From an uncultured Pelagibacteraceae bacterium (lineage in GTDB: Bacteria > Pseudomonadota > Alphaproteobacteria > Pelagibacterales > Pelagibacteraceae): a DNA stretch of 64,000 nucleotides. Numbering within the stretch: the first letter of the stretch is position 1; the number at the start of each line of letters is the position of its first letter. Shown piece by piece: positions 1-64,000 of this stretch. Below the pieces are notes generated by a model. It was not told where the DNA came from, did not search any database, and worked only from the letters and a program-made list of their open reading frames with translations. Both the position numbers and the translations under genes were made by a program. The stretch lies in assembly GCA_902552185.1 (NCBI GenBank), contig CACDFZ010000001.1, positions 118,784 through 182,783 of the forward strand, given 5' to 3'.

Positions 1-908
1 AATCTCTTTGGTCTCTGTAAGGCATTAGCGTCTACCCCGCCAGTTAGAACTTTTCCCGAGCTTGGTACTACTGCGTTATACGCTCTGCCAAGTCTTGTGA
101 TTGAGTCTAACAATATGACCACATCTTTTTTATGTTCCACAAGTCTTTTGGCTTTTTCTATAACCATTTCCGCGACTGCAACGTGTCTTGAGGCTGGTTC
201 ATCAAAAGTAGAAGAAACCACTTCGCCTTTTACAGATCTTTGCATATCTGTAACCTCTTCAGGTCTTTCATCAATTAATAATACCATCAAATAAATCTCT
301 GGATGGTTAGCAGTTATTGATTGAGCAATATTTTGTAAAATAATAGTTTTGCCTGCTCTAGGAGGTGAGACTATAAGAGATCTTTGTCCTTTACCAATTG
401 GGCTTACGAGATCAATCAGTCTAGCAGTATTATCCGGTTTCTTTTCCACCTTTGTGCTTTCGACTTCTAATTTTATTCTTTTATTAGGGTATAAAGGAGT
501 CAAGTTGTCAAAGGCTATTTTATTTCTACCTTTCTCTGGTTCATCAAAATTTATTTTGTTTACTTTCAGCAAAGCAAAATATCTCTCTGCATCTTTAGGG
601 GCTCTTACTTCCCCTTCAACTGTATCCCCAGTTCTTAATCCAAATCTTCTTATTTGACTTGGGCTTACATAAATATCATCTGGGCCTGGTAAATAATTTG
701 ACTCGATTGCTCTTAAAAAACCAAAGCCATCTTGCAAAACTTCAAGAACGCCTGATGCACTGATTTGTTCATTTTTCTCGGCTAATTTTTTTAATATTGC
801 GAAGAGAATTTCTTGTTTTCTTAAAGTACTTGGATTTTCAATGCCAAGCTTTTCTGCTTGGGATATCAAATCAGCCGGACTTTGTTTTTTTAATTCTTGT
901 AAGTTCAT
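1..908 (-). CDS. rho: Transcription termination factor Rho (3' part outside window)
   Basis: Not in the ORF track because it runs off the left edge; I read it from the reverse complement. The start ATG is at 908 and the first residues are [15 protein letters not shown], the Rho N-terminal helical domain. Next come the RNA-binding cold-shock-like domain ([15 protein letters not shown]) and the ATPase core with P-loop SPPRAGKT, then [13 protein letters not shown] and the Q-loop region [11 protein letters not shown]. About 302 codons are present of the usual roughly 420. Rho is a hexameric RNA helicase that ends transcription. It may carry much of the termination load here, because most convergent genes in the window overlap with no visible hairpin between them. 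Confidence 0.96.
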
Positions 909-939
909 TTAATTGATTGAGTTTGAGGTAAGTATCTTA

Positions 940-967
940 AATATAAGACTTTTTGTTAAAATTTCAA
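940..967 (-). promoter_or_regulatory. Candidate sigma-70-type promoter for rho
   Basis: On the minus strand TTGAAA (962-967) and TATATT (940-945) are separated by 16 nt, which would start transcription about 25 nt before the rho ATG. It lies in the 62-bp gap between hemJ and rho, so rho can be transcribed separately from the hem genes. AT-rich DNA gives many chance matches, so this is tentative. Confidence 0.35.
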
Positions 968-970
968 GTA

Positions 971-1405
971 TTATAATGGTTTAAAAATTACCACAAATAT
1001 AATGATAATCAGCAAAATTGTAGGAACTTCATTGATGATTCTAAAAAATTTTGAGCTTTTAGTGTTACTGTCAATCTGAAAGTCTTTCAAAATAGCAAGT
1101 AGATAAAAGTGATATCCAGTCAGAAATATAACAAGCCCAAGTTTAATTTTCATCCATAAAAAACTAAGACTTATTATACCTTGTGAGTGAATTAAGAGTA
1201 TTCCAAAAACCCAGGATAAAATCATCGCAGGGTTCATGATATAAAAATACAATCTTTTTTCCATTAGCTTGAAAGTTTCTGATTGACCCTTATTTTCTTT
1301 GGTCTCTGCGTGATATACAAAAATTCTAGGTAGATATAATAATCCTGCCATCCAAGAAATAACTGCTATAAGATGTAAAGCTTTAAACGCTAGATATGCA
1401 TTCAT
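971..1405 (-). CDS. hemJ: HemJ-type protoporphyrinogen IX oxidase
   Basis: A 144-aa integral membrane protein with about four hydrophobic helices. It opens with the family signature of a conserved His in the first helix (FKALHLIAVISWMAGL) followed by YLPRIFVYH. HemJ oxidises protoporphyrinogen IX to protoporphyrin IX in the inner membrane, the step before ferrochelatase, whose gene hemH lies directly upstream: the hemH stop is at 1406-1408 and the hemJ ATG at 1403-1405. Length is normal. The order hemE-hemH-hemJ-rho beside the origin is usual for Alphaproteobacteria, which supports the assignment. Confidence 0.92.
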   Translation of the reverse strand: MNAYLAFKALHLIAVISWMAGLLYLPRIFVYHAETKENKGQSETFKLMEKRLYFYIMNPAMILSWVFGILLIHSQGIISLSFLWMKIKLGLVIFLTGYHFYLLAILKDFQIDSNTKSSKFFRIINEVPTILLIIIIFVVIFKPL

Positions 1406-2398
1406 TTATAAAAATTTTTTTGTTAATTGTTCAAGTAAATTTATGTGATCCTCGCTATCATTTAAACAAGGAACTACATCAAAATTGTTTCCCCCAGAAT
1501 TAATAAAGCTTTCTTTGCCTTGAATAGATATTTCTTCAAGAGTTTCAACGCAGTCTGAGGAGAAGCCGGGGCAGATTACAATTATATTTTTTTTACCTTC
1601 TTTTGGTAAGTTTTCTAAAGTAACATCAGTGTAAGGCTTCAACCAAGCTTCAGGACCAAATCTTGACTGAAATGTAGTTCTAATCTCAACAGTTTTAAAT
1701 GTTTCCGAAAGTAATCTAGATGTTTTATGGCAATAACAATGATAAGGATCGCCTTTGTCAAAATATTTTTGAGGAATGCCGTGATATGAGGCTAGAATTA
1801 AATCAGGTTTCCATTTTAACTCTGAGATTTTAATTTTTAAACTATTTGAGAGCGCCTGAATATATAGAGGCTCCGATTCGTAGTGTGGTATTATTTGTAG
1901 ACTAGGTTGCCATCTCATTTCCATCAAAACTCTATAGACTTCATCACACACTGTTGCTGTTGTTGCGGCGGCATATTGCGGGTAAAGAGGTAAAACTATA
2001 AGTTTTTCACAACCAGCTTCATGTAGTTTGAGTATTTTGCTCTCTATGCTTGGATTCCCATATCTCATGGCATAATCAACTATGACTTCTTTGCTACCAA
2101 TCCTGTCCAATAGTTTTTTTGTTTGCATTATAGTGAAATATCTTAATGGTGACATGTCTTCTTTTTTCATCCATATCTCTTTATAAGCTTTGGCGGTTTT
2201 AGATGGCCGTAAGTTTAAAATAAACAGATTAAGAATAATTTTCCATAAAAATGGGTTCACCTCTATTACTCTTCTATCAGACAAAAATTCTTTTAAATAT
2301 TTTCTTATGTCTAGCCATTTAGTGGAGTCCGGTGTTCCGAGATTTACAAGTAGTACGCCCGTTTTACCAAAGTTTATTTTTGGGTGATCATTGCTCAT
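1406..2398 (-). CDS. hemH: Ferrochelatase
   Basis: A 330-aa protein that inserts ferrous iron into protoporphyrin IX. Visible signatures are the N-terminal VLLVNLGTPDS, the catalytic-His segment LASYHGIPQKYFDKGDPY (about residue 205) followed by CYCHKT, and the C-terminal metal-site segment CPGFSSDCVETLEEI. It overlaps the hemE stop by 4 bp and abuts hemJ, forming a haem operon hemE-hemH-hemJ. The start ATG overlapping hemE is the natural choice. The Cys residues in CYCHK recall Fe-S-bearing ferrochelatases, but I would not claim a cluster. Confidence 0.96.
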   Translation of the reverse strand: MSNDHPKINFGKTGVLLVNLGTPDSTKWLDIRKYLKEFLSDRRVIEVNPFLWKIILNLFILNLRPSKTAKAYKEIWMKKEDMSPLRYFTIMQTKKLLDRIGSKEVIVDYAMRYGNPSIESKILKLHEAGCEKLIVLPLYPQYAAATTATVCDEVYRVLMEMRWQPSLQIIPHYESEPLYIQALSNSLKIKISELKWKPDLILASYHGIPQKYFDKGDPYHCYCHKTSRLLSETFKTVEIRTTFQSRFGPEAWLKPYTDVTLENLPKEGKKNIIVICPGFSSDCVETLEEISIQGKESFINSGGNNFDVVPCLNDSEDHINLLEQLTKKFL

Positions 2399-3405
2399 CT
2401 TTTTATTATATTCACTCTATCTACTATTTTTTTTATTATACTTGGGTTTGTCTCTGGCAGAATACCATGTCCAAGATTAAATATGTAGGGGTTATTCTTA
2501 AATACCTCTAAATATTTTTCCATTTCTTCCAATGCTATTTTTTCATCTTCAAGAAGAATGTTGGGATTCATACCTCCCTGTATGCAAGTATTCCCAAAGT
2601 TATTTTTTGCCCATGAAGGATCTATGTCATGATCAATGTTTATTGCATCTGGTTTTACTTCTTCTAAGAATTTTTTATAATTTTCTTTTAAACCTTTGGG
2701 AAAACAAATTGATGGTATTTTATTTTCTTTACAAAAATCAACTAGACTTTTGTTGGGTTTATAACAATATTCATTTAAATCTTCATCTTCGATGAGACCA
2801 GCCCAAGAATCAAATATTTGTATTATATCTGCACCAGCTTGTTTCTGATTAATAATGTGGATTTTCAAGAACTCATCTAGTTTTTTTAAGACCGATTTTA
2901 TTTCGTTTTTATCTTTTATTATTATCTTCTTATCTAATTTATTCTGTTCTTTAAAATTATATAAATAAATCAAAAGTGTCCAGGGAGCACCAACAAATGC
3001 AATTAATGATTTGTCTTTGTTTAAAATAGTTTTAGTTTTATTTATCGCTTTATAAATAGGCTGAAGAGTAGAGAGAAAATTTTTTTCTTTTGTGTCTAAA
3101 AATTTATTAATGTTTAATTTCGAATTTCTTGGACCATTTTTCTTACCAAATTCTATCGGTTGACCTAGAGCATAAGGTATTACTAATATATCTGAAAAAA
3201 TTATTGCGGCATCAAGATTAAATCTTTTCATTGGCTGTAATGTAATTTCTGAAGCCAAGTCGCTATTTAAACATAGTTTTAAAAAATTTGGATTTTGAGA
3301 TCTTAACTGTTTAAATTCAGGTAAATATCTACCAGCTTGTCTCATGAACCAGATAGGTACACAAGAAATATCTTTATTTATCAAACAATTTAACAATTTA
3401 CTCAT
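2395..3405 (-). CDS. hemE: Uroporphyrinogen decarboxylase
   Basis: A 336-aa enzyme that decarboxylates uroporphyrinogen III to coproporphyrinogen III. Signatures are PIWFMRQAGRYLPEF near residue 17 (substrate-binding Arg residues), the catalytic-Asp segment AAIIFSDILVIPYALG, and the C-terminal NLGHGILPET. It is the first gene of the leftward haem operon and overlaps hemH by 4 bp. Its start faces the 283-bp gap shared with ppsR. hemE next to the RP001-type gene (ppsR) is the arrangement reported at Caulobacter and Rickettsia replication origins. Confidence 0.97.
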   Translation of the reverse strand: MSKLLNCLINKDISCVPIWFMRQAGRYLPEFKQLRSQNPNFLKLCLNSDLASEITLQPMKRFNLDAAIIFSDILVIPYALGQPIEFGKKNGPRNSKLNINKFLDTKEKNFLSTLQPIYKAINKTKTILNKDKSLIAFVGAPWTLLIYLYNFKEQNKLDKKIIIKDKNEIKSVLKKLDEFLKIHIINQKQAGADIIQIFDSWAGLIEDEDLNEYCYKPNKSLVDFCKENKIPSICFPKGLKENYKKFLEEVKPDAINIDHDIDPSWAKNNFGNTCIQGGMNPNILLEDEKIALEEMEKYLEVFKNNPYIFNLGHGILPETNPSIIKKIVDRVNIIKR

Positions 3406-3688
3406 AAATTAAATAATATATTGATAAGTGTAGTTATTGTAATAGGTCATGTTAGTATCGGCTATATTTATTTATACCTAGTTTTAAACATTTTATACCC
3501 ACCAAGTAGTCTAAATTTACTGTAATTTGAATTATTGATAGAATTATACTCACAGTTTATAGTTTTGATGTATAAAATAATTCACATCGAATAAAATGTA
3601 TAAAATATGTTAATTAATGTGAGCAAATTTTTTTTACGAAAGACTTTAGAGCATAACATAAAGTTATACGATTATTACTAACAGGATT
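3406..3688. other. oriC: Probable chromosomal replication origin (hemE-ppsR intergenic)
   Basis: The longest gene-free stretch in the window, between divergent hemE and ppsR. Against the DnaA box TTATNCACA I see two one-mismatch sites, TTATACCCA (3493-3501) and TAATTCACA (3578-3586), and weaker two-mismatch sites ATACTCACA (3546-3554), TTATACCTA (3472-3480) and reverse-strand TGTGAGCAA (3619-3627). A 12-bp direct repeat ATGTATAAAATA occurs at 3568-3579 and 3596-3607, 28 bp apart. The very AT-rich 3' half could unwind. The assignment rests mainly on gene order known from other Alphaproteobacteria; the box matches alone are weak in such DNA. Promoters for both flanking genes must also lie here. 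Confidence 0.6.
3568..3607. repeat. 12-bp direct repeat pair in the putative origin
   Basis: ATGTATAAAATA at 3568-3579 and again at 3596-3607. The near-consensus DnaA box TAATTCACA lies between them, overlapping the end of the first copy. Repeats of this kind can be initiator-binding iterons or part of an unwinding element, but chance is not excluded at this base composition. Confidence 0.5.
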
Positions 3689-4510
3689 ATGAACGAAAAA
3701 TACAATGTATATCTCATCTCAGACTCCACAGGGGAAACTTTGGATAGGATATTTTTATCTCTACAATCGCAATTTAAAAATTTCAAATATGAGAAAAAAG
3801 AGTTCTTCTTTGTCAGAACTGAACAACAAGTTGATAAAATTATAGAAGAAGGAACAAAGATAGAGAATCCAATTATTCTTTATACAATTGTAGAAACGAA
3901 ACTCGCCAAATATTTATCTAAAAAAAGTGAGCTGTCAAATATTCCGTGTTTTGGTGTTTTAGGAAGTTTAATTTTAGCTTTTTCAAAGCTCTTAAATCAA
4001 AAAGCAATTCATAAACCAAGCGCTCAACATGTTTTAGATGATGATTATTACAAAAGAATTGAGGCAATTCAATTTACAATGTCCCACGATGATGGAAAAA
4101 TCACAAAAGATTTATCGAAGGCAGATGTGATTTTATTGGGAGTCAGCAGAACGAGTAAAACGCCAACATCTATCTACTTAGCAAACAGAGGTTACAAAAC
4201 AACAAACATTCCCTTAGTACCAAATCAAGAAATACCTGAGGATTTGAAAAAAAAAGATTTTAAATCTTGTATAATTGGGCTGTATGCAGACCCAGATAGA
4301 TTGTTAGACATAAGACGTAACCGAGTAGCCTTAATGCAAGAAAATAGATCCTCTAATTATACGGATGTTGCCTCTATAAAGAAAGAAGTTGAAGATTCAA
4401 AAAATTTGTTTAAAAAACATAGTTGGCCAACCATCGATGTAACTAGAAAATCAGTAGAAGAAACTGCAGCCTCAATTATCAAAATAATTGAAATCAAAAG
4501 AAAAAAATGA
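3689..4510 (+). CDS. ppsR: Pyruvate,phosphate dikinase regulatory protein (DUF299 kinase/pyrophosphorylase)
   Basis: A 273-aa member of the DUF299 (RP001/YdiA) family, bifunctional Ser/Thr kinases and Pi-dependent pyrophosphorylases that switch PEP-forming dikinases off and on. It begins with the family's YLISDSTGETLDR and carries the P-loop-like GVSRTSKTPTSIYLA at about residue 148, then YADPDRLLDIRRNR. Length is normal. It is the first rightward gene after the putative origin and overlaps maf by 4 bp (ATGA). The target dikinase is not in this window, so PPDK versus PEP synthase as substrate cannot be decided. Confidence 0.9.
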   Translation: MNEKYNVYLISDSTGETLDRIFLSLQSQFKNFKYEKKEFFFVRTEQQVDKIIEEGTKIENPIILYTIVETKLAKYLSKKSELSNIPCFGVLGSLILAFSKLLNQKAIHKPSAQHVLDDDYYKRIEAIQFTMSHDDGKITKDLSKADVILLGVSRTSKTPTSIYLANRGYKTTNIPLVPNQEIPEDLKKKDFKSCIIGLYADPDRLLDIRRNRVALMQENRSSNYTDVASIKKEVEDSKNLFKKHSWPTIDVTRKSVEETAASIIKIIEIKRKK

Positions 4511-5091
4511 GAATTGTTTTAGCTTCCAAAAGTGGTGTTAGAAAAGAAATTTTAGATAAGTATGGGGTCGAGTCAATTGTTTCTCCTTCAAATGTTGATG
4601 AAGATCAAGTTAAAGAATCTTTGTTGGAGAGAGGCGCTGACCCAGAAATTATTTCAAAGAACCTAGCAGAATTGAAATCAGTTAAAGTAAGCTTAAAATA
4701 TCCTGACAAACTTGTTTTAGGTGCGGATAGCGTTATATCGCTTGATCTCAAATTAATAAACAAACCTAATTCGAGAGATGAAGCATACAGTATTCTAAAG
4801 CTATTAAATGGCAACAAACATTATTTAATTAGTTCTGTTTGTATTTCTAAAAATGGATCAATGATTTGGAATTACACTGATAAATCTGAGTTAAAAATGA
4901 AAAATCTATCTGATAAACAGCTTAAAACATATCTTGAAGGGATAAAAACTGAAACATTGCTAGCTTATGGCGTTTATCAAATAGAAGCAGGCGGTTTAAA
5001 TTTATTTGAGTATATAAAAGGAGACAAAGATTCTATAATGGGTTTGCCGATTAAACAAATTAAGGAATATATAAATAACCACAAACTATGA
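4507..5091 (+). CDS. maf: Maf-family nucleoside triphosphate pyrophosphatase
   Basis: A 194-aa Maf/Ham1-fold housecleaning pyrophosphatase that hydrolyses non-canonical or excess NTPs to NMPs. Signatures are the N-terminal LASKSGVRKEIL (family S-x-R-R/K), LVLGADSVI with the catalytic acidic residue, and the C-terminal AGGLNLFEYIKGDKDSIMGLP. It overlaps ppsR and aroE by 4 bp each, so translation is probably coupled. Sub-type (dTTP/UTP versus m7GTP) cannot be assigned with confidence by eye. Confidence 0.9.
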   Translation: MRIVLASKSGVRKEILDKYGVESIVSPSNVDEDQVKESLLERGADPEIISKNLAELKSVKVSLKYPDKLVLGADSVISLDLKLINKPNSRDEAYSILKLLNGNKHYLISSVCISKNGSMIWNYTDKSELKMKNLSDKQLKTYLEGIKTETLLAYGVYQIEAGGLNLFEYIKGDKDSIMGLPIKQIKEYINNHKL

Positions 5092-5918
5092 AAAAAAAGA
5101 AATTTGCAATAATAGGTAGTCCCGTATCTCATTCACTTTCACCGATTATGCATAATTACTGGTTTAAAAAATACAATATTGATGCTGAGTACGAACTATT
5201 AGACATTGACAAAAGTGAAATTCAAAATGTGATAGATAAAATTAAAAATAAAGAAATTAAAGGAATAAACGTTACCTTGCCATATAAAAAATCCGTAATA
5301 CCTTTTTTGAGCAAAACCATAAATGACGCCAATGAAACCCACTCAGTTAATACTGTTATGTTAGATCAAAAAAATAATTTGATAGGAGAAAATACTGATG
5401 TTTTTGGATTTCAGGCAGCTTATTTAAAATCTATTCCTAATCAAGAAAAGAAGAATAAAAAAGTATTAGTCCTCGGAGCGGGTGGAGTTGCACCTTCAAT
5501 TATTTTAGCTCTATTAAAATCAAAAATACATAATATTGCTTTGAGTAATAGAACTTATGAAAAATCATTATTTCTTAAAAAGAAGTTTAAAAACTTAAAC
5601 ATTATTAAGTGGAATGATTTCTCAAAAGAGGTAAATAAATTTGACATAATAATCAATGCAACAAGTCTAGGATTAAGTTCAAGTAATGAATTTGATAGTG
5701 ATTTTAGTAATTTTAATAAAAATATGGTTTATATTGATACAATATATAACCCAGCGGAGACAAAAATGATTAAGTATTTTAAATCTAATAAAATTAGAAC
5801 ACACAATGGATTAAATATGCTTATTTACCAAGGTCAAAAAGCTTTTTACTTATGGAATAAAATTAATCCAGAAGTCGATGATGAATTACTCAAATTATTG
5901 GAGTCCAAATTAGATTAA
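5088..5918 (+). CDS. aroE: Shikimate dehydrogenase
   Basis: A 276-aa NADP-dependent reductase converting 3-dehydroshikimate to shikimate in aromatic amino-acid synthesis. The shikimate site is seen as GSPVSHSLSPIMHN, the catalytic Lys in NVTLPYKKSV, the catalytic Asp in GENTDVFGF, and the dinucleotide motif in VLGAGGVAPSI. The C-terminal GLNMLIYQGQKAFYLW is typical of the family. It sits in the maf-aroE-coaE-dnaQ run and overlaps maf (4 bp) and coaE (1 bp, TAATG). Confidence 0.95.
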   Translation: MKKKKFAIIGSPVSHSLSPIMHNYWFKKYNIDAEYELLDIDKSEIQNVIDKIKNKEIKGINVTLPYKKSVIPFLSKTINDANETHSVNTVMLDQKNNLIGENTDVFGFQAAYLKSIPNQEKKNKKVLVLGAGGVAPSIILALLKSKIHNIALSNRTYEKSLFLKKKFKNLNIIKWNDFSKEVNKFDIIINATSLGLSSSNEFDSDFSNFNKNMVYIDTIYNPAETKMIKYFKSNKIRTHNGLNMLIYQGQKAFYLWNKINPEVDDELLKLLESKLD

Positions 5919-6475
5919 TGAAAATAGGTATTACAGGCTCTTTATCTTCAGGTAAATCATCAGTAGCAAAAATCTTATCAAAAAAAAACAATATACTGTT
6001 CAGTGCAGATAAAATAGTTAAAAATTTATACTCTAACAACCAATTTAAAAAAAAGGTAAAAAAAAAATTTAAAATTAAAAAAAAAAATATTAAAAATGAA
6101 ATAAAATCCAAATTATTAAATAAAGAATTAGCTTTAAAAGAATTAGGAAAATTAATCCATCCTTTTGTGAGAAAAAAAATGAAAGAATTTTCTAAAAAAA
6201 ATAAAAAAAAAAAAATTATCTTTTTCGAAATTCCGTTATTGATAGAGAGTAATTTAATGAATTTTTTTGATTTTATAATATTGGTGGTTGCCCCACGAAA
6301 AAATAGACTTAATCGTTATTTAAAAAGTGGGGGTAAAAAGAAAATGTTTGACCTTTTGGATAAAAATCAAATTTCTCCAAAGCAAAAAATTAAATATTGC
6401 GATTATATAATTGTTAACAACAAATCTAAAAATATTTTAAAAAAAAAAGTACATGATATAATCTTGAATGTCTGA
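5918..6475 (+). CDS. coaE: Dephospho-CoA kinase
   Basis: A 185-aa P-loop kinase for the last step of CoA synthesis. The P-loop is GSLSSGKSSVAKIL near residue 7; also visible are SADKIVKNLY, the family FEIPLLIES (usually VPLLFE) and NRLNRYLKSGG. It is slightly short and unusually rich in Lys. The coding DNA contains several long A runs, one of 13 As at 6203-6215, yet the frame stays intact across them. Start and stop overlap aroE and dnaQ. Confidence 0.92.
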   Translation: MKIGITGSLSSGKSSVAKILSKKNNILFSADKIVKNLYSNNQFKKKVKKKFKIKKKNIKNEIKSKLLNKELALKELGKLIHPFVRKKMKEFSKKNKKKKIIFFEIPLLIESNLMNFFDFIILVVAPRKNRLNRYLKSGGKKKMFDLLDKNQISPKQKIKYCDYIIVNNKSKNILKKKVHDIILNV

Positions 6476-7130
6476 AATTTTTTTAGATATTGAAACTACT
6501 GGATTATCTTTTAAAGACAATCATAGAATAGTTGAAATAGCGTGTATCGAAACTAATGAGCTTATACCAACTAAGAGAATTTTCCACAAAATAATTAATC
6601 CTGAACGTGATGTCCCGGACGAGGCATTTAAAATTCATGGCTTTTCATCAGATTTTTTAAAAGATAAACCAAAGTTTAAAGAAATAGCAGATGAACTCAT
6701 TAGTTTTATTAATGGAAAAGATTTAATTATACATAACGCATCATTTGACTTACCTTTTATTAATCATGAACTAAAAATTTTAAAAAAAGATGTTATAAGC
6801 AAAAACAAGATCATAGACACGCTGGAACTAGCAAGAAGTAAATACCCTGGAATGTCAAACTCCTTAGATGCGCTTTGTAAAAGATTTAACGTAGATTTGT
6901 CGAGAAGAATAAAACACAACGCAGTTTTAGACTGCGAGCTGTTACGAGAAGTTTATATTTATCTTCTAGATGTAAAAGAACCTAAATTATCATTTAATTC
7001 AAAAGTTGAGCAAAAGAATAGTTATAGAAATATTTTAAACTACTCAAAGAAAATAGTAAAACTCTCTGAGGAAGAATTAAAAAATCACGGTAAGTTTTTA
7101 AAATCTGAGCTTAAAAAAAATTATTTTTAG
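6468..7130 (+). CDS. dnaQ: DNA polymerase III epsilon subunit (3'-5' exonuclease)
   Basis: A 220-aa DEDDh exonuclease giving proofreading to the replicative polymerase. All motifs are present: ExoI FLDIETTGL (Asp and Glu), ExoII HNASFDLPFIN, and ExoIII with His and Asp in KHNAVLDCELL. The tail carries a short region for contact with the polymerase subunit. It overlaps coaE by 8 bp. At its 3' end it shares the 4-bp TTAG with convergent secB, so the two stop codons overlap. Confidence 0.95.
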   Translation: MSEIFLDIETTGLSFKDNHRIVEIACIETNELIPTKRIFHKIINPERDVPDEAFKIHGFSSDFLKDKPKFKEIADELISFINGKDLIIHNASFDLPFINHELKILKKDVISKNKIIDTLELARSKYPGMSNSLDALCKRFNVDLSRRIKHNAVLDCELLREVYIYLLDVKEPKLSFNSKVEQKNSYRNILNYSKKIVKLSEEELKNHGKFLKSELKKNYF

Positions 7131-7543
7131 TTTCTCCTCGACAAATATAGTTTTCTAAAATCTACTTTTTGGTCAATTTTGATATCTCTGAAACCTGAAT
7201 TCTCAAAAATAAAAATAAAAACCTCTCTAAGTTCCGGATATATTTTATTTGGTATTTCTATTAGTATAATTTCTTCTAATTTCTTTTTATCGTTTAGGTT
7301 TTTGTCCAGCTCAACCATAGTAGAGTAAGTAGCAAGTGCATTAATTTTATCTAAACTTTTATCTTTTGGCTCCAACAAAAGTGTAGTTTGTACTTCAATA
7401 ATATTTTCTTTAAATCTATTACTTTTAATGTCTATTTTGAATTTATAATTAGAGATATCTTTTGTGAGTGAAAAAAACATATTTGGTTTCGAAATATCAA
7501 AGTCGAGTTTTTTTATATATTTAGCAATTATTTTATAACTCAT
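7127..7543 (-). CDS. secB: Protein-export chaperone SecB
   Basis: A 138-aa SecB, which keeps presecretory proteins unfolded and delivers them to SecA. Recognisable are the N-terminal KYIKKLDFDISKP, the central NIIEVQTTLLLEP and the acidic mid region. The track starts it at a TTG (7558). I prefer the ATG at 7543 (MSYKIIAKYI), which shortens the overlap with fxsA to 11 bp and follows an A/G-rich stretch. The family pattern is loosely kept, as expected for a fast-evolving AT-rich genome. Confidence 0.85.
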   Translation of the reverse strand: MSYKIIAKYIKKLDFDISKPNMFFSLTKDISNYKFKIDIKSNRFKENIIEVQTTLLLEPKDKSLDKINALATYSTMVELDKNLNDKKKLEEIILIEIPNKIYPELREVFIFIFENSGFRDIKIDQKVDFRKLYLSRRN

Positions 7544-7946
7544 CTTTTTTTTCTTCAATTATTTCAGCTTCAATTGTTTTATCCTCAGTTGTTTGATTTT
7601 TACTTTTGTTTATAATCGGATAAAGCAGGATTTTTCTGGTTATCGGAATTAATAGTAAAAAGCCCATTGTGTCAGTAAAAAACCCTGGAGTAATAAGTAA
7701 CACAGCAGCTATTGCGATAGATGCTCCTGACAGTATTTCGTAAATGGGCAACTTGTTTTGATAAATGTTTATAAACCCAGACTTAATGGTTCTTATACCT
7801 TGAATTCTGGCAAAATAAACGCCAACTATAGCCGTAAAAATTATTAATAAAATCGTATTTATAGCTCCAATATTTTCCCCAATTTTAATAAAAAGCAATA
7901 TTTCTATTATTGGTATGGCTATAATTGATATTAGTATTGTGTTCAT
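7533..7946 (-). CDS. fxsA: FxsA family membrane protein
   Basis: A 137-aa integral membrane protein with three or four hydrophobic segments. The FxsA signatures are IPIIEILLFIKIGENIG at the N-terminus, the Arg-Gln-Gly motif in ARIQGIRTI, and the loop LLITPGFFTDTMGFLLLIP. In E. coli overproduction relieves phage T7 exclusion; the normal role is unclear. It precedes and slightly overlaps secB on the leftward strand, an arrangement seen in other Alphaproteobacteria. The C-terminal 25 residues are acidic and cytoplasmic-looking. Confidence 0.85.
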   Translation of the reverse strand: MNTILISIIAIPIIEILLFIKIGENIGAINTILLIIFTAIVGVYFARIQGIRTIKSGFINIYQNKLPIYEILSGASIAIAAVLLITPGFFTDTMGFLLLIPITRKILLYPIINKSKNQTTEDKTIEAEIIEEKKDEL

Positions 7947-7990
7947 TTGTCTGATACAAAAATATATTAATAATGTATATTTAGCAAATT

Positions 7991-8599
7991 ATGAGTAGTA
8001 ACTTTGGGTATATAGATATTATTTTACTAGCTATGATAGCTGGTTTTATCATCTTAAGATTGAGAAGTATCTTGGGTAGAAAAACTGGTCATGAGGATAA
8101 AATTTATCCAAGATTTTCTGAAAAAAAATTTGAAGAATTCCGAAATCAGCAAGAAGTTAAGTTCCAAAAGAAAAATTTTAATGAATTAGAAGGTGAGGAA
8201 AAAGAAAAATTTATTAAAGGTGCCGAAATAGCTTATGAAACTATTATTACAGCCTTTGCAAAAGGAGATAAAAAAAGTTTAAAGGGTCTCCTAACTCCAA
8301 GAATGGCTACAAATTTCAATCAAGCCATTTCCGACAGAGAAGATAAAGGCATAAAGTCAGAATTAACATTCATAGGCATGAAAGAGTCTAACCTTGAGAA
8401 ATTTGAAAAGGTTCAAGACAATATTTTTGCAACAGTTAAATTTGTATCTGATATAATTTCAGTAAAAAAAGATAAAAGTAACAATATCTTAGAGGGAAAT
8501 CCTGATCGAATAAAAACCGTGACTGATCATTGGAAATTTTCTAAGAAGGAGAAAAGTAGTAGTCCTAATTGGTACTTAGCTGAAATATTGCCTAAGTGA
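7991..8599 (+). CDS. Tim44-like domain membrane-anchored protein (TimA-type)
   Basis: A 202-aa protein with an N-terminal membrane helix (DIILLAMIAGFIILRLRSIL) and a soluble Tim44-like domain from about residue 65 to the end, recognisable by KGAEIAYETIITAFAKGDKKSLKGLL and the terminal WYLAEIL. In mitochondria Tim44 links the import channel to Hsp70. Bacterial relatives are proposed inner-membrane adaptors; exact function is unknown. Divergent from fxsA by 44 bp and overlapping the Smr gene by 4 bp. In many Alphaproteobacteria an mltA gene lies between these two; it is absent here. Confidence 0.85.
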   Translation: MSSNFGYIDIILLAMIAGFIILRLRSILGRKTGHEDKIYPRFSEKKFEEFRNQQEVKFQKKNFNELEGEEKEKFIKGAEIAYETIITAFAKGDKKSLKGLLTPRMATNFNQAISDREDKGIKSELTFIGMKESNLEKFEKVQDNIFATVKFVSDIISVKKDKSNNILEGNPDRIKTVTDHWKFSKKEKSSSPNWYLAEILPK

Positions 8600-9009
8600 A
8601 AAAAAAAGTTCCCTTATCACAAAAAGACAAAGAAGATTGGAAAAAGTTTTTAGAAGACACGTCCCGCGTTCCTGACAAAGATCAAAACAATAGAACTGAT
8701 AGTGTAAAAAATAAATATAAATTCGATTTACATGGTTTAACTTTAGATGAAGCTAATAAAAAAGTTAAAGAAGTAATTAAATCTTGTAGTGAAAAAAATT
8801 TCAGAGAGATACTTTTAATTACTGGTAAAGGGTTGCATTCAAATCAAGAGGACGTTTATAAATCATCAGATTTTAGTAAATTAAGATTTTCAGTTCCTGA
8901 ATTTATTAATTCAGACCCAGAAACTTCCAAATTAATCATATCAATAGCCAAACCTCCACAAAATGAGGGTGGTGAAGGAGCATTGCTTATTAAGTTGAAA
9001 AAATTATAA
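8596..9009 (+). CDS. Smr domain protein
   Basis: A 137-aa protein with a GTG start overlapping the previous stop (GTGA). Residues about 50-137 form an Smr domain: [19 protein letters not shown] and the glycine motif [10 protein letters not shown]. Smr domains bind nucleic acid and several act as endonucleases, for instance in ribosome collision rescue or MutS2 proteins. A stand-alone Smr gene after the Tim44-like gene is common in Alphaproteobacteria. It converges on hslU with a 6-bp overlap. Confidence 0.85.
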
Positions 9010-10383
9010 AATAAATTTCGAAAGGTCTGTATCTTTAACAAGATTTCCTAAATTTTTCTGAACAAATTCTTTATCAACGATTATTTTTTCTCCAGCCTTG
9101 TCTGTAGCGTTAAAACTAATGTCATCTAAAACTTTTTCAATAATTGTATGTAATCTTCTAGCTCCGATGTTCTCTATTGATGAATTTACTTCAGTAGAAA
9201 TCTTAGCAAGCATCTCAATACCGTCATCTTTGAATTCCAGATCCACATTTTCTGTTTTTAATAGAGCTTTATATTGTTTAATTAAACTGTTATCTGGTTC
9301 TTTTAAAATTCTAATAAAGTCTTTTTCATTTAAAGCACTTAATTCAACTCTTATTGGAAGTCTCCCTTGTAATTCTGGCAGTAAATCTGAAGGTTTTGCA
9401 AGTTGAAAAGCACCAGAAGCAATAAATAGTATATGATCAGTTTTTATTGGACCATGCTTAGTATTAACGGTTGTTCCTTCTATCAGTGGAAGAAGATCTC
9501 TTTGCACTCCCTCTCTTGAAACATCTCCACCAACCCTATCACCTCTAGCAGAAACTTTATCAATCTCATCCAAAAACACTATACCATTATCTTCTGTTGA
9601 TTTTTTTGCTTCTTGCACAATCTTGTCTTCCTCAATCATTTTATCTGATTCTTGAGCAACTAAAATTTCATGAGATTCTTTTACGGTCATTTTCTTTTTT
9701 TTACCTTTCTTATTCCCCACAGATTTACCCAATATTTCTCCAATATTTACCATTCCAACATTTGCTCCTGGCATTCCAGGAATTTCAAAGCTAGGCATTG
9801 ATGAAGATGTATCCATGACCTCGATTTCAATTTGGTTATTATCTAAATCACCGTTTCTTAATCTTTTTCTAAAACTTTCTCTCGTTGCAACGGAAGCTTT
9901 GTTACCTACTAAAGCATCAAGCACTTTATCCTCTGCTAATAATTGCGCTTTAGCGTTTACCTCTTTTCTTTTTTTCTCTCTTTCCATCGCTATAGCAATT
10001 TCAACAAGATCTCTGATAATCTGTTCAACGTCTCTTCCAACGTAACCTACTTCTGTAAATCGAGTAGCTTCTACTTTTATAAACGGTGCCTCTGCTAATT
10101 TAGATAATCTTCTTGAAATTTCTGTTTTACCAACTCCAGTTGGTCCAATCATCAAGATATTTTTTGGTAAAACCTCATCTTTCATTTCATCTGACAACGC
10201 TTGTCTCCTCCATCTATTTCGTAGAGCAACTGCGACAGCTTTTTTTGCTTCTTTTTGACCAATGACGTATCTATCTAATTCAGAAACTATTTCTCTAGGA
10301 GATAAGGCGCTTACTTTACTATTTTCACTCTGCCCTTTATCCTTTACTAGATTTAAGTTTGTAACTTTTTTTGTTCCTGACAT
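9004..10383 (-). CDS. hslU: HslU, ATPase subunit of the HslUV protease
   Basis: A 459-aa AAA+ unfoldase that feeds substrates to HslV. Visible are [16 protein letters not shown], Walker [15 protein letters not shown], Walker [15 protein letters not shown], the Lys-rich intermediate domain in between, the sensor-2 region [14 protein letters not shown], and the C-terminal LSKFIL that docks into HslV. The track starts at 10425, inside hslV. I use the ATG at 10383 (MSGTKKVTN), 1 bp after the hslV stop and at normal family length. Confidence 0.96.
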
Positions 10384-10384
10384 A

Positions 10385-10924
10385 TTATAATTTTTCCATT
10401 GTGATATTGTTATTTGTAAAAACACAAATTTCAGAAGCTACTTTTATAGCTTTTTTTGCAATTTCTTCGGCTTTCATATCAGTTTCCATCAACACTTTTG
10501 CTGCAGCTAACGCATAATTTCCACCTGAACCTATTCCGATTATTCCATCTTCTGGTTCCAAAACATCTCCAGTACCTGATATAATAAAACTTTTTTCCTT
10601 ATCAGCCACAGCCATTAAAGCCTCTAACCGCCTTAAATATTTATCACTTCTCCAATCTTTTGCCAATTCAACGGCAGCTCTAGAAAGATTTCCTGCATGT
10701 TTTTCTAGCTTAGCCTCTAATCTTTCAAATAATGTAAGTGCATCAGCAGTGGACCCCGCAAAACCTGCAATAACATTTCTTTTCTCAATTTTTCTGACTT
10801 TCTTAGCTTTGCTTTTAAGCACAGTATTACCAAGGCTAACCTGGCCATCTCCGACAACTATAGTTTCGTTGCCTTTCCTCAAAAGAACAATTGTGGTTCC
10901 GTGCCATTTTTCAGCTGTATTCAT
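10385..10924 (-). CDS. hslV: HslV, peptidase subunit of the HslUV protease
   Basis: A 179-aa Thr peptidase of the proteasome-beta type. The N-terminus [13 protein letters not shown] carries a short propeptide, so the mature enzyme should begin at the first Thr of GTTIV (residue 10). Also seen are [30 protein letters not shown] and [13 protein letters not shown]. It is first in the hslV-hslU operon and divergent from hisB across a 103-bp gap. A possible heat-shock promoter lies immediately before the ATG. Confidence 0.96.
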
Positions 10925-10930
10925 GATATT

Positions 10931-10960
10931 CTATGTGGAGATTAATTTTATTTCTTCAAT
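10931..10960 (-). promoter_or_regulatory. Possible RpoH-type promoter before hslV
   Basis: On the minus strand ATTGAAG (10954-10960) and CCACATAG (10931-10938) are 15 nt apart, resembling the heat-shock consensus CTTGAAA...CCCCATNT with mismatches. If used, transcription would begin at or within a couple of bases of the hslV ATG, giving a leaderless message. Suggestive because hslUV is a classic RpoH target. Confidence 0.35.
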
Positions 10961-10976
10961 AGACATTCTGTGTTTA

Positions 10977-11005
10977 TTGATAAAAAGTCCAATTATATAT
11001 ATATC
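10977..11005 (+). promoter_or_regulatory. Candidate promoter for the histidine operon
   Basis: TTGATA (10977-10982), 17-nt spacer, TATATC (11000-11005). Transcription would begin near 11012, leaving about 16 nt before the hisB ATG. This is the only gene-free stretch upstream of hisB-hisE, so a promoter is expected here. Confidence 0.4.
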
Positions 11006-11027
11006 ATAGTGTTAATTGGCGATTTTT

Positions 11028-11618
11028 ATGAAACGAAAAGCTAAGATATTAAGAAAAACAAAAGAAACCAGCATTTCTGTAGCAGTCAATTTAGACGGCA
11101 AAGGGAAATATAAGATTAAAACTGGAATAGGTTTTTTAGATCATATGTTGGAACAACTATCAAAACATTCTCTAATAGATCTTGAGGTTAATGCTAAGGG
11201 TGACACTCATATTGACTTGCATCATACCACAGAAGACACGGGTATAGCCATTGGAGAAGCTATCAAAAAAGCTGCTGGCAACCGAAAAGGAATTACAAGA
11301 TATGCTTCAACAATGATACCAATGGATGAAACATTAAGCCGGGTATCCATTGACGTATCGAACAGACCTTACTTAATTTGGAAAGTAGACTTAGCAGTTG
11401 AGAAATTGGGTGAAATGGATACTGAACTTTTTAAAGAGTGGTTCCAAGCATTTTCTCAATCTGCAGGAATTACTTTACATATAGAGAACATTTACGGTGA
11501 TAATAGTCACCACAAAGTTGAGTCTTGTTATAAGGGATTAGCTAGGTCACTTAAGGATGCTTTAGCTATAGATAAAAGAATTAAAAATTCAATACCTTCA
11601 ACAAAAGGCTCTATTTAA
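11028..11618 (+). CDS. hisB: Imidazoleglycerol-phosphate dehydratase
   Basis: A 196-aa manganese enzyme for the dehydration of imidazoleglycerol phosphate in histidine synthesis. The duplicated metal-binding motifs are present: [14 protein letters not shown] with [14 protein letters not shown], and later [22 protein letters not shown]. The track starts at a TTG (11016); the ATG at 11028 ([16 protein letters not shown]) gives the usual length. First gene of the his cluster. It is monofunctional, without the phosphatase domain of the E. coli protein. Confidence 0.95.
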
Positions 11619-11623
11619 ATTTG

Positions 11624-12250
11624 ATGAACGTCACAATTGTTGACTACCAATCGGGCAATATAAGCTCAGTCATTAACTCTTTTACTGAGGTCGCTAAAGG
11701 CAAAGTTAATCTTGAGGTAACTTCGGACATAAAGAAAATTAAATCTAGCGACAAAATTGTTTTGCCTGGTCAAGGGTCATTCAAAAGTTGCGTGGACTCT
11801 CTTAACAGTATTAACGGACTAGTTGATTCACTTAAAGAAACTGCAATGACTAACAAGAAACCTTTATTAGGAATTTGCGTTGGTTTACAAATGTTTGCTG
11901 ATATTGGATATGAAGAGGCAGAAACAAAAGGACTAGGATGGATATCTGGAAAAGTTTCTAAAATTAATAATCAGAAAGGAAAATTTAAACTCCCACACAT
12001 AGGCTGGAATGAAATTGAATTACAAAAGGAAAGTAAAATATTTAAGGATATAAAAAATAAATCTCACATGTATTTTGTTCATAGCTATGAATTTATTCCT
12101 GAAGATAAATCTGTTATTTCAGCATTGACTGATTATTCATCAAAAATCGTTTGTGCAATTGAAAAAGATAACTTATTTGGCACACAATTTCATCCTGAGA
12201 AGAGTGATAAAAACGGATTAAAAATAATTGATAACTTTTTAAAATTATAA
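11624..12250 (+). CDS. hisH: Imidazole glycerol phosphate synthase, glutaminase subunit
   Basis: A 208-aa class I glutamine amidotransferase that supplies ammonia to HisF. The catalytic triad is visible as Cys in LGICVGLQMF, and His and Glu in FHPEKS near the end; the N-terminus VTIVDYQSGNISSV is typical. I take the ATG at 11624 rather than the TTG one codon upstream. The stop overlaps the hisA start by 1 bp (TAATG), indicating operon translation. Confidence 0.95.
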   Translation: MNVTIVDYQSGNISSVINSFTEVAKGKVNLEVTSDIKKIKSSDKIVLPGQGSFKSCVDSLNSINGLVDSLKETAMTNKKPLLGICVGLQMFADIGYEEAETKGLGWISGKVSKINNQKGKFKLPHIGWNEIELQKESKIFKDIKNKSHMYFVHSYEFIPEDKSVISALTDYSSKIVCAIEKDNLFGTQFHPEKSDKNGLKIIDNFLKL

Positions 12251-12972
12251 TGAAAATTATCCCCGCCATAGATATTAAAGATAAAAAATGCGTGAGACTT
12301 ATCAAGGGAGATTTTGAAAATAAAACCGAATACAAAGCCTCACCCGTTGACCAAGCAGCGAAATATAAAGATCATGGTTTTAAAAATCTACACATCGTAG
12401 ATTTAGACGGCGCCCTAACTGGCAAAACAATTAATTTAGATATTATAAATGAAATAGTAAATAAATATGATTTTAAAATTGAGGTAGGCGGTGGCATAAG
12501 AAACTTAGAAAGTATAAAAAAATATATTGATGCAGGGGTTGAGAAAGTAATTTTAGGAAGTGGCGCAATTAAAGATAAAGAATTTTTAAGAATAGCTTGC
12601 GATAAATTTAAAAACCAAATTGCTTTAGGCTTAGACGCAAAAGATGGAAACCTCTCTGTTTCTGGTTGGAAAGAAAATCTTAATATTAAAACTATAGATT
12701 TCCTTAAAGAGGTTAATGACTTTGGAATGAGCAGAATTATTTTTACAGACATTGATAGAGATGGAATGAAAACTAATCCCAATTTCGATGAGACAGTAAA
12801 CATTGCTAATATTTCAAATTGTCCTGTTGTTATTTCAGGTGGAGTTTCTTCGATAAATGATATTAAGAAAGCAAAAGATTTAAATAATAAAAAAATTGAA
12901 GGTATAATTGTTGGAAAAGCAATTTACGACGGTGATATTAAGCTAAAAGATTTGGCAAAAGAGATAAATTAA
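12250..12972 (+). CDS. hisA: ProFAR isomerase
   Basis: A 240-aa TIM-barrel isomerase acting on ProFAR. The two half-barrel phosphate and catalytic motifs are seen: PAIDIKDKKCVRLIKGDF with the catalytic Asp, IVDLDGAL, EVGGGIRN, and the second-half FTDIDRDGMKTNPN and VVISGGVSSI. It is homologous to HisF, which follows after a small intervening ORF. Confidence 0.95.
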   Translation: MKIIPAIDIKDKKCVRLIKGDFENKTEYKASPVDQAAKYKDHGFKNLHIVDLDGALTGKTINLDIINEIVNKYDFKIEVGGGIRNLESIKKYIDAGVEKVILGSGAIKDKEFLRIACDKFKNQIALGLDAKDGNLSVSGWKENLNIKTIDFLKEVNDFGMSRIIFTDIDRDGMKTNPNFDETVNIANISNCPVVISGGVSSINDIKKAKDLNNKKIEGIIVGKAIYDGDIKLKDLAKEIN

Positions 12973-12973
12973 A

Positions 12974-13111
12974 ATGGTTGCAAAATTATCTACGATTAGA
13001 CGTAAAATAAGAAATGGAGAAAAACTTGGTTTTTCAGAGAGAGCTAGAGCAGTAAATAAAGGATTGTTACCAAGTAAAGCAAAAAAAAAGAAAAAATATG
13101 TTAAAAAATAG
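12974..13111 (+). CDS. Small, very basic protein within the his operon (45 aa, unrecognised)
   Basis: Below the length cut of the ORF track. ATG at 12974 is 1 bp after the hisA stop, and the TAG at 13109-13111 overlaps the hisF start by 14 bp, so it is packed like a real operon gene. The translation begins [20 protein letters not shown] and ends in a Lys-rich tail ([11 protein letters not shown]). Roughly a third of residues are Lys or Arg, suggesting nucleic-acid or ribosome contact. I do not recognise the family. It could be chance, but deleting it would leave a 125-bp spacer in an otherwise gapless operon. Confidence 0.6.
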
Positions 13112-13865
13112 AATCATACCATGTCTTGATGTTAAAAACGGAAGAGTCGTAAAAGGAATTAACTTCGTTAAACTTAAAGATGCTGGAGATCCAGTGGAAC
13201 AAGCTAAAATTTATAGTGATGGTGGAGCTGATGAAATTTGTTTCTTAGATATCACCGCATCTAATGAAAATAGAGATACCATCATAGATATTGTTAGAAA
13301 AACTGCAAAAGAATGTTTTGTCCCTTTAACTGTTGGAGGAGGTGTAAGAACTATTCAAAATATTACCGATTTGTTGTTAGCAGGAGCAGATAAAGTTTCC
13401 ATAAATACTGCAGCAGTAAAAAATATTGATTTTGTTAAAGAAGCCTCTAAAAAATTTGGATCTCAATGCATCGTTGTAGCTATAGATGCTAAAAAAGTTT
13501 CAGAGAACAAATGGAAAGTGTTTACACATGGAGGAAGAAATAAAACAGATATCAATGCTGTAGAATTTGCCAAAAAAGTAGAAACTAATGGAGCTGGAGA
13601 AATTCTCTTAACTTCAATGGATAAAGATGGGACTAAATCTGGTTATGATGTAGATTTATTAAAAGCAATTTCTAAAAGCACCAATATTCCAATTATAGCA
13701 TCTGGTGGAGTTGGAACATTGGATCATTTATATGATGGTATAGTTAAAGGCGGTGCAAGCGCTGTACTTGCAGCTTCTATTTTTCACTATGGAGAATTTA
13801 CTATCAAAGATACAAAAGAATATTTAAAATCAAAGAATATTCCAGTAAGGTTACAAAATGCTTAA
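13098..13865 (+). CDS. hisF: Imidazole glycerol phosphate synthase, cyclase subunit
   Basis: A 255-aa TIM barrel forming imidazole glycerol phosphate and AICAR together with HisH. Signatures are [17 protein letters not shown] (catalytic Asp near residue 11), [23 protein letters not shown] (second catalytic Asp) and [11 protein letters not shown]. Full length. Its start lies within the end of the 45-aa basic ORF and its end overlaps hisE by 8 bp. Confidence 0.96.
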
Positions 13866-14130
13866 AAATTTGGAAGATTTAATAAAAACAATTAGAGATC
13901 GAAAAAATTCATCTCCCGATAAATCCTATACAAACAAACTACTAAATGATAAAAATTTATCCGTTTCTAAAGTGAAGGAAGAAGTGGCTGAGTTGATCGA
14001 AGCTGTGGAAAAAAATACAAATAAAATTCACGAAAGCGCTGATGTGATATATCATCTTCTGGTATATTTAGAAGCTAATAATATAAAAATTGAAGATGTT
14101 ATGAAAGAACTAGAAACGAGGAAAAAATAA
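13858..14130 (+). CDS. hisE: Phosphoribosyl-ATP pyrophosphohydrolase
   Basis: A 90-aa all-alpha MazG-like enzyme for the second step of histidine synthesis. Metal-binding acidic motifs are [16 protein letters not shown] and [19 protein letters not shown]. It is a separate gene, not fused to hisI, as is usual in Alphaproteobacteria. It ends the local his set (hisB, H, A, F, E); hisG, hisD, hisC and hisI are not in this window. Confidence 0.93.
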
Positions 14131-14486
14131 TGTCTTATGATAAAAATAATATTTTTGCTAAAATTTTAAGAGGAGAAATACCTTGTAAAAAAATTTTTGA
14201 AAACGATTTTGTTTTATCTTTTCACGATATAAATCCTCAAAAAAAAATCCATGCACTTGTTATTCCTAAAGGTGAGTATATTGATTTAGATGATTTCAAT
14301 AAGAAAGCTAGTGACAAGGAAATTACTGAATTTCATAAAGCTATAAGTCATGTCTCAAGTTTATTGGGTGCTACTGGCAAAGGTTACAGAGTACTTTCAA
14401 ATATTGGATCTGACGGAGGTCAAGAAGTTCCGCACTTACACTTTCATATATTTGCAGGAGAAAAAATTGGAAAGATGGTTGCATAG
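14130..14486 (+). CDS. hinT: HIT-family (HinT-like) nucleotide hydrolase
   Basis: A 118-aa histidine-triad protein. The N-terminus NIFAKILRGEIPCKKIFEND and the catalytic triad HLHFHIFAG (HxHxH) place it in the HinT branch, which hydrolyses AMP-lysine-type purine phosphoramidates. It starts at the last base of the hisE stop. hisE followed by a HIT gene is common in Alphaproteobacteria. Confidence 0.93.
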   Translation: MSYDKNNIFAKILRGEIPCKKIFENDFVLSFHDINPQKKIHALVIPKGEYIDLDDFNKKASDKEITEFHKAISHVSSLLGATGKGYRVLSNIGSDGGQEVPHLHFHIFAGEKIGKMVA

Positions 14487-14487
14487 T

Positions 14488-14997
14488 ATGAAAAAAGTTC
14501 AAAGATATTTTTTGGATTTTGAATTTTCAAAAAATTATAAGGCTCAAAGTATTCAAAGTGAAAACCAATTAAAAATTGTCCTTAATGACAAAAAAAATTA
14601 TGAAATAAATAAATTTTTTTACAAACAAATCGGAAAAGACCACTTTTGGAGAGACAGACTTGTATGGACAGACAAACAATGGCTTAAATATTCATCTAGT
14701 CCACTCCTAGAAACTTGGATTCTTAAAGACGAAAAAAATGACTTAATCGGATATTATGAAATCGAAAAACACGACAATAAAGAATTTGAGCTAATAAACA
14801 TGGGTATATTAAGTGAACACAGATCAAAAGGCTATGGATCTCATCTGTTAAATCATGTGCTTAAAAAATCTTTTGACAATAAAGCTAACAAAGTGTGGGT
14901 TCATACTTGTTCATTAGATCACAAATTTGCTCTAGCTAATTACTTATCTCGAGGATTTAAAATATTCAAAAAAGAACAGATTGATTTTGTAGCTTAA
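14488..14997 (+). CDS. GNAT-family N-acetyltransferase
   Basis: A 169-aa protein from the ATG at 14488; the track start at 14350 reads in another frame through the HIT gene and is not credible. The acetyl-CoA-binding motif A is visible as ILSEHRSKGYGSHLLNHVL (R-x-x-G-x-G), preceded by the beta strand DLIGYYEIE and followed by NKVWVHTCSLDH, a typical GNAT C-terminus. Substrate unknown. It begins 1 bp after the HIT stop and converges on lolA sharing the 4-bp TTAA. Confidence 0.85.
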   Translation: MKKVQRYFLDFEFSKNYKAQSIQSENQLKIVLNDKKNYEINKFFYKQIGKDHFWRDRLVWTDKQWLKYSSSPLLETWILKDEKNDLIGYYEIEKHDNKEFELINMGILSEHRSKGYGSHLLNHVLKKSFDNKANKVWVHTCSLDHKFALANYLSRGFKIFKKEQIDFVA

Positions 14998-15551
14998 CCT
15001 TTGTTTGGTAAGGTAAAAACATTATTATTAATCATTTGATTTAATGAGGTAATTTCAATTTCAAAAGCTATTTGATTATTATACTGATCAAACGTAGTCC
15101 ATCCAGCTAGTAAAAATTCTTTTTTATCAAATTTAATTAACGTTTTGATATTATTTTTATCGGTAAAAACAATATTTATATAATCATCTATAATTGTGCT
15201 ACTTTCATTTATAACTTTAATTAATTCGTTTTTGTTAAGAATATTTATAAAAGTGGATTTAGATAATGGATAAAAAAGTGTTTTTCCGTACCTTTTTTGT
15301 GTAATTGCCATCATCTTTTTATTTACAATAAGCTCCTTTTCATTTTTGTCTATGTAATCACATTTTAACTTGCCCGGAAAAGCAAGAATACATTTGCCTT
15401 CTTCTATATCCTCATTTGTTTTTTGAGTAAATTTAAATTGAATATTATCTATATTTTTCAAATTATTTATGATTTTAGATTTTTCGTTTACACTAGAATG
15501 TGTAAAAATTAAAAATAAACAAATAAAAATAACAACTCTTATTGCTCTCAA
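14994..15551 (-). CDS. lolA: LolA-like outer-membrane lipoprotein carrier
   Basis: A 185-aa protein with an N-terminal hydrophobic signal segment (VVIFICLFLIF) and the LolA-type beta-sheet half-barrel, with NIQFKFTQKT, GKCILAFPGKLKCDY and NKKMMAIT matching the family pattern. LolA shuttles lipoproteins from the LolCDE complex to the outer membrane. ftsK lies directly upstream on the same strand, the neighbour of lolA in many Proteobacteria. Sequence is diverged but length and context fit. Confidence 0.82.
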   Translation of the reverse strand: MRAIRVVIFICLFLIFTHSSVNEKSKIINNLKNIDNIQFKFTQKTNEDIEEGKCILAFPGKLKCDYIDKNEKELIVNKKMMAITQKRYGKTLFYPLSKSTFINILNKNELIKVINESSTIIDDYINIVFTDKNNIKTLIKFDKKEFLLAGWTTFDQYNNQIAFEIEITSLNQMINNNVFTLPNKG

Positions 15552-15553
15552 CC

Positions 15554-17632
15554 CTATAATACCTCTCGTTTACCGACATGATTTGCTTTGCTTACTACCC
15601 CTTTTTCCTCCATCATATCAATAATTCTAGCCGCTCTGTTATATCCTATTTGCAATTTTCTTTGTAAAAAACTAGTTGATGCCTTCCCTTCGGACTTAAC
15701 TAAATTAATTGCTTCATTATAGAGTTCATCACCTTCTCCAGCTGAAATATTACTGTCATCTTCTGATGAGTTTGAAACTGAAGTAATATCATCAATATAA
15801 TCAGGTTCTCCTTGAGCCCGCAAAACACTACTTATTTTCTCTATTTCTTTTTCAGAAACATAAGGACCATGAATTCTTATGATTCTATTTGCAGACGACA
15901 TAAAAAGCATATCCCCTTTACCCAATAATTGTTCTGCGCCTTGTTCTCCAAGTATGGTTCTGCTATCTATTTTTGAACTTACTTGAAAAGAAACTCGTGT
16001 TGGAAAATTAGCTTTAATAGTTCCAGTGATCACATCAACACTAGGTCTTTGAGTTGCCATAATAATGTGGATCCCAGCTGCTCGTGCCATTTGAGATAAC
16101 TTCTGAATGTAATTTTCAATTTCTTTTCCAGCCACCAACATAAGATCAGACATTTCATCAACTACAACAACAATGTAAGGCATTTTTAATTTGTGTTTTT
16201 CATTATACCCGTCAATATTTCTCACTCCGACCTTTGACATGAGCTTATACCTGTTATTCATCTCTTTAACCGTCCATCCAAGGGCAGAGGTAGCTTTTTT
16301 TGCATCAGTAATAACAGGAGATAATAAATGAGGTATTCCTTCATAAGCAGAAAGTTCAAGCATTTTTGGATCAATTAAAATTAATTTACAAAGTTCAGGA
16401 CTTAACTTGTATAACAATGATGTTATTATTGTATTAACACAAACAGATTTACCAGACCCTGTTGTACCTGCAATTAATAAATGAGGCATTGAAGTTAAAT
16501 CACCTATTATTGGAACTCCCGAAATATTTTTCCCTAAAGCTATTGGTAATTTTAAATCTCGACTTTTAAAACGCTCATTTGATATAATTTCTCTTAAAAA
16601 AACACCTTCTCTTTTTTCATTAGGTATTTCTATCCCCACAGTATTTTTTCCTGGAATTACAGCAACCCTTGCTGATGTAGAGCTAGTATTTCTTGCTAGA
16701 TCATCAGATAAGTTTATAATTTTTGAAACTTTAACACCAGCAGCAGGCTCGAATTCATATAAACTTACAACTGGTCCATTGTTAATTTTTTGTATTTGTC
16801 CATTAATTCCAAAGTCTTGTAAAATTCCTTCCATAAATTTTCCATCTGGTCTATTTTTATTCATTTCCTGCGGAGATAATTTTGAATTATTTTTCTCTAA
16901 TAAATCGATTGATGGTAATTGAAATTTTTTTGATTTTTCTAAAGTTTTTGTCTGATCTTTAGCAAAGAAAAAACTTTGCTGAGTTTCTTTTTTTTCGTCA
17001 TTTAATATATTTTCTGCCATTACTTCATTGCTTTCATTTTCGACAACTTCATTTTTTTTATTAGAGGAAAATGAAAACAGCCTTGAAATAATTTTTTTAA
17101 AATTGATATCAGAGCTTAGAATAAAAAAAAGTATTGTTAAAGCAATCAGGGCAAAACTTGTATACTGATTTTCTATTAATGGAGTGTATTGATATATAAA
17201 ATTATATATTAATTCTCCGATGAAACCTGAATTACCGTTATCAAGTAGCCAAAAAGAATTATTAAATGTTATATGTAAAAATGTACATCCAAAAATTAGA
17301 TACAAAGTTAAAAAAAATAATTTGTAAATAATATTTTTTAACTCTTTTTCAATGATCAATTTGAAACCCCACGAAATTAAAGTAGCTAGTATTAAAAACG
17401 AGATTAAACCAAAACTTTGTAACAAAAAATCTGAAACTTTGCTTCCATATATCCCAAAGAAATTTTTTATATTTGAGTTAGATTCACCATATATAAATGA
17501 AGGATCTGACGGAGAATAAGTCGCGAACGAAATTGTCAAAGCTATTCCTAATGAAATTAGGACTAATCCAACAAACTCAAAGGTTCGCTTTTTTAAAAAA
17601 TTTGTTAAACTATTTAAAAAGTTTGTATTCAT
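15554..17632 (-). CDS. ftsK: DNA translocase FtsK
   Basis: A 692-aa septum-bound DNA pump that clears the chromosome termini at division. Four or five membrane helices occupy residues 1-170, followed by a short charged linker. The motor has Walker A AGTTGSGKSVCVN and Walker B VVVVDEMSDLML, and the C-terminal winged-helix gamma domain runs from DELYNEAINLV to GKREVL. The linker is short compared with E. coli FtsK, as in other small genomes. It starts 33 bp from a divergent FAD hydroxylase. Confidence 0.95.
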   Translation of the reverse strand: MNTNFLNSLTNFLKKRTFEFVGLVLISLGIALTISFATYSPSDPSFIYGESNSNIKNFFGIYGSKVSDFLLQSFGLISFLILATLISWGFKLIIEKELKNIIYKLFFLTLYLIFGCTFLHITFNNSFWLLDNGNSGFIGELIYNFIYQYTPLIENQYTSFALIALTILFFILSSDINFKKIISRLFSFSSNKKNEVVENESNEVMAENILNDEKKETQQSFFFAKDQTKTLEKSKKFQLPSIDLLEKNNSKLSPQEMNKNRPDGKFMEGILQDFGINGQIQKINNGPVVSLYEFEPAAGVKVSKIINLSDDLARNTSSTSARVAVIPGKNTVGIEIPNEKREGVFLREIISNERFKSRDLKLPIALGKNISGVPIIGDLTSMPHLLIAGTTGSGKSVCVNTIITSLLYKLSPELCKLILIDPKMLELSAYEGIPHLLSPVITDAKKATSALGWTVKEMNNRYKLMSKVGVRNIDGYNEKHKLKMPYIVVVVDEMSDLMLVAGKEIENYIQKLSQMARAAGIHIIMATQRPSVDVITGTIKANFPTRVSFQVSSKIDSRTILGEQGAEQLLGKGDMLFMSSANRIIRIHGPYVSEKEIEKISSVLRAQGEPDYIDDITSVSNSSEDDSNISAGEGDELYNEAINLVKSEGKASTSFLQRKLQIGYNRAARIIDMMEEKGVVSKANHVGKREVL

Positions 17633-17665
17633 ATCGAATCGTAGTACTTACTTTTTATCATTATT

Positions 17666-18796
17666 ATGAAAAAACATAAAATATGCATTGTGGGTGGTGG
17701 TTTAGCTGGCCTGATATCTGCTCTTGTTTTAAGTGAAAGAGGATTGGATATAGATTTAATACTTGAAAATAATACTTCTAAAAACAAAGATTTAAGAGTT
17801 ACAGCAATATCTGAGAAAAATATGGAATTTTTAAAATCTACGATAAAAAATATCAATTTAAAATTATTTTATCCGGTAAAAAAAATTAATCTTTTTTTTG
17901 AGAAGAATAATCAAACGAAAAATTTTCTAAATTTTGATGAAAATAAAAATTTAATGTATTTTTTTGAAAACAGATTGACTAAAGACCATTTATCTAAATT
18001 ATTGAAAAAAACTAAAATTAAAATTCAAAAAAAAACAATAAAATCAATCGATCTAGCGGAAAATAAAATCTTTACAAATTTTTCTTCAAAATCATATGAT
18101 TTATTAGTTTTATGTTTGGGAGCAAACTCTCCAATCTATCAAAAGATAAGTGGGAACAGGAAAATCCAAAAAAATTACAAAGAACACTCCATAACTTGTT
18201 CTGTTAACCATCAGATTAAAAATATTGGAGCTCAACAGTTCTTTTTGAAAGAAGGACCTCTTGCAATATTACCCTATAATAAAAATAAATTTTCTGTAGT
18301 ATGGAGTATTGAAGATATATATTTTATAAAAAACAAAAAAAATATTACAAACTATTTAAAAACCAAACTATCAAATTTATTAAAAACAAATAAAATATCT
18401 TTAGGGAATATTCAAAGTTATCCTCTAAAATTATCACTAAAAAGAAACTATTATAAAAAGAATGCAATAATTTTAGGAGATGGACTGCATGTAGTTCATC
18501 CTTTAGCAGGACAAGGGTTCAATTTAATTTTAAGAGATATTGAAAAATTGAATGAACTAATTTCTAACAACCTTAGATTGGGGTTAACTATAAAAGATTC
18601 GAATATTCCAAAAGATTTATCAGACAGCAGGAAACCAGAAAACTTATTAATGGGTCTAGGGATTGACACAACTAGAAAATTTTTTAAAAGTAATAAATAT
18701 TTAGATCCAATAAAAGAAAACATTTTAAATAACTTTTCCAAATCAACATTACTAAAAAAAATTACTAAAAGAGTTGCAAACCTAGGTTTAAGCTAA
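17666..18796 (+). CDS. UbiH/UbiF-family FAD-dependent hydroxylase
   Basis: A 376-aa flavoprotein monooxygenase. The N-terminal FAD Rossmann motif is CIVGGGLAGLISALVLSERG and the second FAD motif is GDGLHVVHPLAGQGFNLILRD; the usual Asp-Ala in GDA is here Asp-Gly. This family hydroxylates the ubiquinone ring, and regiospecificity cannot be read by eye, so I give no symbol. It is divergent from ftsK and abuts mnmE (stop and start share 1 bp). Confidence 0.85.
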   Translation: MKKHKICIVGGGLAGLISALVLSERGLDIDLILENNTSKNKDLRVTAISEKNMEFLKSTIKNINLKLFYPVKKINLFFEKNNQTKNFLNFDENKNLMYFFENRLTKDHLSKLLKKTKIKIQKKTIKSIDLAENKIFTNFSSKSYDLLVLCLGANSPIYQKISGNRKIQKNYKEHSITCSVNHQIKNIGAQQFFLKEGPLAILPYNKNKFSVVWSIEDIYFIKNKKNITNYLKTKLSNLLKTNKISLGNIQSYPLKLSLKRNYYKKNAIILGDGLHVVHPLAGQGFNLILRDIEKLNELISNNLRLGLTIKDSNIPKDLSDSRKPENLLMGLGIDTTRKFFKSNKYLDPIKENILNNFSKSTLLKKITKRVANLGLS

Positions 18797-20124
18797 TGAA
18801 TATTTTTGCCTTGTCTTCTGGTAGAGGTCCGTGTGGTATAGCTATTATTAGAATGTCGGGACCTGATACATTAAGTATATGCAAACTGATTTCTAAAGAA
18901 AAAAAGATTAAAGAAAATGAGATCAACCTTTGTAAATTTTTTGATCCAAGTAATGGCACTATTATTGATCCTGAAGCTTTAATCTTATGGTTTCCAAAGC
19001 CAAATAGTTTTACTGGTGACGATTTAGCAGAATTTCATATTCATGGAAGTAACGCAATTATTAGTTATTTTCTTAAAGTATTATCTAGCCAAAAAAACTG
19101 TAGAATGGCTGAACCTGGAGAATTCACTAAGCTAGCTTTTCAAAATAATAAAATTGACCTATTAAAAGCTGAGAGTATTGGGGATCTAATACACTCCGAA
19201 ACCGAACTTCAAAGGAAACAAGCAGTAAATTTAGTTAATGGCCATGCTTCCAAATATTACGATGATTTAAGATCAAAATTGATAAAGTCACTATCTTTTA
19301 TTGAGGCAAAAATTGATTTTGCTGAGGATGACCTTCCTGAAAATGTCTTAAAAGAAGCGCATATATCAATTAAATCGATTCACAGTGATATAAGTAAAAT
19401 TATTAATGATAATAAAGTAGGTGAAAAAATCAGAGACGGTTTCCGAGTATCAATCGTTGGCGAAACCAATGTTGGAAAATCATCTTTGTTAAATTTATTA
19501 TCAAAAAGAGATGCAGCAATAGTCTCTGATGAAGCTGGAACAACTAGAGATGTTATTGAGACATATTTAAATTTAGATGGTTATCCAGTTATTCTTGCAG
19601 ATACAGCTGGGATCAGAGAAGCAAAAAATGATGTCGAAAAAAAGGGAATTTCATTAGCGTTAAGTAAATTTAAAGAAGCAGATTTAAATATTGTAGTAAT
19701 TGATAATTCAAACAAAAAAATTAGCGACAAAATAAGGTCTATGATTAATAAAAATTCAATAGTTTTACTAAATAAATCTGATGTTCAAGCTAAACAAAAT
19801 CATAAATTTGATGTAGATGTTGTACTAGCATCTGTAAAAGATAATAAAAATATTGATAAGTTAATAAATTTAATCAAACAAAAACTTAATAAAAAATTTT
19901 TATCAAATAACAGTGCTTTAATTACAAGAGAGAGACATAGATTAAAGCTAAATGAGTGTTTGAAAGAGATAGATAAGTTTCTAAAGAAAGATCAAAACAA
20001 AGACTTAGAATTAGCTGCTGAGGATCTAAGAATGGCAACACGACACCTTGGTAGTATAGTTGGCAAGGTAGACGTAGAAGAAATACTTGGATCTATATTT
20101 CAGGACTTCTGTATAGGCAAATAA
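18796..20124 (+). CDS. mnmE: tRNA modification GTPase MnmE
   Basis: A 442-aa GTPase that, with MnmG, installs the cmnm5 group on wobble uridine 34 of certain tRNAs. N-terminal folate-binding domain (SGRGPCGIAIIRMSG, EPGEFTKLAFQNNKIDL), inserted G domain (P-loop GETNVGKSSLLN, switch EAGTTRD, NKSD-type LLNKSD), and the C-terminal FCIGK with the essential Cys. All key motifs are present. Followed 42 bp later by its partner mnmG. Confidence 0.96.
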   Translation: MNIFALSSGRGPCGIAIIRMSGPDTLSICKLISKEKKIKENEINLCKFFDPSNGTIIDPEALILWFPKPNSFTGDDLAEFHIHGSNAIISYFLKVLSSQKNCRMAEPGEFTKLAFQNNKIDLLKAESIGDLIHSETELQRKQAVNLVNGHASKYYDDLRSKLIKSLSFIEAKIDFAEDDLPENVLKEAHISIKSIHSDISKIINDNKVGEKIRDGFRVSIVGETNVGKSSLLNLLSKRDAAIVSDEAGTTRDVIETYLNLDGYPVILADTAGIREAKNDVEKKGISLALSKFKEADLNIVVIDNSNKKISDKIRSMINKNSIVLLNKSDVQAKQNHKFDVDVVLASVKDNKNIDKLINLIKQKLNKKFLSNNSALITRERHRLKLNECLKEIDKFLKKDQNKDLELAAEDLRMATRHLGSIVGKVDVEEILGSIFQDFCIGK

Positions 20125-20166
20125 AATAGCTCTTGTATTATTAATTTAGAGCGTTACATTCACCTC

Positions 20167-22035
20167 ATGACTAAAGAAAGCTATGATGTAGTAGTTATAG
20201 GTGGTGGACACGCGGGATGCGAGGCTGCTGCAGCCTCCGCTAGAATGGGCGTCAATACTGCACTTTTTACACATAAAATTGAGACTATTGGTGAGATGTC
20301 GTGTAATCCGGCCATAGGCGGACTAGGCAAAGGTCATTTGGTTCGTGAAATTGATGCACTTGACGGTGTGATGGGTGTTGTCTCTGATAAATCAGGTATT
20401 CAGTTTCGATTATTGAACAGAAGTAGAGGTCCAGCGGTTAGAGGACCACGAACTCAATCAGACAGGGCGCTTTATAAAGAGCACATGCAAAAAATATTAT
20501 TAAATTATAAAAATTTAATTGTAATAGCTGATCCAGTAATTCAATTTTTGTTTAGTAATAATCAGGTTGAAGGATTCTTATGTCAGAGTGGTAATGAGAT
20601 CAGATGTAAAGAACTGATTTTGACGACTGGAACATTTTTAAATGGATTAATACATATTGGTGAAACTCAAATCCCTGCGGGTAGATACGACGAAAAACCA
20701 TCTACCGGATTAAGCGAACAACTTGCTAAATTCAAAATGAAAATAGGCAGACTTAAAACTGGTACACCTCCTAGGCTGGATGGTTCTACAATTAATTACG
20801 ATGATTTAGAAATGCAGCCAGCCGATAATGATCCTTACTTTTTTTCTTTCTTAACGTCTAAACTGGAAAACAAACAAATTTCTTGTGGCATGACATATAC
20901 AAATGATGAGGTTCATAAAATTATTAGCGATAATATTAATCGAAGTGCGATGTACTCTGGTAACATTAAAGGCGTTGGACCAAGATATTGTCCATCCATT
21001 GAAGATAAGATTGTTAAATTTAAAGATAAACAAAAACATCAAATCTTCTTAGAACCAGAAGGATTAAAGGACAATACTGTTTACCCAAATGGTATATCTA
21101 CGTCTTTACCAGAGGAGGTTCAACTCGAAATATTGAGTAAAATCAAGGGTTTAGAGACCGTTAAAATGAAAAGGGCTGGTTACGCCATAGAGTACGATTA
21201 TGTAGATCCTAGAGAGCTAAATCCGACTTTAGAGACAAAAAAAATTAAATCGCTATTTCTAGCAGGACAAATTAATGGAACTACTGGTTATGAAGAAGCT
21301 GCTGCTCAGGGACTAATTGCCGGTATAAATGCTGCTCTTAAAATTTTAAGAAAAGAAGAATTTATTTTAGATAGATCCGAGTCTTATATTGGAGTGATGA
21401 TTGATGATTTAATTACTAAAGGTGTATCAGAGCCATATCGTATGTTTACATCTAGAGCAGAATATAGATTATCTTTAAGAGCAGATAATGCAGATCAAAG
21501 ATTAACTCCATCAGGTATTAAAATTAATTGTGTGGGCAAAACCAGAGCAAAAATATTTTTAGAGAAACAAAAAAAATTAATACAGATTTTAGATTACCTT
21601 AAATCCAATTTAATATCTCCTTATGAAGCAAGTAAGTATGAAATTAAAATAGCTCAGGATGGTGTGAAAAGATCTGGTATTGAGCTGATGTCACAACGAA
21701 ATTTAAATATGGCTAAAATAAGGCAGATATGGCCTTCAATACCATCGTTTGGAGTTGATTTGGATGATCAAGTTGAAATTGATGCTCACTACTCAGGGTA
21801 CCTTAAAAGACAGTCGCATGATATAGCCGCATTCAAAAAAGATGAAGGTATAAAGATACCAGACAAGATCGACTACGATATCTTCAGCGGTCTCTCTAAC
21901 GAGATCAAATCAAAGTTAAAGACAGTTAGACCTAAAACATTGGGACAGGCATTAAGAATCGATGGAGTAACTCCAGCCGCAGCGATTATTTTGCTTGGCT
22001 ACATCAAATCCAGAAAAAAAAGGGCTTCAGCTTGA
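20167..22035 (+). CDS. mnmG: tRNA uridine modification enzyme MnmG (GidA)
   Basis: A 622-aa FAD protein and partner of MnmE. The FAD motif is [20 protein letters not shown]; other signatures are [32 protein letters not shown], and the C-terminal [15 protein letters not shown] helical domain. Full length. The order mnmE-mnmG-rsmG-parA-parB is the typical origin-proximal cluster. Its stop overlaps the TTG start of rsmG (TTGA). Confidence 0.97.
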
Positions 22036-22652
22036 TAACCGAGTCCAATGTTAAAAGAATACTCCTTAAAGATTTAAATTTTGATGCGCCAAAGATAAAA
22101 AAATTAGATAATTTCGCAAAAAAACTCCTTATTTATAATAAAAAACACAATTTAATATCGAAAAATACCGAAAAGCAAATATGGGATAGGCATATCTTGG
22201 ATAGTGCACAATTAATTAAATTTATAGACGTTAAGAGTTGTTCAGGGATAGCTGATTTAGGTACTGGCGGCGGTTTTCCTGGTATTATTTTAGCTATATA
22301 TTTTCAAAATTTCAATTTTCACGTGAAACTATATGAAAAATCTCCGGTAAAATCGTCATTTTTGACTGATATTTCAAATATTTTAGGTTTGAACTGCAAA
22401 ATTATACGTAATGACATAAATACAGTAAAAATTGATTCCAATTACATAGTTTGTAGAGCTTTTCGAAAATTATCCTATATATTGAATATTTCACGTGAAA
22501 ACTGTGTAAAAAAGCACAAAATTATCATTTTGAAGGGAAGAAATGCACAAAAAGAGATAAATAGTACTTCCAAGATGAAAAATTATAAGTATAGATTAGA
22601 AAATAGTATTACGGATAATGATTCTAAAATAATTATACTTAATACGGAATAA
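22032..22652 (+). CDS. rsmG: 16S rRNA m7G527 methyltransferase RsmG (GidB)
   Basis: A 206-aa SAM methyltransferase. Signatures are [25 protein letters not shown], the SAM motif [19 protein letters not shown], and CRAFRKL. The start is TTG overlapping the mnmG stop; no in-frame ATG is near, and the N-terminus TESNVKRIL fits the family. The gene also carries two parS-like palindromes, so its DNA has a second role as a centromere. Confidence 0.93.
22315..22330. promoter_or_regulatory. parS: parS-like ParB binding site 1
   Basis: ATTTTCACGTGAAACT, carrying the palindromic core TTTCACGTGAAA (22317-22328) of the bacterial parS consensus TGTTTCACGTGAAACA; 13 of 16 positions match. It lies inside rsmG, about 330 bp before parA. 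Confidence 0.88.
22487..22502. promoter_or_regulatory. parS: parS-like ParB binding site 2
   Basis: TATTTCACGTGAAAAC with the same perfect 12-bp core TTTCACGTGAAA (22489-22500); 13 of 16 match the consensus. It is 172 bp from site 1 and also inside rsmG. The paired sites and the nearby parAB make chance very unlikely. Confidence 0.88.
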
Positions 22653-22657
22653 ATTTT

Positions 22658-23452
22658 GTGAAAACGAACATTATAGCTGTTATAAATCAAAAAGGCGGAG
22701 TGGGTAAAACGACCACAGTTATAAATTTAGCCGCATCACTGTCCATTATGGGTCAAAACAATCTCGTAATTGATTTAGACCCTCAAGGAAACGCAACGAC
22801 GGGTCTTGGCAAATCAAACAATGATGACGATAAAAATATTTACAATCTTCTTATTAACAAAATTAATTTAAAAGATGGATTACAAAAAACAGACATAACT
22901 AATCTTGATATATTTGGATCGAATGTGAATCTTTCAGGCTTAGAAGTGGAAACTGCCAATGATGAAAATAGAGCATTTATTTTAAAAGACATTCTGAATA
23001 AAAATTCTGAAATAATAAAAAAATATGATAATGTTTTTATTGATTGCCCACCTTCTTTAAGCTTATTAACCATTATGGCCTTGGTAAGTGCTAATGAAAT
23101 ACTTGTTCCCTTACAGACAGAATTTTTTGCATTGGAGGGGATTACACAATTAGTTAAAACAATAGATAGAATAAAAATAAAACTTAATCCTTCTTTAAGT
23201 GTAAGAGGAATATTATTAACAATGTTTGATAAAAGAAACAAATTATCATCACAAGTAGATAAAGAGGCAAGAAATTATTTTAAACAAAAAGTTTATCAGT
23301 CAGTAATACCTAGAAACGTAAGATTATCCGAAGCACCTTCACATGGACAACCTTGTGTAATTTATGACAAGTCGTGTAGTGGTAGTAAGGCATATTTGCA
23401 ATTAGCTGAAGAATTTCTTAATCAAAGAAAAAATATAGGGAGTGCTGCATGA
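22658..23452 (+). CDS. parA: Chromosome partitioning ATPase ParA
   Basis: A 264-aa Walker-type ATPase that moves ParB-parS complexes. The deviant Walker A is NQKGGVGKTTTVINLA with the signature first Lys, and the A' region is VFIDCPPSLSLLTI. It starts at GTG (22658) just after rsmG. The next gene is parB with a 4-bp overlap, and two parS sites precede it, giving a complete parABS locus. Confidence 0.96.
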   Translation: MKTNIIAVINQKGGVGKTTTVINLAASLSIMGQNNLVIDLDPQGNATTGLGKSNNDDDKNIYNLLINKINLKDGLQKTDITNLDIFGSNVNLSGLEVETANDENRAFILKDILNKNSEIIKKYDNVFIDCPPSLSLLTIMALVSANEILVPLQTEFFALEGITQLVKTIDRIKIKLNPSLSVRGILLTMFDKRNKLSSQVDKEARNYFKQKVYQSVIPRNVRLSEAPSHGQPCVIYDKSCSGSKAYLQLAEEFLNQRKNIGSAA

Positions 23453-24306
23453 AATCCAAAAAAAACAAAGGTTTGGGGAAGGGTTTATCAGCTCTTTTTG
23501 GCGACCAAAAAAACCCCTTAAATAAAGAAAAAAATGACAATAATATCCGAAAAGTGCTCATTGGCGAATTGGCGCGAAACAAATATCAACCAAGAACTAT
23601 TTTTGACGAAGAAAAATTGAAAGAGCTCTCTGAGTCTATTAAAAAAAATGGAATAATCCAACCTATTGCTGTTCGAAAAAATAATTCTTCTTCAGAACCA
23701 TATGAAATAGTTGCAGGTGAGAGAAGGTGGTTAGCTGCACAAAAAGCCGGCTTACACGATGTACCCATAACAATTTTAGATTTAAATGATAGTGAAACTT
23801 TGGAAGTCGCAATTGTTGAAAATATACAGAGGGAAGATTTAAATGTTGTTGAAGAAGCTAAAGGTTATAAAAGACTAAACGAGGAGTTTGGATATGATCA
23901 AGATAAAATTGCTAACATGATGTCTAAAAGCAGAAGTCACATAAGCAATACATTGAGATTGCTAAATTTACCCAAAGATATTATAGCAATGCTGGAGCAA
24001 GGAGAACTGACTGCTGGTCAAGCTCGTCCCTTAATTGGTATGCCCAATGCTTCCTCTATTGCTGAAGAGATAGTTGCAAAAAAACTTTCTGCAAGATCTA
24101 TTGAAAATATAAAAAAAATTAAATCAAAATCATTCACTATTGACCCAAATATCTTTGATGCACAAAGAGATATTGAAAGATCTATTGGCTTAAAAGTAAC
24201 AATTCAAAATAAAAAAAATAATTCCGGAAAACTAACTATTGAGTATAAAAATCTGGATCAATTAGAACTGATATCTAAATTACTTAAAAATAAGCCCAAG
24301 AATTAG
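23449..24306 (+). CDS. parB: Chromosome partitioning protein ParB
   Basis: A 285-aa CTP-dependent DNA clamp. The N-terminus GLGKGLSALFGD is the ParA-interacting segment. The CTP-binding and ParB boxes are EIVAGERRWLAAQKAG and IVENIQREDLNVVEEA, followed by the helix-turn-helix MMSKSRSHISNTLRLL and a C-terminal dimerisation region. It binds the parS sites in rsmG. The 3' end overlaps convergent holA by 23 bp. Confidence 0.96.
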   Translation: MKSKKNKGLGKGLSALFGDQKNPLNKEKNDNNIRKVLIGELARNKYQPRTIFDEEKLKELSESIKKNGIIQPIAVRKNNSSSEPYEIVAGERRWLAAQKAGLHDVPITILDLNDSETLEVAIVENIQREDLNVVEEAKGYKRLNEEFGYDQDKIANMMSKSRSHISNTLRLLNLPKDIIAMLEQGELTAGQARPLIGMPNASSIAEEIVAKKLSARSIENIKKIKSKSFTIDPNIFDAQRDIERSIGLKVTIQNKKNNSGKLTIEYKNLDQLELISKLLKNKPKN

Positions 24307-25285
24307 AGCAAATATTTAAAATTGAATTTTTTACCATTGTTAAGCTGTTCAAAGAACTATTTTTTTTAAGTTTTTCCTCTGTATGACCTAAATATTCTAA
24401 GGCTTCTAGAATGCTTTGTTTATGCCATCTTTTAAGCAATTTTAAATACACTGGTTTGTCTTTCCAGAAAATTGGTGGTCGCATTTTCGTTATCGTTACA
24501 TTGAAATCGCCGAAGCTTTCATTTGTTTTGTGAATTTCTAAAAGTTTTATTAATCTATAGTTAATCATGTTCAGATAAAGGTAGGCATCTTCGTTCGAAA
24601 AAGCAAAATTACTTAACAAGTTGTTAAGTTTAGTTTTGTCTCCGATAAGTGAAGCATCTCTAATATTTTCAAATAATTCATTTCTATCAGAATTTAACAA
24701 TTCTTCTAAACTTTCTTCAGATAAAACTTTTTTGTCATAAAATGATTTTATTTTATCAAGGTTATTTTTGATTGTTTTTCTATTTAGGTTTGAATAGTTA
24801 AGTATCATATTAATAACGTTAGAATTCAAGTTTTTAAATTCTTTTAATTCGCTATTAATTAGTTTCCTCAAAGTAATATCATTATCATTATAACAAGGAA
24901 TAATTGCCAAATCTTTTTCCTTTTCAAATATTGTTCTTAATTTTGATTTTTTATCTAATAAGTCTGCTATTAAAATAATTTTAATCTTTTCTTTACTTTG
25001 CAATATTTTATCAAGTTCTATAATATTTTTTTCATCTATTTGATTTAGTACAATTATTTTTTCTTCTGAAAATAATGAGATATTTTTGATCTCATTAAGT
25101 ATTATATTTTTATTTTTGCTCACGTCTTCTTGATAAAGATTTATAATTTCTGCTTTTAAATTTAAGTTTATAATGTTTTTTTTTAAAGTTTCTTTCAGCC
25201 CAATATTCTCACCGTAAATCAGGACAAATTTATATTGTTGAATCTTTTGAATATTATTTTCTATTTCAAAACTTTTTAGAATCAT
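24284..25285 (-). CDS. holA: DNA polymerase III delta subunit
   Basis: A 333-aa clamp-loader subunit of AAA+ fold without ATPase motifs. Weakly conserved, but FVLIYGENIGLKETLKKNII, the KILIADLLDKKSKLRTIFEKE-like strand-helix pattern and the helical C-terminal domain fit HolA. Context is decisive: leuS - lptE-like - holA in that order on one strand is the conserved proteobacterial arrangement. It starts directly after the lptE-like stop. Confidence 0.88.
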   Translation of the reverse strand: MILKSFEIENNIQKIQQYKFVLIYGENIGLKETLKKNIINLNLKAEIINLYQEDVSKNKNIILNEIKNISLFSEEKIIVLNQIDEKNIIELDKILQSKEKIKIILIADLLDKKSKLRTIFEKEKDLAIIPCYNDNDITLRKLINSELKEFKNLNSNVINMILNYSNLNRKTIKNNLDKIKSFYDKKVLSEESLEELLNSDRNELFENIRDASLIGDKTKLNNLLSNFAFSNEDAYLYLNMINYRLIKLLEIHKTNESFGDFNVTITKMRPPIFWKDKPVYLKLLKRWHKQSILEALEYLGHTEEKLKKNSSLNSLTMVKNSILNICSNSWAYF

Positions 25286-25756
25286 CTAGCTATAGTAAAT
25301 TCTTAATTGATCTAATATTTCACCTACAATAATGTCTATCAGTGAATTATTCGCATCTTTTGAATTATTAATAGTTGCAGAGTAGTTGTCTTCAACGTTA
25401 TATATTCTTCTTGCCGTGAAGGTCCTATTTATCTCATTCGTTGAATTAAGTTCAATAATTTTGACTTTTGCTGATAATGTAAGGCTATATTTGGTGACCT
25501 TATTTTGGATATTCTTTTCTTGTATTGTCTTATTTTTATCTAATACCACCAAAAGTTTTATTCTATTTTCGCTATCTTCATTTGAAAATCGTTGAATTTT
25601 CTTTTGAATAATGAAGGATGTTCTTGAGTCTCCAGAAATATCAAATTCTTGTATGTAGAATTTTTTTTGATCTTGAGAGTTCATCTTTTGATAAGAACAA
25701 GAACTGATTAAAAGTAATATTACTGAGGTAATTGTTATATATTTAATTTTATTCAT
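25286..25756 (-). CDS. lptE: LPS-assembly lipoprotein LptE-like
   Basis: A 156-aa lipoprotein: signal peptide ITSVILLLISSC with the lipobox Cys at residue 20, then a beta-rich domain. LptE plugs LptD in the outer membrane for lipopolysaccharide insertion. Sequence conservation in this family is low, so the call rests on the lipobox, size and its place between leuS and holA. Start and stop abut both neighbours. Confidence 0.78.
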   Translation of the reverse strand: MNKIKYITITSVILLLISSCSYQKMNSQDQKKFYIQEFDISGDSRTSFIIQKKIQRFSNEDSENRIKLLVVLDKNKTIQEKNIQNKVTKYSLTLSAKVKIIELNSTNEINRTFTARRIYNVEDNYSATINNSKDANNSLIDIIVGEILDQLRIYYS

Positions 25757-28281
25757 TATTTCATTATAAAATTTATAATTCTGTCTTTTACAAAAATTAC
25801 TTTATGAACTGGTTTACTTAAAATCTTATTTTTTACTTTATTATTATTTTTACAAAGCTTTTCAACTGAAATTTGACTTATACCTTTATCAATTTCAATG
25901 ACATCCCTTGTTTTGCCGTTAATTTGAATTGCTATTTTAATTTTCTCTTGCTTTATTAACTTAGTGTCAACTTTTGGCCAAGTTTTAATTTCTTTTGCTC
26001 CTAACATCTCTAGACATTCATAAGCTATATGAGGAGTGAATGGTACAAGTATCTTCATTAACTTGATTAAATTATTTTTCATGCATGTATTTGAAACTTC
26101 TTTAGAAAGATGACTTTGAAATAAATTATATATTTCATAAACATTAGCTACAACCACATTCAAATTAAAATTATTAATACATTTTGTAATTTTGTTAACG
26201 TAAGAATTCATTTTTAAATTAAAACTTTTATCTAAATTACTATTTTTTTCTGATCCTTTGTTTACTTCATAACAAAGATTATATATTTTCTGAAGAAACT
26301 TATAAGCAGCGTTAACTCCTTGGTTTGACCATTGAATATCTTTTTCTGGAGGACTATCTGAAAGTATAAACCATCTAACGGAATCAGCTCCATATGATTT
26401 AATCATACTTTCAGGATCAACAACATTTTTCTTAGATTTTGACATTGACTCTGATGGACCAACTATCACTTTAGTTTTATCTGATATCTTTTGAAGCGCT
26501 CCATCGGAATTTTTTTCCACTTCTAAAGGGCTCAACCATTTTCCTTTTTGATCTTTGTAAGTTTCATGACATACCATACCTTGAGTAAATAAACCTTTAA
26601 ATGGCTCGTTATCCTTAATCTTTTTATTGTTTTTTTTTAGTGCTCTCATGAAAAATCTTGAATAAAGTAAGTGTAAAATAGCGTGTTCTATTCCACCTAT
26701 ATACTGGTCAACAGGCATCCAATAATTTACTTTTTTAATATCAAAAGGTTCAGTTTTTGTCATAGGCGAACAAAATCTCAAGAAATACCATGATGAGTCT
26801 ACAAATGTATCAAGAGTATCTGTCTCTCTAACTGCCGGGTTTCCTGTTTTTTTGTGAATAGTGTATTTCCAGCTTTTGTGATTTTCTAGTGGGTTTCCAC
26901 CTTTATTTAAATCAATATCTTCTGGAAGTTTGATTGGTAGTTCACTCTTGTCGACTGGCACAATAGATCCATTTTTCAAATGAATCATTGGAATAGGGCA
27001 CCCCCAATATCTTTGTCTAGAAATTCCCCAGTCTTTTAATCTAAAAGTTATTTTTTTTTTTCCTATCTTTAATTTTTCAATTTCTTTAATAATTTTAGCT
27101 TTAGCTTGCTCTACAGTTAATCCATTTAAAAAATCAGAATTAATTAATGTTCCATTATCAACAAATGCTTCTGATAAAACACTAAAGTTTTTAGGTTTAT
27201 TCGGATTATCAGAAACAACTTCTGTAATTTGTAGATTGTATTTTTTTGCAAAATCTAAATCTCTTTGGTCGTGGGCAGGACAACCGAAAATTGCTCCTGT
27301 TCCATAATCCATTAAGATAAAATTAGCAACATAAATTGGAATTTTTTTTCCTTTAATAAAAGGATGGGAAGCGAATAAGTTTGTATCATATCCAATTTTT
27401 TCTGCATTAGCTAAAGCTTCCTCTGTCGTGCCAACTTTAAGACATTCACTTTTAAAGTTGTTATACTTTTCATTTTTTAAAAATTTTGCACATATAGGAT
27501 GGTCCACTGAAACAGCTAAAAAAGATGCACCAAATATTGTGTCTGGTCGAGTCGTAAAAACATTTATGTTGTTATTTTCTCCTTCAATTTTAAAATTAAT
27601 TTCACAACCAATTGATTTTCCAATCCAATTTTTTTGCATTATTTTAACTTTTTCTGGCCAACTATCGAGCTCATCTAATCCCTTGAGAAGATCATTAGAA
27701 AACTTTGTTATGTCAAAAAACCATTGAGAAAGTTTCTTTCGCTCTACAACAGCACCAGATCTCCAACCTTTCCCATTAATAACTTGTTCATTTGCTAAAA
27801 CGGTTTGTTCAACAGGATCCCAATTCACGTAATTCTCTTTTCTTTTAACCAATCCTTCGTTATAAAAATCTATAAATATTTCTTGTTGGTGCTTATAATA
27901 ATTTTCATCACATGTAGAAACTTCTAAATCCCAATCTATTGACAGCCCCATAAGTTTTAATTGTCTTTTCATTTCTGAAATGTTTTTTTCCGTCCATTTT
28001 TTTGGATGCAAGTTGTTCTCTTTTGCTGCATTTTCTGCCGGTAAACCAAAAGCGTCCCATCCCATTGGGTGCAAAACATTAAATCCATTCATAAATTTAA
28101 ACCGAGCAATTACATCACCTATTGTATAATTTCTTACGTGGCCCATATGAATTTTTCCTGATGGATAAGGAAACATTTCCAAACAATAGAATTTTTTTGA
28201 ACTTTTATTACTGTAAAGCTTCTCTTTGTCAAAAATAGACTGCCACTTTTTTTCAATCACTTGAAAATTTAGTCTTTCCAT
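25756..28281 (-). CDS. leuS: Leucyl-tRNA synthetase
   Basis: An 841-aa class I synthetase. HIGH motif in [18 protein letters not shown]1 editing domain with the threonine-rich [13 protein letters not shown], tryptophan-rich [11 protein letters not shown], and KMSKS in [13 protein letters not shown]; a C-terminal anticodon-binding domain ends in [11 protein letters not shown]. Full length. It heads the leuS-lptE-holA unit and follows a DUF3576 lipoprotein gene by 11 bp. Confidence 0.97.
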
Positions 28282-28292
28282 AAATCAAAATA

Positions 28293-28814
28293 TTATTTTT
28301 TTACTTGTTTTTCTAAAATTGTTGCTTCTTTTAAAATAGATGCAATTAGCTCATCTTGTATCCTTGATTTAAACAGTTCCACATTACAAGATTGATTGAC
28401 AGAACATTTTTTTCTATGAACAGTAATTTTGAGACTATTAGTCTGAATTACATTTGACATAAATCTTACGGTTATTTTTAAAGCTTGATTTTTATTATTT
28501 TCATCTGTGTACCAATCAGAAATAATTATGCCACCTGAGTAATCCACAGTAGTTAGTGGTAAAAAATCTAATATATCTAACGTTGCTCTCCACATAGGGT
28601 TTGAGGTGCTAAATTCATAATTAGTTTTACCAGTTGCCCTACCCATCATTTTTCCAAGTCCAACACCCTTTCCCTCTTTAATATTTTGTTTAGCTCTTTC
28701 AGGTCCTGAAATTGGAATTTTCTTAGTATCGACTTTTTTAAAAAAACCTTTTCCACAAGATACAAGCAAAGAAAAGAGAAAAAAATAGACTATAATTTTG
28801 ATAAAATTTCTCAT
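28293..28814 (-). CDS. DUF3576-family lipoprotein
   Basis: A 173-aa exported protein: hydrophobic signal VYFFLFSLLVSC with the lipobox Cys at about residue 20, then a domain with NPMWRATLDILDFLPL and GGIIISDWYT, which I recognise as DUF3576, a family of unknown function found mainly in Alphaproteobacteria beside leuS. Probably an outer-membrane lipoprotein. It contains a Cys pair CSVNQSC that could form a disulfide. Confidence 0.82.
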   Translation of the reverse strand: MRNFIKIIVYFFLFSLLVSCGKGFFKKVDTKKIPISGPERAKQNIKEGKGVGLGKMMGRATGKTNYEFSTSNPMWRATLDILDFLPLTTVDYSGGIIISDWYTDENNKNQALKITVRFMSNVIQTNSLKITVHRKKCSVNQSCNVELFKSRIQDELIASILKEATILEKQVKK

Positions 28815-29016
28815 TTTAAGAGTTCCTGCTTATTAAATAGCATTGTTTACTTAAAATCCAACAAAAATCAGGAAAATAGGGCTTTTTAGCATGTTGCAAT
28901 TATACAACACTAATTGAAATTATAAGCAGATTTAATAACTTTAGATACTAAATAAGCAATAAAAATAAGATAAATGGCTGTTAATTATAATTAACGTTTT
29001 AACAAAAGGAGAAACA
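28815..29016. other. Porin upstream region (gene-free)
   Basis: A 202-bp gap between the divergent DUF3576 gene and the porin. It holds a perfect 16-bp palindrome GTTAATTATAATTAAC (28980-28995), a weaker short inverted repeat TGTTG...CAACA (28893-28910), and a strong Shine-Dalgarno AAAGGAGA (29006-29012) before the porin ATG. I could not pick one convincing promoter; TATAAT at 28986-28991 has no good -35. No small ORF of note. Confidence 0.6.
28980..28995. promoter_or_regulatory. 16-bp perfect palindrome upstream of the porin
   Basis: GTTAATTATAATTAAC is its own reverse complement and sits 21 bp before the porin start. It may be an operator for a dimeric regulator or simply AT-rich chance; it also overlaps a TATAAT hexamer. 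Confidence 0.4.
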
Positions 29017-30108
29017 ATGAATAAATTAACAAAACTATTGTTCTCAGTTTTTACTTCAGTAGCTATAGCTACATCAGCATTTGCTGGTGAGTTTGCAGTA
29101 ACTGGTAGTGTTAAGGCAACTTACACTGTTCTAAGTAACACTGGAACAACTGGTTCACACGCACTTGGTAAAGGACTTGGTATATCAAACGAGTTCTCAC
29201 TAACTGCTTCAGGTGAACTTGATAATGGTATGACATGGTCATATGCACAAGACATCGATAACGCAACAGTACAAGACGATGCATCAATCACGTTAGGTAC
29301 TGATTACGGTACGGTTAAAATTTGTGTATCTGAGTGTGGATTATCAACTAAATACGCATTCGATAACTCAGCTTACGGAATAGGTTCTGATAACGGTTAT
29401 GGACACGGTTCAACATCATCAGGTGCAAGTGCAAACACTATGCAATATGGTTCGAACATTAGTTCATACAACAATATTCAGTACCATGCGCCAGCTGACA
29501 TGTTACCGTTCTCAACTACTTTCAAAGTAGGTCACACTCCAGGTCGTGCAGGTGGAACAGCTAATGATTCATCTCACTCTGTAGTAGGGGACGCACACAA
29601 TGGTGAAATGACTCAATACGCTGTAACAACACAGCCAATTGATGGTTTAACGCTATCAGCTTCTTACTACGACTTCGGTCAAATGGGTAAACAAGACGGA
29701 AGACAGAAAAAAGAAGGTGGTTCACTAGCTGCTAACTTCAATGTAGGTCAATTCTCAGTAGGTTATGGTGAAACAAGATTCGCACCAGCACAACAAATGG
29801 GTGGATCTGCAGCTACAGACAAAACTGACTACTACGCTAACAAAGGTTACAGTATCGGTTTTGCAGTTAACGACAACTTATCAGTATCTTTAACAAACGA
29901 AGAGTCTGAGAAGAACGTTAAGCAGAAAGCACAAGCTACTGACGCAATAACTAGATCAGATGTAACAATGGAAATCCAAACGATTGACGTTGCTTACACT
30001 GTAGGTGGAGCTACATTCTCACTATCTACTTCAGAAGGTACGAATGACTCTTACACAACAGGTGATGACAGTAACGAGCACATCTTCGCTATGTCATTAG
30101 CGTTCTAA
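29017..30108 (+). CDS. Outer-membrane porin (putative)
   Basis: A 363-aa protein with signal peptide ATSAFA-GEF (cleavage near residue 23) and a Gly/Ser/Thr/Asn-rich body of alternating beta-strand patterns typical of 16-strand porins, ending in the aromatic C-terminal strand HIFAMSLAF required for outer-membrane assembly. Two Cys (KICVSEC) may form a loop disulfide. Codon use is clearly different from the neighbours: many AAC, GAC, TAC and TTC codons where others use AAT, GAT, TAT and TTT. With the strong ribosome site and its own terminator, this suggests very high expression. Substrate range is unknown. Confidence 0.85.
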   Translation: MNKLTKLLFSVFTSVAIATSAFAGEFAVTGSVKATYTVLSNTGTTGSHALGKGLGISNEFSLTASGELDNGMTWSYAQDIDNATVQDDASITLGTDYGTVKICVSECGLSTKYAFDNSAYGIGSDNGYGHGSTSSGASANTMQYGSNISSYNNIQYHAPADMLPFSTTFKVGHTPGRAGGTANDSSHSVVGDAHNGEMTQYAVTTQPIDGLTLSASYYDFGQMGKQDGRQKKEGGSLAANFNVGQFSVGYGETRFAPAQQMGGSAATDKTDYYANKGYSIGFAVNDNLSVSLTNEESEKNVKQKAQATDAITRSDVTMEIQTIDVAYTVGGATFSLSTSEGTNDSYTTGDDSNEHIFAMSLAF

Positions 30109-30127
30109 TTTAGTTAATTAGAAAAAT

Positions 30128-30703
30128 TTAAAAAAGCCGGTTAATTAATTTAGCCGGCTTTTTTTTTATGGCCGATAAGCAAGCAAATGAGTGAGATAAA
30201 ACGTTTTTTAATTTAGACAAATTATATGCGTTTATGCCGCCCAAAGGAACCACTTCTGTTTTGGTCCTAAGAGAAATAATATTGAATTTTTGAATACCTA
30301 AATACCCATCTTTGTAAGGGTAATTTGTTTTAAAAAGGCGTGAATATATTACAACTTTGCAACCTTGTTTAATTTTTAGATCGAGCTCCTTTTGATTGTG
30401 AGCAGACCCAATAATCTTAAACCCCTTTTTATAATAGGTATTAGTGTGTAAGTCTTTATTATGAGCGGATATGTATAATCCATCAGCATTTATTTTTGAT
30501 AACAGTTTTGTATCATTAGCTACAAAAAAATTTACACCGTTTTGCTTACATCTTCTTCTATAAACTTTAAGATCTTCAATTCTTTCTTTAGTTGTTGAAT
30601 TTCTATAAATAATATTAAATTTATTCCTAATTTTAATTAAATTTAAATTGAATTCTCTAGTATTTTCTACAAATAAGTAGTATTTTTTTTTTAACGCTAA
30701 CAT
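30128..30703 (-). CDS. ThiE/TenI-like protein (diverged thiamine phosphate synthase fold)
   Basis: A 191-aa protein from the ATG at 30703 (MLALKKKYYLFVE); the track's TTG start at 30739 would run into yggS. The TIM-barrel pattern of ThiE/TenI is visible: VNFFVANDTKLLSKINADGLYIS (canonical N-D...ADGVHLG), KIIGSAHNQKEL (G-x-S-x-H) and VVPLGGINAYNL (AIGGI). Several catalytic positions look diverged, for example SAHNKD where LGQ-D is usual. It could be a true ThiE, a TenI-like paralogue or a remnant. Its 3' end encodes the porin terminator hairpin. Confidence 0.65.
   Translation of the reverse strand: MLALKKKYYLFVENTREFNLNLIKIRNKFNIIYRNSTTKERIEDLKVYRRRCKQNGVNFFVANDTKLLSKINADGLYISAHNKDLHTNTYYKKGFKIIGSAHNQKELDLKIKQGCKVVIYSRLFKTNYPYKDGYLGIQKFNIISLRTKTEVVPLGGINAYNLSKLKNVLSHSFACLSAIKKKPAKLINRLF
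30131..30168 (+). terminator. Rho-independent terminator of the porin gene, inside the convergent gene
   Basis: Stem AAAAAGCCGG (30131-30140) and CCGGCTTTTT (30154-30163), 13-nt loop, then a T run to 30167. It is the clearest intrinsic terminator in the window. It lies inside the last codons of the leftward ThiE-like gene, whose tail KKKPAKLINRLF is encoded by the hairpin. Confidence 0.9.
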
Positions 30704-31351
30704 ATGAGCATAATAACCAATTTTGAGAAAATAAAACAAGAAATTAAAAATAATTCATTTCAAAATGAAACTGAAATTATTGCGGTAAGTAAAACCTTTT
30801 CAATTGAACACATTATGCCACTGGTTGAGCATGGGCATAAACATTTTGGAGAAAACAAAGTTCAAGAAGCTGAAAAAAAATGGAAAGAATTAAAAAAATC
30901 AACTAATGATTTAAGTCTTCACATGATAGGAAGATTACAATCTAATAAAGCAAAAAAAGCTGTTGAATTATTTGATTTTATACATTCCTTAGATAGTGAG
31001 AAATTAGCAGACGAGTTAAGTAAAAGACAAAAAGAAAAAGATAGAAACTTGGGTTATTTCATCCAAATTAATTTAGGGTCTGAAGAACAAAAAGGTGGTC
31101 TAGAAATAAGTGAACTAAAAAACTTTAATGAATATTGTGTCAATAAACTAAATCTTTCAGTTCTTGGATTAATGGCAATACCACCAAATGATAAAAATGC
31201 AGAAAAACATTTCAAGAGAATATCCGAATTAAATAAAGAGTTCAATTTTCGATATCTTAGTATCGGAATGTCCAATGATTATTTGCAAGCTGTTAAATAT
31301 GGGGCTTCTCACGTTAGAATTGGCAGTGCTATTTTTGGAACAAGAAGTTAG
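30704..31351 (+). CDS. yggS: YggS-family PLP-binding protein (PLP homeostasis)
   Basis: A 215-aa alanine-racemase-like barrel without racemase activity that buffers pyridoxal phosphate. Signatures are IIAVSKTFSIEHI with the PLP Lys, HFGENKVQEAEKKW, HMIGRLQSNK, and SIGMSNDYLQAVKYGASHVRIGSAIFG near the end. Full length. Its ATG directly adjoins the start of the divergent ThiE-like gene (sequence CATATG), so the two genes have no intergenic DNA. The stop shares TTAG with the convergent YkuD gene. Confidence 0.93.
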   Translation: MSIITNFEKIKQEIKNNSFQNETEIIAVSKTFSIEHIMPLVEHGHKHFGENKVQEAEKKWKELKKSTNDLSLHMIGRLQSNKAKKAVELFDFIHSLDSEKLADELSKRQKEKDRNLGYFIQINLGSEEQKGGLEISELKNFNEYCVNKLNLSVLGLMAIPPNDKNAEKHFKRISELNKEFNFRYLSIGMSNDYLQAVKYGASHVRIGSAIFGTRS

Positions 31352-31839
31352 AGAATTTTTAAAAAAGTCTCTTTATTTATAATTGACAACAAGTATTTTA
31401 GATCTTTTTTTGATAATGCTATACAACCTAATGTAGGTTTATAATTCTTTTTTGCAACATGCAAAAATATAGCACTTCCTCTTTTTTTCTTTACAGGATT
31501 AATATTATAGTTAATAACAACGATTATATCGTACACATTTTCTTTGATATACAATCTCTCTGCGCCACCTTTAAAAGGAAATTTTATAAACTTATTATAT
31601 AACTTTGACCGTATATCATCACACCAGCCATAATTTTTTTTTATTGGAATAGTCTTTAGTTTGGAATGAATCTTTTTAACCCTTTCCTTTCTGTAAAAAA
31701 TATATTTTAGTTTAAATCTTCCTCTAGGGGTACATTTATCCCCTTCTACTTTCTTACTTATAATTCCTCTTTTACCAATAGTACATTTTGCTTTATAGTC
31801 TTTAAAATAGATAAATTTTTTTTTTAATATTATATCCAT
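31348..31839 (-). CDS. YkuD-type L,D-transpeptidase
   Basis: A 163-aa protein with the L,D-transpeptidase catalytic motif: AIFLHVAKKNYKPTLGCIALS (His...Gly-Cys), and the strand GKRGIISKKVEGDKCTPRGRFKL preceding it. No signal peptide is visible, so export or a cytoplasmic role is unclear; family members crosslink or edit peptidoglycan. Its ATG overlaps the start codon of the divergent regulator gene in CCATGG. Confidence 0.85.
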   Translation of the reverse strand: MDIILKKKFIYFKDYKAKCTIGKRGIISKKVEGDKCTPRGRFKLKYIFYRKERVKKIHSKLKTIPIKKNYGWCDDIRSKLYNKFIKFPFKGGAERLYIKENVYDIIVVINYNINPVKKKRGSAIFLHVAKKNYKPTLGCIALSKKDLKYLLSIINKETFLKIL

Positions 31840-32467
31840 GGTTTATAAAAAAAATATCATTTTAGCATTTGGAAATAAAGAATTTAATAATTCTTTGAAT
31901 GAAATCCAAGAATATTTAAGTTTTAATTTGGTAACTCTAGATAATTATAAAGATTACAATTCTTCAGAAAGTTATCAAGGTTTCATAATTCACGAAGATG
32001 CATTCAAAGACAAAAATTTTCAAAATTTAATTAAAAATCAAAATACAAACAAAATTGTTTTTCACAATTCAAAAAAGATTGAAGGTTTAGAAAACATTGA
32101 AAAATTAAATTTACCGGTATCTTTCGATCAAATTAACAAAATTGTAGTAAATAATATTGTAAAAAAAGAATTTAAAACGAATTCATCTTTAAAAATCAAT
32201 GATTATAAATTAAATAAAAATTTAAGACAGTTAATTAAAGATACTATTTTTTTAGATCTAACAGAGAAAGAAATAGAACTTATAGAGTTATTGAAAAAAA
32301 GATCATTTATTAAAAAAAAAGAAATTCTCTCAACTATATGGAGATATTCAGATGACGCAGACACGCATACTGTTGAAACACATATTTATAGATTAAGAAA
32401 AAAAGTTAAAGATGTTTTTAATGACGATTTATTTATAAAAAGTTCAAAAAAAGGATATACGATTTGA
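31838..32467 (+). CDS. OmpR/PhoB-type winged-helix regulator with degenerate receiver domain
   Basis: A 209-aa protein. Residues about 140-209 form a clear OmpR-type DNA-binding domain: LTEKEIELIELLKKRSFIKK, DTHTVETHIYRLRKKV and FIKSSKKGYTI. The N-terminal 125 residues follow the receiver beta-alpha pattern, but the phosphoacceptor strand reads GFIIHEDAF with His where Asp is expected, and the switch Lys of KPF is replaced (LPVSFDQI). It is therefore probably a phosphorylation-independent orphan regulator. No histidine kinase is nearby. Target genes unknown. Its last codon overlaps the TTG of the ArfA-like ORF. Confidence 0.8.
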   Translation: MVYKKNIILAFGNKEFNNSLNEIQEYLSFNLVTLDNYKDYNSSESYQGFIIHEDAFKDKNFQNLIKNQNTNKIVFHNSKKIEGLENIEKLNLPVSFDQINKIVVNNIVKKEFKTNSSLKINDYKLNKNLRQLIKDTIFLDLTEKEIELIELLKKRSFIKKKEILSTIWRYSDDADTHTVETHIYRLRKKVKDVFNDDLFIKSSKKGYTI

Positions 32468-32586
32468 AAAAAAGAAATAAATTTGCCAAAGATTTGATGA
32501 CGCCTAAATATCGAACAAGAATTGTTAAACCAAAAAAAGGCAAGGGTAGTTTTAAAAGAAAAAAAATAAAGAGTATTTGGAATTAG
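32464..32586 (+). CDS. arfA: ArfA-like alternative ribosome-rescue factor (40 aa)
   Basis: Missing from the ORF track because it is short. It starts at TTG 32464, overlapping the previous TGA, or at ATG 32497. The translation MKKRNKFAKDLMTPKYRTRI then VKPKKGKGSFKRKK matches the ArfA core, in E. coli LFRQRVEKNKKGKGSYMRK. ArfA recruits RF2 to ribosomes stalled on messages lacking a stop codon, as a backup to tmRNA. The protein is shorter than E. coli ArfA (72 aa, about 55 when truncated) and ends 10 codons after the GKGS motif. It is packed between two genes. ArfA is best known from Gamma- and Betaproteobacteria. Confidence 0.68.
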   Translation: MKKRNKFAKDLMTPKYRTRIVKPKKGKGSFKRKKIKSIWN

Positions 32587-32596
32587 ATTAATTAAA

Positions 32597-33523
32597 TTAC
32601 AATCTTGCTCCAACCTGCTGAATAACTCTAGAAGAAAGTTCAGTACCTTTTTCCAAGCTTTCTTTTAAAGTCAGTTTGTTAATATATCCATGCAAAAATC
32701 CAGCAGCAAATAAATCACCCGCACCGGTTAAATCTTTAATATTTAAATTCTTTTTTGCTTCACACTTTATAATTTGATTATTTTGAATTGCTATGGCGCC
32801 ATTTTCGCCTCGAGTTATCACTATCAACTTTTGAATATTTTTTGCAAAAGCAACTACATCTTCGAAACTTTTTGCCTCTATTAAAGCCATAATTTCTTGC
32901 TCATTTGCAAATGTTACATCAAGTTTATTTTTAACTAAATCTAAGAAATAATCTTTATGTCTTTCGACACAAAATAGATCAGAAAGAGACATGGCTGATT
33001 GTTTAGAATAACTAATAACTTTATTAAAAGCTTTTTGAGGATTTCCTTTATCCCATAAGTATCCCTCAAGAAAAGTCATTTCGCTTTTTTTAACTATTTT
33101 TTCATCAATATCAATTTCACTTATTTTTCCTGCAGTACCTAAAAAAGTACACATGGTTCTTTCTGAGTCTGGGGTTACCAAAATTAAGCATGTACCCGTT
33201 GGTATTTTTTCAGATTTAATATTATAGTGAAATTGAACTTTTTCTTTTTCAAGTCCTTCAGAATACTTTTTACCCAAATCATCATCATTTACTTTTCCGA
33301 TAAAACCAACTTCATTACCTAGCTGGGAAAGACCTACAATTGAGTTAGCCACTGAACCTCCTGATATTGTCTTTTCAATTTTTAAATTTCCAAGAAGTTT
33401 TTCAAATTCTTTTTCATCTACAAGCTTCATTGTACTTTTAACAAGTCCATTTTTGATCAAGAAATTATTATCTATTTTGCAAATTACATCGACAATAGCA
33501 TTTCCTATACCTAAAATTTTCAT
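32597..33523 (-). CDS. PfkB-family sugar/nucleoside kinase (adenosine kinase-like)
   Basis: A 308-aa ribokinase-fold kinase. Substrate region GIGNAIVDVICKID, GGSVANSIVGLSQLG near residue 57, and the C-terminal PfkB signature DLTGAGDLFAAGFLHGY with the catalytic Asp. Sequences of this type in Alphaproteobacteria are often called adenosine kinase; ribokinase or fructokinase specificity cannot be excluded by eye. Separated from nth by 1 bp. Confidence 0.87.
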   Translation of the reverse strand: MKILGIGNAIVDVICKIDNNFLIKNGLVKSTMKLVDEKEFEKLLGNLKIEKTISGGSVANSIVGLSQLGNEVGFIGKVNDDDLGKKYSEGLEKEKVQFHYNIKSEKIPTGTCLILVTPDSERTMCTFLGTAGKISEIDIDEKIVKKSEMTFLEGYLWDKGNPQKAFNKVISYSKQSAMSLSDLFCVERHKDYFLDLVKNKLDVTFANEQEIMALIEAKSFEDVVAFAKNIQKLIVITRGENGAIAIQNNQIIKCEAKKNLNIKDLTGAGDLFAAGFLHGYINKLTLKESLEKGTELSSRVIQQVGARL

Positions 33524-33524
33524 A

Positions 33525-34178
33525 TCAAGCTTTCTTTGTAATAAATTTCTTTTTTCTATTTGGGTAACAGCTTTTACAAATTTTGCAAGTCAAACCAAAG
33601 CAATCCCTTGCTTTACAATATTCTCTACCATACCAAATAATTTGAAGGTGAAGTTTATTCCAATTTTTCTTCGGGAATAAAGATTTTAAATCCTTTTCAG
33701 TTTGCACAACATTTTTTCCATTAGTCAATCCCCATCTTTGAGCAAGCCGATGAATATGAGTATCAACAGGAAATGCAGGATAGCCAAAACCTTGGGACAT
33801 GACTACACTCGCAGTTTTATGTCCAACACCAGGAAGTTGCTCAAGTTCCTCGTAAGTATTTGGTACCTTACTCTTATATTTCTCAACCAAAGTTTTTGAG
33901 AGATAATAAATACTTTTAGCTTTAATTCTGAAAATTCCAATTTTTCTAATTAATTGCTCTATTTTTTTTCTTCCTAATTTTACAAAATGTTTTGGATGAT
34001 TATATCTAGGATAAATATCTTTTGTAACATTATTAACATTTACGTCAGTACATTGCGCTGAAAGCAAAACAGAAACTAGAAGTGTAAAAATATTTCTATA
34101 GTTAAGGGGTGTAGGTACCTTAGGATAGGTATTATTTAATATTTTTTGAATAATCTTAGATTTATTTTTCTTGTTCAC
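33525..34178 (-). CDS. nth: Endonuclease III (DNA glycosylase/AP lyase)
   Basis: A 217-aa base-excision repair enzyme for oxidised pyrimidines. Helix-hairpin-helix LEQLPGVGHKTASVVMSQ with the catalytic Lys, and catalytic Asp in FPVDTHIHRLAQRWGL. The C-terminal Fe-S region reads YCKARDCFGLTCKICKSCYP, five Cys whose spacing does not match the usual C-x6-C-x2-C-x5-C. A cluster may still form with different ligands. Overlaps dapB by 4 bp. Confidence 0.93.
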   Translation of the reverse strand: MNKKNKSKIIQKILNNTYPKVPTPLNYRNIFTLLVSVLLSAQCTDVNVNNVTKDIYPRYNHPKHFVKLGRKKIEQLIRKIGIFRIKAKSIYYLSKTLVEKYKSKVPNTYEELEQLPGVGHKTASVVMSQGFGYPAFPVDTHIHRLAQRWGLTNGKNVVQTEKDLKSLFPKKNWNKLHLQIIWYGREYCKARDCFGLTCKICKSCYPNRKKKFITKKA

Positions 34179-34951
34179 TTAAAGTTTAACAGATCTCTCA
34201 TTGAATATAGACCTGGTTTTTTTTTCATCAGCCATTTAGATGCTGACAAAGCGCCTTCAGAGTATAAAGCTCTGTCAAAAGACTTATGATTTAATGTTAC
34301 AATTTCTTTGCCATTTGAAAAATTCACCTCATGTTCTCCAATAAAATTACCTTTTCGAATCGAATTAAAATTTATTTTTTTTCCATAAGGAAAGTTTTTT
34401 TTATTTAAATATTTCTTTCCTATCAAGTTATAAAAGTTTTTACTTTTCCCATCCGCTATACCCCTTCCTAGCATTAAAGCTGTTCCAGAAGGATGATCTT
34501 TTTTGTATTTATGATGAACCTCATATACTTTTGTAAGAAAATTATTACCTAAAGATTTAGAGGCAATTTCCGTTAAATATATTAAAAGGTTTACACCTAA
34601 ACTCATATTACCAGCTTTAAGAATTGGTATATTTTTTGAAAATTTTTTTATTATACTCTCTTCTCTTTTAGAAAAGCCAGTAGTTCCGATGACTACTCTT
34701 TTCTTAAGTTTTGAAGCAATCTTTAAAACCTGCAAAGTACATTTTGGCACAGTGAAGTCAACAATCACATTTGCTTTTTTGAAAGCATCAACAGTATTAA
34801 GTTTGAGCTTAACGCCAGAAATCTTTTTTGAAACAATCTTACTCTCTGTCAGAGCAACTATTTTAAAATCTTTGTTATTTTTAGAGGATTTAATGAGTTG
34901 TTGTCCCATTCTTCCTAGACAGCCAGTTATAGCTAAATTGATTTTTTTCAT
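34175..34951 (-). CDS. dapB: 4-Hydroxy-tetrahydrodipicolinate reductase
   Basis: A 258-aa NAD(P)H enzyme in diaminopimelate and lysine synthesis. Dinucleotide motif ITGCLGRMGQQLIKSS, VIGTTGFSKREE, and the catalytic/substrate motif VHHKYKKDHPSGTALMLGR. Full length. Its ATG overlaps the stop of a 55-aa membrane protein gene; the dnaK-dnaJ-...-dapB order is frequent in Alphaproteobacteria. Confidence 0.95.
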   Translation of the reverse strand: MKKINLAITGCLGRMGQQLIKSSKNNKDFKIVALTESKIVSKKISGVKLKLNTVDAFKKANVIVDFTVPKCTLQVLKIASKLKKRVVIGTTGFSKREESIIKKFSKNIPILKAGNMSLGVNLLIYLTEIASKSLGNNFLTKVYEVHHKYKKDHPSGTALMLGRGIADGKSKNFYNLIGKKYLNKKNFPYGKKINFNSIRKGNFIGEHEVNFSNGKEIVTLNHKSFDRALYSEGALSASKWLMKKKPGLYSMRDLLNFK

Positions 34952-35118
34952 TATATAAACAGATTAATAATTACAACAATAATCAATACAATTATAGTCC
35001 AAATAAAAAGATTTTTAATTAATTGCTTCCGTTTTCTATTGGTATTTAAAAATGAAGGAAGAACTAAAAATAACACTGCAATCAGAAAGATAGCAGACAT
35101 AATTTCTTGCATAATCAT
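34951..35118 (-). CDS. Small two-helix membrane protein (55 aa, unrecognised)
   Basis: Below the track cut-off; read by eye on the minus strand. Translation MIMQEIMSAIFLIAVLFLVL, then a basic loop NTNRKRKQLIKN, then a second helix IIVLIIVVIINLFI. Two membrane segments with a positively charged loop between them suggest a small inner-membrane protein. It begins 6 bp after the dnaJ stop and its TAA shares one base with the dapB ATG, so it fits the operon exactly. Function unknown. Confidence 0.72.
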   Translation of the reverse strand: MIMQEIMSAIFLIAVLFLVLPSFLNTNRKRKQLIKNLFIWTIIVLIIVVIINLFI

Positions 35119-35124
35119 AAATAA

Positions 35125-36252
35125 TTATGAGTTTTTCCAAAATTTTTTTGCTTTTTCAAAAAAGTTTTTAATAATTGGGCTTGATTTTTCCGACTCTATT
35201 TTTCGAAACTCTTCTAAAAGCTCCTTCTGTTTGGAATTTAAACTTGAGGGAACCTCAGTAACTATTTTAATATATAAGTCACCATAACCATTGCCTCTTA
35301 GTACCGGCATACCCTTGCCCCTAAGTCTTAATTGTTTTCCATGTTGTGTTCCAGCTGGAATTTTGATCTTTGCCTTACCACCATCAATAGAGGGTACCTC
35401 CACAGAAGTGCCTAGTGCTGCATCGGTAAATGTTATAGGCAACTCAAAATATAAATGTTCGTCTGATCTCTTAAAAATACTATGACTATCAACCGAAATA
35501 AATAAATATAAATCTCCAGTAGAGCCACCTTTGCTTCCCGCCTCTCCTTTGCCAGAGACTCTTATTCTGGTTCCATCATCAACCCCTTTTGGAATTTTAA
35601 CTGAAACACTTTCTTTACTTTGAATTTTACCGATACCACCACATTGTTTACAAGGATTACTAATTTTTTCTCCGTACCCACTACATTCAGGACAAGTTTG
35701 CTGAATAGTAAAAAATCCTTGGTTTGATCTTACTTTACCTCTTCCATTACAATACTTACATGTTACAGGTTTTGAGCCAGGCTCCGACCCTTGACCTGTG
35801 CATCTAGAACATTTTTTATAAGTTGTATAATTTACCTTTTTATTTAAGCCAGAGTACGCTTCCTCCATGCTTATAGATACATCATATCTTAAATCATTTC
35901 CTCTGTTAGAGGACCTTCTCGCAGATCTTCTACCACCACCGAATACATCATCGCCAAAAAAATCTTCAAAAATATCAGAGAATGAAGATCCAAAATCAAA
36001 ATTACCAAATCCTTGATTTCCCCCACCTTCAAAAGCCGCATGACCAAACTGATCGTAATTAGTTTTTCTTTTATCGTCTGACAGCACGTGATACGCTTCA
36101 CTTGCTTCTTTAAATTTATCTTCTGATGCTTTATCGCCTTTGTTTTTATCTGGATGATATTTTAGTGCTAATTTGCGATAGGCTTTTTTAATTTCATCCT
36201 TAGAAGAGGATTTAGATACACCTAAGATTTCATAATAATCTCTTTTTGCCAC
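35125..36252 (-). CDS. dnaJ: Chaperone DnaJ (Hsp40)
   Basis: A 375-aa class I J-protein. J domain with HPD in [12 protein letters not shown] (residues 1-70), Gly/Phe-rich linker, four zinc-binding repeats ([32 protein letters not shown] at about 145-210), and the C-terminal substrate-binding domain. It stimulates DnaK ATPase. Follows dnaK by 23 bp with a GGAG ribosome-binding sequence in the gap. Confidence 0.97.
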
Positions 36253-36275
36253 AAGAAATTGCTCCTTTTTTTATC

Positions 36276-38201
36276 TTAGGCGCTTTTTTCTTTGTCCTCT
36301 TTTACGTCTTCGAAGTCAGCGTCAACAACGTTTTCTTTATCATCACCCTTGTTTTTGGGATCTTGATTATTTTTATCATCTTTAGGTTGATTTTTTTGTT
36401 GGCTTTTGTAAATAGCTTCACCAAGTTTCATTGAAACCTGTATAAGACTTTGAGTTTTTTTCTTTATATTTTCTGTGTCTGTGCCTTTTAGGGCTTCTTT
36501 AAGATCAGCAACACCAGTTTCAATGGCTTTTTTCTCTTCAGCTGATACTTTATCGCCGTGCTCTTTTAAACTTTTTTCAGTAGAGAAAACAATACTGTCT
36601 GCTTGATTTCTCGCATCAACACCATCTCTTTTTTTCTTGTCAGCCTCTTTATTTGCTTCTGCATCTTTTACCATTTTATTAATCTCTTCTTCGGACAAAC
36701 CACCAGAGGCTTGAATTTGTATCTTTTGCTCTTTTCCTGTCCCCTTATCTTTTGCTGAAACACTAACTATTCCGTTTGCATCAATATCAAAGGTTACTTC
36801 AATTTGAGGAGTTCCTCTTGCAGCTGGAGGAATGCCAACTAACTCAAAATTTCCTAATAGCTTGTTATCAGCTGCCATCTCTCTTTCTCCTTGTAAAACT
36901 CTAATGGAAACAGCGGGTTGATTATCTTCTGCAGTAGAAAATACTTGGCTTTTTTTGGTAGGAATAGTTGTATTTTTATCTATAAGTTTTGTTGATACGC
37001 CACCTAAAGTCTCTATTCCTAGTGACAATGGTGTGACGTCCAAAAGCAAAACATCTTTTACATCACCTTGAAGAACACCAGCTTGGATTGCTGCACCCAT
37101 TGCAACAACTTCATCTGGGTTTACACTTTTGTTAGGTTCTTTACCAAAAAAGTTTTTAACTGTTTCAATTATTTTTGGCATTCTAGTCATGCCGCCAACT
37201 AATACTACCTCATTAATTTCTGCTGCAGAAAAACCAGAGTCTTTCAAAGCTGTTTTACATGGATTTAATGTTCTTTCAATCAAACTTTGGACTAAGGCTT
37301 CCAACTTTGCTCTAGTAAATTTTAAATTCAAATGTTTTGGACCAGATTTATCAGCTGTAATGAATGGTAAATTTATTTCTGTTTGTGTCGCAGAAGAGAG
37401 CTCAATTTTTGCTTTCTCTGCAGACTCTTTTAATCTTTGTAATGCTAGCTTATCAGATTTTAAATCTATTCCATTATCTTTTTTAAATTCATTAACTAGA
37501 TATTCAACTATAGTGTCATCAAAGTCTTCGCCACCTAAAAATGTATCTCCATTTGTAGATTTGACTTCAAATACTCCATCACCGATTTCTAAAATTGATA
37601 CATCAAAAGTACCACCGCCTAAATCATAAACAGCTATTTTTTTTCCTCCCTTTTTATCTAAACCATAAGCTAAAGAAGCTGCTGTCGGTTCATTGATAAT
37701 TCTTAAGACTTCTAATCCTGCAATTTTACCAGCATCTTTTGTTGCTTGTCTTTGAGAGTCATTAAAATAAGCAGGTACAGTTATAACTGCTTTCGTTACT
37801 GCTTGACCTAAATATTTTTCTGCTGTCTCTTTCATCTTTTGAAGTACAAACGCTGAGATTTGAGCAGGTGAATATTTTTTACCTTTACCTTCTACCCAAG
37901 CATCACCGTTATCAGATTTAATTATTTTATATGGAACTTTCGAAATATCTTTTTGCACTGATGGTCCATCAAATTTTCTACCTATAAGTCTTTTAACGGC
38001 AAAAATAGTATCTTCAGGATTTGTTACTGCTTGTCTTTTTGCAGGTTGACCAACTAATTTTTCTTCCTTTTCTAAAAAGGCTACTACTGACGGTGTGGTT
38101 CTTGCACCTTCAGCATTTTCTAAAACCTTCGCTTGTGTACCATCCATTATAGCTACACAAGAATTGGTAGTTCCTAAATCTATTCCTATAACTCTACTCA
38201 T
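36276..38201 (-). CDS. dnaK: Chaperone DnaK (Hsp70)
   Basis: A 641-aa Hsp70. N-terminal [17 protein letters not shown], the ATPase signatures [17 protein letters not shown] and [13 protein letters not shown], substrate-binding domain [17 protein letters not shown], helical lid, and an acidic C-terminus [11 protein letters not shown]. Second gene of the leftward grpE-dnaK-dnaJ set, with its own heat-shock-type promoter in the 59-bp gap upstream. Confidence 0.98.
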
Positions 38202-38223
38202 ATTTTCCTTTGTTTACAGTTTC

Positions 38224-38252
38224 TATATGGGGTCTAATTACTATTCTACAAG
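38224..38252 (-). promoter_or_regulatory. RpoH (sigma-32)-type promoter of dnaK
   Basis: On the minus strand CTTGTAG (38246-38252), 13-nt spacer, CCCCATATA (38224-38232), close to the heat-shock consensus CTTGAAA-N13-CCCCATNT. Transcription would start about 15 nt before the dnaK ATG, with a ribosome-binding AAAGGAAA in the leader. Placed exactly where expected, between grpE and dnaK. Confidence 0.75.
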
Positions 38253-38260
38253 GCGTTTTT

Positions 38261-38833
38261 TTATTTATTTTTGTCATTTTTATCACCTTTTTTCTTTGAA
38301 ATTCCTACAAATGATGGTCTCAACAATCTCTCACCAAACATAAACCCTGGTTGAATTTCTTGAATAATAGTACCTGGCTCAACCTTCTCATCCTCAATTT
38401 CTAGCATTGCTTGATGAAAATTTGGATCAAACATTTTATTTAGACATTTAATTCTAGTAATTTTGTTTTTTTCAAAAGTGGAAACTAAATCTTTTTCAAT
38501 TATTTCTAAATTTTTTAGAAATTTTGCAAATTCTTTACTCTTTTTAAGATCCTCATCCTCTTGCATTGATTTTTTTGCTCTTTGTAGGTTATCTAATGAT
38601 GTTAACATTTCTCGAGCAAAGTTAAAGCCTCCAAAATCAAAGGCATCTTTGATCTCTTTTTCAAACCTTCTTCTTTGATTTTCAGAATCTGCTAAAGCTC
38701 TAAGCAGTTTATCTTCAGATATTTTTAATCTTTCTTCAATAGTATGTTCATCTTTTTGACTCTTGGTCTCCTCAACAATTGAAGATTTATTATCTTCTTT
38801 ATTTATATTTTCGTCTTTGTTAGATTCGTTCAT
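38261..38833 (-). CDS. grpE: Nucleotide exchange factor GrpE
   Basis: A 190-aa DnaK co-chaperone. A charged, probably disordered N-terminus and a long coiled coil (about 35-90) precede the beta-wing domain, with NQRRRFEKEIKDAFDFGGFNFA, FDPNFHQAMLE and GERLLRPSFVGISKK. Directly upstream of dnaK; only 41 bp separate it from the divergent rdgB. Confidence 0.95.
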   Translation of the reverse strand: MNESNKDENINKEDNKSSIVEETKSQKDEHTIEERLKISEDKLLRALADSENQRRRFEKEIKDAFDFGGFNFAREMLTSLDNLQRAKKSMQEDEDLKKSKEFAKFLKNLEIIEKDLVSTFEKNKITRIKCLNKMFDPNFHQAMLEIEDEKVEPGTIIQEIQPGFMFGERLLRPSFVGISKKKGDKNDKNK

Positions 38834-38874
38834 AATAGCTATATAATGTTAAAATATACAATTACTAGTATCTG

Positions 38875-39474
38875 ATGAAAAAAAATAACATATTGCTAAT
38901 AGGTACTCATAATGATGGAAAATTTAAGGAAATAAGCAAATTAATTAGCAAAAAAATTAAGAAGATTTCACCAAAAAGTTTAAAAATTGATTCACCAAAA
39001 GAAACTGGTAAAACTTTTAAATCAAATTCAGAACTTAAAGCCAATTTTTTTTTTAAAAAATCAAAACTTATCTCAATATCGGATGACTCGGGGTTAGAAA
39101 TATTAGCATTAAAAAAAAAACCAGGAATTTATTCAGCCAGATGGGCAAAACGAAGCGGAAGCTTCAAAAAGGCTATGATTTATATTTTAAAAAAAATTAA
39201 GAACAAAAAAAATAGAAAGGCAAGATTTATTTGCAGTTTATCAATAAAGCTCAATAAAAAAAAAATGATTACCTCTGAGGGAGTCATACACGGTAAAATT
39301 TCATTTAAAATTTTGGGAAACAAGGGATTTGGGTATGATCCGATTTTTATTCCTAATAACTCCAAACTTACATTTGGTCAGATAAGTACTTCTAAAAAAA
39401 TGAGAATTGATCATAGAAGTATAGCTTTCAAAAAACTAAAAAAAAAACTAATACTTAATAAATTTTTTATTTGA
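38875..39474 (+). CDS. rdgB: RdgB/HAM1 inosine/xanthosine triphosphate pyrophosphatase
   Basis: A 199-aa pyrophosphatase that removes dITP, ITP and XTP. Signatures are LLIGTHNDGKFKEIS (T-x-N-x-x-K), ISDDSGLEILAL with the catalytic Asp, PGIYSARWA and FGYDPIFIP; the end has FGQISTSKKMRIDHRSIAFKKL. Lys-rich like its neighbours. The last 27 bp overlap the 3' end of the convergent lpoA-like gene. Confidence 0.94.
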   Translation: MKKNNILLIGTHNDGKFKEISKLISKKIKKISPKSLKIDSPKETGKTFKSNSELKANFFFKKSKLISISDDSGLEILALKKKPGIYSARWAKRSGSFKKAMIYILKKIKNKKNRKARFICSLSIKLNKKKMITSEGVIHGKISFKILGNKGFGYDPIFIPNNSKLTFGQISTSKKMRIDHRSIAFKKLKKKLILNKFFI

Positions 39475-40602
39475 AACTTTATACATATTTAGTTTTTGAA
39501 TTAATTTTCCGTCTTTAAAACTAAATGTTCCAATTTTACCTCTTATACTATCTTTGATAATAAAATCTTTCACGGAAGTTATTTTAAAATCTTTTTTATT
39601 CCAAATGTAATAAATAAGTCCAAGAGCGTCATAAGTTAAAATTGTAATTTCAGTTGGTTGTAAACCATAAATTTTAAAATATTTTCTTTTGTATTTTTGA
39701 AAATTATTAATATCTACAGATGGATAATATAAATTTTCTATAGAATTTTCTAGAAAGATACTTTTATCAAACCATTGATTTACAGTTACTATTAAAACTT
39801 CTTCTTGGTCTACATCTGAATAGACTAATGATGTAAGTACACTTTTTAGACTATCTCCGAAATCAATAATTATTACTGAGTCAAAGTTTACTTTTCCAAT
39901 TGTGTACTTTTGCTCTAACCTTTTTAATTCTAATTTAGATGCCTCATCATCTTTCTCTTCTAATATTTTTACTCTTGAAATCAGATTTCTTTTTCTTTGT
40001 TTATAATTAGTCAATTTTTCAATGTCACCGGTAAGAACCTTTGGATCAGCGCTGTATTTAAATATTTTTTTGTTATTAATGTTTATATTGCTAATTTTAG
40101 AATCAATTAAAGGCGTGTATTTATTTTTTGGATACATAATAATTGTTTTTTTTCTCTTATTTTTTTCTATAAAATTTTCTATTGATTTTATTTGAGACTC
40201 TAAACTAACACCAATACTTAAAATATTGCTTTGAACTTTTGGATTGATATTTGAGGGAGAAATAAAAATCATATCTTTATAATTTGATAACATCTTAAAA
40301 TCTTCTTGGCTTATTGGTCCAATAACAATCTTAATATTTTCATCTTTTAAAGATTCTACAGACTGAATTAATTTTTCAGGATTATTAAAACCAGAGTCTC
40401 TAGGAAAAATTTTTATTTTATCATCATCAATCTCATCTAAGGCTAGCTGAAGAGATAACATTATTGATTGGCCCATATCTTTATATTCTCCACTAAATGG
40501 AGCCAAAAGTCCCACCTTAAGATACTTTTGGTTCTCTTCTGCAAAAGAGTTAAAATTATAAAATAATAATATATAAGTAATAGTAATTATTTTTTTTAAC
40601 AT
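39448..40602 (-). CDS. Penicillin-binding-protein activator (LpoA C-domain-like) / periplasmic ligand-binding fold
   Basis: A 384-aa exported protein: signal peptide YILLFYNFNSFA-EEN, then a type-I periplasmic-binding fold with YLKVGLLAPFSGEYKDMGQSI, VIGPISQEDFKML and LTYDALGLIYYIW. Two readings exist: an ABC branched-chain-type solute receptor or an LpoA-type activator of peptidoglycan synthase. Divergent rsmI immediately next door (6 bp) favours LpoA, as lpoA-rsmI adjacency is conserved in Proteobacteria, and no transporter genes are present. No lipobox Cys is seen. Confidence 0.75.
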   Translation of the reverse strand: MLKKIITITYILLFYNFNSFAEENQKYLKVGLLAPFSGEYKDMGQSIMLSLQLALDEIDDDKIKIFPRDSGFNNPEKLIQSVESLKDENIKIVIGPISQEDFKMLSNYKDMIFISPSNINPKVQSNILSIGVSLESQIKSIENFIEKNKRKKTIIMYPKNKYTPLIDSKISNININNKKIFKYSADPKVLTGDIEKLTNYKQRKRNLISRVKILEEKDDEASKLELKRLEQKYTIGKVNFDSVIIIDFGDSLKSVLTSLVYSDVDQEEVLIVTVNQWFDKSIFLENSIENLYYPSVDINNFQKYKRKYFKIYGLQPTEITILTYDALGLIYYIWNKKDFKITSVKDFIIKDSIRGKIGTFSFKDGKLIQKLNMYKVSNKKFIKY

Positions 40603-40608
40603 GACTTT

Positions 40609-41439
40609 ATGAAAAATTTTGAAAAAGGCTTATATATCGTTTCAACACCAATAGGAAATTTAAAGGATATAACATTTCGAGCAGTCGAAGTTCTTAAGAA
40701 TTCTGATTTCATTCTCTGTGAGGATACAAGACACTCGACAAAATTATTAAATATATTCAACATAAAAAATAAATTAATTCCATATCATAAGTTTAATGAA
40801 AAAAAATCTGTAAGTAAAATTATACAATATTTAAATGAGGGCAAAATTTTGTCTTTAATTTCTGATGCAGGAACACCGGTTTTATCTGACCCAGGAAATA
40901 TAATAATCAAGGAATGTATAAAAAATGACCTTAAAGTTTTTACTGTTCCAGGTCCATCCGCCGTATCTGCGGCGGTAAGCTTGTCAGGATTTGGAGATAG
41001 ATTTTTATTTTATGGTTTTCTTCCAAAAACTGTAAACGACCTAAATACAGTTCTAAAAAAATTAAATATAGAGGATTTTTCATTAGTATTTTTTATACCA
41101 GCAATCAAAATAAATTTTTACATTAAACACTTTAAAAAATATTTTTCTGGAAGAGATATTTTTATAGCAAGGGAGATGACAAAAAAATATGAGACCTATT
41201 ATAGAGAAAGTATAAATAATATAGGTACTTTTAAATTACAATTAAAAGGGGAATTAACAATTGTCATTTCTCAAAAAACTAAAAAAAAATTATTAACAAC
41301 TGATTATGAAAAAATTGAAAAACAAGTTAAAAAATATTTAAAAAGCTATACAGTAAAAGACATTGTTGAACTAATATCTAAAAAAGAGCAAGTGCCAAAA
41401 AAAGTAATTTATAATCTTTGCATTAAAAACAAAATATGA
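40609..41439 (+). CDS. rsmI: 16S rRNA 2'-O-ribose C1402 methyltransferase
   Basis: A 276-aa tetrapyrrole-methylase-fold enzyme. N-terminus LYIVSTPIGNLKDITFRAVEVL, CEDTRHSTKLL, SLISDAGTPVLSDPG, VPGPSAVSAAVSLSGF, and the C-terminal small domain VPKKVIYNLCIKNKI. Full length. Four-base overlap with the BON lipoprotein gene downstream. The yraN gene that often follows is absent. Confidence 0.95.
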   Translation: MKNFEKGLYIVSTPIGNLKDITFRAVEVLKNSDFILCEDTRHSTKLLNIFNIKNKLIPYHKFNEKKSVSKIIQYLNEGKILSLISDAGTPVLSDPGNIIIKECIKNDLKVFTVPGPSAVSAAVSLSGFGDRFLFYGFLPKTVNDLNTVLKKLNIEDFSLVFFIPAIKINFYIKHFKKYFSGRDIFIAREMTKKYETYYRESINNIGTFKLQLKGELTIVISQKTKKKLLTTDYEKIEKQVKKYLKSYTVKDIVELISKKEQVPKKVIYNLCIKNKI

Positions 41440-42017
41440 AAGTTTATTTATCAATTTTTTTAATAACAATCCTTCTATTTAGCTGTTCACCAGCAGGGCG
41501 TTTTGGAGCTGGAGTAGATATTACTTTTGATCCAAGAACAATTGGAATGCAAATTGATGATACAATTATGCAAAAAAACTTAGTTGCCAGATTATCTTTG
41601 AATGAAAAAAGGTATTTTTTAAATATTCAAGTAGAAGTTCTAGATGGTAGAATTTTCTTATCAGGAAAAGTTAATGAGGCTGAGGAAAAAATTAAAATTA
41701 CAAAATTAGCTTGGGAAACTAAAGGAGTAAGAGAAGTTAAAAATGCGATAACAATAAAAGGTCAATCAAATTTTAAACAAACTGCTAAAGATATTTTGAT
41801 TACCAGCCAATTAAGAACAGCTTTGATTTTCAATAAAAAAACCAAATCACGAAATTATACTTTAGAGACAATTAACAAAAAGATATATATTTTTGGAATA
41901 GCAATGGATATTGAAGAAAAAAAAGAAGTTTTATCTGAAGCAGAAAAAATATATGATGTAGAAAAAGTTATTCCATCCATTTATTTAGCAACAGAGCTCA
42001 GCAGAAGTAAAATTTAA
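41436..42017 (+). CDS. BON-domain lipoprotein (DolP/YraP-like)
   Basis: A 193-aa lipoprotein: signal ITILLFSC with lipobox Cys at about residue 17, then two BON domains (about 45-115 and 120-190), with LDGRIFLSGKVNEAEEK and a second NKKIYIFGIAMDIEEKKEV. DolP localises to outer-membrane and division sites and supports envelope integrity. Position after rsmI and near an LpoA-like gene mirrors the E. coli rsmI/lpoA/dolP neighbourhood. Its stop shares TTAA with convergent maeB. Confidence 0.85.
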   Translation: MKVYLSIFLITILLFSCSPAGRFGAGVDITFDPRTIGMQIDDTIMQKNLVARLSLNEKRYFLNIQVEVLDGRIFLSGKVNEAEEKIKITKLAWETKGVREVKNAITIKGQSNFKQTAKDILITSQLRTALIFNKKTKSRNYTLETINKKIYIFGIAMDIEEKKEVLSEAEKIYDVEKVIPSIYLATELSRSKI

Positions 42018-44299
42018 TTTTTTTTATAATCAATTACATCTGCAGAATAAGCAGCAATAGATGCAAGATTTAGAATATCGGACGTGCTAGATCGTAATGG
42101 TGCAACTTCAATAGGCAAATCCAATCCAATTAACAACGGTCCAATCAATTTTGCGTCTCCAAAAGATTTCATTAATTTAGTTGATATTGCAGCGCTATGT
42201 AGTGCTGGCATAATTAAAATATTTGCCCTTCCTACTATTTTTGAAAAAGGATAAACGTCCTGATAAATAGGATTTAGGGCAACATCTGGCTGCATTTCTC
42301 CATCAAAATCGAATTCAACTTTTTCATTTTTTAAAAGATCAATTGCATCCCTTACATGTTTGGTATTTCTAGAAATTGGCTTTCCAAAAGTTGAATGGGA
42401 TAAGAATGCTACTTTGGGCTCAAAACCAAAAAGTTTTGATACCCTTACACATGATTTTGATATAGCGACCAATCTCTCAGAAGAAGGAAAGTCTTCAACA
42501 TTGGTGTCTGCAACTAGAACAGTTCTTCCTTTAAACACCATCATTGTCATACCAAAAATGGGCTCACCTTCTCTGGCGTCACAAACATGTTTTAATTTTT
42601 CTATTGATGCAGCGTAATGTCTAATATTACCAGTAACCATCGCATCAGCATCTTTACAAGCAATCATAGAGGAGCCGAACGCTATTCTATCATTACGAAC
42701 TAATCGGTCCACATCTCTTTCTAATTGACCTGTTCTTTGAAGTTTTTGGTATAAATATTTAGTATATTTCTCTCTTTTATCTTTATTAGTTGAATTGACA
42801 ATTTCAATTTTAAAATTTTCATCCAAACCAATATTTTTTAAAGTTTCTTTTACTCTTTTTTCGTTTCCAATCACTACTGGTATCCCTAATTTATTTTTAC
42901 CGAATTCTATGGCTGCTTTAAGCATATTTTCATCTTCACCCTCTGCAAATATAACTCTTTTAGGACTTTTTTTGATATTTGCATTTATCCCCTGCATCAA
43001 AGACATTGACGGGTCTAATCTTGCAGTAAGCTGATCTTTATAATCTTCCAAATTTTCGATTTTTTTTCTTGCTACACCACTTTTAATTGCAGCTTCGGCT
43101 ACTGCAGAAGGAATCCTTCGAACTAGTCTAGGGTCGAAGGTTGAGGGTATAATATATTCTCTTCCATACTTTGGTCTTTCACCCCCATAGGCTGCAACAA
43201 CTTCATCAGGAACATCTTCTCTTGCTAATAACGCTATTGCGTTAGCTGCAGCGACTTTCATTTCATCATTAATTATTTTTGCCCTAACATCTAGTGCTCC
43301 CCTAAAAATATACGGAAAACCTATTAAATTATTAACTTGGTTAGGGTAGTCTGATCTGCCTGTTGCAATTATTGCATCATCACGTACTTCGTTAATTATT
43401 TCTGGTTTAATTTCAGGGTCAGGATTTGCGCACGCAAATACTATAGGATTTTTTGCCATTGATTTAATCATTTCACGATTAACAACATCTTTTGCAGACA
43501 AGCCAAGAAATACATCGGCATTCTTCATAGCTTGCTCTAATGTTCGATGATTTGTCTCAATAGCATGAGCAGACTTAAATTGATCTACTTGCGTTCTTCC
43601 TTTGTAAATTACCCCTTTTCGATCACACATGATTACATTTTCATTTTTTACACCTATTTTTTTAAATAAGTTTGTACATGCAATTGCTGACGCACCTGCT
43701 CCGTTTACAACTATTTTAACTTCATTAATTTTTTTCTTTGAGATATCTAATGCATTAATTAAAGCAGCTGTTGTTATAATTGCTGTTCCATGTTGATCAT
43801 CATGAAAGACAGGAATATCTAAAATTTCTTTTAACTTCTGCTCTATAATGAAACAATCAGGAGCAGCAATATCTTCAAGATTTATACCACCAAAAGTACC
43901 AGCAATATTTTTAATTGTAGAAATTATTTCATCTGCATCATGATTATCAATTTCTATGTCTATAGAGTCAATATCTGCAAATCTTTTAAATAATACTGCT
44001 TTACCTTCCATTACAGGTTTTGAAGCTAACGAGCCCAAATTCCCTAAACCAAGAATTGCAGAACCGTTACTTATAACCGCTACTAAATTTCCTTTAGAGG
44101 TATAGTCATAGACTTTGGAAGAGTCCTTGGAAATTTCCTTTACGGGTGCCGCCACCCCAGGTGAATAAGCAAGTGATAAATCTCTTTTTGAGATAAGAGG
44201 TTTGGATGAATTAACCTCAATTTTGCCAGACTTATTCCCTATATGAAAATCCAAAGCCTCTTTATCTGTATAATGATCAATTTTTGATTTTTTTGTCAT
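42014..44299 (-). CDS. maeB: NADP-dependent malic enzyme with phosphotransacetylase-like domain
   Basis: A 761-aa two-domain protein. The malic enzyme domain (1-420) has [14 protein letters not shown], the catalytic region around [12 protein letters not shown] and [10 protein letters not shown], and NAD(P) motif [11 protein letters not shown]. The C-terminal 430-761 region is a Pta-like domain ([18 protein letters not shown]) thought to be regulatory, sensing acetyl-CoA. It decarboxylates malate to pyruvate, giving NADPH. Monocistronic, leftward. Confidence 0.94.
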
Positions 44300-44356
44300 T
44301 GGATTTTGAGTATGTAATATATAAGTGAATATATCACTAAAAATTTTGTCTTAATT

Positions 44357-45883
44357 ATGAATTTATTATCCTCAACCACTGTATTTAGTTTTTATACTAT
44401 GCTGAGCCGTGTTCTTGGTTATTTCAGAGATATATTAATAGCAATATTTTTGGGAACTTCTATATATGCCGATGCTTTCTTTGTTGCGTTTAGACTTCCA
44501 AATACTTTTAGAAGATTATTTGCAGAAGGTACATTTAATGCTGCATTTATTCCAAGTTATGCTTCTGAAAAATTAAAAGGCAAAGTGCAAGGTAAAAGAT
44601 TTGCTGATGAAGTTTTAACTTTATTAATCCTGGGTCTTTTTACAATAGTTTTAATAGTAGAAATTCTTACACCATATGTAGTTTATTTGATTGCACCAGG
44701 TTTTGTTGAAGATAATGATAAATTTAACTTGGCTGTAAATTTAACCAGAATTACCTTCCCCTTTTTAGCATTTGTAAGTCTATCTTCTTTTTTTGCTGGA
44801 ATTTTAAATACTGAAAATAAATTTGCCGCCGCCGCTGCTGCACCAATATTTTTAAATTTAATTTTAATATTATCTTTATTTATTTCATATTATTTTAAAC
44901 TAGATTACGCGCTAAATTTGTCTTATGGGGTTTCACTATCAGGTCTAATACAATTAATTTTTTTAATTTTCTTTTCTTCAAAATTCTATCAGCCTTCCTT
45001 AGTCTTCAAAAAAAAAATAAGACAGAAAGTTAAATTATTTTTAAAAAAACTTTTACCTAGTATTTTCTCATCTGGAGTAATACAAATTAGTATCTTGGTC
45101 GGAACGATTATAGCATCATTCCAATCTGGAGCAGTTTCTTACCTTTACTATGCAGATAGAGTTTATCAGATTAATCTTGCTATAGCTGGCATTGCAGTGA
45201 GCACTGTATCTTTACCAATATTAAGTAAATTGATTAAAAATAAAAAAGTCAATCAGGCAAATCAAATTCAAAATAAATCTTTAGAATTATCTTTATTGTT
45301 ATCATTGCCGGCTAGTATAGCTTTAATCATCGGCTCCGAGGAAATAGTAAATGCTTTATTTGGCTATGGATCCTTTACTGAAAATGACATTGAGCAAACA
45401 GCACTTGCACTAAAGTACTTTGGTTATGGTATACCAGCTTTTGCGACGTTAAAAATATTTGCAAATTTCTTTTTCGCTAGAGACAACACAATTACACCAT
45501 TTAAAATTTCATCAATTGTCGTCATTATTAATATTGTTATTAGTATTTTATTTTTTAAACAAATTGGCTTTGTTATTATCCCAATTGCTACAACTCTATC
45601 TACTTGGGCAGGTGTTCTTTGTTATCTATATATTCTTTTAAAAATTGGATACTTAAAAATTATACCCAAGTTTTATACTAAGTTAATAAAGATAGTATTT
45701 TCTACTTCTATTATGTCTTATGTTTTTCACAGTAGTTTAAGTTATTTTGCAGAAAACTTGAGTTATTTAAGCGATTACAAAATTTTATACTTATTATTTA
45801 TAGTAATCTTCGTGGCTTTATTGTATTTTTTAATTTGTTATTTTTTAAAAGTACTCAATTTAAGAAGTTTTAGAACTTATTAG
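44357..45883 (+). CDS. murJ: Lipid II flippase MurJ
   Basis: A 508-aa polytopic membrane protein of the MOP/MATE-like superfamily with about 13-14 helices. The N-terminus [20 protein letters not shown] and [24 protein letters not shown] are the MurJ signature carrying the conserved Arg residues. It flips lipid II for peptidoglycan synthesis. It is followed 1 bp later by trpS. Confidence 0.95.
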
Positions 45884-45884
45884 T

Positions 45885-46886
45885 ATGAAAAAGGAATTGG
45901 TATTTTCTGGAGTTCAACCGACAGGTAATTTACATCTAGGAAATTATCTGGGAGCTTTAAAAAATTTTGTTTCACTTCAAAAGTCAAGAAACTGCTTATA
46001 TTGCGTGGTTGATTTACACGCTATTACAACATTTCAAAACCCAAAAGAGTTGAACTCAAATATTTTAGAAACTACTGCAGGTTTCTTAGCTTCTGGACTG
46101 GATTCAAATAAAAGTATAATTTTCAACCAATCATCTGTAAGTGGCCACGCAGAACTTGCTTGGATTTTAAATTGCGTTTGTAGAGTCGGATGGTTAAATC
46201 GCATGACTCAATTCAAAGATAAAGCTGGCAAAGATAAAGAAAAGGCAAGTGTTGGCTTATACATCTACCCAAATTTAATGGCTGCGGATATTTTATTATA
46301 TAAAGCTACACATGTGCCCGTTGGTGCTGATCAGAAGCAGCACTTAGAGTTATCGAGAGATATAGCTCAAAAATTTAATAATGATTTTAACAAAAAAGAT
46401 TTTTTTCCTTTACCAGAGCCTTTAATTCAAAAAACTATTTCTCGTGTTATGAGTTTAAGAGATGGAACGAAAAAAATGAGCAAATCCGAAGAATCAGATT
46501 ATTCTAGAATAAATTTAAAAGATAGTTCAGATGAAATCGTAAAAAAAATAAAAAAAGCAAAAACCGACACCGAGCCAATTACTGAAAATATTCAAGATTA
46601 TGAAAATAGGCCAGAGGCATATAATTTATTAAGTATATACTCAGATTTATCGGATCAAAAAATTGAAACCAGCATTAACGAATTTGTCGGAAAAGATTTT
46701 TCATCTTTAAAAATTAAACTATCTGAAAAATTAGTTGAGACAATAAGTCCAATCGGAAAAAATATTGCTAAATTAATGAAGGATAAAAAGCACCTAGAAG
46801 ATGTATTAAAAAAAGGCAAACAAAAAGCCAATATAATCGCTGAGGAAAACCTAAAAAAGATACGTGAAATAGTAGGATTTGTGTAA
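45885..46886 (+). CDS. trpS: Tryptophanyl-tRNA synthetase
   Basis: A 333-aa class I synthetase. HIGH-like motif in [33 protein letters not shown]-type tryptophan pocket region, [17 protein letters not shown], and KMSKS in [11 protein letters not shown]. Full length. murJ-trpS adjacency is found in many Alphaproteobacteria. Confidence 0.97.
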
Positions 46887-46902
46887 TATATATACTAGTA
46901 TA

Positions 46903-47445
46903 ATGATACAAGTTGAACAAACACCAAATCCAAATTCATTAAAATTTTTATCGCAAAAAATTTTATCCAGAATTGGTACTGAAGAGTTTAAAAAATCAAA
47001 TTTAAAGAACATTAAAATTCCGTTTATAAAAGAAGTGTTGAATTTTTCAGGCGTAGAACTTATCTTGGTTTCAGACAATTTTTTGACAGTAAAAAAAGAA
47101 AAAAAAGCATCATGGGATAGCTTAAAACCAATGATCATTTCACATTTAAATGATTATTTTGAAAAAACTGAAGATCCGATATTAGTTGACGTTAAAAAAG
47201 AAAAAGAATTAGATGATGATGAAACTATCGCAAAAATTAAAGATGTTTTGGATACTAAAATAAGACCAGCAGTTGCAAGAGATGGTGGTGATATCAAATT
47301 TAAATCCTTCAAAAATGGTGTTGTAAAAGTTGAATTGCAAGGAGCCTGCTCTGGGTGCCCAAGCTCAATAATGACTTTGAAGCAAGGGGTGCAAAATTTA
47401 TTAAAGCATTATGTTAAAGAAGTAAATTCAGTTGAGGCGATCTAG
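46903..47445 (+). CDS. Nfu-type Fe-S scaffold/carrier protein
   Basis: A 180-aa protein from ATG 46903 (MIQVEQTPNPNSLKFL); the track's TTG at 46879 overlaps the trpS stop and is less likely. N-terminal Nfu_N domain (1-90) and C-terminal NifU-like domain with the cluster-binding GACSGCPSSIMTLKQG (CxxC). It carries Fe-S clusters to targets; MiaB, encoded downstream in this window, is a plausible client. Confidence 0.92.
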   Translation: MIQVEQTPNPNSLKFLSQKILSRIGTEEFKKSNLKNIKIPFIKEVLNFSGVELILVSDNFLTVKKEKKASWDSLKPMIISHLNDYFEKTEDPILVDVKKEKELDDDETIAKIKDVLDTKIRPAVARDGGDIKFKSFKNGVVKVELQGACSGCPSSIMTLKQGVQNLLKHYVKEVNSVEAI

Positions 47446-48972
47446 ATGAAAAAAAATTTAAGTTATAGAGATAAATTATTAGAATTAGCAAGAATATATA
47501 AAATTTCAGAAGTACAAAATTATATTAAAAGAAAAAAGAATCTTACAACTCATCAAATTGAACATATTTTAAAAAAGAATAATGTTCCTATACCAAAAGA
47601 TTTTAACATAGGTTTTTTTAAAAAAAGTATTTCAAACCCTATTTCAAAAGCAGGAAAAGAGGTTACAGGACTTTATAGCGATACATCTGAGGGAATAGGG
47701 AAATTTTTTAAAAGGACAAAAAAAGAAGCCACAGGATTATACGACGATACAACCGGAGGGGTTGGAAATTTTTTTGTAAGATTGTGGAGAAATTCTGGCA
47801 ATATTGGAATTGGTATTTTAAATATGATTCCAAAAGTATTTCAAACAGTTTCAAGCTTCATTTCAAATGCATTAGTAGATACTTTCAGCAGTTTCTATAC
47901 ATCTGAAGTTGAAAAAACAAAAACGAATAAGTTAATTAGGAGTTTTGGAATTGTAATAATTGTGTGTGCCATTGGTATAATCTTCTTCACATTAAGAGAA
48001 AATTTTAATGAAAATAACTTTACCCAATTAGTCAAAGAGGAAAAAGATAAGCCAAAAAAAATTGAAAAACAAAAAGAAGTTAAGAAAAAAATAGAAAAAA
48101 AACCACAAAAAAAGGAACAACAAAAGCAAGTAAAGAAACCTGAGCCAAAAAAAGAAAAATCCCCAAGCCAGGTAACTGAACTAGTTCTGCCAAATTTAAA
48201 TATTAAAACGGAGACAGTATTGAGTTTATTTGAAGATGTTGAATATGATTTAAGGACTGTAAGATATCAAAAAAGGGTAAAACCAATTTACTTTACTCAA
48301 TTTCCAAAAGATTTGGATGAAATTAAAGATACTAAACTTAAGAAAGAGACATTTATTAAAATTGTTCTACCTTTAGTGGTTGCTGAAAACGATAAAATTT
48401 TAGATGACAAAATAAAATTAAAAAGAATTACTTCAAAAAAAATGACTTCTGATAAAGAAAAATCTTGGTTAAGATTAAAATTGAGAGAATATAAAGTTAA
48501 AAATTCTGATATAGAAGAGTTAAACAAAAGAATGGACATAATACCAGTTTCCATTGCATTAGCTCAAGCAGCAAAAGAGAGTGGTTGGGGAACCTCAAGG
48601 TTTGCCTTGGAAGGTAACGCAATATTTGGACAGTGGACATGGACCGGTCAAGGTATAGAACCTTTAAATAGAGGCAAAAACGAGGGTCACAAAATCTTAA
48701 GATTTCCAATTTTAAGAGCTTCGGTAAAGGCTTATAAGAATAATTTAAATACTCACAAAGGTTATTCAGAATTTAGGGAAAAAAGACATAATATCAGAAA
48801 AAGAAATAAGACTATCAAAGGATTAGACCTCACAGATACTTTGGATAGATATGCCCAAACTGGAAAAAAATATACAGATATTTTAGAACAAATAATAAAA
48901 CAAAACGATCTGTCAGACTTTGAAACAGTTCGATTGACTAACTCTGTTGTTAAGAAAGATATACAACTTTAA
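47446..48972 (+). CDS. Bax-like glucosaminidase with long N-terminal membrane-anchored region
   Basis: A 508-aa protein. Residues 375-490 form a glucosaminidase domain like E. coli Bax: PVSIALAQAAKESGWGTSRF (catalytic Glu) and GNAIFGQWTWTGQGIEP. Ahead of it are a cytoplasmic-looking region with a duplicated motif (KEVTGLYSDTSEGIGKFFKR and KEATGLYDDTTGGVGNFFVR), one membrane helix at about 168-186, and a Lys/Pro/Glu-rich linker (200-240) resembling TonB spacers that would cross the periplasm. Likely cleaves peptidoglycan glycan strands. The N-terminal extension is far longer than in E. coli Bax. Confidence 0.83.
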   Translation: MKKNLSYRDKLLELARIYKISEVQNYIKRKKNLTTHQIEHILKKNNVPIPKDFNIGFFKKSISNPISKAGKEVTGLYSDTSEGIGKFFKRTKKEATGLYDDTTGGVGNFFVRLWRNSGNIGIGILNMIPKVFQTVSSFISNALVDTFSSFYTSEVEKTKTNKLIRSFGIVIIVCAIGIIFFTLRENFNENNFTQLVKEEKDKPKKIEKQKEVKKKIEKKPQKKEQQKQVKKPEPKKEKSPSQVTELVLPNLNIKTETVLSLFEDVEYDLRTVRYQKRVKPIYFTQFPKDLDEIKDTKLKKETFIKIVLPLVVAENDKILDDKIKLKRITSKKMTSDKEKSWLRLKLREYKVKNSDIEELNKRMDIIPVSIALAQAAKESGWGTSRFALEGNAIFGQWTWTGQGIEPLNRGKNEGHKILRFPILRASVKAYKNNLNTHKGYSEFREKRHNIRKRNKTIKGLDLTDTLDRYAQTGKKYTDILEQIIKQNDLSDFETVRLTNSVVKKDIQL

Positions 48973-48974
48973 AA

Positions 48975-50018
48975 TTATTTTTCTTTTACTACAAATTGAA
49001 TACCAAGCCATCTATAGAAGCCATTAGTTTCTCTTAAAGAACAATTTATTCTTCCCCGTTCAGTAGTAAACTTTCCATCTAAACTTATATTTAAACTATT
49101 TTCATCATTAAATTTTATTTTGGAATTTCTCCACTTATCTTCTTCATTGGAAAAACAGCTTATATTTTTTAAATTTTTTATATTATCATAAAATTCAATA
49201 TTTACTTTTGGTGGATTGTTTTCATCGCCAATATACCTCTCCTCAGGCTGAATTGATTTATAGGGAAACGGTAACGTTTTCAATATTGTCTTAAACCTTT
49301 CTGTTTCTCCATACTTCTCATTAATTGGAAATCTTGGCATTTCATACAAATTTTTAGTGTAATCAGTAACGCCAGAGTGTTGACCAAAGGCATATTTAAA
49401 ACCAAGGTTAATTACAATGTTTTTTAAGATAGAACTATATTCACCAAATGGGTAGGAAAAAAAAATTGAATTTTTACCTAGTTCCTTTTTGAATATATTA
49501 ATAGATGTTACTAAATCATTTTTTATTATTTGTTCTTCAAAATCAATTAAGTAATCATGTGTGTGGCTGTGATTTCCTATTTCGACAAAATCATATTTTT
49601 CTATTTCTCTTATATTTTCCCAACTCATATATCCTTTTTTTCCAACCTCTCTTGTGCTCACAAATAATATGAAGGGGATTTTATTTTCTTTTAGAATTGG
49701 CCAAGCATTGTCGTAGAAAGACTGATATCCGTCATCTATTGTTATAAGTATTTTTCTCTCTTTTTTGTTATTATTAAGCTCTTTTTCAAAATTAGAGGGA
49801 TTTACAAATTTAATACCATTTTTTTTAATCAACGAAATATGTTCTTTAAAATCATTAATCCTTATGTTTGTTGAAGGGTATTTATTTTCTTCAAATCGAT
49901 GATACATTATAGTAATTATACCAAAGTCATCTATAGCTAATTCAGATGAGTGCAAGCTTAATTTAAACGGCAGAAAAAACAAAATAATGATAAATAATTT
50001 TTTAATAATTAACTGCAC
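48975..50018 (-). CDS. Secreted polysaccharide deacetylase (NodB fold)
   Basis: A 347-aa protein starting at GTG 50018, giving signal peptide MQLIIKKLFIIILFFLPF; the track's 50156 start adds 46 residues that run across tsaB. The NodB domain spans about 50-230, with ILITIDDGYQSF (usual F/T-DDG) and the metal-binding EIGNHSHTHDYL. A C-terminal region of about 90 residues of unknown role follows. Possible substrates are peptidoglycan or surface polysaccharide. The start overlaps the divergent tsaB start by 32 bp, and the exact start codon is uncertain. Confidence 0.8.
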   Translation of the reverse strand: MQLIIKKLFIIILFFLPFKLSLHSSELAIDDFGIITIMYHRFEENKYPSTNIRINDFKEHISLIKKNGIKFVNPSNFEKELNNNKKERKILITIDDGYQSFYDNAWPILKENKIPFILFVSTREVGKKGYMSWENIREIEKYDFVEIGNHSHTHDYLIDFEEQIIKNDLVTSINIFKKELGKNSIFFSYPFGEYSSILKNIVINLGFKYAFGQHSGVTDYTKNLYEMPRFPINEKYGETERFKTILKTLPFPYKSIQPEERYIGDENNPPKVNIEFYDNIKNLKNISCFSNEEDKWRNSKIKFNDENSLNISLDGKFTTERGRINCSLRETNGFYRWLGIQFVVKEK

Positions 50019-50367
50019 TGGCAATAATAATTCAATTGGTTTAAAGTTTAATAATAAATTTTTCACAGAAAAATTACAAAATAATATTAATTCTAACAAT
50101 CTCCTTGTTAGTAATATTATTGGTTTTGTAAAAAAACATAAAGTTAAATTAAGCAATAAATACTCTATAATAGTTAATATGGGGCCTGGAAGCTATTCTT
50201 CCATCAGAATATCTTTATCTGTGGCAAAAGGAATCCAAATTGTGCATGGTTCTAAACTATATGGCTATAAAAATTATCAATTATCGGAATTTAAACTTGA
50301 AAATATTGAGAATTTGATAAAAAATAAACAATTAGAAAATAAAATGGTCAATCCAATTTATCAATAA
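49987..50367 (+). CDS. tsaB: TsaB-like tRNA t6A synthesis partner, shortened
   Basis: A 126-aa protein; TsaB is normally about 200-230. The ASKHA N-lobe is present: FLIINCTGNNNSIGLKF (usual ILAIDTST...SVAL) and the hallmark NMGPGSYSSIRISLSVAKGI, while most of the C-terminal lobe is gone before a final VNPIYQ resembling the usual P-x-YLR end. TsaB dimerises with TsaD in t6A37 formation. Position before fur and miaB fits, although rimI, usually next, is missing. The stop is clean, with a ribosome site for fur 10 bp later, so truncation looks native. Confidence 0.75.
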   Translation: MINNFLIINCTGNNNSIGLKFNNKFFTEKLQNNINSNNLLVSNIIGFVKKHKVKLSNKYSIIVNMGPGSYSSIRISLSVAKGIQIVHGSKLYGYKNYQLSEFKLENIENLIKNKQLENKMVNPIYQ

Positions 50368-50384
50368 AAGGTGTTTAGATAATA

Positions 50385-50810
50385 ATGAGTGTTATTGAAG
50401 AAAAATGTAAACAAAAAGGAGTGAGGCTTACTGAACAAAGACGGGTAATAGCTAAAGTTATGTCAGAATCAAAACTTACTTTTGGTTCTAAAGATCACCC
50501 TGATGTTGATGAGTTGCATAAAAGAGTTACTTTAATAGATAAAAAAATTAGTATAGCTACTGTTTATAGAACTCTAAAATTATTTGAAGAGTCTGGAATA
50601 ATTGAAAGACATGATTTTAAAGAGGGTAAATCAAGATATGAGCCCTCAACAGATGAACATCACGATCATTTAATTGATGTTAATACAGGAGAAATAATTG
50701 AATTCGTTGATAAAGACATCGAAGAATTGCAAATCAAAATAGCAAAAAAATTGGGTTATAATTTAGTAGATCATAAATTAGAGCTTTATGGATCAAAAAA
50801 TAAAAAGTAA
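50385..50810 (+). CDS. fur: Fur-family metal-dependent repressor (Fur/Mur type)
   Basis: A 141-aa regulator. Winged helix (about 1-85) with RLTEQRRVIAKVM and ISIATVYRTLKLFEESGII, then the metal and dimer domain with STDEHHDHLIDVNTGEIIEF. It lacks the CxxC pairs of structural zinc in gammaproteobacterial Fur, as Rhizobium-type Fur/Mur proteins do, so iron versus manganese sensing is open. A GGTGTTT-type ribosome site precedes the ATG. Overlaps miaB by 23 bp. Confidence 0.9.
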   Translation: MSVIEEKCKQKGVRLTEQRRVIAKVMSESKLTFGSKDHPDVDELHKRVTLIDKKISIATVYRTLKLFEESGIIERHDFKEGKSRYEPSTDEHHDHLIDVNTGEIIEFVDKDIEELQIKIAKKLGYNLVDHKLELYGSKNKK

Positions 50811-52146
50811 TTTGAAAAAAAAAATATTTATAAAAACTTTCGGTTGTCAGATGAATGAATACGATAGTAACCGAATTTTCGATATTACCAAAAAGATCAA
50901 ATATTTTCCTACAAAAGAAAAAACAGAAGCAGATTGTTATATAATTAATACTTGTCACATTAGAGAAAAAGCAACAGAAAAAGTATTCCATGACATTGGA
51001 AGAGTTAAAAAAGAATATAAAAATAAAAAAAAACCTATTCTTATAGTCGCCGGCTGCGTTGCTCAGGCTGAAGGAGATTTAATTTTAAAAAAAGATAACT
51101 ATGTTGACGCAGTTATTGGTCCTCAATCTTATCAATCTATAAATAAAATTATAAAAAACATTGAAAATAAAAATAAACAACACAACATTACAAATTTTGA
51201 CACAGTAAAAAAATTTGATGAACTTAAATTAATTAGTAGCAGTAATTCAAAAGTTTCATCGTTTTTAACTATACAAGAAGGTTGTGATAAATTTTGTAAA
51301 TTTTGTGTTGTTCCTTATACAAGAGGTCCAGAATATTCACGCAACTTTGTGGATGTTCTAAATGAAGCAGAGGAACTCATTAGCAAAGGAGCAAGAGAAA
51401 TAATTTTACTAGGTCAAAATGTAAATGCTTATAATGATAAAAATAATAAACGTTTATCTGATATTATAAATGCCCTACAGAAAAAAAAAAATCTTTTAAG
51501 AATTCGCTATTATACTTCTCATCCAAAAGATATGACAAAAGATTTAATAGAGGCACATAAAGAATGCTCTAAACTTATGCCGCTATTACATCTTCCCATC
51601 CAATCAGGTTCTGACAAAATATTGAAAAGTATGAATAGAAAACATAATATAAAAGAATATTTAAAAATTGTTAATATTTTAAAAGAAAAAAACCCGAGAA
51701 TAAAATTTGCTAGTGATTTTATAATTGCTTATCCTGGAGAAGAACAGGAAGACTTCAATCAAACATGTGAGTTAATGGAAAAGGTAAAATTTATAAATAC
51801 ATATTCTTTTATTTTTAGTCCAAGACCTGGCACCCCAGCAAGTGATATGAGAATAATTGATGAAAAATTAGCCAAAAAAAGACTTATAATTTTTCAAAAA
51901 CTTGCCGAAAGGATAAAGATGAATTATAAAAAAAAACTTTTAAATAAAACTGCAAAAGTATTGTTTGAAAACAAAATGAAAAAAGCAAAAGACAAATACT
52001 TCGGAAGAGATGAATATCATAATCCAGTCGTAGTTTGCTCAAAAAAAGATATTATTGGTCAGGAAAAAAGAGTGCTTATAAGAAAATTTTCTCAGCATAC
52101 AATCTATGGTGAATTGATAAACACCGACAAGTTTCTTGCAGCTTAA
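50788..52146 (+). CDS. miaB: tRNA-2-methylthio-N6-isopentenyladenosine synthase
   Basis: A 452-aa radical-SAM methylthiotransferase for A37 of tRNAs. N-terminal UPF0004 domain with FIKTFGCQMNEYDS and the Cys in NTCHIRE and VAGCVAQ; radical SAM CxxxCxxC in EGCDKFCKFCVVPYTRG; and the C-terminal TRAM domain (about 380-445). Needs two Fe-S clusters. The order tsaB-fur-miaB-phoH-ybeY-lnt is a conserved alphaproteobacterial run. Confidence 0.96.
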   Translation: MDQKIKSNLKKKIFIKTFGCQMNEYDSNRIFDITKKIKYFPTKEKTEADCYIINTCHIREKATEKVFHDIGRVKKEYKNKKKPILIVAGCVAQAEGDLILKKDNYVDAVIGPQSYQSINKIIKNIENKNKQHNITNFDTVKKFDELKLISSSNSKVSSFLTIQEGCDKFCKFCVVPYTRGPEYSRNFVDVLNEAEELISKGAREIILLGQNVNAYNDKNNKRLSDIINALQKKKNLLRIRYYTSHPKDMTKDLIEAHKECSKLMPLLHLPIQSGSDKILKSMNRKHNIKEYLKIVNILKEKNPRIKFASDFIIAYPGEEQEDFNQTCELMEKVKFINTYSFIFSPRPGTPASDMRIIDEKLAKKRLIIFQKLAERIKMNYKKKLLNKTAKVLFENKMKKAKDKYFGRDEYHNPVVVCSKKDIIGQEKRVLIRKFSQHTIYGELINTDKFLAA

Positions 52147-52148
52147 AT

Positions 52149-52526
52149 ATGTCTAAAATAGAAAATCTTGATCAAAATTTCAGCATAAAAAAAATAGATA
52201 AAGAAACAATTAATATTAAAGTTCATAATAACGATATTTTAGTATCAGTTGTTGGGGAGTTTAATAGTAATTTAAATGAGTTGGAAAAATTGACCAAAAC
52301 AAAAATATTTTTTAGAGGGAACTCAATTACAATTAAAGGTAATTTAGATGAAATTTACAAAGCATCAGATGCTATAAAATTTTTGATAAATAAATATCTA
52401 AAAACAAACATAATTGAAAAACAAGACTTAATGTTATCAGTAAAAGAAAAAAATATTAGTTTTAAATCCAATGTTCATAATTTTGGCCAATTAATAAAAA
52501 CTCCAAAAAAAAACAGTAATAGCTAG
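52149..52526 (+). pseudogene. phoH: PhoH-like ATPase, N-terminal fragment (frameshifted phoH)
   Basis: A 125-aa KH-like N-terminal part of PhoH: KVHNNDILVSVVGEFNSNLN and TIKGNLDEIYKASDAIKFL. It reads into the stop TAG just after LIKTPKKNSNS. Homologues continue as ...TPKKTVIARSKKQSDYIKAL, which is found here in the next frame if one A is removed from the A9 run at 52505-52513. The two pieces are therefore one gene with a +1 shift. It may be sequence error, a true mutation, or rescued by slippage on the A tract. Confidence 0.85.
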
Positions 52527-53151
52527 GTCTAAAAAACAATCTGACTATATTAAAGCTCTAACAAACAATGACATAACTATGGCCCTAGGACCTGCTGGAA
52601 CAGGAAAAAGTTTTTTAGCAGTATCTGTTGCTATGACGATGTTATTTGAAAAAAAAGTAGAAAAAGTTATTTTATCCAGACCGGCTGTGGAAGCAGGAGA
52701 AAAACTTGGTTTTTTGCCTGGCGATATGAAAGAAAAAGTAGATCCATACTTGAGACCTTTATATGATGCACTCTATGATCTTTTTGGCTTTGAAAAAATA
52801 AATAAAAAGATTGATTCAGGAGAGATTGAAATTGCTCCTTTAGCATTTATGAGGGGAAGAACTTTAAAGAATTCTTTTGCTATACTGGACGAAGCTCAGA
52901 ATGCTACTCTTACTCAAATAAAGATGTTTTTAACAAGAATAGGAGAAAATTCTAAAATTGTAGTGAATGGTGATCCTTCGCAGATAGATTTAATAAATAA
53001 ATCTCAATCAGGATTAATTAAAACCAAAAAAATATTAAACAAGGTAAAAGAAATTAAATTAATAGAATTTGATCACAAAGATGTAGTTAGACACCCATTG
53101 GTTACAAAAATTATTCAAGCTTTTAACAAAAATATTGATGATAAAGATTAA
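52513..53151 (+). pseudogene. phoH: PhoH-like ATPase, ATPase domain fragment (frameshifted phoH)
   Basis: The frame opens at 52513 as TVIARSKKQSDYIKALTNND; the track's first start codon is at 52579. Walker A GPAGTGKSFLAVSVAM, LGFLPGDMKEKVDPYLRPLYD, AFMRGRTLKNSFAILDEAQN (Walker B) and VVNGDPSQIDL are all intact, so the catalytic domain shows no decay. PhoH ATPases are linked to RNA metabolism and cluster with ybeY. If the A9 tract is corrected, the combined product has about 333 aa, a normal PhoH length. Confidence 0.87.
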
Positions 53152-53383
53152 TGTTATTGTTAAAGATAAAACCTGGCTTAAATTTATAAAAAATCCAGAA
53201 AATTACTTAAAAAAAAAGATAAAAATCATTCAAGGAGATAACTTTTTTAAAAAAAGAAAATATCGCTTAAGTGTTTTATTATCTGGTACAAAAGAGATTA
53301 AATACCTTAATAAAAAATTCAGAAAAAAAAATAAATCAACAGATATTTTGTCTTTTCCGAGTCAAAACAAAAAAAGATCTTAA
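53138..53383 (+). pseudogene. ybeY: YbeY endoribonuclease, N-terminal fragment (frameshifted ybeY)
   Basis: Starts at ATG 53138 within the phoH 3' end (the track uses a TTG one codon earlier). Reads MIKINVIVKDKTW through RLSVLLSGTKEIKYLNKKFR and KSTDILSFPSQNKKRS, then stops. LN-x-x-FR and TDxLSFP are YbeY landmarks. The frame breaks at an A7 run (53369-53375); with six As it would continue as NKKDLKILSKSNLEIYLGDI in the other ORF. Confidence 0.85.
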
Positions 53384-53597
53384 AATATTATCTAAATCAA
53401 ATTTAGAAATATATTTAGGAGACATAATAATTAATTCTAAGAAAATGAATACATCATCGAAAAAATTATTTAAAAAGCACTTAGATGTATTATGGATTCA
53501 TGGACTGATACACTTATTTGGATATGATCACAAAAAAGATAACAATTATAAAAAAATGAACGCTATAGAAAATAAATTACTAAAAAAATTAAATTAG
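53271..53597 (+). pseudogene. ybeY: YbeY endoribonuclease, catalytic C-terminal fragment (frameshifted ybeY)
   Basis: Only the part from about 53376 is YbeY (DLKILSKSNLEIYLGDIIIN onward); residues before that are an out-of-frame shadow of the N-terminal fragment. The zinc site HGLIHLFGYDH is intact, as is the upstream HLDVLW. YbeY acts in 16S rRNA maturation and ribosome quality control. Ends 1 bp before lnt; the corC gene usually between them is absent. Confidence 0.85.
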
Positions 53598-55160
53598 ATG
53601 ATTAATTATTTTTTACACAGCAGAGTTTTATTGATATTTGTAACACCTTTCTTATTAGGCTGTTTTTCTGTATTTTCATTTCAACCATACAATTTTACAT
53701 TTATTAATTTCATTATTTTTCCATGTTTTTTTTTTATTTTATCTTACATAAATAAGAGATCAAAAAATAAATACAGAAAAAAACCATATTTTATTAATTT
53801 GTTTTATGCAGGATATTTTTTTGGTATTGGTTTTTTTTTAACAGGTACATATTGGATTTCTAATTCTCTACTATTTGACGAGTCTTTTAAAAATTTAATA
53901 CCTGTTACAGTTATATTAATTCCTTTGTCACTTGGATTATTTTATGGATTGGCCTCTTTAATTTGTGGAAAATATTTAAAATTTAACTTAACATCTATCA
54001 TTTTATTTTGTGCTACAATTTCTGCTGTAGATTATTTTAGAGCGAAAATCTTAACAGGCTTCCCTTGGAATATTTGGGCTTATAGCTGGTCTTGGTTTAA
54101 TGAAATAATTCAAATTTTAAACCCTATTGGATTATTTGCATTTAATTTGTTAACAATAACTTTTTTTTGTGTACCAAGTATTTTTTTTGTAAAAAAATAT
54201 AAACATAAAAGTTTAATACTAAGCTCCTTTTTATTGATTTTTTTTTTAAATTACATGTATGGAAATTATGTAATAAATTTCAATAAAATTGATAATCAAA
54301 AATATCTTAAAGAAAACGAACAGATATTTATTAAAATAATATCACCAAATTTTGAATTAAAATATAATTTATCAGATGAAGAAACATTTGAGCGAATTAA
54401 AAAACTCATTATTTATAGCGATATTGAAAAAAATAAAAAAACATTGTTCATATGGCCCGAGGGAGCATTATCTGGAAAATATTTTTTTGAAATTGAGAAG
54501 TATAGAAACTTGATAAAAGAAAATTTTTCTTCAAATCATTTTATAATTTTTGGAATAAACACTTTAGATAAAAAGGAAAATAAATTTTACAATAGTTTTA
54601 TTTTAATAGATAATAATTTTAATAAAAAATTTCAATATAATAAAGTAAAGCTAGTTCCATTTGGAGAATTTTTACCCTTCCATAATAAATTAGAAAAAAT
54701 TGGGTTAAAAAAAATTACAGAGGGATTCGGATCTTTTAGTAAAGGTTTAACTAATGAAACTTTTTCTTATAGCGGGGTAAATGTAGTACCTTTAATTTGT
54801 TATGAAATAATTTTTCCAGAATTAATCCAAAAAATTAAAAAAAAGAAAACTTTATTAATAAATATTTCAGAAGACGGTTGGTTTGGTAATTCTATTGGTC
54901 CGCATCAGCATTTTTCGAAATCAATTTTTAGAGCTATTGAAAGTGACTCTTTCGTTTTAAGATCCGCAAATAAAGGCATTAGCGCTATTATAAATAATAA
55001 AGGACAAATCATCAAAAGCCTTAAAAACAATGAAACTGGCAGTTTAGAGTACAGGTTGCCAATAATAGAAAATAATAATGGAAATAAAAATGATTTGATA
55101 TTTTTTATCCTTTTATTTACATATTGTTTAATCTTTTTAAGATATAAAAATAATGACTGA
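53598..55160 (+). CDS. lnt: Apolipoprotein N-acyltransferase
   Basis: A 520-aa inner-membrane enzyme adding the third acyl chain to lipoproteins. Six to seven membrane helices in residues 1-215 and one at the C-terminus flank a nitrilase domain with the catalytic Glu (WPEGALSG), Lys ([13 protein letters not shown]) and Cys ([12 protein letters not shown]). Full length. Overlaps metK by 8 bp. Clients in this window include the LptE-like, BON and DUF3576 lipoproteins. Confidence 0.95.
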
Positions 55161-56322
55161 AAAAAATTACTTGTTTACTAGTGAGTCTGTATCTGAAGGC
55201 CATCCAGATAAAGTATGCGACAGGATTTCTGATATGGTGGTAGATAGTTATCTATCAAAAGATCCTTTCGCTAGGGTAGCTTGTGAAACTTTAACCACTA
55301 CTAATAAAGTAGTACTTGCAGGAGAAATAAGAGGACCAAATATTGGTAAAGATGAAATCATAGATAAAGTAAGAAATTGTATCAAAGATATAGGTTATGA
55401 TCAGGAGGGTTTTTCTTGGAAAGAACAAACAAAAATCGAGTCCCATCTGCATGAACAATCAACTGATATTGCAATGGGAGTAGACTCTAAAGATAACAAG
55501 GATGAGGGAGCAGGGGATCAAGGTATAATGTTTGGTTACGCCTGTAACGAGACAGATGATTTAATGCCCGCTCCAATATTTTATTCGCATAAAATTCTAC
55601 GTCTAATGGCACAAGATAGAAAGTCAGGAGCACTTAAAGGAATTGAACCTGACTCAAAAAGTCAAGTAACAATGTTATATGAAAATGGAAAACCAAAAAA
55701 AGTAACTTCAGTAGTAATTTCAACACAACACTCTAAAGATTTAGACCAAGAAAAAGTCAAAGAAATAATTTTGCCTTACATAAATAAATCTATACCAAAA
55801 GAATTATTGAGTGATCTACAAAGTTCAGAAATTTATATTAATCCTACAGGGCAATTTATAATTGGAGGTCCCGATGGCGACACTGGTTTGACTGGAAGAA
55901 AAATAATTGTTGATACTTACGGTGGGGCCGCTCCGCATGGTGGAGGAGCATTTTCAGGAAAAGATCCTACAAAAGTTGATCGCTCAGCGGCTTATGTATC
56001 AAGATATTTAGCAAAAAATATTGTAGCATCTGGTATAACAGAAAAATGCTTGATTCAATTATCTTATGCAATCGGAGTTTCAAAGCCATTATCAATATAT
56101 GTAAAATTAGGAGATAAAGATCAAAGTAAAACATCTAAAGTAGAAAAAATTATCAAAGATAATTTTGATTTGTCACCACGAGGAATAAGAGAATTGCTTA
56201 ATTTAAATAAGCCTATTTATGAAGTAACGTCATCTTACGGGCACTTTGGAAGAAAACCGACAAATAAAGGTGAATTTTCTTGGGAAAAAACAGATAAAAC
56301 GTCATTTTTTAAAAAGGTGTAA
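55153..56322 (+). CDS. metK: S-adenosylmethionine synthetase
   Basis: A 389-aa enzyme making SAM from methionine and ATP. Signatures are [32 protein letters not shown], the P-loop-like [21 protein letters not shown] and [19 protein letters not shown]. It starts inside the end of lnt, so no upstream riboswitch leader is possible here. SAM is used by MiaB, RsmG and RsmI in this window. Confidence 0.97.
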
Positions 56323-56374
56323 TCTTGAAAAAACCTTAATTTTTCTTTAATAATAAGTAAAATTTAAAAACTTC

Positions 56375-56400
56375 AAAATGGGCACTAGCCCATTTTTTTT
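56375..56400 (+). terminator. Hairpin and T run between metK and nusA (terminator or attenuator)
   Basis: AAAATGGGC (56375-56383), loop ACTA, GCCCATTTT (56388-56396), followed by T to position 56401. A 9-bp stem with a tetraloop and T tract is a textbook intrinsic terminator. It ends only 14 nt before the nusA ATG, with the AGGAG ribosome site right after it, so it may serve as an attenuator for the nusA operon as well as ending the metK transcript. Confidence 0.82.
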
Positions 56401-56414
56401 TAGGAGAATTAAAA

Positions 56415-57968
56415 ATGTTAAATAGAGGATTAGACAAACTTGAACTATTGAGAATAGTTGATGCGGTGGCTAACGAAAAATCGATTGATAAGGATATCGT
56501 TATTGGATCGATGGAAAGCGCAATACAAAAGGCAGCTTTAACAAAATTTGGTCAGAACAATAATATTCTTGTTAAAATTGATCGGGAAACTGGCAATATA
56601 AGTATTCAAAAGGTTCTAGACGTAGTCGAAACTGTGGAAGATCCTAGCCGTGAAATTACATCTGCAGAGGCAAATTCTATGAAAAATGATAAATCAGAAA
56701 CATTGAAAGTAGGTGATAAAATTTATGAAGACCTTCCTCAAATAGATTTTGGAAGAATAGCAGCACAAAGTGCAAAACAGGTTATAAGTTCTAAAGTAAG
56801 AGAGGCCGAAAAAAATAGACAGTATGAGGACTTTATAGATAAACAAGGACTTATATTAAGTGGAATTATAAAAAGACTAGAATACGGCAACGTTATTGTT
56901 GACCTAGGAAGGGCGGAAGGAGTTATAAAAAAAGATGAACTTATTCCTAGAGAAGTGCTTAAGACTGGTGAAAGAGTGAAAGCATATTGTTACGAAGTAA
57001 AAAAAGAACTAAAAGGTCATCAAATATTTTTATCAAGAGCCCATCCTCAATTTTTGGCTAAACTTTTTTTTCAAGAAGTCCCAGAAATTTATGAGGGAAT
57101 AATTGAAATTAAATCAGTTGCTAGAGATCCTGGCAGTAGAGCTAAAATTTGCGTTTATTCAAAAGATACTTCTATAGATCCTGTGGGAGCATGTGTTGGA
57201 ATGAGAGGAAGTAGAGTGCAGACAATTGTAAATGAGCTTCACGGTGAAAAAATTGATATTATAAAATGGACTGAAGATTTACCAACTCTTATTTCAGAGT
57301 CTTTATCCCCTGCTGAAATACAAAAGGTTTTAATTGATCAAACCAATAAAAAAATTGACGTTATTTTAAGTGAAGAAAATTTAAGTAAAGCCATTGGTAG
57401 AAGAGGTCAAAACGTTAGATTGGCTTCTAAACTCACAAATTTTGAAATTGATATTTTAACAGACAAAGAGGACTCAGAAAGAAGACAGGCAGAATTTAAA
57501 GAAAAAACAGAAGCTTTAATAAAAAATTTAGAAGTCGATGAAACTTTAGGACAGTTATTAGTTTCCGAAGGCTTTCAAAGTATTGATGAGATATCCCAAG
57601 CTAATGCAGAAGACATTTCTAAAATTGAAGCGATAGATGAAGAGACTGCAAAAGAGTTAATTTCAAGATCGAAAGAGAGTCTGATAAAAGTTAAAGAAGA
57701 AGTAGGAAAAAGACTTAAACAATTGGGTGTAGAAGAAGAATTAATTAATTTGAAAGGTATGACACAAGGAATGTTAGTAATATTGGGGCAAAAAAATATT
57801 AAAAAACTTTCTGATTTTGCCGACTTGTCAACAGACGAACTTGTTGGTGGGTATGACGAAGTAAAAGGTAAAAAGGTTAGGTTACAAGGATATTTAGAAG
57901 AGTTTTCTCTTACTAGAGAGGAGGCAGATCAACTAATAATGTCTGCAAGAAATATTGTATTTAAATAA
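56415..57968 (+). CDS. nusA: Transcription elongation/termination factor NusA
   Basis: A 517-aa RNA polymerase-associated factor. N-terminal domain (1-125), S1 domain (about 135-200, GIIKRLEYGNVIVDLGRAEG), two KH domains (IDPVGACVGMRGSRVQTIVNEL and KAIGRRGQNVRLASKLT), and acidic C-terminal repeats. Strong Shine-Dalgarno TAGGAGA precedes the ATG, which is 14 nt after a terminator-like hairpin. rimP, which normally comes first in this operon, is absent at this site. Confidence 0.96.
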   Translation: MLNRGLDKLELLRIVDAVANEKSIDKDIVIGSMESAIQKAALTKFGQNNNILVKIDRETGNISIQKVLDVVETVEDPSREITSAEANSMKNDKSETLKVGDKIYEDLPQIDFGRIAAQSAKQVISSKVREAEKNRQYEDFIDKQGLILSGIIKRLEYGNVIVDLGRAEGVIKKDELIPREVLKTGERVKAYCYEVKKELKGHQIFLSRAHPQFLAKLFFQEVPEIYEGIIEIKSVARDPGSRAKICVYSKDTSIDPVGACVGMRGSRVQTIVNELHGEKIDIIKWTEDLPTLISESLSPAEIQKVLIDQTNKKIDVILSEENLSKAIGRRGQNVRLASKLTNFEIDILTDKEDSERRQAEFKEKTEALIKNLEVDETLGQLLVSEGFQSIDEISQANAEDISKIEAIDEETAKELISRSKESLIKVKEEVGKRLKQLGVEEELINLKGMTQGMLVILGQKNIKKLSDFADLSTDELVGGYDEVKGKKVRLQGYLEEFSLTREEADQLIMSARNIVFK

Positions 57969-57971
57969 GTT

Positions 57972-58136
57972 ATGGATAAAGAGAAAGAAAAGAAAAAAAC
58001 ATTAACAATATCATCAAATTTTAAAAAGAAAATTGATTCAAATAATCTATCAAAAAATGAAATAAAAAAACCTTATTCAATACCGAATGACAAAAAAAGT
58101 TCATTCAAACCCACAAAGAATTTCAAAAAAAATTAA
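57972..58136 (+). pseudogene. infB: 5' fragment of infB in another frame
   Basis: An ATG 3 bp after the nusA stop opens a 54-aa frame: MDKEKEKKKTLTISSNFKKK ... [12 protein letters not shown], then TAA. The basic, low-complexity character and KKTLTISSNFKKK fit the N-terminus of alphaproteobacterial IF2. The main infB frame lies one base further on. Removing one A from the A8 run at 58125-58132 fuses the two as ...[13 protein letters not shown]. This is probably the true start of infB, broken by a +1 shift. Confidence 0.7.
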
Positions 58137-60168
58137 TTCTTTAGACCCAAACTTAAAAAATCAAAGTAATAAAGGAAAAAAATTCAATAGAAAGTTTATA
58201 GAACAACAAGCCACTAAAGCATTTATAAAAAAAGATGAAAAACCAACTGGAAAAAGTAAGTTAAAACTCAAAACACCTATAGACAAAAGAGATTTTAAAT
58301 TGACTGTTTCTAGAGCTTTAAATGTTGAAGAAATAGAAATTAAACAAAGAAGTTTAGCAGCGGTCAAAAGAGCAAGACTTAAAGAAAAGAAGAATAGTCC
58401 CGAGGCAGAAGATAAAAAAGAATATAAAAAAGTAATAAAAGAAGTAAAAATTCCTGAACAAATTACGATTCAAGAACTTTCAAATAGGATGGCAGAAAAA
58501 TCAAACGATATTATAAAATTCTTGCTAAATATGAAAGTTATCGCAACTATAAATCACACAATTGATAAAGATACGGCTGAATATATTGTAAAAGAATTTG
58601 GTCACAAGGCAATAATTGAAAACTCTCAACCCGAAGAGATTAATAAAAATAAATCTATGAGTGGAACAATAGAAAAAAGACCACCAGTAGTAACCATTAT
58701 GGGACATGTTGATCATGGAAAGACCTCGCTTCTTGATGCGCTAAGACAAACAAATGTTGTTTCAAATGAATTTGGTGGGATTACTCAACATATAGGAGCC
58801 TATCAAGTTAAAGCAGAAAATAATCAATTAATTACTTTTATTGATACTCCCGGACACGCTGCTTTTACAGAAATGAGAGCTAGAGGTTCTAAAATTACCG
58901 ATATAGTGGTATTAGTTGTAGCAGCTGACGATGGAATTAAACCTCAAACAATAGAGGCTATTAATCATGCCAAAGCCGCAAAAGTTCCAATTATTGTTGC
59001 TATAAATAAATCAGATTTACCAAACAAAAACATTACAAAAATAAAAAATGATTTAATGAGATATGAGCTTGTAGCTGAAGATCTAAGTGGCGATACATTA
59101 TTTGTAGAAGTTTCTGCTTTAAAAAAAATTAATTTAGACAAGCTTAAAGAAAGTATTTTATTACAATCAGAAATATTAGATTTGAAGGCTTCCATTTCAG
59201 ATAAAGCTACTGGGGTGGTGATAGAATCAAAAATTGATAAAGGTAAAGGACCAGTTTCAACAATTTTATTATCAAACGGAAAATTAAAAAAAGGCGATTA
59301 TTTTGTTTGCGGGAAAACATGGGGAAAAATTAGAGCTATGATAAATCACGATGGACTCCCTATAAATGAAGCTTATCCGTCAATGCCAGTAGAAATTTTG
59401 GGCATGAATGCCACAGCTTTTGCAGGAGCCGAATTCTTAGTGACCGAAGATGAAGACAAAGCTAAGGAAATTTCAAAATTTAAAAATGAAAATTCTTCCA
59501 AAAAGAAAATTCTTTTAAATGACAAATCAACAATATTTGATCAAGGCAGTGATAAAGAAGAACTAAATGTTATAATTAAGTCCGATGTTCATGGTTCCAG
59601 TGAAGCTCTTAAAATGGCGATTGAAAAAATTGAACATCCTGAGGTAAAAACAAAAATTATATTGTCAGAAATTGGAATGATAAACGAAACTGATGTATCA
59701 CTGGCAAAAGCATCTGATGCTGTATTGATCGGGTTTAATGTGAAAGCTAACAGAGAGGCAAAAAAGATTTCGGATGAACAAAAAATAGAAATTAAATATT
59801 TCAATATAATTTATGAAGCAATTGAATATATTGAAAAAAGACTTTCTGGACTTTTAGAGCCCGATATCAAAGAAGTTTCTCTTGGTTCTGCTGAAGTTCA
59901 AAAAATATTTAAAGTTTCAAAATTTGGTCAAATAGCCGGATCAAAAGTAATTGAAGGAGAAATTCAAAATAAGTCAAAAGCTAGAATAGTAAGAGATGGC
60001 ACAGTAGTGTATGATGGAGAAATTCTAAGTATTTTTAGAGAAAAAAATGCAGTCAAAGAGGTTAAAAATGGTTTGGAATGCGGGATAAGCTTAAAAGATT
60101 TTATAGATTTTAAAGAGAAAGATATAATACAGTCTTACCAAATAGAAAAGATTGAGAGAACTATATGA
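58087..60168 (+). CDS. infB: Translation initiation factor IF-2
   Basis: A 693-aa GTPase that places initiator tRNA on the 30S subunit. IF2_N domain (about 130-180, [20 protein letters not shown]), G domain with [26 protein letters not shown] and INKSD, then domains II-IV. The catalytic body is intact. The start used by the track (ATG 58087) lacks a ribosome site and lies inside the short upstream frame, so the real protein may begin at 57972 via a frame correction, or use the internal start. Overlaps rbfA by 4 bp. Confidence 0.94.
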
Positions 60169-60566
60169 TTAATAGCAACTTGTCGAATAAAGGATTTTCC
60201 CAAAGACAGCTAAGAGTTGGTGAACTTGTTAAGCAGAGTATTGGGGAAATTTTTATAAAAAACGAGACAAAAATATCATCATTTAATTCGCGATTTATAA
60301 CGGTTACTGAAGTAAGGATGACCCCAGACTTGAAAACAGCTAGGGTTTATGTGATACCACTAGGCGGTATAGAAATGAAAGAAATTGTTGGTGTATTGAC
60401 TGATAACGCGCATCTTGTTAGAAAAGCTTTATCAAAAAAGCTAAGTTTAAAGTTTCTTCCAAAACTCAACTTTATTGAAGATAGGTCTTTTGAATATGCA
60501 GAAAAAATTGAAAGATTAATAAAAGAGAATAAGAAAAATGAAACGAACAAAAAAAGATATAATTAA
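60165..60566 (+). CDS. rbfA: 30S ribosome-binding factor A
   Basis: A 133-aa KH-fold cold-shock and ribosome maturation factor. SQRQLRVGELVKQSIGEIF and FITVTEVRMTPDLKTARVYVIPL are characteristic, with KKLSLKFLPKLNFIED near the end. It overlaps infB by 4 bp and rpsO by 29 bp. truB, commonly placed between rbfA and rpsO, is absent. Confidence 0.94.
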   Translation: MINSNLSNKGFSQRQLRVGELVKQSIGEIFIKNETKISSFNSRFITVTEVRMTPDLKTARVYVIPLGGIEMKEIVGVLTDNAHLVRKALSKKLSLKFLPKLNFIEDRSFEYAEKIERLIKENKKNETNKKRYN

Positions 60567-60798
60567 GTCACTCGCTATAAACAAATCGGACGTAGGTTCA
60601 GCTGAAATTCAAATCGGATTACTTAGCAATAAAATTGAGAAATTAGCAATTCACTTTAAAAAATTTAAGAAAGATAAACACTCAACTGTAGGTTTATCAA
60701 AGTCAGTAAATAAAAGAAAAAAATTATTAAGTTATCTTAAAAGAAAAAAACCTGACTCATATGAAAAAATTATAAAACAATTGAGTCTGAGAAAATAA
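60538..60798 (+). CDS. rpsO: 30S ribosomal protein S15
   Basis: An 86-aa ribosomal protein, all helical. [22 protein letters not shown] and the second half [25 protein letters not shown] match S15, which binds the central domain of 16S rRNA. Its start lies 29 bp inside rbfA and its stop shares a base with the pnp start. In E. coli S15 and PNPase form an autoregulated pair; no room for a leader hairpin is left here. Confidence 0.96.
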
Positions 60799-62870
60799 TG
60801 TTTAAAATTCAAAAAGAAGAAATAGATTTCGGTGGAAAAAAATTAACTTTAGAAACTGGTAAGGTTGCTAGGCAAGCTGATGGAGCTATTATAGCAAAAT
60901 TAGGTGAAACAGTCGTTATTGCGACAGCCGTTGGCGCAAAAAAACTTAATGAAGGTCAAGATTACTTTCCATTATCAGTGAACTATCAAGAAAAATATTA
61001 TGCTGCTGGAAAAATTCCAGGCGGCTATTTTAAAAGAGAAGCTAGACCGACAGAAGCTGAAACTTTGATTTCAAGATTGATTGATAGACCAATTAGGCCA
61101 CTATTTCCATCTGGTTTTATGAATGAGGTTCAATTGTTACCAACTGTTTTATCCTATGACGGCGAGAATCAACCAGATATACTCTCTATAATTGCTTCTT
61201 CCGCAGCTTTATCTATATCAGGTCTTCCTTTTCAGGGACCAATTGCTGCTAGCAGAGTAGGCTTTAAAGATGGGAAATATTTGTTAAATCCATCTCAGGA
61301 AGAATTAAAAACTTCAGAATTAGATTTAGTTGTAGCCGGGACCAAAGATGCAGTGTTAATGGTAGAGTCTGAAACTTCAGGCTTATCAGAAAAAATTATG
61401 TTAGATGCTGTTAAATTTGGGCATGAAAAATTTATACCAATTATTAATGCAATTGAAAATTTAGCAAAAAAAGCTAGCAAACCTAAGTGGGAGATTGAAG
61501 AAATTGACAATACTGACCTTAAGAAAAAAATTGCTAAAGAGTTTGAAGGAGATCTTAGAAAGGCTTTTAAAGAAGTAGATAAAAAGAAAAGATCAACTGC
61601 AATTTCTGAAATCGACACTAAATGTAAAGAAATGTTCAAAGAAGATGAGAACGTTACTGAGAATCAAGCAATGGCTCAATTAAAATCTCTTGAAAAAGAT
61701 ATTGTAAGAACAGCCATTTTAAAAGACAAAAAAAGAATTGATGGAAGAGGACTTGCTGATGTTCGAAAAATTGAGTGTGAAGTTGGTGTTTTGCCAAGAA
61801 CACACGGTTCAGCTTTATTTACAAGAGGAGAAACTCAGGCATTAGTAGTAACGACTTTAGGCATGTCTGATGATGAACAAAGACTTGAAAGTTTAGACGG
61901 CATGCAACGATCAAGCTTTATGTTGCACTATAATTTTCCTCCTTTTTCAGTAGGTGAATGCGGGAGAATTGGTACTGGTAGAAGAGAAATAGGACATGGT
62001 AAACTTGCTTGGAGAGCTATTAACTCATCATTGCCTTTAAAGGAAAACTTTCCTTATACTTTAAGAGTTGTATCTGAAATAACAGAGTCAAATGGATCTT
62101 CATCTATGGCGACAGTGTGTGGAACATCCTTATCACTTATGGATGCGGGAGTGCCAATAAAAGAACCAGTAGCAGGCATAGCAATGGGTTTAATTAAAGA
62201 GGGAGAAAAGTTTTCAGTTTTATCAGACATTTTAGGAGATGAGGACCATTTAGGTGATATGGATTTTAAAGTAGCCGGAACTAAAGATGGCATCACATCT
62301 TTACAAATGGATATTAAGATAACAGGAATTACTTTTGAAATAATGGAGCAAGCTTTAAAACAAGCAAAAGAGGGTCGAGAACGTATTTTAGGTGAAATGA
62401 ATAAAGCAATTAAAACATCAAGAAAAGAATTTTCAAAACACACACCAAAGATGGAAACAATAAAAGTAGATAAAAAAGACATTGCGACAGTAATTGGAAA
62501 AGGCGGTGCAACTATTAGAGAAATAGTTGAAAAATCCGGGGCAAAAGTTGATGTTAAGGATACCGGAGAAGTGACTGTTGCTGCTCCCGATGAAAAGTCA
62601 AGAAACTCTGCTATTGAGATTATTAAAGGTTTGATAGCGAAGCCTGAAGTGGGTAAAATTTACAAAGGCAAAGTGGTTAAAATTATGGAATTTGGAGCGT
62701 TTGTAAATTTTCTTGGGAAACAAGATGGTCTAGTTCATATTTCTGAACTTGCAGGCAAAAGAGTAGCCAAAGTGACTGATGTTGTAAAAGAAGGCGATGA
62801 AGTATCGGTAAAAGTTCTTGGTTTTGATAGAGGTAAAGTCAAACTTTCTATTAAACAAGCCGTAGCTTAA
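60798..62870 (+). CDS. pnp: Polyribonucleotide nucleotidyltransferase (PNPase)
   Basis: A 690-aa phosphorolytic 3'-5' exoribonuclease of the degradosome. Two RNase PH domains (about 1-215 with [16 protein letters not shown], and 310-545 with [19 protein letters not shown] and [15 protein letters not shown]), a KH domain ([17 protein letters not shown]) and a C-terminal S1 domain ([28 protein letters not shown]). Full length; the last gene of the nusA-pnp run. Confidence 0.97.
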
Positions 62871-62875
62871 TTTAT

Positions 62876-63391
62876 TTAGATTTTGTACTCAAAATTTTGA
62901 GTTTCCTTATTAACTTGAAGTTCAATGGCTCCATTTCTTAAGTGAAAATTTCTAGCCATGTCAGTCAAAGGAGAGAGAGTTACTAATCTATTTAAATGAT
63001 TAGATTTTTTTATTTTTTTAAATACCTCTTTTACAATAAGTTTACCCCCACCCCTTTTTTTTGACCATACTGTGTAAGCTATTGCTATTTTACCAACTTT
63101 TTGATCTCTTCTAATACTTTGTAAGTGTGCATCTTTTGTCATTAAATCCAATTCATCTACAGATTTCGGTATCTCATTTGTAAAACCGAAGCACATTATT
63201 GCACAAATTTCATTTTTATATTTTACACCATAAATTTTACGACCATAGCTAGTCCTAAAATCATTATTAAGCTCTGGTCGAATTGGATCTTCTGTTGGAT
63301 CACAAGACTTAAGTTCAACCAGTTCAGCTCCTTTTATCCATTCAAAGAAGTTTTCAAATTTCTCTTTAACCCTTTTATTTAAATTTTTCAT
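62876..63391 (-). CDS. Uncharacterised protein, possibly GNAT-fold
   Basis: A 171-aa soluble protein with no signal or membrane segment. The middle (RKIYGVKYKNEICAIMCFGFTN) and the end (LTDMARNFHLRNGAIELQVN) faintly resemble GNAT strands, the latter like the A-x-x-F-x-x-x-NGA stretch of acetyltransferases; an R/Q-x-x-G-x-G motif is not clear (KKRGGGKLIVKEVF is the nearest). I do not recognise a family with certainty. Convergent with pnp (5 bp apart); 77 bp after the fabI stop on the same strand. Confidence 0.6.
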   Translation of the reverse strand: MKNLNKRVKEKFENFFEWIKGAELVELKSCDPTEDPIRPELNNDFRTSYGRKIYGVKYKNEICAIMCFGFTNEIPKSVDELDLMTKDAHLQSIRRDQKVGKIAIAYTVWSKKRGGGKLIVKEVFKKIKKSNHLNRLVTLSPLTDMARNFHLRNGAIELQVNKETQNFEYKI

Positions 63392-63468
63392 ACAATCCCT
63401 TATTTCTAATCTCTTTTAGTTTTTTTGGTTTTTCTATTTATGCAATTTAGTAATGTAATTTTTGCAAG

Positions 63469-64000
63469 TTAAGATATGTTTTTTGGGTCTGGCATTCCTA
63501 CTTTGTTATATCCAGCGTCAACATAATGTATTTCTCCGGTAACACCATTAGCCAAATCACTTAATAAATAAAGTGCTGAATTACCCACGTCGTGAATATC
63601 AACATTTCTTTTTAAAAAAGAATGATCTTCATTCCATTTGTACAGAAATTTTGCATCTCCTATTGCTGACGCTGCCAAAGTTTTAATTGGTCCTGCACTT
63701 ATAGCATTTACTCTTATTTTTTTTCGACCTAGGTCTCTTGCTAAATATTTTACACTAGCTTCTAAAGCAGATTTACAAACTCCCATAACATTATAGTTTG
63801 GAATTGCTTTATTTGACTCATAAGTAAGAGTTAACAAACTTCCTCCATTTTTCATTATTTTAGATGCCTCTTTTGATACTTCAGTAAAGGAAAAACATGA
63901 AATGAGCATACTTTTTAAAAAATTTTCCCTCGAAGTATTTAAATACTCACCTGACAATTCAGACTTGTCTGAAAAGGCAACCGCGTGAACTACGAAGTCA
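63469..64000 (-). CDS. fabI: Enoyl-ACP reductase FabI (5' part outside window)
   Basis: A partial SDR-family enzyme for the last step of fatty-acid elongation. The frame runs past the track's ATG (63957) to the window edge as DFVVHAVAFSDKSELSGEYL, so the start lies outside. Substrate and cofactor residues are visible in SLLTLTYESNKAIPNYNVMGVCKSALEASVKYLARDLG (FabI-type Tyr-x6-Lys), then VNAISAGPIKTLAASAIG and VTGEIHYVDAGYN. About 177 residues of the usual 260-270 are present. Confidence 0.95.
   Translation of the reverse strand, partial: DFVVHAVAFSDKSELSGEYLNTSRENFLKSMLISCFSFTEVSKEASKIMKNGGSLLTLTYESNKAIPNYNVMGVCKSALEASVKYLARDLGRKKIRVNAISAGPIKTLAASAIGDAKFLYKWNEDHSFLKRNVDIHDVGNSALYLLSDLANGVTGEIHYVDAGYNKVGMPDPKNIS

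Follow-up and report, generated by a model that had tools for sequence, protein, structure and literature searches.

The hemE-ppsR intergenic region as putative chromosomal replication origin of a SAR11 bacterium

Where does the chromosome of a SAR11 bacterium begin to replicate? Few cells in the ocean are as numerous as those of SAR11 bacteria, and no mapped SAR11 origin was found in the literature searched; prediction databases may already list the locus described here, which limits its novelty. In Caulobacter an experimentally mapped origin is flanked by hemE and a COG1806 gene, and the predicted origin of Rickettsia prowazekii, 384 bp long, lies at hemE-RP001 (PMC1914354). The same landmark genes bound a gap in the window, as we call the whole stretch of 64,000 nucleotides that was analysed. 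The window covers positions 118784-182783 of the first contig (183 kb) of a draft assembly of 821 kb in 26 contigs that is 66% complete. Among named genomes it is closest to SAR11 (Pelagibacteraceae) assemblies from single cells and metagenomes. A preliminary description of the sequence had proposed the gap as a candidate oriC. The evidence assembled here supports that proposal: the hemE-ppsR gap is very probably the chromosomal replication origin of this bacterium, a reading based on the agreement of synteny, conserved clade-specific boxes, GC skew and gene orientation in a closed relative, inversion symmetry and the position of parS. The locus presumably behaves in the window's genome as it would in those of its relatives.

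The gap was described as 283 bp long and situated between hemE and ppsR, and both points proved exact. The two genes bound it divergently, and each matches its expected protein family.

3406 to 3688, no strand assigned: putative oriC, the hemE-ppsR intergenic region, 283 bp, 22% GC, conserved in length
2395 to 3405, minus strand: hemE, left boundary gene (TIGR01464, 318 bits against a cut-off of 303; Pfam URO-D)
3689 to 4510, plus strand: ppsR, the DUF299/RP001 homologue (COG1806), right boundary gene (Pfam PF03618, 304 bits, E 1e-90; NF003742, 315 bits against a cut-off of 225)
3395 to 3444, no strand assigned: weak candidate for an unwinding stretch, the least stable 50 bp near the gap (nearest-neighbour sum -49.9)

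This is indeed the longest gap within the window, but the claim that it is so by far was overstated. The next gaps reach 228 bp when open reading frames of at least 70 aa are counted and about 264 bp with longer reading frames, and two gaps on the contig outside the window, of 299 and 340 bp, exceed it. In composition the gap lies above the genome average, with an AT content of 78% against 65-75% in contig bins. Only 1.6% of same-size contig windows are predicted to be less stable as duplex than the gap, and 0.8% less stable than the stretch at 3395-3444. A scan of the gap against Rfam returned no RNA family. Within the genus, hemE (2395-3405) diverges much faster than ppsR (3689-4510), at about 56% versus about 76%. 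Neither a tRNA nor a tmRNA gene was found in the 64 kb of window positions 1-64000.

The arrangement is strongly conserved among relatives. Divergent hemE and ppsR separated by 255-286 bp were found at all 30 same-genus loci and at 78 of 80 further named relatives; the remaining two are contigs without a detectable hemE, and the gap could be measured at 108 genus-level loci. Closed genomes from three further genera of the family have the gene pair and its gap as well. Within about 115 kb, the hemE-ppsR gap is the longest intergenic region that is syntenically conserved. Its mean identity of 0.55 is ordinary among conserved intergenic regions, so its conservation rests on length and short motifs rather than on overall identity. 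One such motif is an element near the hemE end:

3437 to 3457, plus strand: left conserved element TTGTAATAGGTCATGTTAGTA, of which 3437-3453 is invariant in 13 relatives of the window's branch

Inside it lies a box-like site, ATACTAACA (3450-3458, minus strand), and TAGGTCATGTT occurs a single time on the 183-kb contig.

A conserved gap between divergent genes could also be a regulatory region and nothing else, holding the hemE and ppsR promoters together with regulator motifs, the origin being elsewhere. Divergent genes require two promoters, sigma-70-like matches in the gap number 7 where 3.5 are expected, and the unexceptional identity of the gap suits such a region. Set against this is what happens when a neighbour is lost. 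In two closed genomes of another genus, rho (recognised from its translation, without a family search) replaces hemE beside ppsR, yet the left element stays upstream of ppsR, as TAGGTCATGTT in one genome and TAGGGAATGTT in the other, along with four TTATNAACA boxes. Conversely, no ppsR can be detected in the other family of the order, where a hemE-maf gap of 268-281 bp persists. Because the region outlives the loss of either neighbour, it is unlikely to be a promoter region only. Its motifs, moreover, are DnaA-like and in the closed genome G069 are densest here, and both skew and inversion symmetry, discussed below, indicate the hemE/ppsR locus. We therefore regard a purely regulatory role as improbable.

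Several changes in these neighbouring genes were recorded along the way. The hemE of two closed genomes from a single genus shares just 28-29% identity with that of the window; it still adjoins hemH, but at a distance of hundreds of kb from ppsR. The hemH gene that follows hemE shares about 75% identity with the window's hemH in most genomes; in three it occupies the unchanged position with only 30% identity, a pattern that suggests in-place replacement of the ferrochelatase. In one closed genome hemE is spread over two reading frames, through either a frameshift or a sequencing error.

If the gap is an origin, it should be possible to recognise sites for DnaA within it. The preliminary description had reported two DnaA boxes with one mismatch each, and the outcome depends on the consensus chosen. 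Against TTATCCACA the gap contains no site with one mismatch or fewer. Against TTATNCACA, the consensus used for predicted alphaproteobacterial origins and known to vary between species, it contains three one-mismatch sites (3493, 3544 and 3578) and no exact match, a modest excess over the mean of 0.79 in shuffles of the gap (P = 0.04). The relatives point to a clade variant of the box, TTATNAACA, of which 30 gaps of the genus contain 65 copies (shuffles, 4.5) and 13 gaps from other genera 29 copies (shuffles, 1.6), a 14- to 18-fold enrichment at fixed distances from ppsR. By comparison, genus contigs totalling 1.25 Mb contain canonical TTATCCACA just twice. Across genera, a same-strand pair recurs at a spacing of 11 bp (at -208 and -197 in the closed genomes), and a terminal box recurs at -17 or -14. 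No other 300-bp window of G069 is as rich in TTATNNACA as the gap, which has 4 sites; the next has 3.

When a box matrix is built from other SAR11 genera, so that its use on the window is not circular, it finds 10 sites scoring at least 2 bits in the gap versus 4.0 in shuffles (P = 0.005). On the 183-kb contig, just 0.03% of windows of this size reach the box score of the gap, which is the best cluster that the matrix scan finds there. The predicted boxes are as follows:

3482 to 3490, plus strand: degenerate DnaA box TTTTAAACA, score 5.7, at -207 from the ppsR start (-208 in closed genomes)
3493 to 3501, plus strand: degenerate DnaA box TTATACCCA, score 6.2, at -196 (-197 or -198 in closed genomes)
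3544 to 3552, plus strand: degenerate DnaA box TTATACTCA, score 4.8, at this position in 69% of branch relatives
3578 to 3586, plus strand: degenerate DnaA box TAATTCACA, score 6.2, aligned to the genus column TTATTAACA
3608 to 3616, minus strand: degenerate DnaA box TAATTAACA, score 7.0, kept at -81 on the minus strand
3618 to 3626, minus strand: weak box TTGCTCACA, score 2.7, which is TTACTCACA in several close relatives
3675 to 3683, plus strand: terminal DnaA box TTACTAACA, score 8.4, which is TTATTAACA in most relatives

The box at 3493-3501 begins 11 bp after that at 3482-3490 on the same strand, TGTGAG at 3618-3623 is invariant in the window's branch, and at the terminal position the matrix has a match in 98% of the other genus-level loci (95 in number) and in 100% of 13 branch relatives. 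That said, the window gap, unlike those of most relatives, has no exact TTATNNACA box, which counts against the origin reading; the window's own boxes are unusually decayed. The altered boxes are not explained by an obvious change in the residues RDHTT of the DnaA DNA-binding domain, which the relatives keep as in the E. coli DnaA structure 1J1V and which are likewise unchanged in a member of the window's branch. The two residues before RDHTT are AN in the window's genus, SN in Pelagibacter-like genomes and GG in the other family.

A direct repeat of 12 bp was also said to flank one of the boxes. The repeat, ATGTATAAAATA, is exact and placed as described (3568-3579 and 3596-3607, on either side of the box at 3578-3586). 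Such a repeat arises in 3.5% of gap shuffles. Of 13 close relatives, counting the window, just 3 carry this one, and it is probably a chance occurrence. As an origin iteron it was rejected, since it is not conserved among close relatives.

On the scale of the chromosome, the preliminary description had named a skew minimum elsewhere, for example beside dnaA, as the result that would speak against an origin in the gap. The skew test was made in one closed genome, G069 (1,199,990 bp), which belongs to another genus and has the same hemE/ppsR gap. Its cumulative GC-skew minimum is displaced from the gap by 31 kb toward hemE, and its maximum falls 592 kb from the gap on the 1,200-kb circle, almost diametrically opposite. 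To within about 31 kb, the gap of G069 thus lies where an oriC is expected, at the minimum and opposite the maximum. A two-breakpoint model of gene orientation in the same genome puts the best origin at -25 to -30 kb, with the gap 0.6 lnL below the best and dnaA, at -63 kb, fitting worse at 4.3 below. In the window's genus the minimum lies at -16 to -18 kb in four of six contigs, including the window's own (-16 kb); the other two, which end short on the hemE side, have it at +42 kb. The displacement of the minima by 16-31 kb toward hemE, off the gap, counts against the origin reading, as does a third-codon-position strand skew that is weak and noisy near the locus. Local GC skew is dominated by gene direction and cannot decide the matter by itself.

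Genome rearrangement offers a separate line of evidence. Comparison of the genus contigs with G069 shows that the 16 kb from about -3 to +13 kb, which include the gap, form a core of unchanged orientation, flanked by a large symmetric inversion with its axis +5 kb from the gap in these two genera. Bacteria are known to favour inversions that are symmetric about the origin-terminus axis (PMC5850607), and the axis expected of an oriC passes 5 kb from the gap. A search for a dif site at the terminus (E. coli-like core, three mismatches allowed) gave one match, in the other family, and was uninformative.

These distances invite the idea that the origin sits inside the 16-kb conserved core, or somewhat toward hemE, but outside this gap. 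The inversion axis at +5 kb and the skew minima at -16 to -31 kb both lean that way, and in G069 there is a second cluster of three TTATNAACA within 300 bp, 15.2 kb away on the hemE side. That cluster, however, was not seen at the corresponding place in the genus contigs, whereas in the gap the boxes are densest and the conserved intergenic sequence is longest, at a known alphaproteobacterial landmark. An origin in the core or toward hemE, but away from the gap, accordingly seems very improbable.

Another location to consider is dnaA itself, about 71-74 kb off on the ppsR side in the genus, with hemE/ppsR merely near the true origin. Across 22 genomes dnaA lies 60-74 kb from the gap, so that coarse skew is ambiguous; it may be on either side and is always transcribed away from the gap. 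The window's genus, the genus that lost hemE here and the other family have it on the ppsR side; Pelagibacter-like genomes and one further genus have it on the hemE side. From the window's 66%-complete draft it is absent; relatives place it 71-74 kb downstream, and the contig ends at 60 kb. Against initiation beside dnaA stands the near absence of DnaA-like boxes from the 300 bp upstream of the gene: of 27 loci, four have a single TTATNNACA, two of these being TTATNAACA, and the others have none. The poorer fit of gene orientation in G069 argues the same way, and while dnaA changes side between genera, hemE/ppsR stays near the inversion axis. The chance that replication starts beside dnaA is very slight indeed.

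The hemE-ppsR gap as origin also agrees with the position of the partition genes, which had been reported about 19 kb away and were confirmed there:

22315 to 22330, no strand assigned: parS-like site 1, inside gidB, TTTCACGTGAAA core
22487 to 22502, no strand assigned: parS-like site 2, inside gidB, TTTCACGTGAAA core
22658 to 23452, plus strand: parA (Pfam AAA_31, 6.9e-57)
23449 to 24306, plus strand: parB (Pfam ParB_N, HTH_ParB)

The two parS cores of the window follow the ppsR start at distances of 18.6 and 18.8 kb, and the single core in the whole genome of G069 is at -8.2 kb from the gap.

The window gap contains no TTAA-N7-TTAA site for CtrA. Across the gaps of the genus this pattern is enriched (24 vs 7.5), and the enrichment was dismissed since a control with N6 spacing is equally enriched (24 vs 7.9). 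Four OmpR-family regulator types were scanned for CtrA with a model built on Rhodobacterales, and none scored above the cut-off; one of the four is PhoB, and GcrA is present. CtrA is thus likely absent. Since TTAA-N7-TTAA sites are missing from some predicted origins of the hemE/COG1806 type (PMC1914354), they were not treated as defining. One further candidate site was read from the sequence of the gap:

3414 to 3426, minus strand: weak candidate IHF-type site TATCAATATATTA, one match to WATCAAN4TTR

Shuffles give 0.07 such matches, and a looser pattern is not enriched. Elsewhere in the window, 31838-32467 encodes an OmpR-type DNA-binding protein whose N-terminal half has no receiver-domain match, and this regulator probably lacks phosphorylation.

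How does the locus compare with known origins? Like Cori of Caulobacter crescentus, it has divergent hemE and COG1806 genes around an AT-rich gap with several DnaA-box-like sites, a parS nearby and a dnaA that is not adjacent. Unlike Cori, which is about 400 bp long, the window gap has 283 bp, its boxes resemble TTATNAACA rather than TTATNCACA, and it has no CtrA site. With the predicted R. prowazekii origin it shares the boundary genes and a very AT-rich composition, a likeness of landmarks and composition, although the gap is shorter here. As in the predicted origins of Wolbachia and Ehrlichia (hemE-COG1253), the origin would have stayed by one landmark gene after the other neighbour changed; in Wolbachia it was ppsR that was displaced, whereas SAR11 has both losses, hemE in one genus and ppsR in another family. 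The kind of origin is ordinary; its assignment to the gap is probably correct, and it is new for this lineage.

These features suggest how initiation might proceed. The binding sites of DnaA would be several low-affinity boxes with an AT-shifted clade consensus, TTATNAACA, including the same-strand pair 11 bp apart near the hemE end and the near-universal box before ppsR. Bound DnaA may then oligomerise, assembling cooperatively on the weak boxes, and could open an adjacent AT-rich flank, where helicase would be loaded for two forks and replication would proceed bidirectionally. ParABS, 19 kb away, would segregate the new origins. A tentative extension, which we consider possible but less likely than not, is that in SAR11 origins generally TTATNAACA replaces TTATNCACA and CtrA control is missing, while in the window's branch the boxes are degenerate and initiation occurs by cooperative weak binding.

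A reliable oriC position is a requirement of growth-rate estimates from read depth at sea, and the gap is a small fragment on which DnaA binding of a minimal, streamlined genome may be tested directly.

Follow-up and report, generated by a model that had tools for sequence, protein, structure and literature searches.

The 40-codon frame at positions 32464-32586 of the window (by which we mean the whole analysed stretch of 64,000 nucleotides) is a real gene and encodes a peptide of the ArfA family, MKKRNKFAKDLMTPKYRTRIVKPKKGKGSFKRKKIKSIWN. We put the probability that it functions, as predicted, as a minimal ArfA at about 0.85. The gene and its surroundings are listed in Table 1.

Table 1. The arfA gene and neighbouring features, in positions of the window
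Positions	Strand	Feature	Remarks
30704..31351	+	YggS-family PLP protein	conserved neighbour
31348..31839	-	YkuD-family L,D-transpeptidase	divergent neighbour; conserved gene order
31838..32467	+	209-aa protein with OmpR-type winged-helix C-terminus (Trans_reg_C, PF00486)	first of gene pair
32464..32467	+	start/stop overlap TTGA	arfA TTG over TGA stop of upstream gene; from the sequence
32464..32586	+	arfA, 40-aa ArfA-family peptide	TTG start, own TAG stop, 40 codons; Pfam, PDB, conservation, pN/pS
32509..32565	+	Pfam ArfA match, residues 16-34, YRTRIVKPKKGKGSFKRKK	Pfam PF03889
32597..33523	-	PfkB-family kinase	convergent; 10 bases between its end and the arfA stop

The Pfam ArfA model (PF03889) matches the peptide with 30.7 bits (curated cut-off 25.5, E 2.2e-7), and the match covers the GKGS region. 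The ArfA fold known from publications is the one that the peptide adopts in its complex with the ribosome and RF2. A phmmer search aligned residues 5-33 without gaps to the ArfA of ribosome structures 5MGP and 7OJ0 (E 0.006); there were six PDB matches, all of them ArfA and ungapped across 28-29 residues. No match to the peptide was found in NCBIfam. In the preliminary description the frame had been read with the same ends and aligned by eye to E. coli ArfA, most of whose C-terminal tail it was said to lack; the frame was borne out, the alignment was upheld by the ungapped phmmer and Pfam matches, and the loss of the tail was confirmed. In E. coli the counterpart of the segment matched by Pfam sits in the A site and the mRNA channel (PMC5378476). 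The identity of the product as ArfB, a protein of about 140 aa with an RF-1 domain, was rejected, as the frame encodes 40 aa and contains no GGQ motif.

In a Pfam search of 61 genomes of the order Pelagibacterales, the gene was found in 32 of the 37 genomes of the genus and in none of the 24 genomes of a second family, and thus the model does not fire by itself on such genomes. Matches exceeded the cut-off in 25 genomes and had E <= 0.001 in 32. An orthologue profile (A1), built from the SAR11 sequences of the loci read, matches 307 of 398 Pelagibacterales genomes and 113 of the 151 more complete ones. The named records with a profile match are Pelagibacteraceae, including Candidatus Pelagibacter ubique HIMB058, and the carrier is thus of the SAR11 type, as had been proposed.

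The product is 35-42 aa long in each of the 30 loci read, and these sequences share the core MKKRNKxAxDLxxxKYRxRxxKxKKGKGSFKR, with a single Y for F; KKRNK, KYR and KKGKGS are invariant. Codons 2-34 have pN/pS = 0.157, and among these 33 codons the third position varies in 31 and the second in 10. The frame is therefore conserved at the codon level across the loci read, a check that the preliminary description had proposed, and a random or non-coding frame is already refuted by this conservation. A short K-rich frame with a TTG start in an AT-rich genome, overlapping the upstream gene by four bases, could be a coincidence or a remnant of the 3' end of the winged-helix gene. However, the strong purifying selection, the length and start conserved over many loci, the Pfam match above the cut-off and the copy that genus g5 carries elsewhere, without the winged-helix gene, make such an origin extremely improbable.

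The gene order yggS-ykuD-winged helix-(arfA)-pfkB-family kinase is common to other Pelagibacter genomes. No receiver domain was recognised in the 209-aa winged-helix protein. In 94 of 110 SAR11 loci, a set that includes some genomes fetched twice via different searches, arfA and a gene of the winged-helix type share an NTGA overlap, the start codon being TTG in 37, ATG in 30, GTG in 24 and CTG in 3; in the remaining 16 loci arfA abuts the winged-helix stop codon or overlaps it by a few bases. The loose start codon together with the fixed overlap suggests termination-reinitiation from the winged-helix gene. A frameshift fusion of the two genes was also considered and rejected, as no slippery sequence was seen at the overlap and the starts are variable, though almost always NTG. 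In several Pelagibacter genomes (e.g. L160, L164, L167) arfA is cleanly absent, the winged-helix gene and the kinase gene being just a few bases apart. In genus g5, arfA lies at another site and starts with ATG. Taken together, the relocation and the clean losses mean that the peptide is not a part of the winged-helix protein and can be lost. Some of the genomes in which arfA is absent and the locus is otherwise kept are complete, and thus the gene is dispensable.

The segment K33-R41 (here and below, E. coli numbering) is almost invariant in the 110 SAR11 loci, with K33, K34, G35, K36, G37, S38 and R41 present in 100% of the 110 sequences. In E. coli ArfA, residues 31-48 lie within the mRNA channel, L19, L24 and F25 contact W319, V198 and F217 of RF2 on the ribosome, and the A18T substitution is inactivating (PMC5378476). 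The contact patch is not retained in SAR11: position 19 is D in 95% of the 110 sequences, positions 24 and 25 are K and Y in 100%, and only the aromatic residue at 25 is kept. At position 18 most sequences have K, I or L. Because of the D/K/Y patch and the changed A18, the partner or the efficiency of the SAR11 peptide may differ from those in E. coli. Some non-SAR11 proteins that pass the Pfam ArfA cut-off also vary at positions 19 and 24, and therefore we treat the L19/L24/F25 patch as a contact of the E. coli protein and not as a requirement of the whole family. The conserved hydrophobic residues I/F16, A17 and L20 may replace it.

In the genome of the window (G000), RF2 (L044) keeps the equivalents of V198, F217 and W319 and has the motifs GVHRLVR, HTSF and GWGHQIRSYV. 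One alternative is a peptide that derives from ArfA and still reads the empty channel with KKGKGS, but whose partner, through the changes in its N-terminal half, is RF1 or either of the two release factors, as is reported for ArfT of Francisella. Both leucines that bind Trp319 of RF2 have become charged in SAR11, and the phage copies described below are charged likewise (E/D19, K24). We nevertheless regard this alternative as quite unlikely, given that the same two positions vary in some of the non-SAR11 proteins recognised by Pfam and that SAR11 RF2 retains all three contact residues. Judging from these sequences, we expect RF2 to be the partner of SAR11 ArfA; there is a real possibility that the specificity has changed.

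In E. coli, a stem-loop within arfA leads to a non-stop message and thus to control by tmRNA; this is a regulatory trait, and the last 17-18 residues of the protein are dispensable for its activity (PMC8012679). As a fixed 100-nt window proved too blunt, hairpins were scanned in 45-nt windows from the middle of the ORF to the stop codon or beyond and compared with dinucleotide shuffles. Significant in-ORF hairpins were found in 96% of 24 gammaproteobacterial arfA genes, with a median best window of -24.3 kcal/mol; among 40 SAR11 genes they were found in just 2.5%, with a median of -5.5 kcal/mol. Hence the in-ORF hairpin by which E. coli produces a non-stop arfA message is absent from nearly all of the SAR11 genes scanned; this trait is unnecessary for activity. 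The SAR11 gene has its own stop codon shortly past the KRKKK stretch. It looks like a permanent form of the product that E. coli makes from the cut message. Without the hairpin and with a stop codon of its own, SAR11 arfA is unlikely to be under the control of tmRNA and is probably free of regulation through a non-stop message. The regulation by tmRNA that the preliminary description had given as background for ArfA is thus unlikely to extend to the SAR11 gene.

The tmRNA itself (RF01849) was found in 50 of the 61 genomes and SmpB in 52, and both are present in all 16 genomes that are at least 90% complete. The genome of the window (G000) encodes a two-piece tmRNA with the tag ANNKFALAA, SmpB and RF2. 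Frames with the RF-1 domain (PF00472) in the 61 genomes have the size of RF1 or RF2, the few exceptions being incomplete frames of 265 and 223 aa in one genome (G060) and one open, read-through frame of 5795 aa; none is ArfB-sized. In a second set of 27 genomes, again no ArfB-sized RF-1-domain frame was found in SAR11, and the same search found one (142-193 aa) in four other alphaproteobacteria. The Pelagibacter genomes without arfA at the conserved locus (L160, L164, L167 and similar) have no ArfB-sized frame either. With tmRNA and SmpB present and no ArfB-sized frame found, SAR11 pairs trans-translation with ArfA. This settles the choice that had been raised between two rescue routes and ArfA alone: the genes of two are present, and the proposed search for ssrA, smpB and arfB yielded the first two and no ArfB.

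The 3' end of the tmRNA gene region of G000 (CACCTGGCAACAGAACGCCC) is repeated three to four more times 0.4-6 kb downstream (L322:453, 5782, 6132 and 6291, contig C2), and five copies are found in L323. This is the pattern expected if elements that insert at ssrA had left their attachment sites behind.

By analogy with E. coli ArfA, the following mechanism may be proposed. When a ribosome has stalled at the end of a message and its mRNA channel is empty, the basic tail KKGKGSFKRKK would enter that channel. The N-terminal part would lie at the A site, recruit RF2 and hold it in the open form, and the GGQ motif of RF2 would then free the nascent chain without a stop codon. The gene would be expressed by termination-reinitiation from the winged-helix gene, and ArfA would back up tmRNA-SmpB as a second means of rescue in these bacteria, whose searched genomes yielded no ArfB.

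Relatives of the peptide are encoded by 138 stretches of viral contigs, the best 80 of which were read; this set was gathered with SAR11-like motifs, so that similar copies are over-represented, and a small number of the contigs may stem from hosts. In several contigs of T4-like marine phages (L245:4049-6111, L250, L262, L305), arfA lies between two clamp-loader genes and upstream of a gene for a RegA-like translational repressor; in other viral contigs it is near endolysin, GroES or SbcD-like genes. In many phage peptides the ArfA core is preceded by additional N-terminal residues of the form MPGKWDGRSRPSN..Y...W.RIF (L258, L259, L301 and similar loci; L319:1426-1602). Two phage proteins are already described as ArfA, namely the highly expressed gp30 of pelagiphage HTVC027P (PMC12753301) and g10 of Citromicrobium phage RXM (PMC8953757). 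HTVC027P gp30 has 64% identity to the window peptide over 28 residues and scores 20.2 bits with Pfam ArfA, below the cut-off. A tblastn search of phage records with the whole peptide gave no match, probably because the K-rich sequence was masked; a 20-aa core query found HTVC027P and HTVC115P. No match was found in pelagiphages HTVC008M, HTVC010P, HTVC021P and Mosig, Methylophilales phage Melnitz-3 and Synechococcus phage RN05-S, which were reached through the neighbours of viral loci.

The Pfam family DUF7230 has the N-terminal half in common with viral ArfA (RNPIAK.(V/L)RTP.(F/Y)K..VV) and has no KKGKGS. It is carried by Acinetobacter phage Acj9 (L321:1483-1614, 45.4 bits) and, as a weak match, by HTVC115P gp18 (L320:1489-1749); hhalign of DUF7230 with viral ArfA gave a probability of 95.6% over 24 columns. 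DUF7230 may be a relative of ArfA without the mRNA-channel tail.

Average identities were used instead of a tree, as 29-35 residues would not resolve one. The mean identity of the SAR11 proteins is 0.69 to the viral set, inflated by its selection with SAR11-like motifs, 0.45 to other alphaproteobacterial ArfA and 0.44 to gammaproteobacterial ArfA. The closeness to the viral set, the number of viral copies, several of them between clamp-loader genes and a RegA-like repressor, and the high expression of gp30 in HTVC027P would fit a gene primarily of phage type, acquired by SAR11 and used in phage-host interaction, keeping ribosomes free in infection or starvation, more than in housekeeping rescue. 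On the other hand, in the hosts the gene is coupled to the adjoining host winged-helix gene in all 110 loci read. We consider this history rather unlikely; it concerns origin and use, is compatible with ArfA activity, and would leave the biochemistry unchanged.

The 15,259 genomes surveyed in a 2024 study included 2,376 of alphaproteobacteria, and arfA was reported from none of these; the survey confined the gene to Gammaproteobacteria, some Betaproteobacteria and, within the Bacillus subtilis group, 10 species (PMC11633108). It worked with DNA profiles, which in our view perform weakly on an AT-rich gene of 40 codons. In our class sample, the Pfam protein model gave matches in seven alphaproteobacteria outside Pelagibacterales, and therefore ArfA, as identified by sequence, is rare but not absent there. 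Scattered non-SAR11 alphaproteobacteria (L075, L076, L077 and others) encode ArfA-like peptides of the type KRRNPVAARL...RKGKGSY, and some of these carriers also have an ArfB-sized frame. The earlier assumption that ArfA is mostly gammaproteobacterial and betaproteobacterial thus does not hold for SAR11 or marine phages, nor for other alphaproteobacteria in which ArfA is scattered. No paper on ArfA of SAR11 hosts was found in the non-subscription literature searched; automatic Pfam-annotated database entries may exist. Given the zero count of the survey, the occurrence of arfA in SAR11 hosts appears to be new, pelagiphage ArfA being already published.

SAR11 bacteria are among the most abundant on Earth, and the presence of arfA in the majority of the genomes sampled from them alters the picture given by the survey; short unannotated genes are a part of the explanation of the reported gap. 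With an ArfA that lacks the tmRNA-linked hairpin, in genomes where no ArfB was found, one can test whether non-stop control is a gammaproteobacterial addition, and the phage copies suggest that ribosome rescue is important in marine infection. Tentatively, and with more doubt than confidence, one may imagine that SAR11 and their phages have a distinct branch of ArfA, constitutive, free of control by tmRNA, the sole backup of trans-translation and exchanged between hosts and phages; its N-terminal half would have been rebuilt and perhaps use another release factor or contact.

Among known rescue systems, the closest comparison is with E. coli ArfA (YhdL, PF03889). The SAR11 peptide aligns with it without gaps over the A-site and mRNA-channel segment and keeps N14, K33-G37, S38, the aromatic residues at 25 and 39, R28 and R41, and the genome of the window encodes an RF2 with the Trp319 equivalent. 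However, it has 35-42 aa instead of 72, lacks the hydrophobic tail and ends at its own stop codon; its gene has no in-ORF hairpin, and so is probably not controlled by tmRNA, and is coupled to the winged-helix gene. Only four residues precede N14, and A18, L19 and L24 are replaced. The pelagiphage protein HTVC027P gp30 and its viral homologues share the core NPxAKE(V/L)RTPKYKxxxxKPKKG(K/R)GSFKR, but are phage-encoded and often have an extra N-terminal segment (WDGRSRP...). ArfB (YaeJ), the backup factor of Caulobacter, is similar in providing backup rescue in Alphaproteobacteria and in placing a basic tail in the mRNA channel; unlike the SAR11 peptide it has a GGQ hydrolase domain of its own, and no frame of its size occurs in the SAR11 genomes searched. 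ArfT of Francisella and BrfA of Bacillus are likewise small rescue peptides that recruit release factors, and are described as separate factors.
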